Shown one piece after another: positions 1 through 64,000 of a DNA stretch of 64,000 nucleotides. Origin of the DNA: Candidatus Nanopelagicus abundans (GTDB taxonomy: Bacteria; Actinomycetota; Actinomycetes; Nanopelagicales; Nanopelagicaceae); NCBI RefSeq assembly GCF_002288305.1, contig NZ_CP016779.1, positions 186,001 to 250,000 of the forward strand, written 5' to 3'. Every line of letters begins with the position of its first letter. Positions within the stretch are counted from its first letter, which is position 1. The notes beneath the pieces are model-generated. The model saw nothing but the letters and a program-made list of their open reading frames with translations, searched no databases and had not been told where the DNA came from. The translations under genes were made by a program, and so were the position numbers.

Positions 1-504
1 GATATTCCAAAAAGCTCTCTTGATTTGGCATTCGCAATTGGTGAAGCAATTGGTGAACAAGGTTGGGATCTTGTTTGGGGTGGTGGAAAGGCTTCAATGA
101 TGGGAGCAGTTGCAAAGGGCGCAAGATCAAAAGGAGCTGCGACTATTGGTGTGATACCCCAACCACTTATCAAACTTGAATTTGAAGATAAAGATGCAAC
201 CCAAATGCATGTTGTTAGCGATATGCGAACTCGTAAAGCAAAAATTGAAGATCTTTCAGATGCGTTTATTGCCCTTCCAGGTGGAATTGGAACATTAGAA
301 GAATTTTTTGAAATCTGGGTAGGTAGTTATCTTAAGTTTCATAGTAAGCCAATTGCAGTATGTGATCCAGTTGGATTTTATGATCCACTAAGAACCGCGC
401 TCGATCACCTTGCTGAACATAATTTTATGAAAACTGGCCAAGCAGAGTTAGTTAGCTGGTGCAAAGATATTCCTTCAACCTTAGATGCAATAAGAATAAA
501 ATGA
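1..504 (+). CDS. LOG-family (TIGR00730) Rossmann-fold protein, 5' truncated by window edge
   Basis: The reading frame is open from base 1, so the N-terminus lies upstream of the window. The visible ~167 residues carry the glycine-rich turn VWGGGKASMMG and the family signature PGGIGTLEEFFE, the phosphoribohydrolase motif of LOG/lysine-decarboxylase-like proteins. Characterised members cleave cytokinin riboside 5'-monophosphates or other nucleoside monophosphates; the bacterial substrate is often unknown. The stop overlaps the start of the next gene by four bases (ATGA), so the two are probably co-transcribed. A TTG at 25 is in frame but internal to the domain and is unlikely to be the start. 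Confidence 0.9.
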   Translation, partial: DIPKSSLDLAFAIGEAIGEQGWDLVWGGGKASMMGAVAKGARSKGAATIGVIPQPLIKLEFEDKDATQMHVVSDMRTRKAKIEDLSDAFIALPGGIGTLEEFFEIWVGSYLKFHSKPIAVCDPVGFYDPLRTALDHLAEHNFMKTGQAELVSWCKDIPSTLDAIRIK

Positions 505-962
505 AAAAATTATCACATCTTTCATTAACTGTAGAGATAAATAAACCAGTTGAAACGGTTTGGAAATTATTAGTTGACTGGAACAGTCAAAGTAATTGGA
601 TGCTGCAGACAAAGGTTTGGTCTGAGCTTGATCAAGATAAGACGGTTAAAAATGGTAAAGGAGTATTAGTTTTTGCATTTACTGGATTATTTCCAAAGCT
701 TTATCCAAAACTTCGTTTAGGTATTTTAGACACTATGGAGGTCACAAAGTGGAAGCCTCCATTATTTTGTGAAGTTGTACATATCGGCAGAGTGATTCGT
801 GGAACGGGCAAATTTGAATTAAAGAGAAAACGTAACCGCACAGTTTTCCACTGGCAAGAGGAGTTAATTGCGCCAACTTATGTTTTAATTTTCATGAAAC
901 CACTCTTATTACTGGGAGTTTGGCTCTCACTTCACAGATTTGCTAGGCAACTTTCCGCTTAA
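501..962 (+). CDS. SRPBCC (START-like) family protein
   Basis: A 153-residue protein starting at the ATG that overlaps the preceding stop. An upstream in-frame start at 459 would lie deep inside the LOG gene. The opening, with alternating hydrophobic residues (LSLTVEINKPVETVWKLLVD) followed by an NWMLQT-type loop, is typical of the polyketide-cyclase/START fold, a hydrophobic ligand cavity. Family members bind lipids or polyketides or act as co-regulators; no ligand can be deduced here. Coupling to the LOG gene suggests co-expression only. Confidence 0.7.
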   Translation: MKKLSHLSLTVEINKPVETVWKLLVDWNSQSNWMLQTKVWSELDQDKTVKNGKGVLVFAFTGLFPKLYPKLRLGILDTMEVTKWKPPLFCEVVHIGRVIRGTGKFELKRKRNRTVFHWQEELIAPTYVLIFMKPLLLLGVWLSLHRFARQLSA

Positions 963-999
963 GCCTAAAAGTATTGGTTGAACTGAGTAAACTTTACTT

Positions 1000-1197
1000 A
1001 TGACCTCTAAAGATGGCGGCAAGACGATTGCTGAGTTGATCAATACTCTGCCAGAGGAAGAGCGACTTATTTTGACATTACATTTAGTAAAAATGATCAG
1101 TGCAGCAGAAATAGCAAAAAAACTTGGAGTGCCAGAGCGAGCAGTGATAACGGTTATTGCATCAGGTAGATCGCGCCTAATTAGGTTGATTTCATAA
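1000..1197 (+). CDS. Small sigma-70 region 4-like helix-turn-helix protein
   Basis: A 65-residue protein. Residues ~16-60 (LPEEERLILTLHLVKMISAAEIAK, then GVPERAVITVIASGRSRL, described in pieces) follow the sigma region 4 pattern: an E-R-L-I-L-T-L helix, an A-E-I-A-K-K-L-G turn and a second helix ending in arginines. No sigma region 2 is present, so it is a stand-alone DNA-binding domain rather than a full sigma factor. A TAAACT hexamer ends six bases before the ATG, fitting leaderless transcription. Its target is unknown. Confidence 0.65.
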   Translation: MTSKDGGKTIAELINTLPEEERLILTLHLVKMISAAEIAKKLGVPERAVITVIASGRSRLIRLIS

Positions 1198-1289
1198 GGG
1201 TATTTATATGGATTTCCCACCCACAGGGAATTAAGGGATAATTACGCCTCTAGCAATGCTTTGATTGAAATTTGGCAGGGGAGAGTTAA

Positions 1290-1469
1290 ATGGCAGCGAT
1301 GAAACCAAGAACTGGTGATGGCCCTATGGAGGTCACCAAAGAGGCTCGCTCTATGGTCATGCGCATCCCACTAGAAGGTGGCGGCAGATTAGTTGTTGAA
1401 TTAAACGTTGAGGAAGCAACCAACTTAGGAAATGTCTTACAAGCAGCGGTTGCATTAGTTAAAAAGTAA
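1290..1469 (+). CDS. DUF3117 family protein
   Basis: A 59-residue protein beginning MAAMKPRTGDGPMEVTKEAR, the signature of DUF3117, a nearly invariant small actinobacterial protein of unknown function (Rv1211-like). A purine-rich Shine-Dalgarno (caggggagag) precedes the ATG. The ~90-base spacer upstream holds a small inverted repeat, TTCCC/GGGAA at 1214-1230, of unclear purpose. The gene order LOG, DUF3117, O-methyltransferase, htrA matches the mycobacterial chromosome, which supports the assignment. Confidence 0.9.
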   Translation: MAAMKPRTGDGPMEVTKEARSMVMRIPLEGGGRLVVELNVEEATNLGNVLQAAVALVKK

Positions 1470-1496
1470 TCGACTGACCTAACTTTAAGCCGGGTT

Positions 1497-2990
1497 ATGT
1501 TCAATAAACTCATAGATCCTTATCCAAAACTTAGTTACTTAGCTGAAGATGAATTAGATTTCTCTCCATTTTCTGCTGTTGCTGTTCCAGTTTTTCCAAG
1601 TGATGAAATCCAAATAATCAAAAGTAGATTTATAACAGCCTTAGTTGAGTTTACGAAATTAGATTTAAATATTGAGCTAGCTAATTGGCCTGATTTTACT
1701 GCCAAAGCTGGTGAGATTATTGAGGTACCAATAAGTAGTGAAAACTTAAAGCGAATTTATTTAGTTGGCGTTGGCGAATCTAATAATGAAGATATACGCA
1801 AAGCTTCCACATCACTTGGACGCAGGATTAAAGGAAATAACGTAACGCTTTTGTCTGCTTTATCAAATAATAAAGAGCAAATAGTTAACCAGGCAATTTC
1901 ATTTATACTTTCAAATTACCAATACACGTTAAAAAGTGAACCAAAAGATAAAAAACCAGAGTTTGTAATCTACGGTGATTTTGAAGAAGAGATTGAGCGT
2001 GCACAAATAATGGCAACCGCAGTTTGGCAGGCACGTGATTTAATCCATACCCCATCAAATATTAAAAATCCTGAGTGGCTAGCAAAGCAAGCCACCGCGA
2101 TGGTTTCAGCGACTAAAAGTTCAAGTCTTTCAATCTCAGTTAAATCTGGTCGAGCATTAAAAGATTTCGGTGGACTTATTGCAATAGGAAATTCATCGCC
2201 TAATCCTGGACCTAGATTAATTCAGGTTTCATACGCACCAAAAGGTTCAAGTAGCTGGCCTCATGTTGTATTAGTTGGTAAAGGAATTACCTTTGATACT
2301 GGTGGTGTTTCACTTAAAAGACCATACGAAAGTATGACGGCTATGAAAAGTGATATGGCTGGAGCTGCTGCAGTTCTTTCTGCAACAGTTGCAATGGCAA
2401 AAATTAAACCAAAAGTAAAAGTTACCGCACTTTTAATGGCAGCAGAGAATGCTTTATCTGCAACTTCTGCGCGTCCATCAGATGTGATTAAACAATTTGG
2501 TGGCACAACAGTTGAAATACTAAATACTGATGCAGAAGGTCGCCTAGTTTTAGCAGATGGGCTTGCATATGCCGATTTAGAGTTAGACCCAGATTACTTA
2601 GTTGATGTAGCAACGCTCACTGGTGCTGCCAGCTTAGGACTCGGCCGGCAATATGCTGCGATGTATACCCGAAAAATTCCACTTGCAAAAAAACTGCATG
2701 AATTAGGAAATAAAGTAGGAGAAAAGGTTTGGCATATGCCACTTTTAGATGATTATGCGGTGGCGTTAGATAGTGATATCGCAGATTTTAACCACCTAGC
2801 CGATAAGTTTGGCTTCTCAGCCGGATCAGTAACTGCAGCTTTATTTTTGGAGAAATTTGTGGGAGAACGTACTTGGGTGCACTTAGATATTGCCGGTAGC
2901 GGTAGATCTGAAACAGATGCTGGTGAAAATATTAAAGGTGGAACTGGATTTGGTGCAAGATTACTTATCGAGTGGTTGGCTTCATTTTGA
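1497..2990 (+). CDS. pepA: Leucyl aminopeptidase (M17)
   Basis: A 497-residue cytosolic zinc aminopeptidase that removes N-terminal residues during peptide turnover. The C-terminal catalytic domain is intact: VGKGITFDTGGVSLK carries metal-binding Lys and Asp, SDMAGAAAV another ligand Asp, and NTDAEGRLVLADGL the M17 signature with Asp/Glu ligands and the catalytic Arg. The N-terminal ~170 residues form the less conserved macro-like domain. Length is normal for PepA. The next gene starts at or just before its stop, so the two are probably translationally coupled. Confidence 0.95.
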   Translation: MFNKLIDPYPKLSYLAEDELDFSPFSAVAVPVFPSDEIQIIKSRFITALVEFTKLDLNIELANWPDFTAKAGEIIEVPISSENLKRIYLVGVGESNNEDIRKASTSLGRRIKGNNVTLLSALSNNKEQIVNQAISFILSNYQYTLKSEPKDKKPEFVIYGDFEEEIERAQIMATAVWQARDLIHTPSNIKNPEWLAKQATAMVSATKSSSLSISVKSGRALKDFGGLIAIGNSSPNPGPRLIQVSYAPKGSSSWPHVVLVGKGITFDTGGVSLKRPYESMTAMKSDMAGAAAVLSATVAMAKIKPKVKVTALLMAAENALSATSARPSDVIKQFGGTTVEILNTDAEGRLVLADGLAYADLELDPDYLVDVATLTGAASLGLGRQYAAMYTRKIPLAKKLHELGNKVGEKVWHMPLLDDYAVALDSDIADFNHLADKFGFSAGSVTAALFLEKFVGERTWVHLDIAGSGRSETDAGENIKGGTGFGARLLIEWLASF

Positions 2991-3628
2991 ACGAGGGCAT
3001 ATCACCACGCGGTGACATGAATGCATTTTCTGAACAATTTGCGCACGAAGATTATTTTATGCAACAAGCAAGATCCAATGGCCTAGAAATTGCAGCACCA
3101 GATCCAAGTGCTGGAGTAGGAAACTTTCTAAAGTTTGCAACTAAATTAATAAATTCTAAATCAGTAGTTGAAATAGGTACTGGTTCTGGTGTTGGCGGAT
3201 TATGGCTCTTGCAAGGAATGCCTATTGATGGCGTTCTAACCACAATAGATTCTGAACGTGAGCATTCAAAAATTGCTCGAAATATTTTTGAAGAGGCAGG
3301 TATTACTTCAACTAAGTATCGAATAATTACTGGAAAATTAATTGAGGTTGTCGGAAAACTTGCTGATAACTCATATGAATTAGTAGTTATTCGTCCAGCT
3401 CTTGACCTATTTGACATGGTTGCGGAGTCATACCGATTACTTAAGCCAAATGGCTTATTAATTATTGACCAAGTGTTAAGTGGCGGAAAAGTTGCTGATT
3501 CAACCCAACGCGATCCTGAGAGCATTTCTCGCCGAGATGTAATTAAGGTTATAAAAGAGGATGAGCGCTGGCTGGCCACAGTGATTCCAATTGGCGCAGG
3601 CCTATTAGTTGCTAATAAACTTCCTTAA
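2987..3628 (+). CDS. O-methyltransferase (Rv1220c-like)
   Basis: A class I SAM-dependent methyltransferase. VVEIGTGSGVGGLWLL is motif I of the SAM site, and LLIIDQVLSGGKV is the post-strand-4 region of the COMT/CCoAMT-like family. The start is uncertain: a TTG at 2987 overlaps the pepA stop, a GTG lies at 2972 and an ATG at 3017; conserved sequence begins just after the last. The substrate is unknown. In mycobacteria the homologue is followed by sigE-rseA-htrA; here htrA begins at the next base and sigE-rseA are missing. Confidence 0.85.
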   Translation: MNEGISPRGDMNAFSEQFAHEDYFMQQARSNGLEIAAPDPSAGVGNFLKFATKLINSKSVVEIGTGSGVGGLWLLQGMPIDGVLTTIDSEREHSKIARNIFEEAGITSTKYRIITGKLIEVVGKLADNSYELVVIRPALDLFDMVAESYRLLKPNGLLIIDQVLSGGKVADSTQRDPESISRRDVIKVIKEDERWLATVIPIGAGLLVANKLP

Positions 3629-4735
3629 ATGAATCAACCATCAAATACCCCATGGTGGCTGCCAAGTGATGAAGTAAAGCAAGTCCGGGTAGTCCAAACC
3701 AAGAGCAATTCTAATTTTATAGTTATTGCAGTTGTAATCGCACTTATCGCAGGTGCAATCGGAGCAATGGTTGGACGCAGTTCTTCAACAAATATTGGCG
3801 CAAATTTAGTGGATACAAAAAACATTGTTGAGCGAGCACCAGATTCAATAGCAGCACTTGCTGCTCGAGTCATTCCTGCAGTTGTATCAATATCTATTAA
3901 TTCTTCATCTGGGTCTGGTTTTTTTCTAGATAGTGATGGATTTATTTTAACAAATAATCATGTTGTAAAATCATCTACTCTTGGAAAAATTACAGTTGAA
4001 TTATCGAATGGTAAGAAATACCCTGCAAAATTAATTGGTAGAGATGCCTCATATGATTTAGCTGTTTTAAAAATAGATGTAACTTCTGCGCCAACTCTAC
4101 AATTAGGTAATAGCGATAGCATTTTAGTCGGGGATACAGTAATTGCGATTGGTTCTCCACTTGGTTTATCAGGAACTGTCACATCAGGAATAATAAGTGC
4201 AAAAAATAGAGCAGTTACTACTGGCGATAGTTCTGGAGAGAGTTCATTTATTAATGCATTGCAAACCGATGCTGCAATTAATCCTGGAAACTCAGGAGGT
4301 CCACTAGTTGATATAACCGGGGCTGTAGTTGGAGTTAATTCAGCAATAGCAACCCTTGGGTATGGAAACTCACCCGGATCAATTGGATTAGGGTTTGCAA
4401 TTCCAATTAATCAAGCTAAGAAAACTGCTGAACAATTAATTAAAACTGGATCTGCTACTTATCCGATCATGGGCATTACTGTTGACACAAGTTTTACTGG
4501 AAATGGTGCATTAATTTCAAATCAAGGAGCAGGTATTACTGCAGGCGGTCCAGCAGCAAAAGCTGGGTTAAAAGCTGGCGATGTAATTACTAAATTAGAT
4601 GGAAAATCTATTGATAATTCAGATGAGTTAATAGTAGTAATTAGAAGTAAAAATATTGGTGATAAAGTTAAAGTTGAATATAGTAGAAACAACGTAACTC
4701 GTGAGGTAGTAGTAACCCTTGCAGGATCAAAGTAG
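3629..4735 (+). CDS. htrA: Membrane-anchored HtrA/DegP-type serine protease with PDZ domain
   Basis: A 368-residue periplasm-side protease for envelope protein quality control. A single transmembrane anchor spans ~30-48. The trypsin-like domain has the triad His111 (TNNHVV), Asp143 (YDLAVLKI) and Ser222 (GNSGGPL). A C-terminal PDZ domain (~270-365) includes GPAAKAGLKAGDVITKLDG. The cytosolic tail ahead of the anchor is short (~29 residues) compared with many actinobacterial HtrAs. It starts directly after the methyltransferase stop and is followed six bases later by tatB, so it sits within an operon. Confidence 0.93.
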   Translation: MNQPSNTPWWLPSDEVKQVRVVQTKSNSNFIVIAVVIALIAGAIGAMVGRSSSTNIGANLVDTKNIVERAPDSIAALAARVIPAVVSISINSSSGSGFFLDSDGFILTNNHVVKSSTLGKITVELSNGKKYPAKLIGRDASYDLAVLKIDVTSAPTLQLGNSDSILVGDTVIAIGSPLGLSGTVTSGIISAKNRAVTTGDSSGESSFINALQTDAAINPGNSGGPLVDITGAVVGVNSAIATLGYGNSPGSIGLGFAIPINQAKKTAEQLIKTGSATYPIMGITVDTSFTGNGALISNQGAGITAGGPAAKAGLKAGDVITKLDGKSIDNSDELIVVIRSKNIGDKVKVEYSRNNVTREVVVTLAGSK

Positions 4736-4741
4736 GGATAG

Positions 4742-5044
4742 ATGTTTAATATTGGTGGCGGTGAGATACTTGGCTTACTCATACTAGGCATGATTTTAAT
4801 TGGTCCAGATCGGATGCCTAATATTGCAACTGATGCCGCAAGACTCTTAATAAAGTTAAAGAATATTGCACAAAAAGCCACAAATGATCTAAAAGAAAAT
4901 TTAGGGCCAGGATATGAGGATTTACAAGTAAAAGATTTAAACCCAAAAGCATTTATTAAAAAGCATATTGGTGATGTAATTGATAAAAATGATTTGGAAA
5001 TAAATACAAAACCTAAACCAAAAATTGACCCAGATATATTATGA
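4742..5044 (+). CDS. tatB: Sec-independent protein translocase subunit TatB
   Basis: A 100-residue protein with one N-terminal membrane helix (GGGEILGLLILGMILIGPDR) followed by an amphipathic helix and a charged tail, the TatA/B layout. The GPDRMP turn after the helix and the location between htrA and mrp, as in other actinobacteria, favour TatB over TatA. TatB receives twin-arginine precursors together with TatC. The tatA and tatC genes are not in this window. Its last four bases overlap the mrp start (ATGA). A Shine-Dalgarno-like aggga precedes the ATG. Confidence 0.85.
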   Translation: MFNIGGGEILGLLILGMILIGPDRMPNIATDAARLLIKLKNIAQKATNDLKENLGPGYEDLQVKDLNPKAFIKKHIGDVIDKNDLEINTKPKPKIDPDIL

Positions 5045-6156
5045 GTACCGTTGAATTAATTAACACCGCACTTGGCACAGTAATTGACCCTGAGCTTCAT
5101 AAACCACTACCTGAGCTAGGTATGGTTGAATCTGTTAATTTTACTGACGGTGTAGCAAAAATTAATATCTTGCTAACAATCATTGGATGCCCAATGAAGG
5201 ATCGACTTCATTCTGATATAACTAAGTCTTTAGCTAATATTTCTGAGGTTAAAACTGTAGAAATTAACTTCGGCGTAATGAATGAAGAACAAAGAAATAA
5301 TGTTAAAAAATTAATTCGTGGCGGGCGTGAAAAATTCATTCCCTTTGCTCAACCAGACTCTTTAACTAGAGTGCTAGGTATTGCCTCCGGTAAGGGCGGT
5401 GTCGGTAAATCATCTGTAACAGTTAATTTAGCAGTGGCAGCAGCAGCTCGCGGACTAAAAGTAGGAATACTAGATGCGGATGTTTATGGACATTCAATTC
5501 CAAGACTTATGGGAATTCTTGATAAAAGACCAACAGCAATTGATCAAACATTTATTCCCGTAGAAAATTACGGAGTCAAAGTTGTTTCAATGGAGATGTT
5601 TAAACCAGAAAGATCTGATCCAGTTGCCTATCGAGGTCCACTACTACACCGAGTTTTAGAGCAATTATTAAGTGATGCGTATTGGGGTGATTTAGATTTA
5701 TTACTTCTTGATTTACCACCTGGAACTGGTGATATTGCAATATCACTTGGCCAACTAATACCTACATCAGAAATAATTGTTGTTACTACACCACAGATTG
5801 CCGCAGCTGAGATTGCAGAGCGAGCAGGTCGAATTGCCCACCAGATTAAGCAACCAGTCATTGGCGTTATTGAAAATATGTCTGAATCTATTAATCCAGA
5901 ATCTGGGGAAAAGATTTCAATTTTTGGTAGTGGAGGTGGTGAAGAGACTGCTAAGAGATTGAGCAAATTAATCGGAGTAGATGTTCCACTTCTTGCAAAA
6001 ATACCATTTGATCCCATCCTTCGTGAGGGTGGGGATGAAGGTAATCCGATTGCTTTGAACGATAAAAAATTTACTACAATATTTAATGAAATTTTAGATC
6101 AAATAATTATCAGACCTAAATCACTTATCGGGGTAAGACTAAATATAAATACCTAA
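5041..6156 (+). CDS. mrp: Mrp/ApbC (NBP35-type) Fe-S cluster carrier ATPase
   Basis: A 371-residue P-loop ATPase involved in delivering Fe-S clusters. Residues 1-90 form a MIP18/DUF59 domain. The deviant Walker A GKGGVGKSSVTVNLA begins near 118, the switch DADVYGHS near 153, and LLLDLPPGTGD is the Walker B region. The CxxC of many ApbC proteins is not obvious; the Cys in the DUF59 part (TIIGCPMKD) is retained. It overlaps tatB by four bases and ends convergently with the minus-strand DUF1003 gene, also overlapping by four bases. Confidence 0.92.
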   Translation: MSTVELINTALGTVIDPELHKPLPELGMVESVNFTDGVAKINILLTIIGCPMKDRLHSDITKSLANISEVKTVEINFGVMNEEQRNNVKKLIRGGREKFIPFAQPDSLTRVLGIASGKGGVGKSSVTVNLAVAAAARGLKVGILDADVYGHSIPRLMGILDKRPTAIDQTFIPVENYGVKVVSMEMFKPERSDPVAYRGPLLHRVLEQLLSDAYWGDLDLLLLDLPPGTGDIAISLGQLIPTSEIIVVTTPQIAAAEIAERAGRIAHQIKQPVIGVIENMSESINPESGEKISIFGSGGGEETAKRLSKLIGVDVPLLAKIPFDPILREGGDEGNPIALNDKKFTTIFNEILDQIIIRPKSLIGVRLNINT

Positions 6157-6647
6157 GATTTTTTATTTAGTTTTTTAACAATCTCCTCGATTGCATCAGA
6201 TATTTCACTATGTAGATAATCTCTTGTAGTTACTTCACCAATTGCTGAACGTAGGCTAGCTAGCTCTCTTGCCAAATACTCAGTATCTGCCACATTTCGT
6301 TCATCACGTTCACGATCCTCATTACCTTGAATCCGATCACGATCAGATTGACGATTTTGTGCTAGCAAAATTAATGGCGCAGCGTATGAAGCCTGTAGAG
6401 ATAAAAGAAGTGTTAAGAAAATAAATGGATAGTGATCAAACTTTAAATTATCAGGTGCAAACCCATTCCAGATAACCCAGGTCAATACAAATGCTGTCAT
6501 ATAAACCAAAAAGCGTGCAGTACCTAGAAAACGAGCAAACTTCTCAGACCAGCGACCAAATGCATCAGGATCATAAGATGGCTTAAGACTTCTGCGAGCT
6601 TCACGGGGAAACTCAAGTGAGTTTTTATTTATCTTTGATTTTGCCAT
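6153..6647 (-). CDS. DUF1003 membrane protein
   Basis: A 164-residue protein with two central hydrophobic segments (FLVYMTAFVLTWVIWNG and FIFLTLLLSLQASYAAPLIL) separated by the short HYPF loop, the DUF1003 signature, and a charged C-terminal region with LASLRSAIGEV. The function is unknown. It lies two bases downstream of the CBS/MgtE-N gene on the same strand, a pair conserved in actinobacteria (Rv1233c/Rv1232c region), so the two proteins are likely co-expressed and may act together. Confidence 0.88.
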   Translation of the reverse strand: MAKSKINKNSLEFPREARRSLKPSYDPDAFGRWSEKFARFLGTARFLVYMTAFVLTWVIWNGFAPDNLKFDHYPFIFLTLLLSLQASYAAPLILLAQNRQSDRDRIQGNEDRERDERNVADTEYLARELASLRSAIGEVTTRDYLHSEISDAIEEIVKKLNKKS

Positions 6648-6649
6648 GA

Positions 6650-7924
6650 CTATCTACTCTCACTTTCTTTTCTCTTAGTTTCATCCTGGCGCCAGTTTTC
6701 TGGCAATAAGTGGTCTAGTACATCATCAACTGTAACTGCGCCTAGTAAACGCTCATTTGCATCAACAATTGGCACAGCAAGTAAGTTATAACTTGCAAGG
6801 TATGAGGAGACCTCACTTAAAGTAGTTTCAGCTGATAATGGCGCAATATCACTATCTAAAATTGATCCCAGTAATGTTGCAGGTGGCTCACGAAGTAATC
6901 TTTGGATATATACAACTCCCATTAATCTACCTGTTGGTGTCTCTAATGGTTGGCGACAAACAAATACCTGCGACGCTAACCCAGGAGCAACTTCAGATAA
7001 TCTAACCCTTGATAGAGCTTCTGCAACTGTTGAATCAGCTGTTAAAACAATTGGTTCAGTCGTCATCATTCCACCGGCAGAGTAATCTTCATAGTGCATT
7101 AAGCGCTGAACACCTTCAGCATCTTCTGGCTCCATTAAGGCAAGTAAAGCTTGTGCCTTTTCTTGGCCAACTTCACGAAGTAAATCTGCAGCATCATCTG
7201 GATCCATTTCTTCTAATACATCTGCTGCGCGCTCACCTTCAAGCTCTGCTAATAATTCAACACGGGATGCCTCATTCATTTCTTCTAATACATCTGCTAA
7301 CCGCTCATCATCTAATGCTCGGGCAACCTCAACTCGGCGCTTAATTGTTAAATCATGCAACACAGATGCTAAGTCTGCTGCGCGTAAATTTGAAAGAGTG
7401 CCAAGTAAATTACTAACACCCTGATTTGTTTCATTAATTGTGAAGCCAGAGATCTCACCCCAAGTAAGAGTTGATGACGCACCGCGCCTGCGCAATCCAA
7501 TTCCGCGTCTCATAACATGCACTTTTTCAATAAACCAATCGCCAGTTTTTGATAATTCCATGCCGACATCTTCAACAGTAACTTTTTCATTTGTTTCAAT
7601 TAACGTCACTGAACGATCTAGCATTTCTGATAAAACTGATATTTCATTAGTTCGTGGTTCAAAACGGCGCATATTAAGTAAGCCGGTAATAATTACATGA
7701 CCATTATCAATAGATGTAACTCTAGTAATTGGTATAAATATTCGTTTCCTAGGTGGAACTTCAACAATAAAGCCCAAAATTCTTGGAGGTTGGTTATTGC
7801 TTCGCAATGTTGCGACCGCATCCCTAACCTTGCCAAGTTGATCACCATTTGGGTCAAAGACTGCAGTGCCAGCTAATCGGGCTAGGAATACACGATTTAG
7901 GTTAGAACCTTTACTTGTATTCAT
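6650..7924 (-). CDS. PRC-barrel / MgtE N-domain / CBS-pair protein
   Basis: About 424 residues. An N-terminal PRC-barrel-like region (FLARLAGTAVFDPNGDQLG) precedes a second small barrel, then an MgtE_N helical domain (repeated DVLEEMD, ADVLEEMN, DAADLLREV) and two CBS domains (YSAGGMMTTEPIVL; VPIVDANERLLGAVTVDDVL). The MgtE membrane channel is absent, so it is probably a soluble sensor or regulator rather than a magnesium transporter. I chose the ATG at 7924 because a TACCCT hexamer lies exactly six bases upstream, matching other leaderless starts here; an in-frame TTG lies at 7951. Confidence 0.85.
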   Translation of the reverse strand: MNTSKGSNLNRVFLARLAGTAVFDPNGDQLGKVRDAVATLRSNNQPPRILGFIVEVPPRKRIFIPITRVTSIDNGHVIITGLLNMRRFEPRTNEISVLSEMLDRSVTLIETNEKVTVEDVGMELSKTGDWFIEKVHVMRRGIGLRRRGASSTLTWGEISGFTINETNQGVSNLLGTLSNLRAADLASVLHDLTIKRRVEVARALDDERLADVLEEMNEASRVELLAELEGERAADVLEEMDPDDAADLLREVGQEKAQALLALMEPEDAEGVQRLMHYEDYSAGGMMTTEPIVLTADSTVAEALSRVRLSEVAPGLASQVFVCRQPLETPTGRLMGVVYIQRLLREPPATLLGSILDSDIAPLSAETTLSEVSSYLASYNLLAVPIVDANERLLGAVTVDDVLDHLLPENWRQDETKRKESESR

Positions 7925-7988
7925 GGGCCAAGGGTATCGGCTCAGTACCAATTCATAACAATAATTAAATTACAGATAGGTTTTGCCT

Positions 7989-8891
7989 ATGAAAGATCAG
8001 GATCACACCAAATTACCATCTGGTCGCGATGTCCCTCTGCTACTTCTAGGGATTATCGGAATAGGAGCCTCTGGTCCGATAATTGCAAAAAGCTTGATGC
8101 CAGTACCGACCATGATTTTTTGGCGCAACTTAATTGGTGGATTATTTATGACACCTTTTGCCCTAAAGCGAAAAGAGTGGCGAACTTTAAATCAACGAAA
8201 AGCAATACTTTGGTCAGCGCTAGGTGGAGTATTTTTAGCTTTTCACTTTATTTGTTTCTTTTGGGCAATGAAATACACCTCAGTTGCAACAGGAACTGCA
8301 TTAACGGCAACTCAGCCAATATTTGTTGCTTTATTTATAAAATTTAAAGGTGGTCATATACCTAAAAAATCATTTATTGGAATATTTATAGCATTTATCT
8401 CAGTGATTGTAATTACTGGTGTTGATTTAAATTTATCGGTTAGATCATTTCAAGGAGATCTTTTAGCTGTTGCTGGGGGAGCGCTAGCCGCTGCTTATGT
8501 ATTAATTAGCTCTAAAGTGCAAAAAGAAATTGCTACCTCAACTTTTATGGCAGTATGTTATCTGACCTGCTCATTAACCGTCTTACCAATAGTTTTTCTA
8601 GGTAACTATTCTCTAACTGGATTTTCAATTTCAGAGTGGATTTTACTTGCGGCACTAATACTTACTGCTCAACTACTTGGCCACTCCCTATTTAATCTCT
8701 CACTTAAACGAGTTTCACCAGCAATAGTTTCATTAATAGTTTTCTTTGAAGTTCCAGTTAGCGCAGTCATTGCTTACATCTGGTTAGGTCAGCAGCCACC
8801 TGCTGGCACAATTCCAGGAATAATTGGCTTACTTTTTGGTTGCACCTTATTTGTCTTACGCTCTAGTCAACCTATTTCTAATCAGCGGTAA
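7989..8891 (+). CDS. EamA/DMT-superfamily transporter
   Basis: About 300 residues with ten predicted hydrophobic helices in two EamA repeats (for example LLGIIGIGASGPIIAKSL, and FEVPVSAVIAYIWLGQQP in the second repeat). DMT permeases export amino acids or other metabolites; the substrate is not readable. The ATG at 7989 is preferred over the TTG at 7983 because TAGGTT ends six bases before it. The divergent promoter region shared with the CBS gene is only ~65 bp. The PHP gene follows after nine bases. Confidence 0.85.
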   Translation: MKDQDHTKLPSGRDVPLLLLGIIGIGASGPIIAKSLMPVPTMIFWRNLIGGLFMTPFALKRKEWRTLNQRKAILWSALGGVFLAFHFICFFWAMKYTSVATGTALTATQPIFVALFIKFKGGHIPKKSFIGIFIAFISVIVITGVDLNLSVRSFQGDLLAVAGGALAAAYVLISSKVQKEIATSTFMAVCYLTCSLTVLPIVFLGNYSLTGFSISEWILLAALILTAQLLGHSLFNLSLKRVSPAIVSLIVFFEVPVSAVIAYIWLGQQPPAGTIPGIIGLLFGCTLFVLRSSQPISNQR

Positions 8892-8900
8892 GATAAATCA

Positions 8901-9746
8901 ATGATTGATCTTCACACACATACGACATTTAGTGATGGAACTGATACTCCAACTCAATTAATTAATAAAGCACTTGCTGCTGGGATAACAACTATTGCAT
9001 TAACAGATCATGACTCAATTAGTGGATGGCAAGAAGCTACTTCCGCTCTTCGTCCTGGCATTTGCCTAGTCCCAGGCGCTGAAGTTTCTTGTCAGACTCT
9101 AGATGGAATAAGTGTTCATATTTTGGGGCTCTTATTTGATTCAAGTAATACTGCATTAATTGATACATTAGAAAAAACTAGAGAAAATCGCTATTGCCGC
9201 ATGGAAAAGATAATTGCAAAAATTAACGAAGCTGGTATTGATATAAGCATGAGTGATGTTTTAGAACAGTTATCAGATGGCGCAACATTAGGTAGACCAC
9301 ATCTTGCAGATGCACTAGTTAAAAAAGGTGTAGTTACAAGTAGAGAAGAAGCATTTGCACAAATGCTCCATAATCACTCTAAATATTATGTTTCACATTA
9401 TTCACCAACACCAGAGGCAGTAATCAAATTAATTAAAGAAGCCGGTGGTGTATCTGTTATTGCCCATCCAATGGCTTCTCATCGTGGGCGAACAATCTCA
9501 CTGGACACATTTGGCTCCTTAATCCAAGCTGGATTAGATGGAATTGAAGTTGATCACCGCGATCATTCTCCTCAGGAGAAAACTCAACTAATAGCACTAG
9601 CAAATGAGTCAAAACTTATTATGACTGGTGCAAGTGATTACCACGGAAATGGAAAATTAAATTTACTAGGTGAATACACCACAGAGCCAGCACAATGGCA
9701 AAAGCTAGAAGAGCGAGCTAATGCTCGTAGGGTTTTATCAGTTTAA
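8901..9746 (+). CDS. PHP-domain phosphoesterase (TrpH/RnaAM-like)
   Basis: A 281-residue metal-dependent phosphoesterase. MIDLHTHTTFSDGT carries the first HxH metal ligands, LTDHDSISGW the second motif, HPMASH a third and GASDYHG the C-terminal Asp-x-His. This is the YciV/TrpH subfamily, members of which hydrolyse 3',5'-bisphosphonucleotides or trim RNA 5' ends. A TAAGAT hexamer ends six bases before the ATG, so the gene may have its own leaderless promoter in addition to readthrough from the DMT gene. Confidence 0.88.
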   Translation: MIDLHTHTTFSDGTDTPTQLINKALAAGITTIALTDHDSISGWQEATSALRPGICLVPGAEVSCQTLDGISVHILGLLFDSSNTALIDTLEKTRENRYCRMEKIIAKINEAGIDISMSDVLEQLSDGATLGRPHLADALVKKGVVTSREEAFAQMLHNHSKYYVSHYSPTPEAVIKLIKEAGGVSVIAHPMASHRGRTISLDTFGSLIQAGLDGIEVDHRDHSPQEKTQLIALANESKLIMTGASDYHGNGKLNLLGEYTTEPAQWQKLEERANARRVLSV

Positions 9747-9747
9747 A

Positions 9748-10011
9748 TTATTGACTAGCAAAACCAACGCGGCGATCAGCACCCTCGCCAACTTCTACAT
9801 AACTAATCTTGTTATAAGGAACTAAAATTTCTCGACCTTTGCTGTCACTAAGTGATAAAACAGAAGATGACTTAATTGCCTCATTTACTTTTGCAATTAC
9901 TTCATCTTGGGTATTTGTGCACTCAATATTTAACTCACGTGAACTGTCAGATATTCCGACTTTTACCTCAGTTTTTACCGAGCTCTTAGTTACTGATTTC
10001 GCTGTAGCCAT
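9748..10011 (-). CDS. DUF3107 family protein
   Basis: An 87-residue protein. After a basic, serine-rich extension it has the DUF3107 core: VKVGISDSSRELNIE, a central helix, ILVPYNKISYVEVG and a terminal RRVGFAS. This is a small conserved actinobacterial protein (TB9.4/Rv3208A-like) normally found beside a TetR regulator, as here. A TAGAGT hexamer ends six bases before the start on the minus strand. The function is unknown. Confidence 0.9.
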   Translation of the reverse strand: MATAKSVTKSSVKTEVKVGISDSSRELNIECTNTQDEVIAKVNEAIKSSSVLSLSDSKGREILVPYNKISYVEVGEGADRRVGFASQ

Positions 10012-10048
10012 AAGATAACTCTATCTACTTGCCAATAAGTATGCGAAT

Positions 10049-10657
10049 TTAGGATTGTGATTTAGGAAACCCAGAGATTCCCCGCCAGATTAGATTCATA
10101 ACTAACTCAGTTGCACGCCGGCGGTCAATTTTGCCATCTCGATCTAACCAGTGACGAGCACTAGTTTGCACCGTACCGATAATTCCAACTGCCAGCATCA
10201 TTGACTCTTCTTTTCCTAAGCCAGTATCAATTGAGATAACTGCACTAATTGCAGCAGCGCAATCGTAAGTCATTCGGTTAAGCCGCTCTCTAACTTGTGG
10301 TTCTACATTCATATCACTTTCAAAAAGCAATCTAAATGCTTCACCTTCAGAATCAATAAAGCCAAAATATGCCTCAACTGTTGCTGCAACTCTGGCCGAG
10401 TTTTCTCGGTTAGCAGCAATTGCTTTTTGAATTGCAAAAACTAATGAATCAATATGCAAATCTAATACTGCAAGGTATAGGTCTAACTTAGATGGGAAGT
10501 GCTGATATAAAACTGGCTTACTAACTTTTGCACGGTCTGCAATTTCATCCATTGCAGCAGAGTGATAACCCGCAGCGGTAAAAACCTCAAGTGCTGCAAC
10601 TAGTAGTTGCGCTCTACGTTCATCGCGAGGTAAGCGATTAGTTTTCTCATCAGCCAC
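10049..10657 (-). CDS. TetR/AcrR-family transcriptional regulator
   Basis: 202 residues. The N-terminal helix-turn-helix is clear: RRAQLLVAALEVFTAAGYHS, then AMDEIADRAKVSKPVLYQHF and the PSKLDLYLAVLD helix. The C-terminal half is the ligand/dimer domain. It corresponds by context to Rv3208 (next to DUF3107). The start is GTG, with TAGAAT five bases upstream. It is transcribed divergently from mshB, and a perfect palindrome lies in the shared 66-bp spacer, which could be its operator. Confidence 0.92.
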   Translation of the reverse strand: MADEKTNRLPRDERRAQLLVAALEVFTAAGYHSAAMDEIADRAKVSKPVLYQHFPSKLDLYLAVLDLHIDSLVFAIQKAIAANRENSARVAATVEAYFGFIDSEGEAFRLLFESDMNVEPQVRERLNRMTYDCAAAISAVISIDTGLGKEESMMLAVGIIGTVQTSARHWLDRDGKIDRRRATELVMNLIWRGISGFPKSQS

Positions 10658-10696
10658 AGTTAATTCTATTGGGATAAGTATGAGATTGTCAGGTTT

Positions 10697-10715
10697 TATA
10701 ACTTTTACAGTTATA
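10697..10715. promoter_or_regulatory. Palindrome TATAACT-N5-AGTTATA between tetR and mshB
   Basis: A perfect 7-bp inverted repeat with a 5-base spacer. Its right arm overlaps the TATATT hexamer (10712-10717) that sits six bases before the probable mshB start at 10724. A dimer bound here would block mshB initiation and lies ~40 bases from the regulator's own start. That it is a TetR operator is inference from size, symmetry and position. Confidence 0.5.
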
Positions 10716-10723
10716 TTGTGCGG

Positions 10724-11587
10724 GTGAGTGCAGCAAAAAGATTGTTATTAGTCCATGCCCATCCAGATGATGAGACCATCAATAATGGAGTAACAATGGC
10801 TAAATATGCTGCATCAGGTGCGCAGGTAACTTTAGTAACTTGCACAAGAGGTGAAGAGGGTGAAGTCTTAGTAACTGAACTTGCAAACTTGGCGAGTGAT
10901 AAAGATGACAAGCTTGGTGAACATCGTGAAGTTGAATTAAAAGATGCGATGGCGCAATTGGGAATAAATGATTTTAGATTTTTAGGCGCTCCAAATAAAA
11001 AATGGCGAGATAGCGGGATGATGGGGACAACCCAAAATGAGCGAGGTGATGTATTTTGGCAAGCTGACCTAGATGAGGCTTCACATGAACTTGTTAAGAT
11101 TATTTTAGAAACTAAGCCACAAGTATTAATTACCTATGATGAGTTTGGTGGTTATGGCCACCCAGATCACATAAAGGCTCATAGAGTTGCAATGAGGGCC
11201 ACTGAGCTGGCTGCTGAGCAAGGGTGGCAGATTAGTAAAATTTATTGGAACACAATGCCAAGGTCAGTTATTCAAATGGGAATTGAAAAAATGAAAGAGG
11301 TCGGATCAGATTTCTTTGGCGCTGAAAGTGCTGATGATCTACCTTTTGCCAAACCAGATGAATTAGTTACAACTGTCGTTAACGCCCCAGAGTATGTGCC
11401 ACAAAAACTTGAAGCTATGAAAGCTCACGCCACACAAATTTCAGTAGATGGACCATTTTTTGCACTCTCAAATAATCTTGGTTTATCAGTTTGGGGGGAT
11501 GAGTACTACACATTAGTAAAAGGTGAAAAGGCTGCCCCGTTCGATAGCAACGGCAGAGAGTTAGATATTTTTGCTGGGGTAATTTAG
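10724..11587 (+). CDS. mshB: N-acetyl-GlcN-Ins deacetylase (mycothiol biosynthesis), MshB-like
   Basis: About 287 residues of the PIG-L/LmbE zinc deacetylase family. LLLVHAHPDDETINNG is the HPDDE metal-binding signature near the N-terminus, and GGYGHPDHIKAH provides the third ligand. MshB removes the acetyl group from GlcNAc-inositol in mycothiol synthesis. The GTG at 10724 follows a TATATT hexamer by six bases and gives the usual short N-terminus; an in-frame GTG lies at 10718. A small membrane-protein gene overlaps its stop by one base, as downstream of mshB in other actinobacteria. Confidence 0.88.
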   Translation: MSAAKRLLLVHAHPDDETINNGVTMAKYAASGAQVTLVTCTRGEEGEVLVTELANLASDKDDKLGEHREVELKDAMAQLGINDFRFLGAPNKKWRDSGMMGTTQNERGDVFWQADLDEASHELVKIILETKPQVLITYDEFGGYGHPDHIKAHRVAMRATELAAEQGWQISKIYWNTMPRSVIQMGIEKMKEVGSDFFGAESADDLPFAKPDELVTTVVNAPEYVPQKLEAMKAHATQISVDGPFFALSNNLGLSVWGDEYYTLVKGEKAAPFDSNGRELDIFAGVI

Positions 11588-11904
11588 TGAAAGTAATTCG
11601 CTCATTATTGCTCGGCACACTAATTGGATTCTGTGCCATTATGCTTCACAACATATACCCACCATTTGGATTTATTGGATCGATACTTTTAACTTTTATA
11701 GGAATGAATATTTTTAGTAGAACTTTTTTCTATTTAAGATACCAAGTAATAGCTTCAGCAGCCTGGCTAGCAGTGGTTCTCTTTGCTGGAAATCCTGGAT
11801 CAGGTGAAGAGGTATTAATTTATGGAAATACCTATGGCAATATCTTTCTAATTGCAGGTTTTATTACATTAATGATTTCCTTAGTTAGACCAAGGCGGTC
11901 ATAA
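11587..11904 (+). CDS. Small integral membrane protein downstream of mshB
   Basis: A 105-residue protein with four hydrophobic segments (LLLGTLIGFCAIML, FIGSILLTFIGMNIF, VIASAAWLAVVLFAG, IFLIAGFITLMISLV) and a basic C-terminus (RPRRS). The GTG start overlaps the mshB TAG by one base, so it is translationally coupled. It corresponds in position to Rv1171-type proteins of unknown function. No catalytic motif is visible. It ends two bases before the convergent CysRS-like gene. Confidence 0.7.
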   Translation: MKVIRSLLLGTLIGFCAIMLHNIYPPFGFIGSILLTFIGMNIFSRTFFYLRYQVIASAAWLAVVLFAGNPGSGEEVLIYGNTYGNIFLIAGFITLMISLVRPRRS

Positions 11905-11906
11905 AA

Positions 11907-13307
11907 TTAAATTAACCACTCCCAACTTTGCCCATCTTTACTGTCTCTAACTACCACTCCGACTTTAAGCAGTAATCCCCGTAGTCGATCACTTTCTGTA
12001 AAGTCACCTTTATTACGTGCTATTTGTCGCTGATCAAACAAACTTTGAGCATCTGATGTTAATTCACCCTTACCTAGTGATGGCTTAAGTAGGTCTAACC
12101 CAAATAAATCATCAACACATTTAAAAATTTCATACTTAACTCCATCACTTAAAGTCTGAGCTTTTTCAATACTTCTTAACTTCTGTAGCGCCCTTGGTGT
12201 ATCTAAATCTGCCGAAAAATCTGCACTAATCTCATCTATAAATCCTTGTGCCTGTTTTTTATCTAATGATTTATCTTTCGCCCAAGTTGCAGTTTTATCT
12301 CGCCAACGCTGAATTAATAAATGAGCAGCTTTTAAACTATCCCAACTTAAGTCCATCTGACTTCTATATCTGTTTTCTAGGAAGCAAAGCCTAAGTGATA
12401 GTGGGTCTAAATGCTTTGAAATTAAATCTGAAACTAAAACTACATTCCCAGTACTTTTAGCCATCTTACGGCCTTCAAATAAAAGATGTTCACCATGAAC
12501 CCAGAGTGCTACCGCCTCATTATTTATAGATGAGTTTGATTGAGCACGTTCATTTTCATGATGAGGAAATCTTAGATCTATCCCGCCTAAGTGAATATCT
12601 ACAAACTCATCTAAATAATGTAGTGACATCGCCGAGCATTCAATATGCCAACCTGGAAATCCTGGCCCCCATGGTGAATCCCAAATCATTTGGGTTCGAC
12701 CTGCTGCTGCTTTCCAAAGCGCCCAGTCAGCATGAAATTTTTTAGCGCCACCTTCAGTGTATTCAAAATTATGACCAGGCTTAAGTGCATCTAACCGATT
12801 TCCACTAATAGCGCCGTAACCTTGATATGACTGAGCTGAGAAGTAAACACAGTTATCACTACCAACGTATGCATGATCAGTATCAATTAATTTTTTTATT
12901 AAATCATGCATAAGCGGTATACAGCCGCTAGCTTTTGGGTATAAATCTGCGGCATTAATATTTAAAGATTTAAGATCTTGATGAAATCTACTTTCATAAA
13001 ATTTTGCAACCTCATATGGATCTTTTGCTTCAGCTTTGGCTTGTGCCAATATTTTATCTTCTACAAAATCCTCTGACATGTGACCAACATCGGTAATATT
13101 TTGAATGAACTTAACTTGATAACCAGAATGCTTCGCTAACCTGGTGATTAAGTCTCCAAGTAAGAAAGTACGCATATTTCCAACATGGGCATCGCGATAA
13201 ACAGTTGGCCCACAGCTATAAATTCGTAAGCTCTTACCGTCACTACTTTCTACTATTTGTAGTTTTCGCGATTTAGTATCAAATAATTGAATTTGATTAT
13301 TACTCAT
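11907..13307 (-). CDS. cysS: Class I cysteinyl-tRNA synthetase or CysRS-like ligase
   Basis: 466 residues. The Rossmann catalytic domain has SCGPTVYRDAHVGNMRTF (HIGH-type motif as HVGN), the zinc ligands Cys (SCGPT), Cys (WHIECSAMS) and His (FPHHENERAQS), and the KMSKS-type loop KMAKSTGN. A helical C-terminal domain follows. The family also includes MshC, the cysteine ligase of mycothiol synthesis, but MshC is shorter and has a CGITPYD-type motif, so CysRS is the better call. Its location between mshB and dapC leaves a role in mycothiol open; see findings. Confidence 0.82.
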   Translation of the reverse strand: MSNNQIQLFDTKSRKLQIVESSDGKSLRIYSCGPTVYRDAHVGNMRTFLLGDLITRLAKHSGYQVKFIQNITDVGHMSEDFVEDKILAQAKAEAKDPYEVAKFYESRFHQDLKSLNINAADLYPKASGCIPLMHDLIKKLIDTDHAYVGSDNCVYFSAQSYQGYGAISGNRLDALKPGHNFEYTEGGAKKFHADWALWKAAAGRTQMIWDSPWGPGFPGWHIECSAMSLHYLDEFVDIHLGGIDLRFPHHENERAQSNSSINNEAVALWVHGEHLLFEGRKMAKSTGNVVLVSDLISKHLDPLSLRLCFLENRYRSQMDLSWDSLKAAHLLIQRWRDKTATWAKDKSLDKKQAQGFIDEISADFSADLDTPRALQKLRSIEKAQTLSDGVKYEIFKCVDDLFGLDLLKPSLGKGELTSDAQSLFDQRQIARNKGDFTESDRLRGLLLKVGVVVRDSKDGQSWEWLI

Positions 13308-13316
13308 TTAGGCAGC

Positions 13317-13499
13317 TCATTTATTTTCCACTACTTTCCAAACCGCTATTTTGGCTGGATCAAAGGTAACGATGCTGCCATCCTTCTTTCTCACTGTGTT
13401 TTCGCTCTCTAAAATACCGAGAATATCCCGATAGCCACCAGATGGATCATGCAGGCGGATACTCACCTTTTCTCCGATCTGCGCCGCTGATGGCTGCAT
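13317..13499 (-). CDS. Small beta-barrel-like hypothetical protein upstream of fdxA
   Basis: A 60-residue protein with a pattern of short beta strands (EKVSIRLHDPSGGYRDILGI, IVTFDPAKIAVWKVV). It resembles the N-terminal small barrel of actinobacterial GNAT proteins encoded beside this ferredoxin, but the acetyltransferase domain itself is absent, so it may be a trimmed version. A strong Shine-Dalgarno (gaggag) lies ahead of the ATG. It is divergent from fdxA and ends ten bases before the CysRS-like gene. The function is unknown. Confidence 0.6.
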   Translation of the reverse strand: MQPSAAQIGEKVSIRLHDPSGGYRDILGILESENTVRKKDGSIVTFDPAKIAVWKVVENK

Positions 13500-13592
13500 C
13501 TGCTCTCCTCTATTAAACTCATGCCTTGATCAGGTAAGAGTTACTGGCAGTATTCTCTACCTATCTAGGCAAATACAACTGTAAGGAGAAGC

Positions 13593-13913
13593 GTGACCTA
13601 CATAATTGCTCAACCGTGTGTTGATGTTAAAGACAAATCTTGCATCGAAGAGTGCCCAGTTGACTGTATCTATGAGGGTGATCGCATGCTTTATATCCAA
13701 CCTGACGAGTGTGTTGATTGCGGTGCGTGTGAGCCGGTTTGCCCAGTTGAAGCTATTTATTATGAAGATGATGTGCCATCGCAGTGGAAGCAATACAGTG
13801 AAGTTAATACTAAGTTTTTTGTTGAGATTGGATCCCCAGGAGGAGCAGCCAAACTTGGCGCAATTGGTAAGGATCATCAAATAGTTGCTGCACTTCCTCC
13901 GCAAGAGAAATAA
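13593..13913 (+). CDS. fdxA: 7Fe-4S/bacterial-type ferredoxin FdxA
   Basis: A 106-residue ferredoxin of the mycobacterial FdxC/FdxA type. The N-terminal cluster motif PCVDVKDKSCIEECPVDCI and the second motif CVDCGACEPVCPVEAIY supply the cysteines for a 3Fe-4S and a 4Fe-4S cluster, and the typical C-terminal extension is present. The GTG start is preceded by aaggag. A TATTCT hexamer ~35 bases upstream is a plausible -10. The dapC frame begins directly after the stop, the conserved actinobacterial fdxC-dapC pair. Confidence 0.93.
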   Translation: MTYIIAQPCVDVKDKSCIEECPVDCIYEGDRMLYIQPDECVDCGACEPVCPVEAIYYEDDVPSQWKQYSEVNTKFFVEIGSPGGAAKLGAIGKDHQIVAALPPQEK

Positions 13914-13919
13914 GTTTTT

Positions 13920-14966
13920 CTGAAACTGCCAGATTTTCCCTGGGATGTCCTGGCGCCTTATGCAGTTATAGCAAAAAGATATCCAGATGGTTTCATTGAT
14001 TTATCTCAAGGAACACCAGTTGATCAAACCCCAAAATTTATTCAGGAGGCGTTAGCAGCTGCCAGTAATTCACCTAGCTATCCACTTACTGCCGGTAGTG
14101 AAAAATTAATAAGCGCAATTAGAGATTGGTCAGTAAAGAATTTAAAAGTTAGTGGTGACTTCGATGTTTTACCTACGATTGGTTCAAAAGAGTTAGTAGC
14201 ACTCTTGCCAACACTGCTGCAAAGCAAAAAAGTCTTATACCCAAAAGTTGCCTATCCAACTTACTTAGTTGGCGCCCTGATGGCTGGGGCAGAGGCGATA
14301 GCAGTAGATGCTTCAGCAGATGATTGGAGTGCTGCTGATTTAGCCTGGATTAATTCACCATCTAACCCAACGGGTGAGGTATTAACGGATGATCAGGTAT
14401 TACAAGTGATTAATTGGAGCCGTAAAAATAATGCAGTAGTTGCAAGTGATGAGTGTTATTTAAGTTTTTCATCAAATGCTAAATCAATACTAGAGCTAGC
14501 AAAAGGTGATAACACTGGTCTGTTAGCTGTTCACTCATTATCTAAAAGTTCAAATATGGCCGGGTATCGAGCAGCTTTTATAGTCGGAGATCCCAAGTTA
14601 ATTGATCAGATTCGCCAGATTAGAAAACATGCTGGACTTATGGTGGCTTCCCCAGTTCAAGCCGCAATGATTGTTGCTCTTTCAGATAATGCCCATGTAG
14701 CAGAGCAAGTAAATAGATATAGCAACCGGCGAAATATTTTAAGTTCTGCATTAAATAATGCTGGCTTTACTATCGAACATAGTAAGGCTGGCCTATACAT
14801 ATGGTGTGCAAAGGGTGAAAACTGCTTTAAAACAGTTGATTGGTTTGCCAGCCGTGGCATTTTAGTTACCCCAGGTAGCTTTTACGGAGATGATAACTTT
14901 GTCAGAGTGGCACTTACAGCAACTGATGAAAATATTAATAAAGCTAGTGAACGGATTAAATCTTGA
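13920..14966 (+). CDS. dapC: N-succinyldiaminopimelate aminotransferase DapC with apparent CTG start
   Basis: A PLP-dependent class I/II aminotransferase of lysine/diaminopimelate synthesis. The first conventional start codon in frame (TTG, 14205) would remove ~95 residues, yet the translation before it matches DapC closely: LPDFPWDVLAPYA, DLSQGTPVD, YPLTAGSEKL, then PTIGSKELVALLP. The frame is closed upstream by the in-frame fdxA stop at 13911-13913, so initiation must fall at CTG 13920, CTG 13926 or another rare codon. Later motifs are intact: NSPSNPTGEV, SDECYLSF and SLSKSSNMAGYRAAF with the PLP lysine. It is translationally coupled to fdxA. Confidence 0.85.
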   Translation: MKLPDFPWDVLAPYAVIAKRYPDGFIDLSQGTPVDQTPKFIQEALAAASNSPSYPLTAGSEKLISAIRDWSVKNLKVSGDFDVLPTIGSKELVALLPTLLQSKKVLYPKVAYPTYLVGALMAGAEAIAVDASADDWSAADLAWINSPSNPTGEVLTDDQVLQVINWSRKNNAVVASDECYLSFSSNAKSILELAKGDNTGLLAVHSLSKSSNMAGYRAAFIVGDPKLIDQIRQIRKHAGLMVASPVQAAMIVALSDNAHVAEQVNRYSNRRNILSSALNNAGFTIEHSKAGLYIWCAKGENCFKTVDWFASRGILVTPGSFYGDDNFVRVALTATDENINKASERIKS

Positions 14967-15934
14967 GTACTAGCGCAATTTTATTAGTTGGTGGTAAAGG
15001 AACTCGACTAGCGCCAATAACTAATCAGATACCAAAGCCAATGTTGTTAGTTGCTGCTGTGCCATTTACAGAGCATCAGATTAGAAAGGCAGCAAGTGCA
15101 GGTATTAATGAGATAGTGCTAGCAACCTCATATAAAGCTGAGCTCTTTGAGCCATATTTTGGTGATGGCGCAAGATTTGGCATCAATATTAAGTACGCTT
15201 TTGAAAGCAGCGCCCTTGGCACAGCAGGTGGTATTAGAAATGCGGCAGAGTTACTGAGCCCATGTGATCAAGTAGTTATATTTAATGGTGATGTATTAAG
15301 TGGGCATAGTTTGTCTAGCCAGTTAAAGTTTCATAAGGATAATAATGCAGAAGTGACTTTGTATCTAACTAAAGTAGAAGATGCTCGAGCTTACGGCTGT
15401 GTTGAGTTAGCAGCAGATAACAGTGTTAAATCCTTTTTAGAGAAGATGGAAAATCCAGTTAGCAATTTAATTAATGCTGGTTGCTATATTTTCAACCGTA
15501 ATATTATTGATAATATTCCAAAAGGTAAGGTAGTAAGTGTGGAGCGAGATACTTTTCCATCACTTTTAAATGCTGGAACTAAGGTCTATGGCTATTTAGA
15601 TAACTCATATTGGCTAGATATCGGCACTCCGGCCGCACTTGTTAAGGCATCTGCAGATTTAGTTACTGGTGTTATTAAATCTGGTGCCACTTTAGAGCAC
15701 ACTGGAGATAGAATAATTTCAGATACCGCTGTTATTAATAGTTCAGCTCTGATAAATAATGGATCCGTCATTGATGGTGAAGTTATAGTTGAAAGTGATA
15801 CCCAGATAAGTGGTTCAATCATCGGAAAAGGTGCGAAAATAGGTAAAAATTGCAAAATAATTGACTCAATCATTGCTCCAGGTACTCAAATTGATGCGGG
15901 AATGGTAGTAATTTCGAATTATTTAGGGTTTTAA
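14963..15934 (+). CDS. Sugar-phosphate nucleotidyltransferase (mannose-1-phosphate guanylyltransferase-like)
   Basis: 323 residues. The nucleotidyltransferase domain opens with LLVGGKGTRLAPITNQIPKP, the GxGTRLxPxT-PKP signature, and contains FNGDVLSG with the metal-binding Asp. The C-terminal part (~250-323) is a left-handed beta-helix with hexapeptide-like repeats (IIGKGAKIGKNCKIIDSII). The TTG start overlaps the dapC stop. In actinobacteria ManC/ManB-type enzymes sit in the whiB2-phosphomannomutase neighbourhood as here, suggesting GDP-mannose or a related nucleotide sugar for cell-wall glycans. Confidence 0.85.
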   Translation: MSTSAILLVGGKGTRLAPITNQIPKPMLLVAAVPFTEHQIRKAASAGINEIVLATSYKAELFEPYFGDGARFGINIKYAFESSALGTAGGIRNAAELLSPCDQVVIFNGDVLSGHSLSSQLKFHKDNNAEVTLYLTKVEDARAYGCVELAADNSVKSFLEKMENPVSNLINAGCYIFNRNIIDNIPKGKVVSVERDTFPSLLNAGTKVYGYLDNSYWLDIGTPAALVKASADLVTGVIKSGATLEHTGDRIISDTAVINSSALINNGSVIDGEVIVESDTQISGSIIGKGAKIGKNCKIIDSIIAPGTQIDAGMVVISNYLGF

Positions 15935-16069
15935 TTTCCCCAATTTGACCTCTCTCCACTTGACTTAATAGAGTTACAAGCGTGTAATTATCCTATTAGC
16001 GGGCACACCCTGGCCCTATAGGAACTAGCAGCTACTAAGCTTCTGGTACTCAGATTTATAAGGAGAGAT

Positions 16070-16336
16070 ATGTTAGAAAAAGATGCAGCCCTTGCGGCCC
16101 TAGTAGTTTCCTCAGAACAGCTTTCATGGCAGGAGCGGGCGCTTTGTGCTCAGACAGATCCAGAGGCATTTTTTCCTGAGAAGGGTGGTTCAACTAGAGA
16201 GGCTAAGCGAGTCTGCCTTTCCTGTGAGGTTCGTTCTGAATGTCTTGAGTATGCGTTAGCTCATGATGAGCGATTTGGAATTTGGGGTGGATTATCAGAA
16301 CGTGAGCGTCGACGCTTAAAGCGCCGTAGCGCTTAA
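16070..16336 (+). CDS. whiB2: WhiB-family Fe-S regulator, WhiB2/WhmD-like
   Basis: An 88-residue protein with the WhiB layout: the first cluster Cys in ERALCAQTDPEAFFPEKGG, then KRVCLSCEVRSECLEYAL supplying C-x2-C-x5-C, the GIWGGLSE beta turn and a basic DNA-contact tail (ERRRLKRRSA). WhiB proteins bind a 4Fe-4S cluster and the primary sigma factor; WhiB2 controls septation and division genes. A clear aaggagag site precedes the ATG, and the ~135-base leader upstream is the longest in this region, so it probably has its own promoter. The next gene starts eight bases later. Confidence 0.93.
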   Translation: MLEKDAALAALVVSSEQLSWQERALCAQTDPEAFFPEKGGSTREAKRVCLSCEVRSECLEYALAHDERFGIWGGLSERERRRLKRRSA

Positions 16337-16344
16337 AATAACGG

Positions 16345-19300
16345 GTGGCTGAAAAGCAGAGCACCGGGGGCCTAGCCCAAGTAGAAGACCAGTATGTAAG
16401 TGCAATTCTCATTACCCATGACGGTGCAACTTGGCTTAGTGAAGTTGTTGCAGCACTTTCATCACAAAAGCACCCAGTTGATCAAATAATTGCTGTTGAT
16501 ACTGGTTCAAAAGATAACTCAGTTAAATTACTAAGTAACTCTGGTATTGAGGTAATTAAAAAATCACGAAGTACAGGTTTTGGCGCCGCAGTTAGTGCAG
16601 CTGTTGCAAAGTTACCAAAAGGTAATCTTAAAGATGGTGAGCAAGAGTGGCTTTGGATTTTACATGATGACTGTGCACCTGATCGTTATGCATTAGCTAA
16701 ATTATTAGAGGCAGTTGTTAGTCGTCCGCAAGTTGGTATTGCCGGACCAAAAATTTTAGGTTGGTATGACCGCAAACATATTTTAGAAGTTGGAATAAGT
16801 ATTACTGAGAATGGTTCAAGATGGACTGGCCTAGAAGATCGCGAATATGATCAAGGCCAGCACAATGATGTTGCAACTGTTCTTGCGGTTTCAACAGCTG
16901 GAATGTTAATTAAGCGCTCGCTATTTGAAGAGCTAGGTGGATTTGATCCCAGCCTTGAATTGTTTAGAGATGATATTGATTTAGGTTGGCGAGCACATAT
17001 CGCAGGGCATTCAGTTATTTGTGTTGGTGAAGCAATTATTTATCATGCCGAAGCTTCATCATCTGAGCGGCGTTCAATTGATGTAAAAGATGCAATTTTA
17101 CATAGGCCGCTACTACTAGATAGACGTAATGCCGCTTTTGTTTTACTTGCTAACTCAAGTTGGTGGATCCTACCTTGGGTAGCAATTCAGCTTTTAGTCA
17201 CTTCATTGGGTAGATCATTTATTTATTTACTAGCAAAACTACCTGGGTATGCAGCTGATGAGATTGCAGCAATTGGTTTATTAATTTTTAAGCCAGCAGA
17301 TTTAATTAAATCAAGAAGATATCGCAAAAGAAATAGAGTTTTAACCCCCAGAGTAATAAAACCATTTATCCCACCACGCGGGGCTCAGGTGCGAGCAATT
17401 ATTGAAAGAGTTGCATCTTCAATTCTAAATGCCTTTAAACCAGGAAAAGTTGATCAACCAATTAAAAGAGTAAAAAGTTATTCAGAAATTGGTGTAATTG
17501 ATGAAAGTTTTGATGAAATAGATTCATTTACTACTCAAAGATTTAGTAAAATTAAAGCCTTAGTTAAGCAACCTTTGTTATTTGGTGTTTTAATTACTTT
17601 GACCATATCAATATTTTATTCACGAAATAGATTTGGCTCCCTTTCAGGTGGCGCACTTGCGGTTGCACCAGACAGTGCGATGCAATTAATTTCTTCATAT
17701 GTAGATTCATGGCATTTAGTTGGTCTGGGTAGTAGTAATCAAGCACCAGTCTGGCAGCCAATTATTGGAATTTTATCTTTAATAACTACTGGTAATCCTC
17801 AAATATTTTTAGCATTACTTATGTTTTTAACTCCACTAATTTTGTTTATATTAGCTTATAGAGCAGCTAGATCGTATGCCTTAACAAATTACTCATCAGT
17901 TTTTGTTGCTTTTCTTTATGCATTCTCACCCGTAGTTCTAGCCTCAATAAATCAAGGACGCCTTGGCACAATTGCAGTTGCAATATTTCTACCTGTACTT
18001 TTGCAATTATTAATTAAAAGTAAACTAGTTGAGGATCTCACTTGGCGAAGAACCTATTTAGTAGCCTTAGTTGCAGGGTTGGCTAGTGCTTTTTCAGAAT
18101 TATTTTTACTTGGCTGGGTATTTATACATTTTATTTTTATACTAAATTACTATCTAAGCAGTACTAATTGGCGAACATATAAATGGAAAGAGATTCTAGA
18201 TAATTTAAATAATAATGAGATTAAAAAGCGTTTTACCATATTAATTACACCATTTTTAATGAATCTTCCAATCTCATTATCATTAGTTACTAATCCAATT
18301 ACCTCACTACGTGAGCCTGGTCTAAGCATTGCATCAGGTGATCAATTATCTGTTTTAATGTTTAATCCTGGTGGATTAACTTCGCCACCTCTTATTATTT
18401 TTGCGCCATTTCTGATTTATTTATTAGTTTCCTTGGCCTCTATTGATCAAAGAAAGCCAGCAGTAATTTCGCTGTTAACCCTTTTATTTGCTATCACTCT
18501 TAGCTCCTATTACATAGAAGGAAATAGCAGTGAATCTCAACGAGTATGGAGTGGCCCATTAATTGTTTTTGCCCAATTACTCCTCTTACTATCTGTTTTT
18601 GCAGTAGGTGAGCGATTAATACCACAACTGCGCCGATCAAATTTTGGGTTTAGGCACATAGCATCAGTTTTAACCACCGTTATAACAATTTATTCAATAA
18701 TTGCCGTAACACTTTGGACAACAACTGTGGGGGCAAATTCCTTAGTAAAAACTGATCAAGAGCAAGTAGTACCAGCATTTATTTCCGATTTGGCTAACAC
18801 TAATGAAAAACCTAAAACTTTAGTGATACGTAAGAATAAAGAGCAATTGCAATATTTCATTACTCGTGGCGGAGATTTGCAATTAGGAAATGCTGATATT
18901 GCAATTAAAACTCCCGAACAGGTGCATAAAGTGATTGTTGAATTAGTTAACGGAGTTGGATCTACTAGCAGTCAGGTTTTAGGCTTTTACGGTATCCAAT
19001 ATATATTTATGAAAGATCCAGCAGATGCTGGACTGTTAAGAACAATTGATGGAATTGGTGGCTTTACCAGAAGCTCTGCAACAAAAGATGGAGTGGTTTG
19101 GAAAGTTAATAATGCCCTAGCCAGAGTTACGTATCAAAGTGATCTTGGAAAATACATTACTTTAAATTCAACAGATAGAGCATCTACTGCCTACGTTCCA
19201 GGACCTGGCGTAGTATTTTTAGCAGAACAATTTGATAAGTCATGGCAATTACTACTAAATGGAAAACTAATTAAGTTAGAACAAAATCAATTCGGTGTGC

Positions 19301-19464
19301 CAGTATTTAAAATTCCAGAAGCAGGTGATATCTCTTTGATACATAATGGAGTTTCACGTAGAGCTTGGATTTCATTGCAATTAATAATTATTTTAACGGT
19401 TATTGTCCTAGTTCTACCAGCTGGGCGAAAGCGACGTGAGGTTCCACTTGAGGAGCTGGTATGA
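16345..19464 (+). CDS. Large membrane-bound family 2 glycosyltransferase
   Basis: 1039 residues. Residues ~18-280 form a GT-A family 2 domain: ILITHDGATWLSEVVAALSS, IAVDTGSKDNS, the DxD-like LHDDCAPD, and FRDDIDLGWRAHIAGH for the acceptor side. A membrane-spanning half follows with about a dozen helices (~275-780, plus one near 1015-1033) and an extracytoplasmic segment. Comparable giant GT2 proteins sit beside whiB2 and DUF5719 in actinobacteria and are thought to build cell-surface polysaccharide. It starts at GTG and overlaps the DUF5719 gene by four bases. Confidence 0.85.
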   Translation: MAEKQSTGGLAQVEDQYVSAILITHDGATWLSEVVAALSSQKHPVDQIIAVDTGSKDNSVKLLSNSGIEVIKKSRSTGFGAAVSAAVAKLPKGNLKDGEQEWLWILHDDCAPDRYALAKLLEAVVSRPQVGIAGPKILGWYDRKHILEVGISITENGSRWTGLEDREYDQGQHNDVATVLAVSTAGMLIKRSLFEELGGFDPSLELFRDDIDLGWRAHIAGHSVICVGEAIIYHAEASSSERRSIDVKDAILHRPLLLDRRNAAFVLLANSSWWILPWVAIQLLVTSLGRSFIYLLAKLPGYAADEIAAIGLLIFKPADLIKSRRYRKRNRVLTPRVIKPFIPPRGAQVRAIIERVASSILNAFKPGKVDQPIKRVKSYSEIGVIDESFDEIDSFTTQRFSKIKALVKQPLLFGVLITLTISIFYSRNRFGSLSGGALAVAPDSAMQLISSYVDSWHLVGLGSSNQAPVWQPIIGILSLITTGNPQIFLALLMFLTPLILFILAYRAARSYALTNYSSVFVAFLYAFSPVVLASINQGRLGTIAVAIFLPVLLQLLIKSKLVEDLTWRRTYLVALVAGLASAFSELFLLGWVFIHFIFILNYYLSSTNWRTYKWKEILDNLNNNEIKKRFTILITPFLMNLPISLSLVTNPITSLREPGLSIASGDQLSVLMFNPGGLTSPPLIIFAPFLIYLLVSLASIDQRKPAVISLLTLLFAITLSSYYIEGNSSESQRVWSGPLIVFAQLLLLLSVFAVGERLIPQLRRSNFGFRHIASVLTTVITIYSIIAVTLWTTTVGANSLVKTDQEQVVPAFISDLANTNEKPKTLVIRKNKEQLQYFITRGGDLQLGNADIAIKTPEQVHKVIVELVNGVGSTSSQVLGFYGIQYIFMKDPADAGLLRTIDGIGGFTRSSATKDGVVWKVNNALARVTYQSDLGKYITLNSTDRASTAYVPGPGVVFLAEQFDKSWQLLLNGKLIKLEQNQFGVPVFKIPEAGDISLIHNGVSRRAWISLQLIIILTVIVLVLPAGRKRREVPLEELV

Positions 19465-20792
19465 AATTTAAACCGCTAAATTTTAGGGTAATTGCGCTAA
19501 TTTTAACTATATTTTTATTGGCTGCTGCTACATACTTTGCCCCAGAAAAAAGTGATCAAGTTAAATTAACTTCTACTTATCCAGCAACAGTTTGCCCCGC
19601 AATTGGTAATAAAGTTTCATCTATTGCTGCTTTGACTAATTCAAAGGTTAATCGCCGCCTAGTTGATGGCAGGAGTAAGAAACTTAATCCAGGTAAAAGT
19701 AGTGTGATTGCCTTAACGAAAGAAGCAGTATTAGTTGAGGGTAATGCAGGTACAGCAATAACTTTTGCAAATAATGCTTGGAAATCTGTTGTGCCCTGTT
19801 CAGTTAGTAACGGAATGCAATGGTTTGTTGGTGGCTCTGGAGCTTTAACGAGTAAGTCTTTTCTTTATATTGTTAATAGTGGATTTAGTGAGTCTGTAGT
19901 AGATCTTGAAATATTTACACCAAACGGTGCTTTAGAGCCAAGGAGCGTATCTATTCCACAAAATTCAACAAAGAAATTATCGGTTGATTCACTTATCCCC
20001 GGTGAGGACATAATTGTTATTGGCGTTAAAACAATATCTGGACGAGTTAGTTCATATCTATTTGATGAAAGAAAAAAAGGACTTAAGTCACTTGGCGCCG
20101 ATTTTATAGCACCGATTGGATCTAGTAGTAAGAAAGTAACTATTTCTGCAATATCTGGTTTAACTAGGAAATTAGTTTCCCAAGCTAATTCTGCCTCACA
20201 CTCTATGCGCTTATTAGTACCAGGAAAAATTGATGCAAATATTAGCGTCACAATTAATTCAAATGATGGCAACTTTGTGCCAATTGGTTTAGCGGAACTA
20301 AATGTAAAAAGTCAGCGCGTTTTAAATATTCCATTAACATTTGCTCCAACTAATCAGGCATTTTCAATTATTATTGATTCTGATCAACCACTTCTTGCAT
20401 CAGTTCTTTCAACGTTTACTTATGGTAAAAGTAGTGAGATTGCCTGGGCTACAGCTGCTGATGATTTAGCTAAATGGAGTGTGAATCTAACTGGATCAAG
20501 ACCAACCCTAACTTTTTCAGGCAAAAAAATTAATGTTGCAATTAGCGCAACCGGTATAAATGGTAAAAAAATAACAGAAACTGTCACCGGATCTAACTTT
20601 GCTATCTGGAGGCCACCGGTTGGATTAAACCGATTACAAATAACCGCAAATACTAAGGGTATTTCTGGCGGTGTAATCTTTTTACCCGAGGTTGGCAGTA
20701 TCGGTAGTAGCTACATTCCAATGAATAATGGTGCGAACTTAGAAACAGCATCAGAGCCGATTGCCGATGCCAGCGTAATTACACGGGGCTAA
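19461..20792 (+). CDS. DUF5719 secreted/membrane-anchored protein
   Basis: A 443-residue protein with one N-terminal hydrophobic helix (VIALILTIFLLAAATYFA) acting as signal or anchor. The rest is predicted beta-rich and extracytoplasmic, with repeated strand patterns (SKSFLYIVNSGFSESVVDLE; KLSVDSLIPGEDIIVIGVK). DUF5719 is an actinobacterial family of unknown function found directly after the large glycosyltransferase. The ATGA overlap implies translational coupling and probably a shared surface-glycan role. Confidence 0.78.
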   Translation: MKFKPLNFRVIALILTIFLLAAATYFAPEKSDQVKLTSTYPATVCPAIGNKVSSIAALTNSKVNRRLVDGRSKKLNPGKSSVIALTKEAVLVEGNAGTAITFANNAWKSVVPCSVSNGMQWFVGGSGALTSKSFLYIVNSGFSESVVDLEIFTPNGALEPRSVSIPQNSTKKLSVDSLIPGEDIIVIGVKTISGRVSSYLFDERKKGLKSLGADFIAPIGSSSKKVTISAISGLTRKLVSQANSASHSMRLLVPGKIDANISVTINSNDGNFVPIGLAELNVKSQRVLNIPLTFAPTNQAFSIIIDSDQPLLASVLSTFTYGKSSEIAWATAADDLAKWSVNLTGSRPTLTFSGKKINVAISATGINGKKITETVTGSNFAIWRPPVGLNRLQITANTKGISGGVIFLPEVGSIGSSYIPMNNGANLETASEPIADASVITRG

Positions 20793-20831
20793 ATCCCAAC
20801 TTTTATAGCAATTGAGCATTAACCTGTTCAT

Positions 20832-21182
20832 ATGAGAAAGTTATCTGGACGTAGGTGCTCACGGGCAAGTTGTACTAGCGCTGCAATTAAAACCCTTACC
20901 TATATCTACTCTGACTCAACTGCAGTTCTTGGTCCACTTTCAACCTATGCAGAACCACATAATTATGATCTATGCGCGGTACATAGTCAGCGGTTAACTG
21001 TGCCCGTTGGTTGGAATGTAATTAAAGAAGAAGTAATCGATCATAACAGTGGACCAACAGAAGAAGATTTAATGGCGATTGCTGACGCAGTCCGCGAAGT
21101 AGCCAATACAGATTTAAACAGTAAGTCAATGCAGCCTGAATTGGGTAGACGCGGCCATTTGCGGGTATTACCTTCTAATTAA
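20832..21182 (+). CDS. DUF3499 family protein
   Basis: 116 residues. The N-terminal GRRCSRASCTSAAIKTLTY and YDLCAVHSQRLTVPVGW contain the conserved cysteine pair and C-x2-H of DUF3499, suggesting a small metal-binding knuckle. The family is restricted to actinobacteria and sits between whiB2 and phosphomannomutase, as here. TAACCT ends six bases before the ATG, suggesting a leaderless transcript. No biochemical function is known. Confidence 0.88.
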   Translation: MRKLSGRRCSRASCTSAAIKTLTYIYSDSTAVLGPLSTYAEPHNYDLCAVHSQRLTVPVGWNVIKEEVIDHNSGPTEEDLMAIADAVREVANTDLNSKSMQPELGRRGHLRVLPSN

Positions 21183-21221
21183 TTTTTAAATTCCTCTCCC
21201 AAGGCCTAAGTTAAGAGTCTT

Positions 21222-22568
21222 ATGTTAGAAAAAATTATCAAGGCATATGACATCAGAGGTTTAGTTAAAAATGAAATAACTCCTGATTTTTCCTTTGCAC
21301 TTGGCGTAGCATTTGCTAAATTTCTAGAGTATGAACGAGAGCCAGCAACAATTGTGGTTGGTGAAGATATGCGTGAATCCTCACCACTATTAGCTGATGC
21401 ATTTACCGATGGTGCGACTAGCCAAGGAATGGATGTAATCAGAATAGGACTTGCCTCAACAGATATGTTGTATTTTGCATCTGGAAAATTAAATCTACCC
21501 GGCATTATGTTTACAGCTAGTCACAACCCAGCAAAATACAACGGAATGAAACTATGTAAAAGTGGTGCTCGCCCGATTGGACAAGATACCGGCTTACTAA
21601 ATATTCGTGAATTAATTGAAAAAGGTGTTCCAATTTCAAACAGGCCAGTTGGCTCTTCTAGAAAAGAAAACCTATTAAAAGATTATGCTAATTATTTATT
21701 TGCACATTTTCCTAAAAATACATTTAAAAAGCGAAAACTAAAGGTGGTAATTGATGCCGGAAACGGAATGGCTGGTTTCACTGCCCCAGCTGTAATGGCA
21801 AAGCTAGATATTGACCTTATTGCGATGTACTTTGAGTTAGATGGTAATTTTCCAAATCATGAAGCTAATCCAATTGAGGCGAAGAATTTAAAAGATTTAC
21901 AAAAGCGAGTTAAAAAAGAGAAAGCTGATATCGGTTTAGCCTTTGATGGAGATGCTGATCGCTGCTTTCTAATTGATGAGAAAGGTGGATTAGTTAATCC
22001 ATCCGCGCTAACAGCGCTAATTGCCGTTCGCGAGTTAAAGGCCAACCCGGGAGCTAGCATTATCTACAATCTAATCTCATCTAAAGCTGTTCCCGAGGTT
22101 ATTGCTGAAAATGGTGGAGTTGGTATCAGAAGTCGGGTTGGGCATTCCTATATTAAAAGCATGATGGCTCAAACTGGCGCTGTCTTTGGTGGTGAACATT
22201 CTGGCCATTTCTATTTCAATGATTTTTGGCGAGCAGACTCGGGCATGCTTGCCGCACTCTATGCACTAGCTGAATTAATGGGTAGTAACTCCACACTCTC
22301 TGAGTTACTGAAGCCATACAACAGATATATATCTAGTGGTGAAATAAATACCAAAGTAAAAGATGTGACAAAGTCTATTTCACGCATCCGTGATAAATAT
22401 CATGGTAAATATCAAGTTGATGAGTTAGATGGTTTAACTATTACAGCTTCCACCTGGTGGTTTAACCTAAGACCATCAAATACAGAGCCGTTACTTCGAT
22501 TAAATGTGGAGGCCGATACTGAAAAAGAGATGATTAAGATTAGGGATGCCGTATTAGCCTTGATCTAA
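21222..22568 (+). CDS. manB: Phosphomannomutase/phosphoglucomutase
   Basis: A 448-residue alpha-D-phosphohexomutase interconverting hexose 6- and 1-phosphates for nucleotide-sugar synthesis. TASHNPAKYNGMK holds the phosphoserine; AFDGDADRCFLID is the metal-binding DxDxDR loop; GGEHSGHFYF is the sugar-binding loop; RPSNTEPLLRLNVEA is the phosphate-binding C-terminal motif. Length and all four domains are complete. With the nucleotidyltransferase at 14963 it could supply GDP-mannose to the nearby glycosyltransferase. Confidence 0.92.
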   Translation: MLEKIIKAYDIRGLVKNEITPDFSFALGVAFAKFLEYEREPATIVVGEDMRESSPLLADAFTDGATSQGMDVIRIGLASTDMLYFASGKLNLPGIMFTASHNPAKYNGMKLCKSGARPIGQDTGLLNIRELIEKGVPISNRPVGSSRKENLLKDYANYLFAHFPKNTFKKRKLKVVIDAGNGMAGFTAPAVMAKLDIDLIAMYFELDGNFPNHEANPIEAKNLKDLQKRVKKEKADIGLAFDGDADRCFLIDEKGGLVNPSALTALIAVRELKANPGASIIYNLISSKAVPEVIAENGGVGIRSRVGHSYIKSMMAQTGAVFGGEHSGHFYFNDFWRADSGMLAALYALAELMGSNSTLSELLKPYNRYISSGEINTKVKDVTKSISRIRDKYHGKYQVDELDGLTITASTWWFNLRPSNTEPLLRLNVEADTEKEMIKIRDAVLALI

Positions 22569-22626
22569 AGGTGATAAAAACCTTTCAGGCAGGGTATCTT
22601 TATCCCCTAACCACTGATTAAAACCA

Positions 22627-22642
22627 TTGATTAAGTAATCAA
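22627..22642. promoter_or_regulatory. Palindrome TTGATTA-AG-TAATCAA in the ahcY leader
   Basis: A perfect 7-bp inverted repeat 15 bases before the ahcY start and just ahead of its Shine-Dalgarno (ataggagag). It could be an operator or a small RNA hairpin affecting translation. No SAH-riboswitch sequence signature is recognisable in the 90-base leader. Confidence 0.4.
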
Positions 22643-22657
22643 ATTTATAGGAGAGTA

Positions 22658-23935
22658 ATGAGTACAACGACTGTAATTAAAAGTGATGTTGCTAATCCTG
22701 AACTAGCAAGTGAAGGAAAGAAGAAAATTGAGTGGGCAGCGAGAAATATGCCAGTACTTGCTCAAATTAAAGATCGCTTTGTAAAGGAAAAGCCATTCAC
22801 AGGAATGAGAATTGCTGCGTGTATGCATGTCACAACTGAGACAGCCAACTTAATGTTAGCGTTAAAGGCAGGCGGTGCTGATATTGCACTCTGCGCTTCA
22901 AATCCACTTTCAACACAGGATGACACAGCAGCAGCTTTAGTTTTTGAATACGGTATTTCAGTTTTTGCTAAAAATGGTATTGATCGTGAGGGTTTCTATA
23001 AACATTTAAACTCAGCTTTAGATATAAAACCACAATTAGTATTTGACGATGGATGTGATTTAGTAAATGTAATTCACACATCAAGAACAGAATTAATTGA
23101 AGGAGTCATGGCTGGCTGTGAGGAGACCACAACTGGTGTAATTCGACTTAGCCAAATGGCTAAAGATGGTGCCTTAAAGTTTCCAATGATTGCAGTTAAT
23201 GACACTGACACGAAACACATGTTTGATAATCGATATGGAACAGGACAATCTACTTTTGATGCAATTTTCCGCGCTACAAATACATTAATTGCTGGAAAGA
23301 TCGTAGTTGTTGCTGGATTCGGTTACTGCGGTAAAGGTGTTGCTGAACGGGCAAAAGGGCTAGGCGCAGAGGTAATCGTTACAGAGATTGATCCAACTAA
23401 AGCTTTAGATGCATTGATGCAAGGTTTTAGAGTTATGCCAATGACAAAGGCTGCAGCAGTTGGTGATTTATTTATTACGGTCACTGGTAACCGAGATGTC
23501 TTACGTGATGAGCATTTTAAGCAGATGAAGGATGGCGCTATTTTGGCTAACTCTGGTCACTTTGATATTGAAATTGATGTGGCTTGGCTTGAGAAGAATG
23601 CAAAAGAAAAGAATTTAAAGATGAGACACCAAACCGATGAGTACGTAATGGCAGATGGCCGCAGGATTCTTCTAATTGCCGAGGGAAGACTTGCAAATTT
23701 AGGCGCAGCAGAAGGCCATCCAGCATCAGTTATGGATATGTCATTTTCTGATCAAGCACTTACCGCTGAGTGGTTATTAAAAGCTGGTACGGGATTATCT
23801 GCTGGATTACATGAAGTCCCAGTTTCAATCGATAAAGATGTTGCAAGGTTAAAGTTAGAGAGTATGGGATCTACGCTAGATGTATTAACTCCAGCGCAAG
23901 AGCTGTACTTAAACTCTTGGGAACACGGTTCTTAA
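22658..23935 (+). CDS. ahcY: Adenosylhomocysteinase
   Basis: A 425-residue NAD-dependent enzyme that hydrolyses S-adenosylhomocysteine to adenosine and homocysteine, closing the methylation cycle. Substrate motifs ARNMPVL and NPLSTQDD are near the N-terminus; VVAGFGYCGKGVAERA is the NAD Rossmann loop; FDIEIDVAWLE and EGHPASVMDMSF are conserved C-terminal segments. A strong Shine-Dalgarno precedes the ATG. mtrA begins directly after its stop, the order seen in mycobacteria (sahH-mtrA-mtrB). Confidence 0.96.
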   Translation: MSTTTVIKSDVANPELASEGKKKIEWAARNMPVLAQIKDRFVKEKPFTGMRIAACMHVTTETANLMLALKAGGADIALCASNPLSTQDDTAAALVFEYGISVFAKNGIDREGFYKHLNSALDIKPQLVFDDGCDLVNVIHTSRTELIEGVMAGCEETTTGVIRLSQMAKDGALKFPMIAVNDTDTKHMFDNRYGTGQSTFDAIFRATNTLIAGKIVVVAGFGYCGKGVAERAKGLGAEVIVTEIDPTKALDALMQGFRVMPMTKAAAVGDLFITVTGNRDVLRDEHFKQMKDGAILANSGHFDIEIDVAWLEKNAKEKNLKMRHQTDEYVMADGRRILLIAEGRLANLGAAEGHPASVMDMSFSDQALTAEWLLKAGTGLSAGLHEVPVSIDKDVARLKLESMGSTLDVLTPAQELYLNSWEHGS

Positions 23936-24610
23936 ATGCCATTAGTCATGGTCGTTGATGACGACCAAGACTTAGCTGAGATGCTTAGCATCGTCTTAAC
24001 TGGTGCTGGCATGGAAGTTGATTTAGTAAATCGTGGCGATCAAGTTATGGATCTCTTTAATTCCCATACCCCTGATTTAGTTTTATTAGATGTGATGTTG
24101 CCAGGAATTGATGGCGTTGAAGTTTGTAAAATAATTCGTGAAAGTTCAATGGTTCCAATTGTTATGTTAACTGCAAAAGGTGACACTCAAGATGTTGTAT
24201 TAGGTCTAGAGGCTGGCGCTGATGATTACATGGTAAAACCTTTTAAACCACAAGAGCTAGTAGCACGAATTAACACAAGATTACGGCGAAGTACCAAAGT
24301 CGGTTCACTTTCAATCTTTGATTTAGTTATTGATCAACTAGAGCATAAAGTTTTAAAAGATGGAAAAGAAATTGCTTTAACTCGTTTGGAGTTTGATTTA
24401 TTAGCTACTTTGGCTAAAGAGCCAGGCAGAGTCTTTACTAGAGAAGCTCTTCTAAGTGAGGTATGGGGCTATCAACATGCAGCTGATACTCGGTTAGTCA
24501 ATGTGCATGTACAAAGATTACGTTCAAAAATTGAGTCAGATGCAGATAATCCAGAATATGTCTTAACTGTAAGAGGAGTTGGATATAAAGCTGGAGCAGC
24601 AAAGGCTTAG
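23936..24610 (+). CDS. mtrA: OmpR-family response regulator MtrA
   Basis: 224 residues. The receiver domain has the acidic pair DDDQD near the N-terminus, the phospho-acceptor Asp in LVLLDVMLPGIDGVE (around residue 53), the T in MLTAKGD and the switch lysine in MVKPFKP. The winged-helix C-terminal domain ends with VHVQRLRSKIE and VLTVRGVGYKAG. MtrA controls cell-wall and division genes in actinobacteria. It abuts ahcY with no gap and is followed two bases later by its kinase gene. Confidence 0.94.
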   Translation: MPLVMVVDDDQDLAEMLSIVLTGAGMEVDLVNRGDQVMDLFNSHTPDLVLLDVMLPGIDGVEVCKIIRESSMVPIVMLTAKGDTQDVVLGLEAGADDYMVKPFKPQELVARINTRLRRSTKVGSLSIFDLVIDQLEHKVLKDGKEIALTRLEFDLLATLAKEPGRVFTREALLSEVWGYQHAADTRLVNVHVQRLRSKIESDADNPEYVLTVRGVGYKAGAAKA

Positions 24611-24612
24611 TT

Positions 24613-26166
24613 ATGCTGGATGTTAAGTCAAAGTTTAAACATTCATTAAGTTTTAAGGTATTGGTAACAAGCACTTTGCTGGCTATTCTAATAATTTCAA
24701 CAGTTGGTTTTGTGATTCATAATCGAATTTCATCAATAATAATAAATGAAAAAATATCAATATCTAAAATTGAAACTAAGAATGCGCTACAGCTAGCACA
24801 AACAAGATTCAATAGTGCTAATTTAAAAAGTGATGAAAGTTTGAGTAAAGCAATTCAGCAATTCATTGCGTCTAGTGAGGAAGATGGTCTAATTTCTGGG
24901 CGTGAAACTATTCTTTTGCCCTTATCTAAGGATAATAAAGTATCGAATATCTATCAAACAGGTACAACTTTACTAGTTTTAAATTCAATTCCAAATAATT
25001 TTAGAGAAAAAACAAAAGCAAGTAAAGAAATTATAGTTGAAAGAACATCTGTTAAGTATTCTACTGGAATTAGTTTTCCTGGTTTTATAATTGGTAGTAA
25101 AATTAACATTCCAAAAACCGGCGTTTATGAAATATATTATATTTTCAAACTCGATAAACAGTTTCAAACCATTAATCAGCTAGAAGTCATTTTGATTTTT
25201 GGAGGGGTTTTATTGATATTGTTAATCGGTCTAAGTACACAATTTGTGATCCGCCAAGTAATCTCACCAGTTCAAGCTGCAGCATCTGTTGCTGAAAAAT
25301 TCACACAAGGTGATCTATCTAGTCGAATGAAAATTTCAGATAGTACTGAATTTGCAAGTTTAGGTAATTCATTTAATGAAATGGCAGTATCGATTCAGCA
25401 GCAAATTTATCGGCTTGAGAACCTATCAATGCTTCAGCAAAGATTCGTCTCTGACGTTTCCCATGAACTACGAACGCCATTAACAACTTTAAGAATGGCA
25501 GCTGAAGTTATTTATCAAGGAAAAGATAATTTTGATCCTAGTATTGCAAGAAGTAGTGAGTTGCTAATTAATCAAATTGATCGATTTGAGCTACTACTCT
25601 CTGACTTACTAGAAGTGAGTAGGTTTGATGCTGAAGCAGCATCTATTGATATAACCACATTTAATATTGTTAACTTAGTGAAGAAAACAGTTGATTACCT
25701 TCACCCAAGCAAAGCCACAAAATTAATTATTGATTCACTAAGCGAATCGATTCCTATCCAGGCTGATCAAAGAAGAATTGAACGTATTCTCCGCAATCTC
25801 ATTTCAAATGCTTTAGATCATAGTGAAGGCAAGAATGTAAAAGTTCGTATCGCAGAAAGTGATAATGAAGTAGCGGTAAGCGTTCGCGATTTTGGATTAG
25901 GTTTTAATGAAGAGGATGCACCTTTCTTATTTGATCGTTTTTGGCGAGCAGATCCATCTAGAGCTAGAACAAGTGGCGGAAGTGGACTTGGTCTTTCAAT
26001 TGCCCTTGAAGATACAAAACTGCATCAAGGTCAATTGCTTGCTTGGGGTAGCCCGCACCAAGGTGCTCACTTTGTGTTAACACTGCCAAAAAATCACGGC
26101 ACGTTAGTTCAATCATTTCCTATTGCATTAATACCAGAGGATAAATTATCTACAGTAGAAGAATAA
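24613..26166 (+). CDS. mtrB: Sensor histidine kinase MtrB
   Basis: 517 residues: a first membrane helix (~14-34), an extracytoplasmic sensor of ~150 residues, a second helix (~190-210), HAMP, then the HisKA domain with VSDVSHELRTPLTTLRMA (phospho-His) and an ATPase domain with NLISNALDH, VRDFGLGF and GGSGLGLSIA. It is the partner of MtrA. In larger relatives lpqB, encoding a lipoprotein that modulates MtrB, follows directly; here the downstream sequence is only a comF fragment, so the LpqB input appears lost at this locus. Confidence 0.93.
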   Translation: MLDVKSKFKHSLSFKVLVTSTLLAILIISTVGFVIHNRISSIIINEKISISKIETKNALQLAQTRFNSANLKSDESLSKAIQQFIASSEEDGLISGRETILLPLSKDNKVSNIYQTGTTLLVLNSIPNNFREKTKASKEIIVERTSVKYSTGISFPGFIIGSKINIPKTGVYEIYYIFKLDKQFQTINQLEVILIFGGVLLILLIGLSTQFVIRQVISPVQAAASVAEKFTQGDLSSRMKISDSTEFASLGNSFNEMAVSIQQQIYRLENLSMLQQRFVSDVSHELRTPLTTLRMAAEVIYQGKDNFDPSIARSSELLINQIDRFELLLSDLLEVSRFDAEAASIDITTFNIVNLVKKTVDYLHPSKATKLIIDSLSESIPIQADQRRIERILRNLISNALDHSEGKNVKVRIAESDNEVAVSVRDFGLGFNEEDAPFLFDRFWRADPSRARTSGGSGLGLSIALEDTKLHQGQLLAWGSPHQGAHFVLTLPKNHGTLVQSFPIALIPEDKLSTVEE

Positions 26167-26179
26167 TTGCGATACTTAA

Positions 26180-26359
26180 GTAGAAATTGGCAATAAATTA
26201 ACAAGATTCATTAAATTCCCAGGATGGATCTTTCCAATCGATGATCAGATTACTACCGGAGCATCAATTTGGGGGGTAAGGGCGTTGGCTGAAGCCAAAA
26301 TCACCGTTAATGGGATAATTACTGCGTGTGCGGTGGGGCGTAATTCTCTAATACGATAA
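26180..26359 (+). pseudogene. comF: C-terminal remnant of a ComF-type phosphoribosyltransferase
   Basis: A 59-codon open frame with no usable start codon. It translates to a ComF-like C-terminus: GWIFPIDDQITTGASIWGVR contains the PRPP-binding DDxxTTGA motif, followed by LAEAKITVNGIITACAV, matching the last helix and strand of the family. The upstream ~150 residues of a normal ComF are missing, because mtrB ends at 26166 and an in-frame stop lies just before 26180. In mycobacteria the order is mtrB-lpqB-Rv3243c-comF-hpf-secA1, so this fragment sits exactly where comF is expected. Confidence 0.75.
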
Positions 26360-26410
26360 GCCACTCAGTATTTAGTCAATTCAAAAATTAGACACCAGTG
26401 GAGGCGCCTT

Positions 26411-29071
26411 GTGGGTTTATTAGACAAAATCTTGCGTGCTGGTGAAGGACGAGCTATTAAAGAGCTTGCAAAAATTTCAGTACAAGTTAATAAATTCGAA
26501 CAAGAAGTTTCATCCTTAGATGATCAATCACTACGTGCTAAAACAGATAGTTTTAAAGAGCGTGTTAGTAAAGGTGAAACTTTAGATTCAATTTTGCCGG
26601 AAGTTTTTGCTGTTGTAAGAGAAGCTGCAAGACGCACGTTAGGACAACGTCATTACGATGTTCAGTTAATGGGTGGCGCCGCACTTCATAAAGGAAATAT
26701 TGCAGAGATGAAAACTGGTGAAGGAAAAACTTTAGTTTCAACATTACCAGCATATTTAAATGCTCTTACTGGTAAAGGTGTTCATATAGTTACCGTAAAT
26801 GATTATTTAGCAGAGCGTGATAGTGAATGGATGGGACGTGTTCATCGCTTTTTAGGTCTTAAAGTTGGAGTGATTCTTGCAAGCATGTCACCGGCTGAGC
26901 GACGAGAGGCATATGCAGCTGATATCACCTACGGAACAAATAATGAGTTTGGCTTTGATTATTTAAGAGACAACATGTCATGGTCATTGGCTGATTGTGT
27001 TCAAAGATCACATAATTTTGCAATTGTTGATGAGGTTGACTCGATTTTAATCGATGAGGCAAGAACACCTTTAATCATTTCTGGACCAGCTGATAAAGCA
27101 ACTAAATGGTATGTCGAATTTGCAAATATTGTTGCAAGACTAAACCGAGATATTCATTATGAAGTAGATGAGAAAAAGCGAACAGTTGGTATTTTAGATG
27201 AGGGAGTTAGTAGGGTTGAAGAAGCGCTAGATATAAATAATTTATATGAATCAGCTAATACTCCAATGATTGGGTATTTAAACAATGCGATTAAGGCCAA
27301 AGAGTTGTTTAAACGAGATAAAGATTATGTAGTAATGAATGGTGAATTATTAATTGTTGATGAGCACACCGGTCGAATGTTGTCAGGGCGGCGATATAGC
27401 GAAGGACTTCACCAATCCCTTGAGGCAAAAGAACGTATTGAGATTCAGGATGAAAATCAGACCCTAGCCACAATTACTCTACAAAATTACTTCCGCCTCT
27501 ATAAAAAGCTAAGCGGTATGACAGGTACGGCTATGACAGAGGCCTCTGAATTTATGCAGATTTATAAACTAGGTGTGATTCCAATTCCAACTAATAAAAA
27601 AATGCAACGTATTGATCAATCTGATTTAATTTATAAATCTGAAGTAGGTAAATTTACTGCTGTAGCTGAAGATATTGCTGCACGACATAAAAAAGGCCAG
27701 CCCGTATTAGTCGGAACAGTTAGCGTTGAAAAATCTGAGGAGCTATCGGCAATTCTAAAACGCCGTGGTATCGCCCATGAAGTATTAAATGCTAAGCAAC
27801 ATGAACGTGAAGCTGCAATTATTGCAAGAGCTGGAACAGTTAGCGCTGTAACTGTTGCAACTAATATGGCAGGCCGTGGTACTGACATTATGCTGGGTGG
27901 AAATCCTGAATTTATGGCTGATTTTGAATTACAACGCCAAGGATTAAATCCTGTAGAAACTCCAGAAGATTATGAAAAAGCTTGGCCTGCTGAAATCACT
28001 AAGCAAAAAGAATCAGTTGCAAAAGAACACGAAACGGTAGTTTCACTAGGTGGACTTTATGTTTTAGGAACAGAGCGCCATGAATCTAGGAGAATTGATA
28101 ATCAGTTAAGAGGTAGATCTGGTCGCCAAGGAGATCCTGGTGAGTCAAGATTTTATTTATCATTACAAGATGAACTAATGCGCAGATTTAACTCTGGATT
28201 AGTTGAGCGATTCTTAGGAGCAGCTGGCATGCCGGAGGAGACTCCACTGGAATCAAAAATTGTTAGTAATGCAATTAAATCCGCACAGACTCAGGTTGAA
28301 TCACTAAACTTTGAAATGCGCAAGAATGTTTTAAAGTATGACGATGTAATGAATAAACAGCGTGAAGTTGTTTACTCAGAGCGCCGTGAAGTACTTGAAG
28401 GCGCTGATATTAAAGACTTAGTGCGTAAATTTTTAGACGAAACTGTCACCGCCTACGTTGACGCTGCGACTGCTTCTGGTGTGGCTGAAGATTGGGATCT
28501 AGAAACTCTATGGGTAGCTCTAAAGGGATTATTTCCGATCTCATTCACTGTAGAAGAGTTGTTAAATGAAATCGGTGGAGCCTCATCTTTAGATAGTGAA
28601 TTCTTACTTGACCGGATCTTAACTGAGGCAAATTTGGCTTATGAAAAGCGAGAGAGTGAACTTTCTTCAGCAGTAATGCGAGAGCTTGAGCGAAAGATAT
28701 TACTATCGGTATTAGATCGAAAATGGCGAGAGCATCTTTATGAAATGGATTACCTACAAGAAGGAATTGGTTTACGCGCTATGGCGCAGCGAGATCCACT
28801 TGTTGAGTACCAGCGAGAAGGATTTGATTTATTCTCAGCAATGATGGACGCAATTAAAGAAGAGTTAGTTAGTTACTTATTTCATGCGGAGGTACAAGTT
28901 GAAGGTGATCAAGTTGGTGCTAAGGGACTTACCCCAACACCAGCACCAGTTACTCAACTTCAATATTCAGCTGCTGAAATTGAATCTACACCAGCAGGTG
29001 GAACTTCTAAAAACGCACCTTGTCCATGTGGTTCTGGTAAAAAATATAAAAGGTGTCACGGACAGGCTTAA
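26411..29071 (+). CDS. secA: Preprotein translocase ATPase SecA
   Basis: An 886-residue motor of the Sec pathway. [20 protein letters not shown] is Walker [21 protein letters not shown] the DEAD-like box, [14 protein letters not shown] and [15 protein letters not shown] the second helicase domain, and the C-terminal [15 protein letters not shown] the zinc-binding SEC-C motif. The GTG start follows a gtggaggcg Shine-Dalgarno. The ~240-base upstream region holds the comF remnant rather than a dedicated leader gene. Confidence 0.97.
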
Positions 29072-29147
29072 AGTAAACTCAATTAAGTACGAACCTATAT
29101 TTTTTTGCTAACTTCTTCAAAAGTAGTACTACCTCTACCATTGGCCC

Positions 29148-30614
29148 ATGGCCACCTTCATCGAGTTAATCTCAGATAACTCAAAACTAACCCCTGATCA
29201 AGTTGATCATCTTGAGCAATTAGTTGCCGAGTGGCGTTTGCTAGCAGATTTATCTTTTGCAGATTTAGTTTTATGGCTACCAATTAGAAAAGATGAAAAA
29301 TCTTGGCCAGTTGGCTACATAGCAATAGCACAAATACGCCCAACAACTGCCGCTACTGTATTTAGTAATGATTTAATTGGATCAACAATTGACTGGGGAG
29401 TAAGACAAAAGATTGATCAAGCTTTATCAGAGAGTGAAATAGTAAGAGATACTGCGCCCGAACTTGTTGGCGAGATAATGATTAAAGAAGAAAGTATTCC
29501 AGTCATTTTTGAAGGCAAAACCTTAGCCGTTATTTCAAGACATCGGAATGCAGATCTAATGCGGCTTCCATCTAAGCTTGAATTAAATTATCGCGAAATT
29601 GCTCACAAAATATTTCGGATGGTTACCGAAGGAAGTTTTCCAATCCGTAATAGTATTTATAACTCTGAGTCAACTCCCAGAGTTGGTGATGGATTAATTA
29701 GGTTAGATGCCAATGGAATAATTTTTTTCGCAAGCCCAAATGCGCGCTCAGCATTATCTAGAGTTGGCTATCAAAGTGAGATTGAGAAGCAAAATCTAGG
29801 TGAGGTATTTGCAAGCCTTGCTAAAGGTAATACGCAACCAACTGATGAATCTTGGCAAACATTACTTAGCGGAAAGTTTTTGCGCAGAACAGAGTATGAA
29901 AGTACTGACGGTGTACTTGATATTTTAGTAATCCCATTAATTGAGGCGGGAGATCGAATTGGTGCAATCGTTTTACTTCATAATGTTACTGAGCTACGAA
30001 ATCGTGATCGTGCATTAATTACTAAAGATGCAACAATTAAAGAGATTCATCATCGAGTTAAAAATAATCTACAAACAGTCTCAGCACTACTGCGCCTGCA
30101 ATCGAGGCGGGTGGAGGATCCAGTTGCTAGTGCTGCACTATCAGAGGCGGTAAGAAGAGTTGCTTCTATTGCTCTAGTTCATGAAACCTTATCTAACCAA
30201 TCAACTGAGTCAGTGGAGTTTGATCAAGTTTTTGATCAGATAGTTAAGAACTCAATTGAGCTAAATCCTAGGAAAATTAACTTTACAAAGATAGGCAGTT
30301 TTGGAGCTTTTGATTCTAAAGTCGCAACTGCTCTCTCCTTAGTAGTAACTGAATTAATTCATAACTCACTTGAGCATGGATTAAGTGAAGTGGGCGATGA
30401 GCTAAGTGTTGAAATAGTAAAAAAGGGTAATAATTACACGGTCGCAGTTTGCGATAACGGAGCTGGCTTACCCACTGATTTTAATCTAGAGAAATCCGCT
30501 AATTTAGGTCTTCAGATTGCTAATACTCTTACTAAAAACGAATTAAATGGAAGTATAAAATTATTTAGAGATGGTGATTTAACAAAAGGTGAAGTAACTT
30601 TTAAAGCTAATTAA
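29148..30614 (+). CDS. pdtaS: PdtaS-type cytosolic sensor histidine kinase (HisKA_2)
   Basis: 488 residues without membrane segments. An N-terminal GAF-like domain (~1-150) is followed by a PAS-like region (~180-285), then the HisKA_2 dimerisation motif TIKEIHHRVKNNLQTVSALL with the phospho-His, and an HWE-type ATPase domain (VVTELIHNSLEHGL, CDNGAGLP, NLGLQIANTL). It matches Rv3220c PdtaS, whose partner PdtaR is an ANTAR antiterminator; none is in view. The convergent whiB1 neighbour is the mycobacterial arrangement. TACCAT ends six bases before the ATG. Confidence 0.9.
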   Translation: MATFIELISDNSKLTPDQVDHLEQLVAEWRLLADLSFADLVLWLPIRKDEKSWPVGYIAIAQIRPTTAATVFSNDLIGSTIDWGVRQKIDQALSESEIVRDTAPELVGEIMIKEESIPVIFEGKTLAVISRHRNADLMRLPSKLELNYREIAHKIFRMVTEGSFPIRNSIYNSESTPRVGDGLIRLDANGIIFFASPNARSALSRVGYQSEIEKQNLGEVFASLAKGNTQPTDESWQTLLSGKFLRRTEYESTDGVLDILVIPLIEAGDRIGAIVLLHNVTELRNRDRALITKDATIKEIHHRVKNNLQTVSALLRLQSRRVEDPVASAALSEAVRRVASIALVHETLSNQSTESVEFDQVFDQIVKNSIELNPRKINFTKIGSFGAFDSKVATALSLVVTELIHNSLEHGLSEVGDELSVEIVKKGNNYTVAVCDNGAGLPTDFNLEKSANLGLQIANTLTKNELNGSIKLFRDGDLTKGEVTFKAN

Positions 30615-30880
30615 AAAGTATTTTGGTTTTCGATCTGCCTTGCTCGATTACGAGCAGCTCTTCGTTTCATAGCACGTCGCTCATCTTCAGATAAGCCTCC
30701 CCAAACACCAGCATCTTGACCACTTTCAAGTGCCCAAGCAAGGCATGGATCTTTAACCGAACATCTATTACAAATCTTTTTAGCCTCTTCAATTTGAGCT
30801 AATGCAGGACCGGTGTTGCCGACTGGAAAGAAAACCTCTGGATCTTCTTCGCGACAAGCAGCTTCATGTCGCCAATCCAT
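30611..30880 (-). CDS. whiB1: WhiB-family Fe-S regulator, WhiB1-like
   Basis: 89 residues. MDWRHEAACREEDPEVFFP gives the first cluster Cys, AKKICNRCSVKDPCLAWAL the C-x2-C-x5-C, GVWGGLSEDERR the turn, and KRRAARNRARQ the basic tail. WhiB1 carries a nitric-oxide-sensitive 4Fe-4S cluster and binds sigma factor A. A strong aaggag lies 11 bases before the ATG. It overlaps the end of pdtaS by four bases convergently, a conserved pairing that supports calling it WhiB1 rather than another paralogue. Confidence 0.93.
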   Translation of the reverse strand: MDWRHEAACREEDPEVFFPVGNTGPALAQIEEAKKICNRCSVKDPCLAWALESGQDAGVWGGLSEDERRAMKRRAARNRARQIENQNTF

Positions 30881-31027
30881 AGGGCAGTCAACTCCTTCAT
30901 GAAAAAAGTAGATTTGTTAAAAACCAGATTTACCTGGGTATTCTCTCCTTAATTTAATTAATACACAAGGATATTTTGATGTGAAGTATAAAAATTTTTA
31001 GAATTCATCTCATTATGAGTAAAGATG

Positions 31028-31099
31028 TGCCCCCGGCAGGATTTGAACCTGCGCACCCGCCTCCGGAGGGCGGTGCTCTATCCCCTGAGCTACGGGGGC
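31028..31099 (-). tRNA. tRNA-Arg (anticodon CCG)
   Basis: On the minus strand the sequence folds as a 72-nt cloverleaf: acceptor GCCCCCG/CGGGGGC, D arm GCTC/GAGC, anticodon stem CCGCC/GGCGG with loop CTCCGGA, T arm CAGG/CCTG with TTCAAAT. The anticodon CCG reads CGG. The discriminator is A and CCA is not encoded. Confidence 0.95.
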
Positions 31100-31204
31100 T
31101 GAATTAACAGCCAACAGATCAAAGGTTATCAGTTGCTTATATAGCAATATTTTTCAAGTGCTTTTGAGATTGCACACATTTAATTTATAAGAGAGAATTA
31201 GCGA

Positions 31205-31738
31205 ATGAGCCACACTGCATATTTTGCAACTGGATGTTTTTGGGGAGCAGAGCGAAGATTTTGGCAATTAGCCGGAGTTATTCAAACTTCAGTCGGATAT
31301 ATGGGTGGAAATAAACCTGATCCAACTTATAAAGAAGTTTGCACTGGCACGACAAATCATGCTGAGATAGTAGAAGTTATTTATGATCCAGATCAGATCT
31401 CTTATGAGAGATTACTAGCTGAATTTTGGGTAATGCATGATCCAACTTCACTAAATAAGCAAGGTGGAGACATTGGTAGTCAATATCGCTCTGCAATATT
31501 TACTACTTCTGCTCAGCAAATGGATAAAACACTTGAAAGTAAAAGTATTTACCAAACAGAGTTAACTAAAAACGGTATGGATGAAATTGTTACACAAATT
31601 TCACCAGCCTCTGGTATTACTTATTGGTTAGCTGAGGAGTATCACCAGAAGTACTTAATTAAGAATCCAAATGGTTATGACTGTCATTCATCAACTGGTG
31701 TCGCCTACCCACTGTTGACATCTAGCACTAATGAATGA
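31205..31738 (+). CDS. msrA: Peptide methionine-(S)-S-oxide reductase MsrA
   Basis: 177 residues. The catalytic motif is ATGCFWGAERRFW near the N-terminus; YMGGNKPDPTYKEVCTGTT and HDPTSLNKQGGDIGSQYRS are family signatures. It repairs the S-epimer of methionine sulfoxide. The gene overlaps msrB by eight bases, so both stereoisomers are handled by one operon. A TATAAG hexamer ~20 bases upstream may be its promoter -10. Confidence 0.96.
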   Translation: MSHTAYFATGCFWGAERRFWQLAGVIQTSVGYMGGNKPDPTYKEVCTGTTNHAEIVEVIYDPDQISYERLLAEFWVMHDPTSLNKQGGDIGSQYRSAIFTTSAQQMDKTLESKSIYQTELTKNGMDEIVTQISPASGITYWLAEEYHQKYLIKNPNGYDCHSSTGVAYPLLTSSTNE

Positions 31739-32171
31739 AATAACACCGATTAATTCCAATGGGAATCCCTACCCAATTAAAGTTGATGAGGATGAATTAA
31801 AAAAACGGGTTGACCCACTTTCATATGCTGTGCTTAGAAAAGCTGCAACTGAAACTGCCTTCACAGGTGAATACACCGATAGCGAAATAATTGGGGTCTA
31901 TAAGTGCAAGGCATGTAGCGCGGAACTATTTAGATCAGAGACAAAGTTTCATTCTGGTTGTGGGTGGCCTTCATTTTATGCACCAACAGAAAATGATGCA
32001 GTTGAACTAATTGAAGATCGCTCACTTTTCCCAAGAGTTAGAACCGAGGTTAGGTGCGCAGGCTGTGGTTCACACCTTGGCCACGTCTTTACGGGTGAAG
32101 GGTATGCGGTCCCAACCGATCAAAGATGGTGTATTAATTCGGTAGCGCTAGTGCTGGAATCGAAAAACTAG
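31731..32171 (+). CDS. msrB: Peptide methionine-(R)-S-oxide reductase MsrB
   Basis: 146 residues. Zinc-binding CKAC and CAGC pairs flank the fold, CGWPSFYAPTE is the substrate-binding segment, GSHLGHVF follows, and RWCINSVAL holds the catalytic cysteine (selenocysteine in animal forms). It reduces the R-epimer of methionine sulfoxide. The start overlaps the msrA end by eight bases, indicating translational coupling. Confidence 0.96.
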   Translation: MNEITPINSNGNPYPIKVDEDELKKRVDPLSYAVLRKAATETAFTGEYTDSEIIGVYKCKACSAELFRSETKFHSGCGWPSFYAPTENDAVELIEDRSLFPRVRTEVRCAGCGSHLGHVFTGEGYAVPTDQRWCINSVALVLESKN

Positions 32172-32200
32172 TTACACCTTAATGAGTTAGGCTCTAACCT

Positions 32201-33334
32201 ATGAGTAACGATAATGATTGGGAAAAGTTAACTACCGAATCTAAGGTTGTTTCTGTAGGTAGGCCAGTTAAAAAACCAGACGGTGGTCTTAATCCACCTA
32301 TTGCACTTAATTCAACTTTTCATACCGGTGGCCCAATTGGTTATGCAAGATCTGGTAACGAAACATGGAGTGCACTAGAGGATGCAATCTCATCCCTTGA
32401 AGGTGGAAAAACTTTAATCTTCTCATCTGGCATGGCAGCAATTGGAGCCATACTTTCAATATTACCAAGTAAGGCAATAATTGTTGCAGCAAAAAATGGT
32501 TATCAAGGAACGACTACTTTGTTAAAAAATCTACATGATAATGGAAAACTTACAGTTAGGTTTGTAGATGTTGCTAATACCAAAGAAGTATTAGCTGCTA
32601 TACCAGGTGCAAAAATAGTTCATTTAGAATCACCTGTAAATCCATTACTTGATGTCGCAGATTTGCCACAATTAATTAAGTTTGCAAAAGATTCCAGTTG
32701 CTTGGTATCTATTGATAACACTTTTGCAACTCCAATGAATCAAAATCCACTAGCAATGGGCGCAGATATATGTATGCATTCTGTAACTAAATACTTATCT
32801 GGCCATAGTGATGTGCTTTTAGGTTCACTTAGTACGAAAGATTCAGAACTTTATTCAAGCCTAGAGCAGGCTCGAAAATATGGTGGCGCAATTGCTGGTC
32901 CATTTGAGGCTTGGTTGGCACTTCGCGGAATTAGAACATTTGCTATTCGTATGCAACGCTCACAAGAAAATGCACTAGAACTTGCTAAGCGATTAGCTAA
33001 TGATCCTAGGGTTAGCAAAGTTCGCTATCCAGGCTTGGCTAGCGATCCAAATCATGAACTAGCAAAATCATTTATGAAAGGTTTTGGCGCAATGATCTCA
33101 TTTGAGCCAATTGGAACCCCTGATCAGGTTGATCTAATGTGTGATTCAGCTAAATTAATTACCAATGCAACCTCTTTAGGTGGTGTTGAATCTATCTGGG
33201 AGCGCCGGCGTAGATGGGCAACTGAGAGTGAAACAATTCCAGAGAATCTAGTTCGTTTTTCAGTTGGAATCGAAAATGTTGATGATTTATGGTCAGATAT
33301 TAAATCTGCTTTTGACGCCGCAAAAATTAGCTAA
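32201..33334 (+). CDS. Cys/Met-metabolism PLP enzyme (cystathionine gamma-synthase/lyase family)
   Basis: 377 residues. The PLP lysine lies in HSVTKYLSGHSDVLLG; IFSSGMAAIGAIL is the cofactor phosphate region and SIDNTFATPMNQNPL precedes it. Family members catalyse cystathionine formation or beta/gamma-elimination; residues alone do not separate synthase from lyase here. A TAGGCT hexamer seven bases before the ATG suggests an independent leaderless promoter. The GNAT gene follows with no gap. The location after msrAB gives a loose sulfur-amino-acid theme. Confidence 0.85.
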   Translation: MSNDNDWEKLTTESKVVSVGRPVKKPDGGLNPPIALNSTFHTGGPIGYARSGNETWSALEDAISSLEGGKTLIFSSGMAAIGAILSILPSKAIIVAAKNGYQGTTTLLKNLHDNGKLTVRFVDVANTKEVLAAIPGAKIVHLESPVNPLLDVADLPQLIKFAKDSSCLVSIDNTFATPMNQNPLAMGADICMHSVTKYLSGHSDVLLGSLSTKDSELYSSLEQARKYGGAIAGPFEAWLALRGIRTFAIRMQRSQENALELAKRLANDPRVSKVRYPGLASDPNHELAKSFMKGFGAMISFEPIGTPDQVDLMCDSAKLITNATSLGGVESIWERRRRWATESETIPENLVRFSVGIENVDDLWSDIKSAFDAAKIS

Positions 33335-33820
33335 ATGTCAGTAGTAATTCGACCTGCCACAGTCGGTGATCTGGCAGATATATTTCGATTTATCCACGCC
33401 CTTGCCGAGTATGAAAAGGCACCAAATGAGGTGCTTCTTTCAACTACTGATTTAGAGCAATCATTTTTTGGTGTAAACCCACAGGTCTACTGTCTGCTTT
33501 CTGAATTAGACGGAGTAGTAACAGGTATTGCAATCTGGCACCTAAATTACTCAACCTGGCTGGGCAAGCACGGTATGTATTTAGAGGATCTATTTGTTGA
33601 CCCAAAGTATCGAGGCAGCGGCCACGGCAAGGCATTACTTGTAAGGCTGGCACAGATTTGTATTGAAAAGGATTACCCAAGATTTCAGTGGTGGGTTCTA
33701 GATTGGAATGATCTAGCAATTGATTTCTATAAATCACTTGGGGCCCAACCTATGGATGAGTGGACTGTCTTTCGCCTTACTGGGAATTCACTTAAAAAAC
33801 TGGCCTCGGAAGGTTATTAG
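33335..33820 (+). CDS. GNAT-family N-acetyltransferase (diamine acetyltransferase-like)
   Basis: 161 residues. IRPATVGDLADIFRFIHALAEYEKAP and LEDLFVDPKYRGSGHGKALL (the acetyl-CoA pyrophosphate-binding Q/R-x-x-G-x-G/A equivalent) match the spermidine/spermine acetyltransferase-like group, and WWVLDWNDLAIDFYKSLGA is the usual C-terminal motif. The substrate is unproven; a polyamine or thialysine is plausible. The ATG follows directly after the preceding stop. Confidence 0.82.
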   Translation: MSVVIRPATVGDLADIFRFIHALAEYEKAPNEVLLSTTDLEQSFFGVNPQVYCLLSELDGVVTGIAIWHLNYSTWLGKHGMYLEDLFVDPKYRGSGHGKALLVRLAQICIEKDYPRFQWWVLDWNDLAIDFYKSLGAQPMDEWTVFRLTGNSLKKLASEGY

Positions 33821-33856
33821 TTAGCACCGTCGATAAATAAAGAGTAGATTTATCCC

Positions 33857-34006
33857 ATGATCAAAGCCTTTAAAAGACTGATAGCACTATTTGCTGGTGT
33901 GTTAGTTGCTTTTGGCGCGATCAAAACTTTGTTTAATTGGTTAGCCCGCACCGAAAGTGATGAATACGAAGTGTGGAGTGATGAAGAAGAGCGAGAAGAC
34001 GCTTAA
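33857..34006 (+). CDS. 49-residue single-span membrane protein
   Basis: A very short gene. MIKAFKRLIALFAGVLVAFG is a basic N-terminus followed by one hydrophobic helix, and the tail is strongly acidic (ESDEYEVWSDEEEREDA). A TAGATT hexamer ends six bases before the ATG, and the next gene starts at the base after its stop. No family is recognised. Codon structure and the abutting neighbour make it a credible gene rather than a chance frame. Confidence 0.6.
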   Translation: MIKAFKRLIALFAGVLVAFGAIKTLFNWLARTESDEYEVWSDEEEREDA

Positions 34007-34387
34007 TTGAGTAGTGAGTACATTCCCGGCAGTTGCAATATTGGTACTGGAGAAATAAGACGCAGGCAAGCAGTAGCACTATTTGGTCTTTTCTTAACAA
34101 TATTTTCTATAACCACGCTTTTAGCAACAGATCAAAATAAATCTGCCCGTTTATCTATATTCATTCCTGCAATGATTTTTTCAATTGGTTTTATTCAGTC
34201 TAGATCAAAGTTCTGCCTTGCGTATGGCCTTGCTGGTACATTTAATTTTGATCGGTTAGGAAAGATTTCAAAAGTTGGATCTGCTGCCGATCGCACGGCA
34301 GATAGAAAAACAGCGGTTCTAATTTTAATTAAATCTGTTGCGTTAGCAGCATTAATTACAGCAGTATTTTTTGTAATACCCCTATAA
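34007..34387 (+). CDS. Hypothetical membrane protein with EYIPGSCNIG N-terminus
   Basis: 126 residues starting at a TTG directly after the previous stop. A soluble head with EYIPGSCNIGTGEIRRRQA, containing one cysteine, precedes three hydrophobic segments (~25-42, 50-62, 105-125). The head looks conserved in sequence character, but I do not recognise a named domain. Translation is coupled to the 49-residue protein, so they may act as a pair. It converges with the ABC ATPase gene, overlapping by six bases. Confidence 0.6.
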   Translation: MSSEYIPGSCNIGTGEIRRRQAVALFGLFLTIFSITTLLATDQNKSARLSIFIPAMIFSIGFIQSRSKFCLAYGLAGTFNFDRLGKISKVGSAADRTADRKTAVLILIKSVALAALITAVFFVIPL

Positions 34388-35197
34388 ATCTTCATAGCTT
34401 GAGGGCAATTCACCAACATTTAAAAACTTTAAGTATTGCTCAGTAATATCTTCTGGTTTTCCTGAAGCGAGCATTTTACCTTTATGTAGCCAAATTGCTC
34501 GATCACATAATTCATTTAGGGATGAAAGAGCATGTGAGACTATTAATATAGTTCTCGCCTCTGCGCAAAGCTCGCGCATTCGATTAAAGGATTTTTCTTT
34601 AAATGCTGCATCCCCTGCGGAAAGTGCCTCATCTAATAGCAAAATGTCAGGTGTCATATTTACGGCAACTGCAAATGCAACTCGAGAGTACATTCCATTG
34701 CTATAAGTTCGAACTGGCATATCAATAAATCCTTCTGGTAAATCTGCAAACTCAGCTATGGAATCTGTTTGTGACTGGATTTCAGATTTGCTCATACCAG
34801 CTGCTAAACCACCTAAAATAATATTATCGCGGCCCGATAAAGCTTTATTAAAGCCAACTCCAAGAGCTAGCAGAGTAGAGATTCTGCCGTTAACTGTGAT
34901 TTGCCCACTAGTTGGCGGCAATATTCCTGCAATTGATCTCATTAATGTTGATTTTCCAGCACCATTTGCGCCAACAATTCCAACAACAGAACCATGGGGA
35001 ATATCTAAACTTAAATTTTTAACCGCTTCTACCGTTCTAGTTCTAACCCGCTCACCTTTACTAGCACGCATGATTGCATTCTTTAAAGTTTTTTTAGACT
35101 CAACATTAATTTTATAACTTATTGACAGATCATTAATTCTAATTGCCAGGTTATCTGGCAATGATTTAGCAGATTTAGATTCGGACAGCAAAGTCAC
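34382..35197 (-). CDS. ABC transporter ATP-binding protein, polysaccharide/teichoic-acid export type
   Basis: 271 residues. VGIVGANGAGKSTLMRSIAG is Walker A, the signature is RTYSNGMYSRVAFAVA and DILLLDEALSAGDAAF is Walker B. The RTYSxGM signature and the post-Walker-B AGDAAFKEK identify the Wzt/TagH/RfbB subfamily that exports undecaprenyl-linked glycans. The C-terminal glycan-recognition domain of long Wzt proteins is absent. The GTG start lies inside the permease gene (23-base overlap), indicating tight coupling. Confidence 0.9.
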   Translation of the reverse strand: MTLLSESKSAKSLPDNLAIRINDLSISYKINVESKKTLKNAIMRASKGERVRTRTVEAVKNLSLDIPHGSVVGIVGANGAGKSTLMRSIAGILPPTSGQITVNGRISTLLALGVGFNKALSGRDNIILGGLAAGMSKSEIQSQTDSIAEFADLPEGFIDMPVRTYSNGMYSRVAFAVAVNMTPDILLLDEALSAGDAAFKEKSFNRMRELCAEARTILIVSHALSSLNELCDRAIWLHKGKMLASGKPEDITEQYLKFLNVGELPSSYEDL

Positions 35198-36047
35198 GCT
35201 CCCTTGATATGAAAAAGTATGAACCTATTAAAAATGAAATAAGAGCCCAACTTATGCAACCTATTAATTGAGCCAAGGTTGGTAGTTGCCCATCTATCCA
35301 AATTCTAGAGTTTGCAGACAAAATTGGCCCTAGGGGATTTAGATAAAGAATTATGCGATAGCTAGCATTTAGCATTTCTGGCTGCCAAAGAATCGGTGAG
35401 GCATAAAGCCAAATTCGCATGATGTAGGAGAGCAGCTTAGTTGTATCTCTAAAATAAACATTTAGGGCGGCAAATAAAAGTGATAATCCAAAACTAGTTA
35501 TTACTAAAAGTAAAAAAAGAATTGGTAGTAACAAATAGTTCAAGGAAAGTCCTGGTAGTGAAGTATCATTTAAAAATATTTTCCCACCAAGTACTATTAA
35601 AACATAGATAGGTATTGTTGGAAGAAACTGCTTTGCTGCACTTATCGCACTAGATAACGGTAGTAGTGATCTTGGGAATGCTTGATTTAAAATTAGACTT
35701 CCACCTGATGTAATTGACTGCGCACCTAAGAGAATACAGTTTTGTGCAAAATAGAAGGTAAATAAACCAATTAATATGTGGCACAAGGTTGTAAATCCAC
35801 CACCCTGGCCTCTACCACCTTGAATAATTGTTACAAGTAAAAAATAAATAACAGCTAGGAATAATGGATTTAAAACTAACCAAACTTTTCCAAGTTTTGA
35901 ATCCAGATATTCAGCCTTATCGGAAAATTTTGATAACTCAGTAGCAAATTCGCGCCGGCGCCAAAAATCTCGGAAATACGGTTTAAGTGGGGGAAGAGTT
36001 GAGCGATGAGGCTCAAAAACTTGAATCTTATTACCACCCTCATTCAT
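35175..36047 (-). CDS. ABC-2 type permease for polysaccharide export
   Basis: 290 residues. An N-terminal cytoplasmic segment (YFRDFWRRREFATELSKF) with the amphipathic interface typical of Wzm/TagG is followed by about six membrane helices (for example VWLVLNPLFLAVIYFLLVTI; LLLVITSFGLSLLFAALNVY). The conserved YFRDT coupling motif is present. With the downstream ATPase it forms a flippase-type exporter for a lipid-linked glycan, possibly made by the glycosyltransferases elsewhere in the window; the substrate is inferred only. Confidence 0.88.
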   Translation of the reverse strand: MNEGGNKIQVFEPHRSTLPPLKPYFRDFWRRREFATELSKFSDKAEYLDSKLGKVWLVLNPLFLAVIYFLLVTIIQGGRGQGGGFTTLCHILIGLFTFYFAQNCILLGAQSITSGGSLILNQAFPRSLLPLSSAISAAKQFLPTIPIYVLIVLGGKIFLNDTSLPGLSLNYLLLPILFLLLVITSFGLSLLFAALNVYFRDTTKLLSYIMRIWLYASPILWQPEMLNASYRIILYLNPLGPILSANSRIWIDGQLPTLAQLIGCISWALISFLIGSYFFISRERDFAVRI

Positions 36048-36052
36048 GAGGG

Positions 36053-36952
36053 CTATTCTGCCACCTTTGATTTAGAACTTACGACCAGACTTGCGATTGC
36101 TGTAATCGTAAGCGTGCCAATAATGAATGTGAGTGAGAATGGCAATGAGATTTCTGGGATATCAACACCAAATAAGATATGGATTCCAACACCGTGGAAC
36201 GCTTCAATAATTAACTTAATACCAATAAATCCTAGTACGATCGAAAGGCCCTTTGTTAGATAAATTAATCTAGACATTAAGCCACCGATCAAAAAGTAAA
36301 GCTGGCGAAGTCCCATTAGCGCAAATGCATTTGCGGTAAAGACGATATATGGATCTTTAGTTAATCCAAATATCGCAGGTATTGAATCTAACGCAAATAT
36401 CAAATCTGTAACCGCAATTGCTACTAAAACAATTGCTAGTGGGGAGGCACCTTTCTTTCTAAACAAGGTAATTAACTTGCCCTCTTTCCATTCTTTTTCA
36501 CCAGACTCATTAATTAATTTATAAGCTGTATAAAGTAAAAAAGCTCCAAATATGAAAAATATCCAGGTATATCTTGAAATAGCAGCAGAGCCGAGAGCAA
36601 TAAATATTCCTCTTAAAATAAGTGCCATGATGATTCCAACTAATAAAACTAATTGCTGCTTTGTTTTATCAATCTGAAATCGAGCAAGAATTAGAATAAA
36701 TATAAATAGATTATCAATAGATAGGGAGTACTCAGTGATCCAACCAGCAAAAAACTCACTTCTAGCTTGTGTGGTGTTCCAAACACCTAGAGAATAGCCA
36801 AACGCAATTGCAGCGCTTACATAAAAAACTGTCCAGGCAGTTGCCTCCTTAATAGATGTCTCTTTGTTGCGCCTGATTACAGCGAGTGCTAAATCAAAGG
36901 CTAGAACAGCTAGTAAAACGGCAATCGTTACTTCCCAGACGGTAGCGCTCAC
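36053..36952 (-). CDS. TerC-family integral membrane protein
   Basis: 299 residues with seven to nine membrane helices. The segments SIDNLFIFILILARFQI and DLIFALDSIPAIFGLTKDPY carry the intramembrane acidic residues characteristic of TerC (DN-F and LDS-PA). TerC proteins handle manganese or other metal ions and are linked to tellurite resistance and to metalation of secreted proteins. The GTG start immediately follows the stop of the upstream dehydrogenase gene on the same strand, so the two are co-transcribed. Confidence 0.92.
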   Translation of the reverse strand: MSATVWEVTIAVLLAVLAFDLALAVIRRNKETSIKEATAWTVFYVSAAIAFGYSLGVWNTTQARSEFFAGWITEYSLSIDNLFIFILILARFQIDKTKQQLVLLVGIIMALILRGIFIALGSAAISRYTWIFFIFGAFLLYTAYKLINESGEKEWKEGKLITLFRKKGASPLAIVLVAIAVTDLIFALDSIPAIFGLTKDPYIVFTANAFALMGLRQLYFLIGGLMSRLIYLTKGLSIVLGFIGIKLIIEAFHGVGIHILFGVDIPEISLPFSLTFIIGTLTITAIASLVVSSKSKVAE

Positions 36953-38341
36953 TTAGTTAAATACCTTTCCAGGATTTAATATGTTATTTGGATCTAACGT
37001 TAGTTTAATTGATCGCATAATATTAACTGCTGGTGCCCCAGTTTCTTCAATTAAAGCCTGAATTTTACCTGAGCCAATTCCGTGTTCACCCGTGCATGTT
37101 CCACCCATTTCAATCATCTTCATAGTTATCTCATGGGTTATGTGACGTACATCCTCTAACTCCTCTGGTTTTGCTGGATCTGTTATTACAAAGCAATGAA
37201 AATTTGCATCAGCTACATGTCCTAAAATCGAATATGGGTATGGATGTTTAGCAAGGATTTGATCTGCAACAGATACTGCATCGGCAAGCTTTGAAAGCGG
37301 CACAGCTGCATCTGTACTAACTGCGCGCTTTCCTGGATTAGCTGCAATTCCTGCCCAATAAGCATTATGTCGTGCTTGCCATAATTTACGACGGGCGCCT
37401 TCATCACTTGTCCATTCAAACTCTGATCCACCAAAATCTTCAACGATTTCTTTAACTGACTGCGCATCCTCTGCCACACCGGCTGGTGAACCATGGAACT
37501 CAAAAAATAAAGTTGGCATCTCTGTCAGCGTGAGCCCATCATGAGCGTTAACATTTTTAATACACTTAGCATCTAAAAATTCACACCTTGCGATGGAAAT
37601 ACCAGATCTAACAATTGCAGTTGCTGCGTTAACTCCATCGGCTAAGCTATCAAATCTAACTATTGCAGCCGCCATTTTCTCAGGGATTCCAAATATCCGA
37701 AGTGTTAATTCAGTGATAACAGCAAGTGTTCCTTCTGAGCCAACTAATAATCTAGTTAGATCATAACCTGCTGATAATTTTCTAGTTTCACGTCCAGTAT
37801 TAAAAATTGTGCCATCTGCCATTACCGCTGTCATTGCCAAAACATTATCTCGCATAGATCCATAGCGAACTGTGGTTGTGCCAGCGGCGCCAGTTGAAGC
37901 CATGCCACCTAATGTGGCGTCCGCTCCTGGATCAACTGAGAAAAATAAACCAGCACTTGCCAATTTTTCATTCAACGCAATTCGATGCACGCCAGGTTGA
38001 ACTCTTACAATTAAGTCATCTGCTCTTACTTCAATTATTTTATTCATCGCAGTTAAATCAAGTGAGATACCACCAAATAATGGAAGTACATGGCCCTCAA
38101 GTGAGGAGCCAGCACCGAATGCAACCACTGGAATCTTTTCGGTATTGCAATATGCTAAAACTTTTGCAACCTCTTCAGTATTTTGGGGCATTACAACTGC
38201 AGATGGACGAACCGGTGGGATTGCAGATTCATCTCTACCGTGTTGGTCAAGCACAGTTTCATTGGTTGATACCAAACCAGTTACTAAACTTTTTAAATGT
38301 TCAATTTGAACTGGAGTTAAGTCAACGCGCTTATTCACCAT
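36953..38341 (-). CDS. FAD-linked 2-hydroxyacid dehydrogenase (GlcD / D-lactate dehydrogenase type)
   Basis: 462 residues of the VAO/p-cresol methylhydroxylase fold. VVAFGAGSSLEGHVLP and GGMASTGAAGTTTVRYGSM are FAD-binding PP-loop and glycine-rich segments; GHVADANFHCFV and GTCTGEHGIGSGK are the substrate-domain metal/active-site motifs. It oxidises D-lactate, glycolate or a similar acid, passing electrons to an unidentified acceptor. TATGAT ends six bases before the ATG. The gene is divergent from the aminotransferase gene across a 259-base regulatory-looking spacer. Confidence 0.88.
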   Translation of the reverse strand: MVNKRVDLTPVQIEHLKSLVTGLVSTNETVLDQHGRDESAIPPVRPSAVVMPQNTEEVAKVLAYCNTEKIPVVAFGAGSSLEGHVLPLFGGISLDLTAMNKIIEVRADDLIVRVQPGVHRIALNEKLASAGLFFSVDPGADATLGGMASTGAAGTTTVRYGSMRDNVLAMTAVMADGTIFNTGRETRKLSAGYDLTRLLVGSEGTLAVITELTLRIFGIPEKMAAAIVRFDSLADGVNAATAIVRSGISIARCEFLDAKCIKNVNAHDGLTLTEMPTLFFEFHGSPAGVAEDAQSVKEIVEDFGGSEFEWTSDEGARRKLWQARHNAYWAGIAANPGKRAVSTDAAVPLSKLADAVSVADQILAKHPYPYSILGHVADANFHCFVITDPAKPEELEDVRHITHEITMKMIEMGGTCTGEHGIGSGKIQALIEETGAPAVNIMRSIKLTLDPNNILNPGKVFN

Positions 38342-38448
38342 TGGTAGATCATACCTGTAATAAATTTATAGATATTTATGCTTAAAATTCAACCCCTCAA
38401 GTTTTAAATGAGAGTTTAATTATGGTCGGTTTCGTATGTATGAAAAGT

Positions 38449-38495
38449 CACAATAATTTTATAATCACAATAATCTACGCATGAATCACAATAGT
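38449..38495. promoter_or_regulatory. Three direct repeats of CACAATA(A/G)T in a divergent promoter region
   Basis: Copies begin at 38449, 38466 and 38487, each preceded by a T and the last two by AAT. They lie in the 259-base spacer between the divergent dehydrogenase and aminotransferase genes. Iterated half-sites at 17- and 21-base spacing look like binding sites for a transcription factor serving one or both promoters. The factor is unknown. Confidence 0.4.
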
Positions 38496-38565
38496 TGATT
38501 TAAATTATTACTCTGTTAAACTCAGGAAGTAAGAAACTTAGACTAGGAGAATGTTCTTTAATTTC

Positions 38566-38580
38566 GGTTCATTTAGAACC
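38566..38580. promoter_or_regulatory. Small inverted repeat GGTTC-N5-GAACC before the aminotransferase
   Basis: A perfect 5-bp inverted repeat with a 5-base spacer, 20 bases ahead of the GTG start at 38601. It could be an operator or an mRNA hairpin near the ribosome-binding region. Evidence is limited to symmetry and position. Confidence 0.3.
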
Positions 38581-38600
38581 ATGTTAAGTACAAAGCCGCA

Positions 38601-39995
38601 GTGAAAACCCAAACGCATCATCCTCAAACCTTTCGTTCAGTTCCTACACATTCAAAGCCGCTTGATAGCGCAAGATTAGAAAAACTTTTAGAGCAACAAT
38701 TAGATTTATATAAAACAAAATTACTTAGTTCAGGTCTTGAATATCAATTAGCTGTGCAAAACATTCCACTGGGAGCGCATTCAACCTTCCAATCATTTGA
38801 GCCTTATCCAATCTCAATTGCGTCCGCTAAAGGTGCATGGATGACTGATGTGGATGGGCGCAAGATGCTTGATCTATCCATGGGCTTTGGTTCAATGTTG
38901 GTAGGTCACCTAAATCCAGAGGTTGTCTCTGAGGTTCGCGCATCACTTGATGTTGGAACTTTGTATACCGCTCCATCTCCAATATCTAGAGATGCTGCTG
39001 AGCGGCTATGTCGAAGATTTGGCATTGAACAAATACGTTTTACCAACTCAGGAACTGAATCAACTATGTATGCAGTTAGAACTGCTCGTGCATATACCGG
39101 TAAAGAGGGAGTAGTAAAGGTTGAAGGTGGCTACCACGGAAGTGGTGATGCGCTAATGGTCTCGACCAAGCCTTCTCTCGAAAAAGCCGGACCAGCTGAT
39201 TCACCTAACTCAGTTATTGGAAATGCATCAGTACCCGGTGAGTCATATGTTGTGCCATTTAATAACATCCAAGCTTTAGAGAATGTATTTAGTAAACATG
39301 CCAAAACAATTGCTTGTTTTATTGTGGAGCCAGTTTTAGAAAATATTGGAATAGTTTTACCTGATGAGGGTTATTTAGAAGCAGTTAGATCACTATGTGA
39401 TCAATACAAAATCGTTTTAATTTTTGATGAGGTTAAGACTGGTTTAACAGCAGGACCACAAGGTGCTGCGCAACGTTTGGGCGTAATCCCAGATTTGATT
39501 TGTATGGCTAAATCAATTGGTGGCGGAATTCCGCTTGCAGCTTTTGGTGGTAAGGCTGAATTTATGCAACCAGTAACTGATGGACGCATGCCACACCTTG
39601 GAACATTTAATGGACACATCATGGCAATGGCTGCAGTAAGAGCAGTAGATAAAGTTTGTACACCGGCAGCTCTTGAAAAAGCTGAGTCATTAAATATTCA
39701 AGCACTAACTCGAATTCGCGAAATAATTGATGAGTTTGAATTACCAGCCCACACAGTTGGTTTTGGTGTAAAAGGGTGTGTTACTTGGTCTGATAAGCCA
39801 GTTCGTAACTACCGAGATTATAAAGCGACTGATTTTCAAATAGCAGAGTTATCATTTTTATGGTCACTAAATCACGGAATTATGACGCCACCTGGATTAG
39901 ATGAGCAATGGCTAATTAGTCTGGCTCATGATCAAGGCGAGGTTGATTTTATGGTTAATGATTTTAAGGAGCTTGCAAAAACATTACGCGGGTAA
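38601..39995 (+). CDS. Class III aminotransferase, glutamate-1-semialdehyde aminomutase-like
   Basis: 464 residues. GFGSMLVGHLNPEVV, TNSGTESTMYAVRTAR and IFDEVKTGLTAGPQG are class III motifs, and the PLP lysine is in MAKSIGGGIPLAAFGG, a HemL-like active site. The ~60-residue N-terminal extension is longer than in HemL, and a true hemL would normally sit with haem genes, so a catabolic aminotransferase is more likely. It faces mmsA and another class III aminotransferase, giving an omega-amino-acid degradation theme. It starts at GTG after the repeat-containing spacer. Confidence 0.8.
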   Translation: MKTQTHHPQTFRSVPTHSKPLDSARLEKLLEQQLDLYKTKLLSSGLEYQLAVQNIPLGAHSTFQSFEPYPISIASAKGAWMTDVDGRKMLDLSMGFGSMLVGHLNPEVVSEVRASLDVGTLYTAPSPISRDAAERLCRRFGIEQIRFTNSGTESTMYAVRTARAYTGKEGVVKVEGGYHGSGDALMVSTKPSLEKAGPADSPNSVIGNASVPGESYVVPFNNIQALENVFSKHAKTIACFIVEPVLENIGIVLPDEGYLEAVRSLCDQYKIVLIFDEVKTGLTAGPQGAAQRLGVIPDLICMAKSIGGGIPLAAFGGKAEFMQPVTDGRMPHLGTFNGHIMAMAAVRAVDKVCTPAALEKAESLNIQALTRIREIIDEFELPAHTVGFGVKGCVTWSDKPVRNYRDYKATDFQIAELSFLWSLNHGIMTPPGLDEQWLISLAHDQGEVDFMVNDFKELAKTLRG

Positions 39996-39996
39996 T

Positions 39997-41481
39997 TTAG
40001 GTATTTTGCGGAAATCCTAAATTAATTCCACCATGGCTTGGATCTAACCAGCGAGATGTAACAACTTTTCCTCGGGTAAAGAAGTGAACACCCTCAGTTC
40101 CATGTGCATGTGAATCACCAAATAACGAGTTCTTCCAACCGCCAAATGAGAAGTAAGCCATAGGTACTGGAATAGGAACATTTATTCCAACCATTCCAAC
40201 TTCGACCTCATTTTGAAACCTTCTAGCAGCGCCACCATCATTGGTAAATATTGCAGTTCCATTTCCGTATTGATGATCATTTACTAACTTAAGTGCCTCA
40301 TCATAAGTTTTAACCCGAATAACACTTAAGACTGGGCCAAATATCTCCTCTAAATAAATGCTCATATCAGGCTTTACATGATCAAATAAAGTTGGTCCAA
40401 GCCAAAAACCATCACCAGCCATTTCAACATTTCGCCCATCAACTACTACCGTTGCGCCATCCTTCTCGCCAGCATTTATATAGGAAGCAACTTTGTCGCG
40501 ATGAACCTTTGTTACAAGCGGTCCCATGTCAGCATTGGTTGTGCCATCACCTGTTTTAATCTTTAATGCCCTGATTTTAATTTTTTCAATTAACTTATCA
40601 GCGATTGGCTCTACGGCAATAATTGCTGAGATTGCCATACATCGCTCACCAGCTGAACCAAAGCCGGCGTTTATTGCAGCATCTGCTGCCAATTCTAGAT
40701 CAGCATCAGGTAGGACGATCATGTGATTTTTTGCTCCACCTAACGCCTGCACTCGCTTTCCAGCTTTTGTGCCATTCTCATATACATACTTTGCAATTGA
40801 AGTTGAACCAACAAATGAAATTGATTTAATTCCTGGATGAGTAAGGAGTGCATCAACTGCAACCTTGTCACCGTGTACAACATTAAATACACCATCAGGC
40901 AATCCAGCCTCTTTTAGAAGATTAGCAATAAACATAATTGCGCTCGGATCTTTTTCTGAGGGCTTAATAATTACAGTATTTCCACACGCAATTGCAATTG
41001 GGAAAAACCACATTGGCACCATTGCTGGAAAATTAAATGGTGAAATTATCGCAACTGGTCCAAGTGGTTGGCGGATTGAATAAACATCCACGCCAGTTGA
41101 GACCTCTTCTGAAAAACCACCTTTAAGTAGATGAGGTATGCCACATGCAAATTCAACTACTTCAAGTCCTCTAGTTACCTCACCTTGAGCATCACTTAAA
41201 ACTTTTCCATGCTCTGCAGTTATTAATTCAGCTATTTTTTCTTTATTCTTATTAACTAACTCACGAAATGCGAATAAAACCTGCGTGCGTTTTGTAAGGG
41301 AACTATGTCGCCAAGAATCAAAGGCAGAACTTGCTACCTGTACAGCTTTATTCACAGTTGCAAGGTCAGCAAAATTTACTGTGCCAGAAATTTTTCCAGT
41401 TGCAGGATTAAATATCTCGCCCACCTGCGCTGCCTTATCAGTAGAGAGTGAGCCATTAATCCAGTGCGAAACAGTTTTCAT
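39997..41481 (-). CDS. mmsA: CoA-acylating methylmalonate-semialdehyde dehydrogenase
   Basis: A 494-residue aldehyde dehydrogenase. HWINGSLSTDKAA and RQPLGPVAIISPFNFPAMVP are family-typical, the catalytic Cys lies in GSAGERCMAISAI, and EIFGPVLSVIRV is the C-terminal motif. The MmsA subgroup converts (methyl)malonate semialdehyde to propionyl- or acetyl-CoA. Flanking class III aminotransferases could generate malonate semialdehyde from beta-alanine or its methyl analogue from beta-aminoisobutyrate. TATTGT ends six bases before the ATG on the minus strand. Confidence 0.92.
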   Translation of the reverse strand: MKTVSHWINGSLSTDKAAQVGEIFNPATGKISGTVNFADLATVNKAVQVASSAFDSWRHSSLTKRTQVLFAFRELVNKNKEKIAELITAEHGKVLSDAQGEVTRGLEVVEFACGIPHLLKGGFSEEVSTGVDVYSIRQPLGPVAIISPFNFPAMVPMWFFPIAIACGNTVIIKPSEKDPSAIMFIANLLKEAGLPDGVFNVVHGDKVAVDALLTHPGIKSISFVGSTSIAKYVYENGTKAGKRVQALGGAKNHMIVLPDADLELAADAAINAGFGSAGERCMAISAIIAVEPIADKLIEKIKIRALKIKTGDGTTNADMGPLVTKVHRDKVASYINAGEKDGATVVVDGRNVEMAGDGFWLGPTLFDHVKPDMSIYLEEIFGPVLSVIRVKTYDEALKLVNDHQYGNGTAIFTNDGGAARRFQNEVEVGMVGINVPIPVPMAYFSFGGWKNSLFGDSHAHGTEGVHFFTRGKVVTSRWLDPSHGGINLGFPQNT

Positions 41482-41595
41482 ATCCCAACAATACTTGAGA
41501 TTTTACTATGACCAATACCGTCCGCCTAGGAAAAAGTGCGCATAAGTGCTTAGATTGGCCACCACTAAGAAACTTTATTGAGAAATTGGAGTGCT

Positions 41596-42933
41596 GTGAG
41601 TAGCCCTATAAATGATCCAGATAAGGCAGCGAAAGTATTTGCAGATGATCGGGCAAATGTTTTTCACTCTTGGTCAGCACAAGCCCAAATCTCACCAATG
41701 GCAATTGCCGGGGGAGCCGGATCTTATTTTTGGGATTTCACAGGTAAAAAGTATTTAGACTTTTCATGCCAGCTAGTCTTTACAAATATTGGCCATCAAC
41801 ATCCAAAAGTTATTGAAGCAATTAAGGCACAAGCTGATATTTTAACAACAGTTGCCCCACAGCATGCAAATGAAGCACGTAATGAAGCTGCTAAAAGAAT
41901 TATTGAAGTATCAGGTGATAGTTTTAAAAAAGTTTTCTTTACTAATGCAGGAGCTGATGGGGTAGAGAACGCAGTTAGAATGGCAAGACTACATACTCAT
42001 AAACATAAGATTCTTTCTACATATCGCTCCTACCACGGCAATACTGGTGCTGCGATTAATGCAACAGGGGATCCAAGAAGATTTCCAAATGAATTTGGAT
42101 ATGGGCATGTTCACTTTTGGGGTCCATATCTTTATCGTTCTCCATTTTGGGCAACTAGTCAGGAACAAGAATGTCAGCGTGCACTTGAGCATTTAGAGCA
42201 AACAATAATTTTTGAAGGACCAAAAACAATTGCAGCTATATTAATTGAATCAGTACCAGGAACAGCTGGAGTTTTAATTCCACCTGCAGGTTACTTAGAT
42301 GGAATACGAGCACTTTGTGATAAGTATGGAATTTTATGGATAGCTGATGAAATTATGGCTGGTTTTGGTAGAACTGGTAAATGGTTTGCATATCAGCACT
42401 CAAAATCTTCGCCAGACTTAATTGTCTTTGCAAAAGGTGTGACCTCTGGCTATGTGCCACTAGGTGGAGTAGTTATATCTGAACCAATTACTAAAAGCTT
42501 TGATGAACAGGTATTTCCGGGCGGACTTACTTACTCTGGCCATCCACTTGCTTGCGCAACAGCTGTTGCAACGATTGATGTAATGAAGAGTGAAAAAATG
42601 TTGGAAAACGCTACTGCAATTGGAGAAAAAATACTTGGTCCTGGACTTCATGAGTTAGCAAAGAAGCATCAGGTAATGGGTGACATTCGTGGCGCTGGTG
42701 TGTTCTGGGGAATAGATATGGTCACCGATCGAAATTCACGCGAGCCTCTTGCTCCTTATGGTGCATCTAGTCCAAAGATGAATGAGATTGTTGCAACTTG
42801 TAAGAAAAATGGCTTAATGCCGTTTAATAATTTCAACCGAATTCATATGGTGCCGCCATGTAATATTTCAGAGGCTGATACTAAATCAGGTTTAGAATTA
42901 TTGTCTAAGTCATTATCAGAGGTTGGTCTCTAG
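41596..42933 (+). CDS. Class III omega-aminotransferase (beta-alanine/taurine-pyruvate type)
   Basis: 445 residues from the GTG at 41596, which follows a ttggag Shine-Dalgarno; an in-frame TTG lies at 41578. Motifs: FSCQLVFTNIGHQHPKV, FFTNAGADGVENAVRMAR, WIADEIMAGFGRTGKWFA, and the PLP lysine in VFAKGVTSGYVPLGG. The YRSYHGNTGAA segment is typical of omega-amino acid:pyruvate transaminases. With mmsA on the opposite strand it suggests degradation of beta-alanine-like compounds; the substrate is inferred. Confidence 0.88.
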   Translation: MSSPINDPDKAAKVFADDRANVFHSWSAQAQISPMAIAGGAGSYFWDFTGKKYLDFSCQLVFTNIGHQHPKVIEAIKAQADILTTVAPQHANEARNEAAKRIIEVSGDSFKKVFFTNAGADGVENAVRMARLHTHKHKILSTYRSYHGNTGAAINATGDPRRFPNEFGYGHVHFWGPYLYRSPFWATSQEQECQRALEHLEQTIIFEGPKTIAAILIESVPGTAGVLIPPAGYLDGIRALCDKYGILWIADEIMAGFGRTGKWFAYQHSKSSPDLIVFAKGVTSGYVPLGGVVISEPITKSFDEQVFPGGLTYSGHPLACATAVATIDVMKSEKMLENATAIGEKILGPGLHELAKKHQVMGDIRGAGVFWGIDMVTDRNSREPLAPYGASSPKMNEIVATCKKNGLMPFNNFNRIHMVPPCNISEADTKSGLELLSKSLSEVGL

Positions 42934-42980
42934 TGATGTTTTTTATCTTTAATTTAGAATTTAGGAGAGTATTTAAATAA

Positions 42981-43613
42981 ATGCCAATTATTATTAATAC
43001 AATAGAAGAAGCTCTAAAACGTTTAAGAAGCCTTAATGAGAATAATAATCAAAGAATTATTATTGGAATTGTTGGCAAACCAGGAGCTGGTAAATCAACA
43101 CTAACCTCGTATTTATTAGAAAATTTGGTAAAAGAAAAAGCAGTTTTAGTTCCAATGGATGGTTACCATTTAAGTAATAAATTACTAGAAGAGTATGAAA
43201 AGGCTGATCGCAAGGGAGCCTATGACACTTTTGACGCACGAGGATATTCTGAATTAATAAAAAGAATAAAGTCTGATTCAGATTCTGATATTTATTTTCC
43301 AATTTTCCATCGAGAAATAGAAGAATCAATTGTTGCCGAGGGAGTAGTTTTAAAGGAGTGCAAAGTAGTACTAACAGAGGGTAATTATCTTTTACTTGAT
43401 AACCATGGATGGCAAGATGTTAAGTCTTTCTTTACTGAATCTTGGTATATTCAAATAGATGATGACTTAAGGCGGGAAAGATTAATGGCTAGAAGTATTA
43501 GATATGGCCGATCTCCAGAGATTGCTTATAAATGGACACATGGATCTGATGAAGTAAATGCTAAAGTAGTTGAAACGACCATGAACAATGCAGATGTAAT
43601 TTTAGCCTTATAA
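42981..43613 (+). CDS. Uridine-kinase/pantothenate-kinase-like P-loop kinase
   Basis: 210 residues. IIGIVGKPGAGKSTLTSYLL is Walker A; PMDGYHLSNKLLEEYE is the MDGxH substrate motif of nucleoside/pantothenate/FrcK-like kinases, and VVLTEGNYLLLD the Walker B region. The lid has RRERLMARSIRYGRSPE. The phosphorylated substrate cannot be told. An aggag site precedes the ATG. A small inverted repeat (AACTTAT/ATAAGTT) overlaps the end of the gene and might act in termination. It may be a salvage enzyme accompanying the aminotransferase upstream. Confidence 0.82.
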   Translation: MPIIINTIEEALKRLRSLNENNNQRIIIGIVGKPGAGKSTLTSYLLENLVKEKAVLVPMDGYHLSNKLLEEYEKADRKGAYDTFDARGYSELIKRIKSDSDSDIYFPIFHREIEESIVAEGVVLKECKVVLTEGNYLLLDNHGWQDVKSFFTESWYIQIDDDLRRERLMARSIRYGRSPEIAYKWTHGSDEVNAKVVETTMNNADVILAL

Positions 43614-43691
43614 CTTATTTATAAGTTAAAGATCACCACCAGTATCGGCGCAAGTTCGGAATACATCCCTAATTAGATTATCCTCTAGCCT

Positions 43692-44798
43692 ATGGCCGCC
43701 CGTGAGTATCAAGATGAGATCGCAAAGATCGATATCACTCTTAAATCAATTGAGCAGGTGCTAAACCTGCCAAAATTAATAACAACGGCTAATGAACTAG
43801 AGCAGCAGGCAAGTGCTCCAAACCTTTGGGATGATCCAGTTAAAGCTCAGGTGGTAACTAGTAAGTTATCTAGGGCGCAATCAACAATAAATAAAATTAG
43901 CTCAATCAGAACTAGATTAGATGATCTACCAGTAATGATTGAACTAGCAGGATCTGAAAGTGATAAGGCGTCAGCTTTTAAAGATATCGATAAAGAACTA
44001 GATGATTTAACTAGGGTAATTAATGAACTTGAAGTACAGACATTATTAAGTGGTGAATATGATGAACGAGATGCTTTAATGACAATTAGATCAGAGGCTG
44101 GCGGAGTTGAAGCAGCTGATTGGGCGCAGATGTTAATGCGGATGTACTTTAGATTTTGTGAACGTCATAACTACAAAATAGATGTATTAGAAACTTCATA
44201 TGCAGAGGAAGCCGGTATTAAATCCACTACCTTTCGAATTAGTGCGCCATATGCATATGGCCGCTTAAGTGTTGAACAAGGAACTCATCGCTTAGTTCGA
44301 ATTTCACCTTTTGATTCACAATCTCGAAGGCACACTTCCTTTGCCGGTGTTGAAGTAGTACCAGTTGTTGAGCAAAGTGATCATATTGAAATTGAGGAAA
44401 AAGATTTACGAATCGATGTTTATCGTTCATCTGGTCCTGGTGGTCAAGGAGTTAACACCACAGATTCAGCGGTAAGAATTACCCACACACCATCTGGAAT
44501 TGTTGTTTCTTGCCAAAATGAGCGATCACAAATTCAGAATCGAGCAACTGCAATGGCAGTTCTGCAATCTAAATTATTAGAGCGACGCAGATTAGCTGAG
44601 CGCGCAAAGATGGATGCATTAAAGGGTGATAACACTGGTTCATGGGGTAATCAAATGCGTTCATATGTATTAGCTCCGTATCAAATGGTTAAAGATTTAC
44701 GAACTGATTTTGAAGTTGGAAATCCATCTGCGGTGCTAGATGGTGATCTTGATGGTTTTATTGAAGCAGGTATTAAGTGGCGCAAAGAGCGCGAGTAA
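43692..44798 (+). CDS. prfB: Peptide chain release factor 2
   Basis: A 368-residue class I release factor for UGA/UAA. The peptidyl-hydrolysis motif [13 protein letters not shown] is intact and the codon-recognition region has [15 protein letters not shown]. The frame is continuous from the first ATG, so the programmed +1 frameshift autoregulation of many prfB genes is absent. TATCCT ends seven bases before the ATG, fitting a leaderless mRNA. The prfB-ftsE-ftsX-smpB-ssrA order is conserved in actinobacteria. Confidence 0.97.
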
Positions 44799-44925
44799 TC
44801 TCACAATTTGGCTAAATTCCCAGCAATAATTATCTGAAATTAGCGTTAAATCACCACAGATAGGTGATTACTTATCTAAACTACTATCAGAAACTTGAGT
44901 TGATCTACTAAAGGGGTTTAAGGCT

Positions 44926-45615
44926 GTGATTCAGTTTGAAAATGTAACAAAGATGTATCCAAAGACCGAGAAAGCCGCTCTTAATGGGGTTAACCTTGAT
45001 ATTAGTAAGGGTGAATTTGTTTTCTTAGTTGGCCTATCTGGCTCTGGTAAATCAACATTTTTAAGATTAGTACTTCGTGAAGAAAGACCAACCACAGGTG
45101 TTATTCATGTAGCGGGTAAAGATTTAAGTACATTAGCTGCTCATAAAGTACCTGAGCTGCGCCGGCAAGTTGGCACAGTTTTCCAAGACTTTAGATTACT
45201 TCCAAATAAAACTGTTTCCGAAAATGTTGCCTTCACATTACATGTTTTAGGTTACTCAAATAAACAAATAAGCCGCGAAGTTCCTGAAGTTTTAGAGTTA
45301 GTTGGACTTGAAGAAAAAGGGGATCGAAAGCCAAATGAATTATCTGGTGGTGAGCAACAACGAGTTGCAATTGCTAGAGCTTATGTGTCTCGGCCAACAA
45401 TTTTAATTGCTGATGAACCAACTGGAAACCTTGACCCTGCAACCTCGGTTGGAATTATGAAATTACTTGACCGCATCAACCGTGAGGGCACAACCGTAGT
45501 TATGGCAACGCATGACGCTGGAATTGTGGATCAAATGCGTAAACGTGTTATTGAGTTAGAGGGTGGTCATGTAATACGTGATCAGGCTCGCGGTGTTTAC
45601 GGATATACCGGTTGA
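44926..45615 (+). CDS. ftsE: Cell-division ABC ATPase FtsE
   Basis: 229 residues. [19 protein letters not shown] is Walker [17 protein letters not shown] the signature and [16 protein letters not shown] Walker B. FtsE with FtsX transmits division-site signals to peptidoglycan hydrolases. It starts at GTG after an aagggg region; the 127-base spacer from prfB holds a 7-bp hairpin (AATCACC/GGTGATT at 44849-44869) but no strong terminator tail. ftsX follows after 29 bases. Confidence 0.96.
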
Positions 45616-45644
45616 TAAAGTGATGAAAAAGATAGGGTTACCTG

Positions 45645-46547
45645 ATGCGCGCTAAGTTTGTAATGAGTGAGGTAGGCATTGGCCTGCGTAGAAATCTAAC
45701 TATGACCTTTGCGGTAATGATTACTGTTGCCATCTCACTTTCCTTACTTGGTATTGGCTTACTAGCTAACTCACAAGTTCGTGTGATGAAGGATTACTGG
45801 TATGACAAGATTGAAGTTTCAATCTTTTTATGTGGCTCACTCTCTGAAGGTGCTTCATGTGGCAAGGGCGTAATTACGCAGGAGCAAAAAATTGATATTC
45901 AAAAAGATCTAAAGACCTTGCCAGTTGTGGCCGAGGTTTACTATGAATCACAAGGTGAAGCTTTTAAGCGTTTTCAGGAAAGATTTAAAGGCTCTGCCAT
46001 TGCGCAAAATGTTACCGCTGATCAACTTCCAGAATCTTTTAGGATAAAACTTAAAGATCCCACAAAGTTTGCCGTAATTGAAAGCGCTTTTGCTGGCCGG
46101 CCCGGTGTTGATATTGTGCAGGATCAGCGGGCAATACTTGAGAAGTTTTTTAAATTATTAGCAGTGCTTCGAAATGGTGCGCTAGTAATTGGCGCTGCCT
46201 CTGTTTTCACGGCATCTTTATTAATAAGTAACACGTTACGAATTGCTGCATTTAATCGCAGAAGAGAGACTGGGGTTATGAAATTAGTTGGTGCCTCTAG
46301 TTTTTCTATTCAATTACCATTTCTCCTTGAGGGAATATTTGCTGCCCTCTCCGGTTGGGCAGTTTCAACTGGAGTATTAGTCGGATTTAAAGCGGTAATT
46401 GATTCAAAGGTTGCACCTCTTTTAACCTTTACTCAGTTCTTTACCTGGAAAGATGTTTGGGTTGCCTCCGCTTGGTTACTATTAACTGGCTTAGTTGTTT
46501 CAAGTGTTGCTTCATTTATAACTCTTCGCAAATACCTAAAGGTTTAG
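45645..46547 (+). CDS. ftsX: Cell-division permease-like protein FtsX
   Basis: 300 residues: a short cytoplasmic N-terminus, a first membrane helix (~20-43), an extracytoplasmic domain with two cysteines (FLCGSLSEGASCG) that could form a disulfide, then three helices (~175-195, 225-250, 270-293) with the FtsX C-terminal pattern ETGVMKLVGASSFSIQLPFL. It partners FtsE. TAGGGT ends six bases before the ATG, so a second, leaderless promoter may lie inside the ftsE-ftsX gap. Confidence 0.95.
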   Translation: MRAKFVMSEVGIGLRRNLTMTFAVMITVAISLSLLGIGLLANSQVRVMKDYWYDKIEVSIFLCGSLSEGASCGKGVITQEQKIDIQKDLKTLPVVAEVYYESQGEAFKRFQERFKGSAIAQNVTADQLPESFRIKLKDPTKFAVIESAFAGRPGVDIVQDQRAILEKFFKLLAVLRNGALVIGAASVFTASLLISNTLRIAAFNRRRETGVMKLVGASSFSIQLPFLLEGIFAALSGWAVSTGVLVGFKAVIDSKVAPLLTFTQFFTWKDVWVASAWLLLTGLVVSSVASFITLRKYLKV

Positions 46548-46578
46548 CAACTTCCTCAAAAAAGATTGGGGGTAACTT

Positions 46579-47097
46579 GTGGTTAAAGAGCTTGGCAAAA
46601 AAGTCATTGCCCAAAATAAAAGTGCCCGCCATGATTATTTTATTGAAGAGGTTTATGAGTGTGGCTTGGTTTTAACAGGCACAGAGGTTAAATCCCTTCG
46701 GGCAGGTAGGGCATCACTTACTGATGGCTATGCCATGGCAAAAGATGGTGAAATTTGGGTTAGTGGTATTCATATCCCTGAATACAACCAGGGTAGTTGG
46801 ACTAACCACATGCCTCGTCGTGATCGAAAGTTATTACTTCATAAACGTGAGATTGCTCAGATCGCTGGGATAATTAAGGCAGGCGGTTTAACTTTAGTTC
46901 CGCTTTCACTCTACTTTAAAGACGGTAAGGCAAAGGTTGAAATTGCAGTTGCAAAGGGTAAGAAAGCCCACGATAAGCGCAACACTTTAATGGAGCAACA
47001 AGTTACTCGTGAGGTTAACCGAGAGTTATCAAGGCGTAAATCTGGCAAAAGTACTACAGCATCTAAGCGCAAAAACTCTGATCAAGATTACGATTAA
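46579..47097 (+). CDS. smpB: tmRNA-binding protein SmpB
   Basis: 172 residues. [20 protein letters not shown] and [17 protein letters not shown] are the OB-fold signature; [12 protein letters not shown] leads into the C-terminal tail that mimics an anticodon stem in the ribosomal A site. The tail is long and basic ([14 protein letters not shown]). It delivers tmRNA to stalled ribosomes, and ssrA lies just downstream, as expected. The GTG start follows a ggggg Shine-Dalgarno. Confidence 0.96.
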
Positions 47098-47179
47098 TTA
47101 CCAATTAACAGTATTTAAAATAAGCCTGTAAAATAATTCCTTCACAACTAAATACTGAAAAAATAAATCGCTTAATCTT

Positions 47180-47548
47180 GGGGGTGAACGGTCTCGACTT
47201 TAGTCGTTACTTCAAGGCAAGCGGGCCGAGGAAGCCGTGATGATCTCGTTAACCACAAAAACATGGCAAACTATAAGCGCAAATAAAACTGCTGCTGATT
47301 ATCAACTAGCTGCCTAAGCTAGCTCTGTTATCCGTTACCCGAAGTTTGTTCTCGCCTTCGGATCTAACGTCGCTAGAGGACTTACCCCTAACCGTGTTAC
47401 GGAGGTTAATGGGGACATAAATCTGTAGCTGAGTCCGCAAACTACTTGTGCATGTGAGAGTTTGGACTGAGAAAGCGTTAATTGCACTACGCCCGTAGAA
47501 ACTTTGAAGCAGTGCTAGAGGACCCGGGTTCGATTCCCGGCACCTCCA
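47180..47548 (+). ncRNA. ssrA: tmRNA (one-piece)
   Basis: The 5' end GGGGGTGAACGGTCTCGAC pairs with the 3' end CACCTCC to form the tRNA-like acceptor. The T arm CCGGGTTCGATTCCCGG is present, and the discriminator A is followed by non-encoded CCA. The resume codon GCA at 47279 opens the tag ANKTAADYQLAA, ending at TAA 47315-47317. The paired ends show the molecule is not split or permuted. Confidence 0.97.
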
Positions 47549-47550
47549 CT

Positions 47551-47826
47551 TTATTTAATCTTTGGGATTATTTTTATAATCCGATATATCGCTATCGCTG
47601 CAGTTGTTATTCCAAAAATGGCCATAACTCTAGATCCAATTGAATTCACATTAATAATCAGCATTACTCCAATAAAAATCGCAATTAATGCGATAGCAAG
47701 AGCTAAAAGTTTTATTATTGCAAGCGGTAGTAAACGTTGTGGCAGAAAAGTTAGTGCTAACGAGATTGGCCCACCGAGTACTGTTAGAGAAACAATTAGA
47801 GTTGCTAATAAAGCTAGTGACTCCAT
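47551..47826 (-). CDS. Small three-span membrane protein between aceE and ssrA
   Basis: 91 residues, almost entirely hydrophobic, with helices at ~3-25, 30-55 and 62-82 and a short basic tail (RIIKIIPKIK). No domain is recognised. It lies nine bases downstream of aceE on the same strand and would be transcribed with it. Its 3' end stops two bases from the tmRNA. The bland composition makes this a moderate-confidence gene. Confidence 0.55.
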   Translation of the reverse strand: MESLALLATLIVSLTVLGGPISLALTFLPQRLLPLAIIKLLALAIALIAIFIGVMLIINVNSIGSRVMAIFGITTAAIAIYRIIKIIPKIK

Positions 47827-47835
47827 AACTTAAAC

Positions 47836-50562
47836 TTAGCCAGAACCTTCAGTATTTCCAGCATCTGCTGCCTTAACATCATTAATCTGATACTTCTCAA
47901 TTGCTTTCATAACCTGTCGTTTACTAATCATTCCTTCATCAGCTAACTGAGAAAGGGCTGCAACAGCGATTGATTCGGCGTCAACTTTAAAGTGACGACG
48001 CAGGGCCCCTCTCGTATCAGATAGTCCAAAGCCATCTGTGCCGAGTGAGTAAAACGGTTGGCTAACCCAAGGCGCGATTTGGTCTTGAACTGATCTCATA
48101 AAGTCACTGACTGCAATTACTGGACCCTTTTCTCGCTTTAGTTGCTTAGTTATAAATGCTGTTAATTTCTTACCTGGATTTAATAAGTTATGTCTATCAA
48201 CTGTTAGTCCATCACGGCGAAGTTCATTCCAAGATGTTACTGAGTAAATACTTGCCGCAACTTTAAAATCATCATTTAAAAGCTCTTGTGCCTTAAGCGC
48301 CCAATTAACTGAAACACCAGAGGCAAGGATTGCCACCTGTTTGCGTCTGCGCTTAATAGGTTTCTTAAGCAAATAAATACCTTTTAGTAATCCTTGAACA
48401 TCTAAATCCTCAGGCTCAGCCGGCTGTTGATATGGCTCGTTATAAACAGTTAAGTAGTAGTAAACATTCTCACTATTTTCACCATACATACGATTAAGAC
48501 CATCTTTAACTATATGGCCTAATTCATAACCAAAAGCTGGGTCATATGAAATTACTGCTGGATTAGTTGATGCCAGCAAAATTGAATGACCATCTTCATG
48601 CTGCAGTCCTTCACCATTTAAAGTAGTACGCCCAGCAGTGGCGCCTAGTACAAAGCCTCTAACTAATTGATCACTGGCTGCCCAAAATGAGTCACCAGTT
48701 CTTTGGAAACCAAACATTGAGTAGAAAATATAAATTGGAATCATTGGTTCATCATGGGTGGCATATGAGGAGCCAACGGCGGTGAAGGAGGCTACTGAGC
48801 CCGCTTCATTAATTCCTTCATGCAAGATCACACCCTCTTTAGATTCCTTATAAGAGAGCATTAACTCTCGATCAACTGCTGTGTATCCCTGACCTTGCGG
48901 AGAGTAGATTTTAAGAGTTGGAAATAGTGAATCCATTCCAAATGTTCTTGCCTCATCTGGAATAATTGGAACTAATCTTTTACCAATGCCCGGATCTTTA
49001 AGTAAATCTTTAAGTAATCGAACAAAAGCCATAGTAGTGGCAACCTCTTGGGCGCCAGAGCCACGTTTTACCGACTCATAGCTTTCATCCTTTGGTTGCG
49101 CTAAAGGTTTAGAAACACTTCTTCTAGATGGCAAGAAGCCACCTAACTCATTTCGCCTCTGCATCATGTATGCATACTCAGGGGAAGTAACACCTGGATG
49201 ACAATATGGCGGTAGTTTGGCATCTAAATCTTCATCTTTAATAGGAATTAATAGGCGATCTCTAAAGTTTTTAAGATCATCTAATGTCATCTTCTTCATC
49301 TGATGAGTTGAATTCCTTGCCTCAAAATGTGAACCAAGAGTCCAGCCTTTAATAGTCTTTGCCAAAATTACAGTCGGGCGCCCATTATGTTCACTAGCTG
49401 CCTTATATGCTGCGTATAGTTTTTGGTAATCATGCCCACCTCGTTTTAGATTCCAAATCTCATCATCACTCCAAGATGAAACCATCCCAGCAGTTCTAGG
49501 ATCTCTGCCAAAGAAGTTCTCGCGCACAAATGCGCCATTTTCAGACTTATATGTTTGAAAATCTCCATCCGGAGTCTTATTCATTAAATCAACTAGCGCA
49601 CCTTCTCGATCTGCTGCAAGGAGTGGATCCCATTCTCTTCCCCACACAACCTTAATTACATTCCAGCCTGCGCCACCAAAAACAGATTCAAGTTCTTGAA
49701 TAATCTTGCCATTACCGCGAACTGGTCCATCTAATCTTTGCAAATTACAGTTAACAACAAAAGTTAAATTATCTAATCCCTCACGGGCTGCTAGTGAAAT
49801 AGCACTTAGTGTCTCTGGTTCATCAATTTCGCCATCTCCTAAAAATGCCCAAACATTTTGATCAGAGGTATCTTTAAAACCACGAGCATGCAGATATCGA
49901 TTAAATCTTGCTTGATAAATTGAATTAATTGGGCCAATACCCATTGAGACAGTTGGAAACTCCCAAAAGTTTGGCATAAGACGTGGGTGTGGATAAGAAG
50001 ATAAGCCGCCACCATCATGAGATAACTCTTGGCGGAATCCATCTAATTGTTTTTCAGTTAGCCGGCCTTCCATAAATGCTCTTGCATACATACCAGGGGA
50101 TGCGTGTCCTTGGAAAAATATCTGATCGCCCCCTCCTGAATGTTCTTTGCCACGGAAAAAATGATTAAAGCCAACTTCATATAAAGAAGCAGAGGAGGCA
50201 TAGGTTGAAATATGTCCACCAACTCCAACACCAGGGCGCTGAGCACGGTGAACCATTACTGCTGCATTCCATCTGATGTAAGCACGAATACGTCGCTCTA
50301 GATATTCATCTCCTGGAAATTCTGGTTCAAGTGCGGGCGGAATAGTATTTATGTAATCAGTTGTGCGAAGACCGGAAACACCAACATTTTTTTCATTAGC
50401 ACGTTGCAAGAGTGAGAGCATTAAATAACGAGCTCTAACTGGGCCAGCATTTTTTAAGACTGCATCAAATGATTGTTGCCATTCCGTGCTCTCATTTGGG
50501 TCGGTATCTACTAATTGATCCACTAAGTGGTCTGGGGCCTTAAAGTTTTCACTCACGGGCAT
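47836..50562 (-). CDS. aceE: Pyruvate dehydrogenase E1 component, homodimeric
   Basis: 908 residues, usual for actinobacterial/proteobacterial homodimeric E1. [20 protein letters not shown], the thiamine-diphosphate motif [20 protein letters not shown] and [17 protein letters not shown] are diagnostic; the transketolase-like central and C-terminal domains follow ([26 protein letters not shown]). It decarboxylates pyruvate and passes acetyl to E2. A strong aaggagag precedes the ATG. The divergent DUF3052-ahpE pair is the neighbourhood seen in mycobacteria. Confidence 0.97.
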
Positions 50563-50676
50563 ATTCTCTCTCCTTTAGGGGCATTTGGTCATATTTATAA
50601 CGAAAGTATGCGCAATATGGCCTAAATCCACATTCTTAAGTTGCACCAAGTGCAAAAGTTGGGTGGACTACTCCCA

Positions 50677-51120
50677 ATGAACTCAGCCCAGTCACCTGCG
50701 GCCACTGTTGAACGCCTTGGCATTGGATCCGAACAATTCATACTTGAAGTTGGCTTTGACGATAGCGATTGCGATAAGTCACTGCGTGATGCAATTACAG
50801 CTAAATCTGGCACACAATTTCTAGATGCAACAGCGCAAGAGGTAGTAGATGTAGTAATTCTTTGGTGGCGAGATGGTGATGGTGATTTAGTAGATGAGTT
50901 AGTAGACGCCCTCACTTATTTAACTGAAGATGGTCCAATTTGGCTCTTCACACCAAAGGTTGGAAGAACTGGCTATGTTGAGGCAAGTGAGGTTCAAGAT
51001 GCGGCTCCAACTGCAGGTATGTCACAAACTACCTCTTTTCCAGCAGCACCTGATTGGACAGCAACAAGATTAATTGCACGGCATGCTGGTAGTAATAAAA
51101 AGAAACCTAAAACTAAGTAA
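50677..51120 (+). CDS. DUF3052 family protein
   Basis: 147 residues from the ATG at 50677; an in-frame TTG at 50641 would add a poorly conserved extension. SPAATVERLGIGSEQFILE, ILWWRDGDGDLVDELVDAL and IWLFTPKVGRTGYVEASEV match DUF3052, an actinobacterial family between aceE and ahpE, and a near-C-terminal TSFPAAPDWTATRL is also typical. The function is unknown. ahpE follows after 20 bases with its own Shine-Dalgarno, so the two are likely co-transcribed. Confidence 0.85.
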   Translation: MNSAQSPAATVERLGIGSEQFILEVGFDDSDCDKSLRDAITAKSGTQFLDATAQEVVDVVILWWRDGDGDLVDELVDALTYLTEDGPIWLFTPKVGRTGYVEASEVQDAAPTAGMSQTTSFPAAPDWTATRLIARHAGSNKKKPKTK

Positions 51121-51140
51121 TAACTAGAGGAGATAAGTAA

Positions 51141-51599
51141 ATGGCGCTCGCAATTGGATCTGTTGCACCTGATTTTGAATTATTAAATCAACATGGTGAG
51201 AAGATTTCACTATCTTCATATAAGGGAAAAAAGAATGTCGTAGTTATTTTTTATCCATTTGCCTTCTCTGGCATCTGCACAGGCGAGCTTTGTGCCCTAC
51301 GTGATGACTTATCTGCTTTTCATAATGATAGAGTTGAACTGATCGCAATTTCATGTGATCCTATGTATGCAAATAAGGTTTTTGCTGAGCAAGAAGGATA
51401 TAAGTTTCAAGTTCTTTCAGACTTTTGGCCACATGGTGAGATTGCAAAAGCTTATGGAACTTTTGAAGAGAGCAGAGGATGTGCTAAGCGGGGCACATTT
51501 ATTATTGGTCAAGATGGAAACATTAAGTGGATGGTAGTTAACGGACTAGGGGATGCCAGAAATATCTCTGAGTACAAAGCGGCATTATCTGCGCTTTAA
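51141..51599 (+). CDS. ahpE: AhpE-type peroxiredoxin
   Basis: 152 residues. The peroxidatic Cys lies in YPFAFSGICTGELCALRD (about residue 46) in the P-x3-T/S-x2-C context, with a second Cys five residues on. Later segments FQVLSDFWPHGEIAKAYG and GTFIIGQDGNIKW are family-typical. It reduces peroxides; AhpE of mycobacteria is recycled by mycoredoxin and mycothiol, in keeping with mshB in this window. An aggag site precedes the ATG. Confidence 0.92.
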   Translation: MALAIGSVAPDFELLNQHGEKISLSSYKGKKNVVVIFYPFAFSGICTGELCALRDDLSAFHNDRVELIAISCDPMYANKVFAEQEGYKFQVLSDFWPHGEIAKAYGTFEESRGCAKRGTFIIGQDGNIKWMVVNGLGDARNISEYKAALSAL

Positions 51600-51652
51600 A
51601 CAGAGATAATTGGGAGTAATACTGATCTACTAGTAATATTCTCAATCTCACC

Positions 51653-51724
51653 GGGTGGTTAGCTCAGTGGTAGAGCGCCTCGTTTACACCGAGGATGTCG
51701 GGGGTTCGAAACCCTCACCGCCCA
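51653..51724 (+). tRNA. tRNA-Val (anticodon TAC)
   Basis: A 72-nt cloverleaf: acceptor GGGTGGT/ACCGCCC, D arm GCTC/GAGC, anticodon stem CCTCG/CGAGG with loop TTTACAC (anticodon TAC), T arm GGGGG with TTCGAAA loop. CCA is not encoded. A TAATAT hexamer ~20 bases upstream fits a -10. The tRNA marks the left edge of the accessory gene run. Confidence 0.95.
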
Positions 51725-51754
51725 CGCAATATGTTAAATATAATTAAAACGGAT

Positions 51755-52069
51755 TTAACGAGCCATTTGAATTACATCGTGATCAGCCATTTTATGTTGT
51801 AGGCCGCCATCTTCAACGGTAGCAAGCCAATTTTGAAATTCCTTATTTAGTTCACAATCATCATTCCATTTTTCATAATCGGCCCTGCTAAACCACATGA
51901 AGAAGAAAGCTACATTATCAAGGTGTTTACCTCCTTGAACAAATCCAAAATTAAAAATAGCGTCAAGATTCTTGGATGCAAATTTTGCAAACTTGCGAAC
52001 AAGTTCTTCGGTGTGCTCTTTGCTACCTGGAATCACGTTCCAGTAGTCAATTTCTACGATTCTACTCAT
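51755..52069 (-). CDS. Small dimeric alpha/beta-barrel-like protein
   Basis: 104 residues. The pattern of an N-terminal strand (IVEIDYWNVIPGSKEHTEEL), a helix, the strand AIFNFGFVQGG, VAFFFMWFSRADYEKW and a C-terminal helix with HDVIQM looks like a ferredoxin-like ABM or NIPSNAP-type barrel. No catalytic residues are assignable. An excellent aaggagag site lies before the ATG. It sits 30 bases beyond tRNA-Val on the opposite strand, the kind of position occupied by inserted genes. Confidence 0.6.
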   Translation of the reverse strand: MSRIVEIDYWNVIPGSKEHTEELVRKFAKFASKNLDAIFNFGFVQGGKHLDNVAFFFMWFSRADYEKWNDDCELNKEFQNWLATVEDGGLQHKMADHDVIQMAR

Positions 52070-52228
52070 GACTCTCCTTAATGAATGTCATATTTGTAAA
52101 ATCACTATAGACCCCCCTGTCAATAGCGCTTACTAGAAACTTGACGCGAGAAACGTTGATAGCGGGTCATACTCACGCTCATTTTAATCTTTAGGTTAAC
52201 TGCCAAATTTAATAGCCGTACTCTAAAG

Positions 52229-52258
52229 AAAAAGGGCTGAGGTTATAAGCCCCAGCCC
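52229..52258 (-). terminator. Rho-independent terminator (second hairpin)
   Basis: On the minus strand GGGCTGGGG pairs with CCTCAGCCC across a 7-base loop (one G-T wobble), followed by TTTTTCTTTAG. The wobble position shows the minus strand is the functional one. It lies ~80 bases beyond the permease terminator, so it may end a separate short transcript or serve as backup. Confidence 0.7.
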
Positions 52259-52332
52259 AATTACTAATTAGGTTACTTCGAATAACTTGCAATTAATTGT
52301 GTAACTGCAACATTACTCTAGTTAAAGATTAT

Positions 52333-52371
52333 TGAAAAAAATGAGGTGAGCCTTTTTAGGCCCACCTCATT
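52333..52371 (-). terminator. Rho-independent terminator of the permease gene
   Basis: On the minus strand AATGAGGTGGGCC pairs with GGCTCACCTCATT (13 bp with one G-T wobble) across a TAAAAA loop and is followed by a run of T. It sits 16 bases after the stop of the APC permease gene. Confidence 0.85.
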
Positions 52372-52387
52372 TACTCCCTATTTATTC

Positions 52388-53710
52388 TTACATACCAACT
52401 GGATCACTCATCGCAGGAGGCTTCTGACGTAATCCTTTTGTAATTACTACAAGAATTAGGACTCCTATTCCTAGCCAGATTAGCCCAAGTCGTTTTGCAT
52501 TATCGTCTAATTGCATAAGAAGATATGCATCAGCGATTGCTCCGAGAATAGGTATAAGTACCCACCCTAAGAAGCTCTTATCTGAGCTTTTATTCTTCAG
52601 GTAATAAGCTATGACTGAAATATTTACCAAAGTGAATGCAGTAAATGCGCCAAAGCTAATAAATGAAGTTGAAGTTGCAATATCAGTCTGAAGTGCTAAG
52701 AGGCCAACTACTCCTACTGCAATAATTGCAGGAACTGGCGTCTTATATGCATCATTTAATTTTGCAAAGAGGCGCTTAGGAAGAACTCCATCGCGACCCA
52801 TTGCAAAGATCAATCGACTGGCACTTGCTTGGGCTGCAAGTCCGCTGGCGAATTGACCTACAACTAAACCAGCAAGAAATACTGAGCTAAAGAAGGCACC
52901 GCCAATCATTTTTGCAATTTCAAATGCAGCAGAACCAACTTCTTCAAATTGATTTCCTGGTTTTGCTAAAGTAGTGAAGTAGGCAGTCACTATGAATATT
53001 GCACCACCAATTAATGCAACCAGCATGATTGCTCTTGGAATAGTGTTCTTTGGATCCTTTGTCTCCTCGGTCAATGTAGTGATCGCATCAAATCCAAGGA
53101 ATGAATAAGCAGAAACTGCAGCTCCCGCTGTTAGAGCGGTCCAGGTAGTTGTGCTGGCATAAAATGGCTCAACTGAGAACAAAGTTCCCAAACCGTCACC
53201 ACCAGTTACATATGCGATACAAAGTCCGATGAAACTAATCATCACTAAGGCTTGGAACGCCATCAGTGCAAAATTTGCTTTATCTGCGACTTTAAAACCA
53301 ATAATATTTAGTGCGGTTGTAAGTGCAATAAATAGAAGGATCCAAAGAGCAAATGGAACGGATGGGAATTGTGCTTGTAGATAAAGACCCCCAAATAGCC
53401 AAATAACCATTGGCAAGAATAGATAGTCGAGCAAAATTGCCCAACCAACCAAAAAGCCAAGATGATCATTAACTGATTTGCGAACATAGGTGTATGCAGA
53501 GCCGGCAACGGGGAATACCCGAGCGAGCTGCCCGTATGAGAATGCGGTTAAGAGCATTGCAATTAGAGCAACCGAGTATGCACCCGCGCTCGCTCCAAAG
53601 GTTAGATCTGCTGTGAGACCAAATATTCCAAGAACAATAATTGGTGTCATGTAAGCAAGGCCAAAAAGCACAACTGAGCGCAAGCCCAGCGTACGTTCCA
53701 GTGTTGTCAT
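52388..53710 (-). CDS. APC-superfamily amino acid/polyamine permease
   Basis: 440 residues with about twelve membrane helices. The first segment (SVVLFGLAYMTPIIVLGIFG) contains the backbone-binding G-x-x-Y-x-x-P region; FSYGQLARVFPVAGSAYTYV and FLGFDAITTLTEETKDPKNT are APC signatures. It imports amino acids, amines or a related nitrogen compound. A strong aaggag precedes the ATG. The nitrilase-family gene lies 20 bases upstream on the same strand, suggesting uptake plus hydrolysis of one nitrogenous substrate. Confidence 0.9.
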   Translation of the reverse strand: MTTLERTLGLRSVVLFGLAYMTPIIVLGIFGLTADLTFGASAGAYSVALIAMLLTAFSYGQLARVFPVAGSAYTYVRKSVNDHLGFLVGWAILLDYLFLPMVIWLFGGLYLQAQFPSVPFALWILLFIALTTALNIIGFKVADKANFALMAFQALVMISFIGLCIAYVTGGDGLGTLFSVEPFYASTTTWTALTAGAAVSAYSFLGFDAITTLTEETKDPKNTIPRAIMLVALIGGAIFIVTAYFTTLAKPGNQFEEVGSAAFEIAKMIGGAFFSSVFLAGLVVGQFASGLAAQASASRLIFAMGRDGVLPKRLFAKLNDAYKTPVPAIIAVGVVGLLALQTDIATSTSFISFGAFTAFTLVNISVIAYYLKNKSSDKSFLGWVLIPILGAIADAYLLMQLDDNAKRLGLIWLGIGVLILVVITKGLRQKPPAMSDPVGM

Positions 53711-53730
53711 ATTTCTTTCTCCTTTTTTTG

Positions 53731-54588
53731 CTATTTATTCATTCGCGGACGCCATGTCCGTGGATTTATTCGTCCGCTGTAAATGGGAAGATTTATCTCT
53801 GGATCGTTCGGCAGAAATTGATCCCACATTCGATTAACGCCTGCCGTGCCATCACGTCTAATCTGCGCAACGCGATCAAAATCGATGATGGTGTAAATAA
53901 TTGAATTACTGTCATCAAGTATTTGCTCAACTACATCACCATCTGGATCTACAACTAAAGATCTACCCATGGCTATGGGAGCAGCTGCATTTACGCTTAA
54001 GATATAAACTTGATTTGTAATAGCGCTGGCTTGAACTAAAACTAACTCTTGCTTGCGATCTGGGGTTGTTGTTCTAACAAGATTGACTATTAATTCCGCA
54101 CCCATCCAGGTTAATTGTCGAGTTACCTCCGGAAACCAGATGTCATAACAAATATTTAAGCCAACACGACCTAGTCCCGGGAGTTCAAATACTGAAAATT
54201 CATTCCCCATGGAAAATGGCTCAGAAGGACGCCATGGAAAGATCTTTCTATAATGTGAAACCAATTCTCCAGCAGGATTAAATACTAAGGCGGTGTTGTA
54301 GATCCCATTATTGGGTGTGGGTTCCACGATGCTTCCTGGAATTAACCAGATGCCAAATCGCTTGGCTATTTCACCTAGTTCTCCTACGAACTTGCTATTA
54401 AGTGGTTGTGCAATTTTCTGCAACGCATCAGTACTCATATCCGAGCCAAATAAATGAAGTTCGGGATGAACCACCATTTGGGTTCCAGGGGAGCGGCTGA
54501 GAATTTTTTCTATTTCTTCGCCATAGCCGGTCAAGTCATCTGTAAATTGGCGCTGTGTAGCCTGCGCTAACGCAACCGATATCTTCAT
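53731..54588 (-). CDS. Carbon-nitrogen hydrolase (nitrilase superfamily)
   Basis: About 285 residues. The catalytic triad is visible: Glu in MVVHPELHLFGSD, Lys in SHYRKIFPWRPSE and Cys in GLNICYDIWFPEV. The family hydrolyses amides, carbamates or nitriles; the subfamily cannot be assigned by eye. The ATG at 54588 has TAGGCG six bases upstream, near the leaderless pattern; an in-frame GTG lies at 54594. It is paired with the APC permease downstream. Confidence 0.88.
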   Translation of the reverse strand: MKISVALAQATQRQFTDDLTGYGEEIEKILSRSPGTQMVVHPELHLFGSDMSTDALQKIAQPLNSKFVGELGEIAKRFGIWLIPGSIVEPTPNNGIYNTALVFNPAGELVSHYRKIFPWRPSEPFSMGNEFSVFELPGLGRVGLNICYDIWFPEVTRQLTWMGAELIVNLVRTTTPDRKQELVLVQASAITNQVYILSVNAAAPIAMGRSLVVDPDGDVVEQILDDSNSIIYTIIDFDRVAQIRRDGTAGVNRMWDQFLPNDPEINLPIYSGRINPRTWRPRMNK

Positions 54589-54792
54589 TGACACCGCCTA
54601 CCTTCAATGACTCAAAGGCTAACTCAGTATTTGGATTAAAGCGCTTATAGCGGTTTTGCCACTCGACATATGAATAACAATTTTGCTTGAGAATCCAGGT
54701 GGTGGGTTTTGTACCCAGGGTTGAGTCTGCCCAACGAGGGCTTTAGTGGCTCTGCATCAGGCTGACAAATCCTTTAAGGCAGCTTTCTAATC

Positions 54793-54813
54793 TCCGCCCA
54801 TATCTGACCTAAT
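54793..54813 (-). repeat. 3'-end repeat M1 (TAGGTCAGATATGGGCG family)
   Basis: Minus-strand AGGTCAGATATGGGCGGA. Its TAG is the stop codon of the 54809-55252 gene. It shares 16 contiguous bases with M2 and resembles M3, each of which sits at the 3' end of a minus-strand gene. The 200-base gap to the nitrilase gene contains a degenerate GAGTCTGCCCA that may be a further worn copy. Confidence 0.65.
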
Positions 54814-55252
54814 TCTTTTTTATCAAAGAGGCGATGAATAACAAAGCCAATAAGTAGAAAGCTGCCGCATTTAATGCTTCACCGGGTGGTGTTCCTGTGG
54901 AAGTTACACTCATCATCTGGCCGGCAATAAAACCCATTACTCTCTCAAGGGCTAGAGTGAGCAAAATCAATGGAGTAAATCCTGGATAACGGAAAAATAA
55001 TACAAACAGGAGCACGGCAAGAATAAGTTGTATTGCACCCCATTGGTGAAATATCGCAATTATGTTATTTCCGCCTTCAACGGATATATCAATACCAGCG
55101 ATGCTCTGAGCACCACCATCTGCTGCAAAGAGGTGAATGCAACTACGCACCACCATTACTAACAGATAGATGGCTGTGACTATGCGAACTGCTCGAAAAC
55201 CTTCAAACTTTGTGGGATTCTTTGGAAGTAATTCTTTGATATCAAACTTCAT
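54809..55252 (-). CDS. Hypothetical four-span membrane protein
   Basis: 147 residues with helices at ~22-42, 70-87, 90-112 and 125-143. A soluble stretch (AADGGAQSIAGIDISVEGG) lies between the first two. It resembles small DoxX- or DUF-type membrane proteins, but no motif confirms that. It lies eight bases downstream of the DUF2993 gene on the same strand, so the two form an operon. The stop codon is the first bases of repeat M1. Confidence 0.6.
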   Translation of the reverse strand: MKFDIKELLPKNPTKFEGFRAVRIVTAIYLLVMVVRSCIHLFAADGGAQSIAGIDISVEGGNNIIAIFHQWGAIQLILAVLLFVLFFRYPGFTPLILLTLALERVMGFIAGQMMSVTSTGTPPGEALNAAAFYLLALLFIASLIKKN

Positions 55253-55260
55253 AAATTCGG

Positions 55261-55923
55261 CTATAAACCTAAATTACCAAGTTGGACATTAGTGCCATAC
55301 ATTTTTACTGCTAGCCCTTTGCTACTTAGTGATACTGATTTTACTTTAAGCCCTTTAGGGGGTGTAAGGCTGCGTTGGCTTTTGCTTTTGATCTGAGTTT
55401 GAAGATCAGCCGGCAATGATGAAGCAGGAATATCATTACCGAAAAGTGAAACGCTCTTAAGTTCAAAATAGAGTTGATTATTTGAGTATTTTGGAATCAG
55501 ACTTGCTTTACCCATTCCACCAGCTCCTGCTGCAACCTGCAGAGTATTTCCCACAATCTGCGCATCACCGAACTCCGATGCCTTTGCGATAGTTGATACA
55601 GGTATTGTGGCGGTTATCTCTAAAGAGCCAATAAGTGTTGGCTTAGATTTACTGATATTTCCTGCCGAAATTTTTATTGAAGAATCTGTATTACTTTCCT
55701 TCAAGGGGTATTTTTCTATATCTATATTAGCTAACTTGATTGAATCTGAAGTTATATTACTTGCTATATCAGTTAGTGGAATAGATGCGCTAACCCCAGA
55801 AGCATTTGGCATCTCACGCTTTACACCTGAAGCAATCTGGGATGAAATGTATTTTTCAAGGCCAATAACGCCAGAAAAAATAGATAAAACAAGTACTGAT
55901 GTTGCGATTAGTTTAATTTTCAT
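55261..55923 (-). CDS. DUF2993 (LmeA-like) exported lipid-binding protein
   Basis: 220 residues. One N-terminal signal/anchor helix (LIATSVLVLSIFSGVIGLE) is followed by the DUF2993 pattern: an EKYISSQIASGVKREMP helix and then repeated beta strands ending GLKVKSVSLSSKGLAVKMYG, the conserved last strand pair. LmeA of mycobacteria binds phospholipid and promotes mannan elongation of lipoglycans. TAAGTT ends six bases before the ATG, consistent with a leaderless start. Here it is paired with a small membrane protein. Confidence 0.78.
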   Translation of the reverse strand: MKIKLIATSVLVLSIFSGVIGLEKYISSQIASGVKREMPNASGVSASIPLTDIASNITSDSIKLANIDIEKYPLKESNTDSSIKISAGNISKSKPTLIGSLEITATIPVSTIAKASEFGDAQIVGNTLQVAAGAGGMGKASLIPKYSNNQLYFELKSVSLFGNDIPASSLPADLQTQIKSKSQRSLTPPKGLKVKSVSLSSKGLAVKMYGTNVQLGNLGL

Positions 55924-55991
55924 CAGCGGAACTTAACAGTGCAAACTGATAAATTTCATGGATTCGGTGTTAATAACCTGTGAATTTGGAC

Positions 55992-56024
55992 AGAAAAGTA
56001 GAGTCGCCCATATCTGACCTATAT
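55992..56024 (-). repeat. 3'-end repeat M2, also resembling the rnpB 3' end
   Basis: On the minus strand AGGTCAGATATGGGCG is shared exactly with M1, and the continuation GGGCGACTCTACTTTT matches the rnpB-derived repeat GGGCGACTCTTCTTT with one mismatch. It sits a few bases after the stop of the 56036-57406 gene and links the two repeat groups in this window. Confidence 0.65.
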
Positions 56025-56035
56025 CCCTTCGAAAT

Positions 56036-57406
56036 CTACTTCCAGGCTTGATACTCCTTCATTAAATAAGGAATTGCACTTTGTTTGTACCAGTCATCAA
56101 CGTTTAACTTAAAAACTTTTTCAAATGCGACTTTCCAATCTGATGTGGAGCGTATTTCATACCACCAATCCATAACTTTTTGATGACCATATTCACCAAC
56201 TAATCTTTCATAAAGCAGAGCACCTGAGCCATAACCGAAGTTGCCTATTTCTGGATCAGGATTGCAATACATTTGATTTCCAAACCTATTTCCATCCACT
56301 GAATTCAATTTGTCAAACCATTGAGAAGCACTAAGTTCTAATAAATTGGTTTTCGGGGTCCAGTAAGAAAGTGTTGGCTTACTTTGCTCTCGCCTCTCGG
56401 TGGCGTAATCAGAGCCGCCAATTGTTCTAAAGTTTCGATCCATAATGGCCATGGCGTAAAATTGTGCTGCGCCCTCTCTTCCCCAACAACCTACAAGTAA
56501 ACTCTTGTCCCCAGTTATTCTGCCTTGAATTCCATGCACAACATGGTGGATTGTGTTCATTTGAAGATTATTACGTGATAGGGCACCTTTTGAAGCAAGC
56601 AAGATCATTGGAGTTTGTGGAAATCTGCTTTCGCTTCCAATCATGATACTGGTGGGTCCAATTCGCCTGCGCATATTTGACACAGCTTGTTCAAATAATT
56701 CATTTCCGACTGCTTCATATCCATATTTGCGCCACTCCGCAATGACCCAATCAAGATCTGCGTCGGACCCGTAGAAGATGGGATAAGGCTTAGTTTCTTG
56801 ATAAAAATCTACAAAAAACTCCATTGTCGCTTTAGCACTTTTCTCTATTACATTTGACATGTCTTTCGCCGCGTTTGGTCCATAATTGTAATTTAGTGCT
56901 TGCGGAGTTTCCTTACTTTTTGGAAATTGAGCAATGTTATCTAATGCTGCTTTCATGCCAGCTGACATAGGAGCGGTATTACCAGCGGGGGAGGCACCAG
57001 AGGTTGTTGCACTGCCGATTAGTTGGACTCTAAAACCAACTCCTGATCTTGAGAAACCCTGGGCTCCCACGGTAACAGACTCATATCTCCAAGGCTTTGG
57101 TAGAGGATCTTTGTCCTTTTGTTTTAGAAAAGTTTCAAGTATTCCTTTTTTTCCTAGAACTTTATTACAAGCGATATCATAGGTATAAATCTGGTAACTT
57201 CCCTTTGGAAATTTAACTCCTGCTATTACTTCGTTCTTGCTAACTTTGTAAATTCCACATGGTGCGCCTTGTTCAGAAGCAACTGCTGCTGGGGTGAGAG
57301 TAGAGAGAGCCATTATTGGCGCAAGCAGCGCCAGGCAGATCACGCGGCTTCTCATGCTGCTGAGCGTAGAGAGGGCTATAGAGAATGCAATTAGCTTCTT
57401 ATTCAT
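56036..57406 (-). CDS. Secreted protein with degenerate gluzincin-like peptidase motif (HHVVH)
   Basis: 456 residues. An N-terminal signal region (RVICLALLAPIMALSTLTPA) precedes a beta-rich segment (~48-132) and a helical domain. At 287-291 the sequence reads HHVVH where a zinc metallopeptidase would have HExxH, and WGREGAAQFYA (Glu311) resembles the third zinc ligand of gluzincins, 20 residues on. The catalytic glutamate is thus replaced by histidine. TAGGCT six bases before the ATG supports the start at 57406; an internal ATG at 57355 is possible. I do not recognise the family. Confidence 0.65.
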   Translation of the reverse strand: MNKKLIAFSIALSTLSSMRSRVICLALLAPIMALSTLTPAAVASEQGAPCGIYKVSKNEVIAGVKFPKGSYQIYTYDIACNKVLGKKGILETFLKQKDKDPLPKPWRYESVTVGAQGFSRSGVGFRVQLIGSATTSGASPAGNTAPMSAGMKAALDNIAQFPKSKETPQALNYNYGPNAAKDMSNVIEKSAKATMEFFVDFYQETKPYPIFYGSDADLDWVIAEWRKYGYEAVGNELFEQAVSNMRRRIGPTSIMIGSESRFPQTPMILLASKGALSRNNLQMNTIHHVVHGIQGRITGDKSLLVGCWGREGAAQFYAMAIMDRNFRTIGGSDYATERREQSKPTLSYWTPKTNLLELSASQWFDKLNSVDGNRFGNQMYCNPDPEIGNFGYGSGALLYERLVGEYGHQKVMDWWYEIRSTSDWKVAFEKVFKLNVDDWYKQSAIPYLMKEYQAWK

Positions 57407-57445
57407 ATCTAAAGCCTATGAGGTAATTAAGTTATTACAAGAGGG

Positions 57446-57469
57446 TATTCGCCCATACCTGAGCTAATT
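57446..57469 (-). repeat. 3'-end repeat M3 (AGCTCAGGTATGGGCG)
   Basis: Minus-strand TAGCTCAGGTATGGGCGAATA. It differs from M1/M2 at two positions over the 16-base core. As with M1, its TAG is the stop codon of the upstream minus-strand gene (TspO). The next gene begins ~40 bases further on. Confidence 0.6.
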
Positions 57470-57931
57470 TCTAGTTAAGTAACCCCAAGCAACGCTGGCT
57501 GCGATTGCTACCCAAATTTGATAGGGAATAAGTAGAAGTCCCATAACTAGAGAAGCCTTAAACGTTAGATAAAGAACTGGAAGAGTTAGAAGAGCTGTTA
57601 ATACTAAGGCGATTGTGGCAAGTGTGAAGTTGTGCGGGACATAAAATTGATAAGCCCAAGTAAGGGCTGCAAAAATACTTAAGCCAAAGAAAACTAACCA
57701 GGAAATATTTTCTATTCGTGTTAAAGATCTAGAAACTTGGTATGAAGCAATACCTAGAACCATAAAGTTATAAGGCCAGATAATTCCAATAAAAGCACTA
57801 GGTGGCTGCCAGGGTGGTCGGTTTAGCGATGCATACCATCCAGGAGAGGAGGAAACCCAAATTCCTGAACCAAAGGCATAAATGAAAACTAGAAGAATTC
57901 CAATGCTCGCTGTCACTAATTTAAACTCCAT
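57464..57931 (-). CDS. tspO: TspO/MBR (tryptophan-rich sensory protein) family
   Basis: 155 residues from the ATG at 57931, chosen because TATCCT ends exactly six bases upstream; an ATG at 57949 is also in frame. Five membrane helices are evident, with the family motif SLNRPPWQPPSAFIGIIWPYNF and the tryptophan-rich WLVFFGLSIFAALTWAYQFY. TspO proteins bind porphyrins and other ligands and influence stress or light responses, often beside rhodopsin or tetrapyrrole genes; none is visible here. Its stop codon falls in repeat M3. Confidence 0.9.
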   Translation of the reverse strand: MEFKLVTASIGILLVFIYAFGSGIWVSSSPGWYASLNRPPWQPPSAFIGIIWPYNFMVLGIASYQVSRSLTRIENISWLVFFGLSIFAALTWAYQFYVPHNFTLATIALVLTALLTLPVLYLTFKASLVMGLLLIPYQIWVAIAASVAWGYLTRN

Positions 57932-58040
57932 ATGAGCAGGATAATCCATCCTTAGATCTATTCAAGCTCTAGTAAATGTCAGACTGGCTTACTTATTATT
58001 TGGATAGATGCTTTAATTCAACCTTATTCTTAGGAGCGAA

Positions 58041-59201
58041 ATGAAACCTGCAAAAATAGCTGATTTTGGAATCACTGAAGAGTTTGGTTACCTACCAAGT
58101 AAAGACCCAGCCCAATCACTATCACCAGGGAACGAAGAGTGGGATCAATTTGGTAAGGATCTTCCTAAGTTATTAATGAGCACAAACTTTAGAGCAAAGG
58201 TTAAGGCACTTCCTAAATTTAATATTGATAAATTAAAAGGTGAAGCAGAAATACAACGAGCAATGTTGGTTTTAAGTTACATCGGACAGTCATATCAGTG
58301 GAGTGAGAACAGCCCGGCAACTACTATGCCAGCAAACTTAGCCCTGCCTTGGTATGAGGTTGGTAAGTTAGTAGGCAGACCACCAATCCTTTCCTATCAG
58401 AGTTATGCCTCTGATAATTGGCGCCGCTTTGATAAAAATGGCCCAATTGAGTGTGGCAATATCGGTTTGGCCCAATGTTTCTTAGGTGGGCAGGATGAAG
58501 AGTGGTTTATTTTAATTCACATCGATATTGAGAAAAAAGCCGGTAAATCACTTAAAGCAATTGAAGATGCACAAGCTGCTGTTGCGGTCAATGATGCTGA
58601 TCTCTTAGAGGCAGCACTTACTAAATTACGAAACGCACTTGCTTCGATGTATGAAGTATTAGGCAGAATGCCAGAGAGATGTGATCCATATATTTACTTC
58701 CACCGAGTTCGTCCATACATCTTTGGTTGGCGTAATAATCCATCCCTTCCAGATGGTGTGGTTTATGAAGGTGTGGATGAGTACAAAGGTGTTGGTCAGA
58801 AGTTTCGTGGCGAGACTGGCGCACAGAGCGCAATAATTCCTGCAATGGATGGCGTACTTGGTATTGAACATGAGCGAGATGAACTTCGTGAGTATTTAAT
58901 GGAGATGCGTACTTATATGCCGCCTAAGCATGTTGCATTTATTGAAGCAGTAGAAGCAGGTCCATCAGTTCGTAGCTTTGTAACTACAGCAAAGCGAGCT
59001 GGATTAACTTCAGTATTTAATGAGTGTGTTGAACTAGTAGCTAGTTTTAGAGCGATGCATTTGGAGTATGCCGGCACATATATTCACGCCCAAGCACAGG
59101 CAACACCTGGAAATCCATCTGCAGTTGGTACTGGTGGCACACCATTTATGACCTACCTACGCAAGCACAGGGATGAGACAAAGAAGCAAACCCTGGCTTA
59201 A
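58041..59201 (+). CDS. Indoleamine 2,3-dioxygenase family haem protein
   Basis: 386 residues. LALPWYEVGKLVGRPPILSY and FLGGQDEEWFILIHIDIE are in the N-terminal and middle parts; FRGETGAQSAIIPAMDGVLG and MRTYMPPKHVAFIEAVE match the IDO core. The proximal haem ligand is the His in FRAMHLEYAG, aligned with human His346, and the C-terminal VGTGGTPFMTYLRKHRDET is the SGTGGT substrate/haem loop. It should open the indole ring of tryptophan or a related indole. No kynurenine-pathway gene is adjacent. An aggag site precedes the ATG. Confidence 0.9.
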   Translation: MKPAKIADFGITEEFGYLPSKDPAQSLSPGNEEWDQFGKDLPKLLMSTNFRAKVKALPKFNIDKLKGEAEIQRAMLVLSYIGQSYQWSENSPATTMPANLALPWYEVGKLVGRPPILSYQSYASDNWRRFDKNGPIECGNIGLAQCFLGGQDEEWFILIHIDIEKKAGKSLKAIEDAQAAVAVNDADLLEAALTKLRNALASMYEVLGRMPERCDPYIYFHRVRPYIFGWRNNPSLPDGVVYEGVDEYKGVGQKFRGETGAQSAIIPAMDGVLGIEHERDELREYLMEMRTYMPPKHVAFIEAVEAGPSVRSFVTTAKRAGLTSVFNECVELVASFRAMHLEYAGTYIHAQAQATPGNPSAVGTGGTPFMTYLRKHRDETKKQTLA

Positions 59202-59226
59202 ATCATCAAGCAGGTACGCTTTGGTA

Positions 59227-60195
59227 ATGCTTACTAAGTTTGCCAAAATCTTTTCGCCCAGCTCATCCCTTACTAAATTAAATGATGTTTCAAAGGGCGC
59301 GCGAGTTGTAAAGAGTAAAACTCTTCAGTTCTACTCGGCCAATCGAAATATTGGTAATTATCTACCAGTGCTGGCAATACATCAGATGCTAGATCAAGAG
59401 CTAGATACTTGGAACATTCATAAATCACCAGTTGATTGGGGCTTTGTTCACAAAAACTACACTGCGGTAATAGTTGGTGGCGCAGGGCTACTGCACTCTG
59501 TATTTGAAAAATTTTGGGTTGATTTAGAGAAGAACTGCAAACTACCAATAATTATTTGGGGTATTGGAGTATGCCTGCCAGATAATGATCAGGTAAAAGG
59601 TGTGCCAAAGCAGGTTGTGCAATCAGTATTTTCAAAAGCAAAGTTTACCAATATTAGAGATGAGCTAACTAGAGATTTTTATGAGTTAGATCCAGGCATC
59701 AGCATCACCGCCTGCCCAACCTTGGTGCATATTGAAAATAACTTTACGGTAGAGCTAAAGAAAGTTAGCGGTAATAAGGTATTACACAGCTCTCACGTTG
59801 ATTTAGAGCCAACCTCAACCACGCCACAAATTAAGCAAATTACTCAAGATGCCGGTTTTAACTACAGCTTTACTGAGAATATTGAAACAGAAAAATACCC
59901 ATTGAAGAAGATTCTAAATATGTATCAAGAATCTGATTATGTGATTACAACAAGGCTGCATGGCGCGATCATCGCCTATGCATTTAAGCGTCCTTATATA
60001 GCAATCTCATTTGATCCAAAGGTGGCAGCATTTAACAAACTTTATGGCGGGGGCGTGTGTATTACCAGCGTAAATGAGTTAAAAGCAGCGCTAAGTAATG
60101 ATCATTTTAAAGCACCTGGTGAATATGAAAAAGAGATTAAACGGGTTAAGGATTTTGGTGTTTTAGTTGCAGCTGCCATTAAAACTAGCAATTAA
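59227..60195 (+). CDS. Polysaccharide pyruvyl transferase family protein
   Basis: 322 residues from the ATG at 59227. The fold has two Rossmann-like halves: FYSANRNIGNYLPVLAIHQM, IVGGAGLLHSVFEKFW and IIWGIGVCLP in the first, and the family hallmark YVITTRLHGAIIAYAFKRPY with a conserved RLHG in the second. Such enzymes transfer pyruvate from phosphoenolpyruvate to surface sugars. It begins 25 bases after the dioxygenase stop but has no obvious functional link to it. An upstream in-frame extension overlaps that gene and was not used. Confidence 0.85.
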   Translation: MLTKFAKIFSPSSSLTKLNDVSKGARVVKSKTLQFYSANRNIGNYLPVLAIHQMLDQELDTWNIHKSPVDWGFVHKNYTAVIVGGAGLLHSVFEKFWVDLEKNCKLPIIIWGIGVCLPDNDQVKGVPKQVVQSVFSKAKFTNIRDELTRDFYELDPGISITACPTLVHIENNFTVELKKVSGNKVLHSSHVDLEPTSTTPQIKQITQDAGFNYSFTENIETEKYPLKKILNMYQESDYVITTRLHGAIIAYAFKRPYIAISFDPKVAAFNKLYGGGVCITSVNELKAALSNDHFKAPGEYEKEIKRVKDFGVLVAAAIKTSN

Positions 60196-60268
60196 CACCT
60201 AGCCTGGGTAAACTTAGAAAGGTAAGTACAACTAAAAATTAAAGTTATCAAAAGAGTGGAGGTGGCTT

Positions 60269-60991
60269 ATGCAAGCCTCTCCTGAGCAACAAAGCCTAGT
60301 TTTAGAGCTACAACTACTCGATAATGAGATTATGCAGGCTAATACCAAACTTAAATCACTGCCTGAAGTTGAACAATTACTTCATATTGATAAAAGAATT
60401 ATTACCGCAACGGATGAAGTTGCCACAGTTAAGTTAGAGGCGGATCAAATCACCTTAGAACTTAGGCGAGGTGAAGTAGATGTTGAAACTGTTACAGATC
60501 GAATAAAAAAAGATGAAGCGCGATTAGCCTCCGGCAATGCCACACCAAAAGAACTAGAGCAGACTCAACATGAGATTCAAACATTAAAAAAACGTCAGTT
60601 AGCACTTGAGGAAATAGAGCTTGAGATTATGGTGCGTAGTGAGGCAGTAACAGAGCGAAGTAAGGTTTTAACAACAGATCTAGCGTCCCTTGAAACCTTA
60701 AAGGCTGAGATAAACCAAAGACTAAGCGCTGCAACTAGTGAGATTAACTCTTTAATCGCAAATAAGCAGAAAGATAGGCAAGTGGTTGCAGTAAAGATCG
60801 AAAAGGTACTACTTGATCTTTATGAAAAAATTCGCACATCAAGTGGCGTAGGCGCTGCTGCATTAGTTGGTAATAAGTGCAATGGCTGTAATTTGGCAAT
60901 TAATGCAGTTGAAATGCAACGAATTAAAACACTGCCATTAGATGAAGTACTGCGCTGTGAGGAGTGCCGTCGAATATTGGTGAGGATCTAA
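60269..60991 (+). CDS. Coiled-coil / C4 zinc-ribbon protein (CT398-type)
   Basis: 240 residues. Residues ~1-175 are a long antiparallel coiled coil rich in Glu/Leu heptads (EQTQHEIQTLKKRQLALEEI). The C-terminus has a four-cysteine zinc ribbon: NKCNGCNLAI and LRCEECRRILVRI. This is the zf-RING_7/CT398 family, linked to RNA or flagellar/secretion factors in other phyla and of unknown role in actinobacteria. The Shine-Dalgarno is gtggaggtgg. It overlaps the RNase H gene by one base, matching Rv2229c-Rv2228c. Confidence 0.85.
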   Translation: MQASPEQQSLVLELQLLDNEIMQANTKLKSLPEVEQLLHIDKRIITATDEVATVKLEADQITLELRRGEVDVETVTDRIKKDEARLASGNATPKELEQTQHEIQTLKKRQLALEEIELEIMVRSEAVTERSKVLTTDLASLETLKAEINQRLSAATSEINSLIANKQKDRQVVAVKIEKVLLDLYEKIRTSSGVGAAALVGNKCNGCNLAINAVEMQRIKTLPLDEVLRCEECRRILVRI

Positions 60992-61395
60992 TGCCTAGAC
61001 ATTTCATAGTTACAGCAGATGGTGGCAGTAGAGGTAATCCAGGAGCTGCTGCATACGGGGCAGTAATTTATGAAAATGATAAAGTAGTTAAAGAAATAGG
61101 GGCTGCAATAGGTGAGGCATCAAATAATGTTGCTGAATACAGTGGCTTAATTGCAGGGCTTAAAGCAGCTAATGAAATAGATCCAGCAGCAACAATTTTG
61201 GTCAAGATGGACTCTAAGTTAGTAGTTGAGCAGATGAGTGGTCGATGGAAAGTTAAGCATCCAAATATGCAAAAGCTAGTTAAAGAGGCATTTACCTGCC
61301 ATGACCCAAAGCTTGTTTCCTACCAATGGATTCCGCGAGAGGAAAACTCTCACGCTGATTCAATTCTTAATGATGTATTAGACAGCGGAATGTAA
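60991..61395 (+). CDS. RNase H-like (reverse-transcriptase-like) protein
   Basis: 134 residues starting at the ATG that overlaps the previous stop. FIVTADGGSRGNPGAAAYG is the RNase HI first motif with catalytic Asp, EASNNVAEYSGLIAGLKAA holds the Glu, VKMDSKLVVEQM the second Asp and EENSHADSILNDVL the C-terminal Asp. In mycobacteria the homologue is fused to a phosphatase (Rv2228c); here the RNase H domain stands alone. It lies 40 bases before rnpB, as in other actinobacteria. Confidence 0.88.
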   Translation: MPRHFIVTADGGSRGNPGAAAYGAVIYENDKVVKEIGAAIGEASNNVAEYSGLIAGLKAANEIDPAATILVKMDSKLVVEQMSGRWKVKHPNMQKLVKEAFTCHDPKLVSYQWIPREENSHADSILNDVLDSGM

Positions 61396-61435
61396 GCATT
61401 TCCTAGATAAAAATATCTTCGCTATCCTTATCACT

Positions 61436-61787
61436 GAAGAGTCGTCTGGATCATCGCGTTACGAAAGTACCGAGGAAAGTCCGGACTCCAAAGAGTAAGG
61501 TGATGGCTAACGGCCATCCAGGGAAACCTGCGGGATTAGTGCCACAGAAAATAAACCGCCGTTAGCAATAACGGTAAGGATGAAACGGTGGTGTAAGAGA
61601 CCACCAGCATTTACGGCAACGTATATGGCTAGGTAAACCCCACCTGGAGCAAGACCAGATTGTTGGCATTTGAGAGCTACTCGCTCGAGCCAACGGGTAG
61701 GTTGCTTGAATCTGTAAGCAATTACAGATCTAGATGGATGATGATCTCTCGCAAGAGAACAGGATCCGGCTTATAGGGCGACTCTTC
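61436..61787 (+). ncRNA. rnpB: RNase P RNA (class A)
   Basis: The 5' end GAAGAGTCG pairs with the 3' end CGACTCTTC to form helix P1. The universally conserved GAGGAAAGTCCGGACTCC segment (CR-I) and the 3' region with CCGGCTTATAGGG (CR-V) are present, and the intervening domains show normal stem pairs. TATCCT ends nine bases before the 5' end as a likely -10. The RNA processes tRNA 5' ends. Its last ~26 bases recur downstream; see the repeat entries. Confidence 0.95.
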
Positions 61788-61791
61788 TTTA
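61765..61791 (+). repeat. Repeat R0: parental copy at the rnpB 3' end
   Basis: CCGGCTTATAGGGCGACTC followed by TTCTTTA. It spans the 3' strand of helix P1 and the preceding conserved region of RNase P RNA. It is the first of six direct copies (GGGCG cores at 61776, 61940, 62391, 62963, 63355 and 63733). As part of a functional RNA it is probably the original from which the others derive. Confidence 0.9.
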
Positions 61792-61939
61792 TTTTTAGTA
61801 TGTATGACGTAAGTCTGTGCTCATTTGCTTATGCAAAAGTGTTTAGTTTTATGCAAGACCTTGGATATTTTTGCCGATTTCTATGGGCAAGAAAATGGAC
61901 AAATGGGCAAAATCGTGGACAAGAAATCGTTTGGGACTA
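61788..61939 (+). other. Non-coding first cassette with TGGRCAA iterations
   Basis: The unit between R0 and R1. It has no convincing gene. Bases 61883-61930 contain four closely spaced TGGGCAA/TGGACAA elements. A 29-codon frame from the ATG at 61883 also spans them and runs through R1, but nothing supports its translation. It may be a decayed cassette or a protein-binding array next to the parental site. Confidence 0.45.
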
Positions 61940-61956
61940 GGGCGACTCTTCTTTTT
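61936..61956 (+). repeat. Repeat R1 (partial rnpB 3'-end copy)
   Basis: CTAGGGCGACTCTTCTTTTT. It retains the 15-base core GGGCGACTCTTCTTT but not the upstream CCGGCTTA. It runs directly into the stop codon of the minus-strand doxX gene. Confidence 0.85.
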
Positions 61957-62305
61957 ATCGCTTGAATTGTAATGCAGATGTTATGCAAGCGATGATGAAG
62001 ATTCCAAGAGCAGCACCGAAATCTGCAACTTTATGTTTGCGTGAGAAGTGTGTGAATAGCGCAGCTACAAAGTACAGAACTAGACAAGCAGAGGCTAATA
62101 CCCCAAGAGGTTTACTCCAGATACCTACAATGATGCCAAGTCCACCAGCGATTTCAAGACATGCAAGAACTGGTATTTGATTTGGTTTAACGCCAACTTT
62201 AGCCATCGCTGCCATGACATCTGGTACCTTTTTAAGCTTTGAAATAGCTGATCCAATAGCGGCAAATGCAAGAAGTGCTGCGAATATGTTGAGTGCGATA
62301 GTCAT
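61955..62305 (-). CDS. DoxX-family membrane protein
   Basis: 116 residues with four helices (~2-20, 45-65, 68-88, 94-112). GSAISKLKKVPDVMAAMAKVGV, LEIAGGLGIIVGIW and ADFGAALGIFIIAC match the small DoxX/DUF4870-like proteins. The role is unclear; DoxX members have been tied to redox or stress responses. It is the only gene in the post-rnpB array on the minus strand. Its start lies ~75 bases inside R2, and its stop touches R1, so it fills one cassette. Confidence 0.8.
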   Translation of the reverse strand: MTIALNIFAALLAFAAIGSAISKLKKVPDVMAAMAKVGVKPNQIPVLACLEIAGGLGIIVGIWSKPLGVLASACLVLYFVAALFTHFSRKHKVADFGAALGIFIIACITSALQFKR

Positions 62306-62380
62306 TTATTTATCTGCTTTCTTGTTGAGGAGGTAGTTTTCTAGGAGCCTACAGCCTTGAAACACTTGAATACCAAGATT

Positions 62381-62407
62381 CCGGCCTATAGGGCGACTCT
62401 TCTTTAA
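62381..62407 (+). repeat. Repeat R2 (rnpB 3'-end copy)
   Basis: CCGGCCTATAGGGCGACTC plus TTCTTTAATTAG. One mismatch (T to C) from R0 over the first 26 bases. It separates the doxX and SnoaL-like units. Without the 5' P1 strand it cannot form the rnpB helix or an intrinsic terminator. Confidence 0.9.
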
Positions 62408-62479
62408 TTAGCCACAAATTAATCCAGTTTTTGGTTTATATTTCTTCTTACTGATAAATATTGAAAGGTCCAAAAGCGC

Positions 62480-62941
62480 ATGCTTATATATAGTTCAATA
62501 GTTGAGAAAATTGTTCGTAAAACATTTCTTGCGGTCCAGAATCATGACTATCAAGCGGTATTAAATGGTGTTTCCTCTAATAACCTCACCCATCGTTTTG
62601 CAGGTCCTAACTCATTGGGCGGCATCCGACATGACAAAGAAGCACTAGGTAGATGGTTCAAAAGAGTCGGCACAGTTCTACCAGAACTTAAGTTTGATGT
62701 AACAAATGTTTTAGTCCTCGGTGGGCCATGGAACACAACAGTTGTCGCCCGCTGGGTTGCCACCTGCAAACTTGAAAATGGAGAGCCATACGTAAATCCT
62801 GGAATTCATGTAATCAAACTGCGTTGGGGTAAGGCATACGACTTCGATGTATATGAAGATACTTTTGCCGTGACAGTCGGGCTTGAAAAACAAGCAAAGT
62901 CAGGAATTGCGGAAGCGTTAGCCCCGCAAATTGTGAGCTAA
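62480..62941 (+). CDS. SnoaL/NTF2-like protein
   Basis: 153 residues with the cone-shaped NTF2 pattern: an N-terminal helix (VEKIVRKTFLAVQNHDYQAV), HRFAGPNSLGG, DKEALGRWFKRVGTVLPEL, then strands VVARWVATCKLENGEPYVNP and HVIKLRWGKAYDFDVYED. Members are enzymes or ligand-binding proteins; His and Asp residues line the usual pocket, but activity cannot be assigned. A weak aaagg lies upstream. It is a complete single-gene unit bounded by R2 and R3. Confidence 0.82.
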   Translation: MLIYSSIVEKIVRKTFLAVQNHDYQAVLNGVSSNNLTHRFAGPNSLGGIRHDKEALGRWFKRVGTVLPELKFDVTNVLVLGGPWNTTVVARWVATCKLENGEPYVNPGIHVIKLRWGKAYDFDVYEDTFAVTVGLEKQAKSGIAEALAPQIVS

Positions 62942-62952
62942 TCCAAACTTTT

Positions 62953-62979
62953 CCGGCTTAAAGGGCGACTCTTCTTTTC
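62953..62979 (+). repeat. Repeat R3 (rnpB 3'-end copy)
   Basis: CCGGCTTAAAGGGCGACTC plus TTCTTTTCC. One mismatch (T to A) from R0 upstream of an intact 15-base core. It begins 12 bases after the SnoaL-like stop. Confidence 0.9.
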
Positions 62980-63027
62980 CTTGGCTGGAAATGACTTTAT
63001 TTTCAAACTCTTTGGCAGAATACGATC

Positions 63028-63333
63028 ATGTCCTACGTAGTTATTTTCCGCTCTACTCGCAACTTAGATGATGGGCATTTGTATTCTGAGTGGTCTGAAA
63101 AAATGGAGAATTTAGTTAAGACAATAGATGGCTATGAACATCATTTCGGTTTTCGAGATGCAACAAGTCGTGATGGGGTAACTGTTTCCTATTTCAGTTC
63201 TTTAGAGGCAATTTCTGAGTGGAAGAACTTAGGTGAGCACAAAGTGGCACAACAATTGGGTCGAGATTCCTTCTACGAGGAGTACTCGATTCAAGTCTGT
63301 GAAGTACTTCGGGATTATGGCTTTGAAGCATAA
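63028..63333 (+). CDS. Antibiotic-biosynthesis-monooxygenase-like dimeric barrel protein
   Basis: 101 residues. SYVVIFRSTRNLDDGHLYSE, the MENLVKTIDGYEHHFGFRD helix-strand, GVTVSYFSSLEAISEWKN and HKVAQQLGRDSFYEEYSI follow the ABM domain order closely, including the S-x-E-A-I-S-E-W helix. ABM proteins oxidise quinols or haem, or have non-enzymatic roles. It is a second complete single-gene unit, between R3 and R4. Confidence 0.85.
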   Translation: MSYVVIFRSTRNLDDGHLYSEWSEKMENLVKTIDGYEHHFGFRDATSRDGVTVSYFSSLEAISEWKNLGEHKVAQQLGRDSFYEEYSIQVCEVLRDYGFEA

Positions 63334-63344
63334 GAGTCTTAACT

Positions 63345-63371
63345 CCGGCTTATAGGGCGACTCTTCTTTAA
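63345..63371 (+). repeat. Repeat R4 (exact rnpB 3'-end copy)
   Basis: CCGGCTTATAGGGCGACTC plus TTCTTTA, identical to R0 over 26 bases and followed by ATTTTAG, similar to the ATTTTTAG after R0. It begins 12 bases after the ABM-like stop, the same distance as R3 from its gene. Confidence 0.92.
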
Positions 63372-63435
63372 TTTTAGTTACTGCGAGTAACTGAGAAATG
63401 TGTAATACTTCTGCTTCAGATGTTTGGTAGTAATT

Positions 63436-63470
63436 GGGACTTGGTTAATTCCAAGTCCCTTTTGCTTTTT
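63436..63470 (+). terminator. Rho-independent terminator after R4
   Basis: A perfect 9-bp stem GGGACTTGG/CCAAGTCCC with TTAATT loop, followed by TTTTGCTTTTT. It would end plus-strand transcripts coming through the cassette array. Confidence 0.85.
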
Positions 63471-63546
63471 ACTTCAAATTTTATCCACAGAGAACGCCAC
63501 TGAATAATTTCAAAAGTTTTAAAAGCCGTAACTTCACCCTTGTGAT

Positions 63547-63621
63547 GGGGGCGTGTTGTAATTGGCAGCCTAGTCGTTTACCAAACATCTGGAGCGGGTT
63601 CAAGTCCCGTCGTCTCCACCA
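63547..63621 (+). tRNA. Degenerate tRNA-like sequence with encoded CCA
   Basis: The acceptor halves GGGGGCG and CGTCTCC pair (with two G-T), the T arm CGGG/CCCG has the standard TTCAAGT loop, and CCA is encoded at 63619-63621. The D arm and anticodon arm pair poorly; the loop TTACCAA would give anticodon ACC. The other two tRNAs in the window lack encoded CCA. It may be an eroded or foreign tRNA, or an att-like mimic, rather than a working tRNA. Confidence 0.45.
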
Positions 63622-63686
63622 CAGTCTTAGCTAAGGCAATTCGATCTATTGGTAATGGTCAAAAGAATTGAGTTAGCTCTGCATGG

Positions 63687-63712
63687 GAGGGCCTTGAGAG
63701 ATCGAGGCCCTT
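63687..63712. terminator. Hairpin after the tRNA-like sequence
   Basis: AGGGCCT and AGGCCCT form a 7-bp stem around a 10-base loop. The plus-strand tail TCTCTAAATTTC is only moderately T-rich, so it is a plausible but not strong terminator for the tRNA-like transcript. Confidence 0.5.
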
Positions 63713-63725
63713 CTCTAAATTTCAA

Positions 63726-63750
63726 CCTTATCGGGCGACTTTTCTTTAAA
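63726..63750 (+). repeat. Repeat R5 (divergent, terminal copy)
   Basis: CTTATCGGGCGACTTTTCTTTA. It keeps the GGGCGACT-TTCTTT core with a C to T change and has lost most of the upstream half. It abuts the nrdF terminator hairpin and is the last copy, marking the distal boundary of the array. Confidence 0.75.
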
Positions 63751-63752
63751 TC

Positions 63753-63780
63753 AAGTGGCAGGAGATAAAGCCCGCCACTT
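63753..63780 (-). terminator. Terminator of the ribonucleotide reductase gene
   Basis: AAGTGGC and GCCACTT form the stem on the minus strand, extended by G-C/G-T pairs, 15 bases after the nrdF stop. The following bases (GATTTAAAGAAAAG) are only weakly T-rich. Confidence 0.6.
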
Positions 63781-63794
63781 ATTTTAATTAGCTA

Positions 63795-64000
<206 letters not shown>

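Follow-up and report, generated by a model that had tools for sequence, protein, structure and literature searches.

The closest described counterpart of the genes discussed here is the Flp/Tad and ComEA/ComEC system of the Actinobacteria, as known from Micrococcus luteus, where tad and comEA/EC are required for transformation (PMC4322843). ComF (ComFC; TIGR00201) is a protein of natural transformation with a zinc finger and a phosphoribosyltransferase (PRT) domain, and in Helicobacter pylori ComFC works at the ComEC step (PMC9005727). Congeners of Candidatus Nanopelagicus abundans (G004, G013, and G024) encode the Tad ATPase, comEA, comEC, comF, and dprA, whereas N. abundans keeps only dprA intact, together with stubs of comEC and comF. 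We consider it highly probable that a deletion reduced comF to a 3' stub, that the uptake route was lost, and that the tail of the stub was kept, probably as the promoter of secA.

N. abundans is a very abundant lake bacterium, and mtrB and secA, between which the stub lies, are genes of the essential type. A whole-genome search placed the window (the entire 64,000-nucleotide stretch analyzed) at G000:C1:186001-250000, where G000 denotes a one-contig genome of 1,161,863 bases. This genome, strain MMS-IIB-91 (GCF_002288305.1), is the reference genome in Table 1 of PMC11283720, and it is the one genome through which the species was examined. The records of the congeners are those of acI actinobacteria. 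The mtrB-secA interval spans 248 bp in N. abundans versus approximately 760-775 bp in relatives. Feature coordinates are collected in Table 1.

Table 1. Features of the mtrB-secA interval and of the comEC site in N. abundans. Coordinates are window positions unless a contig is named.
Feature	Coordinates	Strand	Evidence or remarks
mtrB sensor kinase, intact	24613..26166	+	Open reading frame; matches in 60/60 relatives searched; stop immediately 5' of the stub
Deletion junction zone	26167..26198	+	~0.52 kb missing versus G024, equal to the mtrB-comF spacer plus ~165 comF codons
comF remnant, original frame (QDSLNSQDG)	26199..26227	+	Stop before; 1-nt deletion at end
comF remnant, last ~44 codons	26228..26359	+	Altered PRPP loop DDQITTGAS; 3-nt deletion at 26270; original stop
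DNA-level conserved element, probable secA promoter	26294..26366	+	GCCAAAAT, GCGTGTGC, TTCTCTAATACGATAAGCC; TACGAT at 26352-26357, inferred -10 candidate of the predicted secA promoter
secA	26411..29071	+	Open reading frame; GTG start; GGAGG-type ribosome site; orthologue alignments
comEC 3' stub, last ~18-20 codons	G000:C1:756677-756754 (L110:7678-7754)	reverse	Kept 5' of holA; contains CTAATAAGATC

We located mtrB in the 60 nearest genomes and read the interval to secA where contigs allowed. The interval was uninterrupted in 20 congeners, and in each of them it comprised a single gene, an intact comF of 223-248 codons, and the order mtrB-comF-secA was also identified in nine other genera of the family, with comF of 213-238 codons. 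ComF is near-universal: among 161 family genomes scanned, 99 of the 100 that are near-complete yielded a match (a few of them weak), and every other single-contig genome among those listed yielded a strong one. Intact ComF of congeners is under purifying selection (dN/dS of approximately 0.08-0.26, several times that of MtrB). One public MAG contig titled Bifidobacterium breve (CALPKA020000010.1; L080) encodes an MtrB 68% identical to that of the window, and its record name looks wrong.

The frame at 26180-26359 is open over 59 codons and translates as VEIGNKLTRFIKFPGWIFPIDDQITTGASIWGVRALAEAKITVNGIITACAVGRNSLIR, and no ATG, GTG, or TTG start was detected in it upstream of the PRPP motif. The initial annotation had read this spacer as a startless ComF C-terminus carrying DDQITTGAS, and comparison of the interval among relatives, a check that it had proposed, upholds this: besides the intact comF at this site in 20/20 readable congeners, residues 180-223 of a full-length congener ComF used as query match G000:C1:212228-212356 (E = 4.7e-13, 84% identity). 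Homology to relatives begins near the mtrB stop, spans the comF stop, and continues into secA. A second proposed check, a profile search of the 59-residue translation, returned no match in Pfam and only a weak PyrE match in NCBIfam, although the intact orthologue at the same site in G024 matches TIGR00201 comF (E = 1.9e-18). Because profiles alone fail on the 59-mer, its identification is carried by synteny and by the relatives. Assignment of the entire 59-residue translation to ComF stands only for 26228-26359. The stub is built from two ancestral frames, with 26202-26227 homologous to relatives in another frame (QDSLNSQDG versus NSLNSQTG in G024) and the ComF frame of the window beginning after a 1-nt deletion near 26226. 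Judged from these frames, the first ~16 residues lie outside the ComF frame and are not ComF. The homology in the second frame places the extent of the stub at approximately 26199-26359, possibly from 26167. By sequence, the six remaining PRTases are Hpt, PyrR, Prs, Apt, Upp, and PyrE, and no second comF was found in the genome; comF was therefore not relocated.

The stub shares with the ComF/ComFC family its place, its frame (26228-26359), and a C-terminal sequence with the PRPP loop. In contrast to that family, it carries indels and has no open frame with a start codon; the N-terminal four-cysteine zinc finger, present in intact congeners, is deleted, and DDQITTGAS keeps the core letters of the loop (DDxxTTG) in altered form while nothing else of the PRT domain remains. 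Given homology at the orthologous site, together with truncation and frame disruption relative to intact relatives, it is near certain that what the spacer holds is a comF pseudogene reduced to a 3' stub.

A deletion of approximately 0.52 kb fused the region of the mtrB stop to comF at codon ~165-170; in the junction zone, the alignment with G024 is weak yet above shuffles (5 of 500 equal it). The remaining comF then gathered indels and missense changes. States private to the N. abundans stub comprise an additional base at position 26205, the 1-nt deletion, T to C at 26235 and at 26239, T to A at 26247, the 3-nt deletion at 26270, and A to G at 26271. Those at 26235, 26247, and 26271 affect sites that are invariant in 20/20 relatives, and the change at 26247 replaces L with Q in the PRPP loop (DDLITTGAS in relatives). 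With the deletion, the indels, and the missense changes combined, ComF protein cannot be made. The spacer is thus the noncoding footprint of genome reduction that had been proposed for it. Like pseudogene stubs of other streamlined bacterial genomes, it is deletion-derived, 3', and situated between intact neighbors, with private indels, and taken just as a pseudogene it is ordinary. It differs from such stubs in the retention of its tail as DNA, apparently for control of the gene that follows.

The initial annotation also listed lpqB, the N-terminal part of comF, and hpf as gone from the interval. All are missing, but lpqB and hpf were not lost with comF. LpqB (Germane domain) was matched in a single one (G026) of 37 family genomes, and there unlinked to the locus; HPF had no match in 25/25 genus genomes and elsewhere in the family was never found in the mtrB-secA interval. 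All readable Nanopelagicaceae loci have the order mtrB-comF-secA without lpqB and hpf, and the outgroup G040 has lpqB and comF within a 2.9-kb interval. The losses of lpqB and hpf are far older than the truncation of comF and unrelated to it.

Private changes to the stub comprise seven events (nine alignment columns) in 26196-26290 (95 nt) versus none in 26291-26365 (75 nt). In the genus alignment, synonymous codons are frozen across the last ~28 comF codons (GCG TGT in 19-20 of 20; AAT, TCT, CTA, and ATA in 100%). Excess codon fixation is 0.62 in these codons and 0.12 in the rest of comF (P = 1.5e-5), and blocks of invariant columns comprise GCCAAAAT, GCGTGTGC, and TCTCTAATACNATAAG. In G010 the comF stop is shifted, yet TCTCTAATAAGAT persists. 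On the evidence of these alignments, the 3' ~75 nt of the stub is under purifying selection as DNA, not as protein. Purifying selection along with a conserved start had been named as what would speak against a remnant; the selection is present in that 3' part at the DNA level, and there is no conserved start. We lean toward the interpretation that the tail was kept to control secA from upstream, most likely as its promoter. Conservation and position are the grounds for the promoter, since a plain sigma-70 scan detected none at threshold. A probable secA promoter in the tail would account for which part of comF survived, and such an element would fix the right-hand limit of tolerated deletions.

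The clear decay 5' of position 26290 could also be expected if the stub were neutral debris awaiting removal. We consider this unlikely given the absence of private changes from the 75-nt tail, the genus-wide freezing of synonymous sites, and a nearly identical stub that followed an independent deletion in G006. In the latter genome (G006:C52; L052), a 100-N spacer lies between contig ends with an exact 55-nt overlap. If the N run is taken as a placeholder and that overlap is counted once, the interval measures 286 bp, and the spacer upstream of comF runs straight into comF codon ~165; this junction itself falls within one contig. G016, the sister of G006, has an intact comF. The truncation in G006 thus appears independent of that in N. 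abundans while leaving nearly the same stub. An assembly branch at G006:C52 might also mean a polymorphic deletion.

Less probable still is that the conserved tail, which was retained ~45-120 nt 5' of secA, is an RNA leader (a 5' UTR regulator) of that gene rather than its promoter. No covarying RNA fold was detected in the tail, where the consensus fold reaches only -1.9 kcal/mol without a compensatory pair, and the spacer has no match in Rfam. We regard as very improbable that the remnant is translated from a non-standard start and retained as a small PRPP-loop protein. A 59-codon open frame and a conserved tail would fit such a protein, but the frame is pieced from two ancestral frames, no ATG, GTG, or TTG precedes the motif, and an invariant site of the PRPP loop carries a mutation; moreover, the frozen synonymous sites and the persistence of the conserved part beyond the frame in G010 point to DNA. 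Equally improbable is an otherwise intact comF broken by an assembly or sequencing error, as a single genome of the species might allow, given that the genome is complete in one contig (PMC11283720) and that, besides the 0.5-kb gap, it has the 1-nt and 3-nt deletions, substitutions at invariant sites, and no other comF.

The preferred reading, a comF stub with a tail kept probably as the secA promoter, extends to other genes of DNA uptake. That a DNA-uptake-linked gene was lost at this locus, as annotated, is correct but incomplete, in that ComEA, ComEC, and the Tad ATPase are also gone from the complete genome. We found no candidate ComEC (PF03772) in it, whereas most congeners, the complete genomes G004 and G013 among them, have ComEC; in ComEC-bearing congeners, comEA and comEC adjoin holA. 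In N. abundans, hflX and holA are only 78 bp apart and the comEA-comEC site has been cleanly excised, leaving in the gap the final comEC codons (SPNKIRVTGKEWWRIKWG), which overlap the holA start. The same comEC tail was kept after deletion of comEC in G005 and G001, and the limit to deletion proposed at secA seems also to have applied to comEC 5' of holA. CTAATAAGATC of the comEC stub resembles CTAATACGAT of the comF tail. The excision in G000 and G005 also removed a neighboring operon (L110/L111 versus L089-L091) that congeners carry, with FAD oxidoreductase, dihydrodipicolinate synthase-like, and proline racemase-like genes.

The Tad/T2SS ATPase (PF00437; T2SSE/TadA) is likewise absent from N. 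abundans, and the tad site beside argG is empty in G005, G011, and, cleanly so, G000. Where tad genes were lost in G016 (L121:5325-6515), there is a 396-codon frame of unknown kind. DprA is retained in N. abundans (a 293-codon frame at G000:C1:718557-719174). Without ComEA, the ComEC channel, and the ATPase of the Tad/Flp pilus, the known actinobacterial uptake route cannot operate in this strain. Loss of the whole known route from the N. abundans genome, in this one strain, is thus well supported. ComF may have become dispensable with the uptake route or may have gone alongside it.

No fixed order of comF and comEC loss is evident, because comF is truncated in G006, which has kept the genes for ComEC and the Tad ATPase, but intact in G001, which has lost comEA and comEC, and in G011, where comEC is down to a 65-codon stub and tad is missing. 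The comEC status of G008, G015, and G017 was left out because of contig ends or missing flanks, and a loss of ComEC in G003 was not counted because an open ComEC C-terminus there is cut off by the end of its contig. G005 was set aside for ordering the losses, since its 3.9-kb comF contig is 76-86% identical to G000 and its other contigs 92%; this mtrB-comF-secA contig (G005:C91; L038/L077; JAQCGQ010000096.1) is probably misbinned, or else a recombined segment. Relaxed selection on comF in lineages without comEC was likewise rejected, as pairwise dN/dS for G011-G003 (0.22) and G023-G001 (0.18) fell within the 0.08-0.26 of other pairs.

In metagenomes, linkage in N. abundans decays fast and levels off at approximately 100 bp (PMC11283720), which sits oddly with a strain without ComEC, the Tad ATPase, and ComF. 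A wider reading, which we offer tentatively and hold to be doubtful, is that N. abundans, without a known uptake route, would recombine by other means, and that the ends of the com genes it has lost persist solely in the role of secA and holA promoters; embedded promoters of this kind would set the ends of deletions in streamlined genomes.

Collectively, our findings suggest that the odd spacer is a piece of a larger event, in which an abundant freshwater bacterium gave up natural transformation, which is a main source of recombination and which its near relatives retain. The genus spans several stages of this loss, so that the order of losses, relaxed selection, and effects on recombination can be tested comparatively. 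The frozen tails suggest a rule, namely that what survives deletion in packed genomes is the region controlling the gene downstream. Loss of a pathway and deletions bounded by promoters raise the interest of the comF stub moderately above that of a plain pseudogene.
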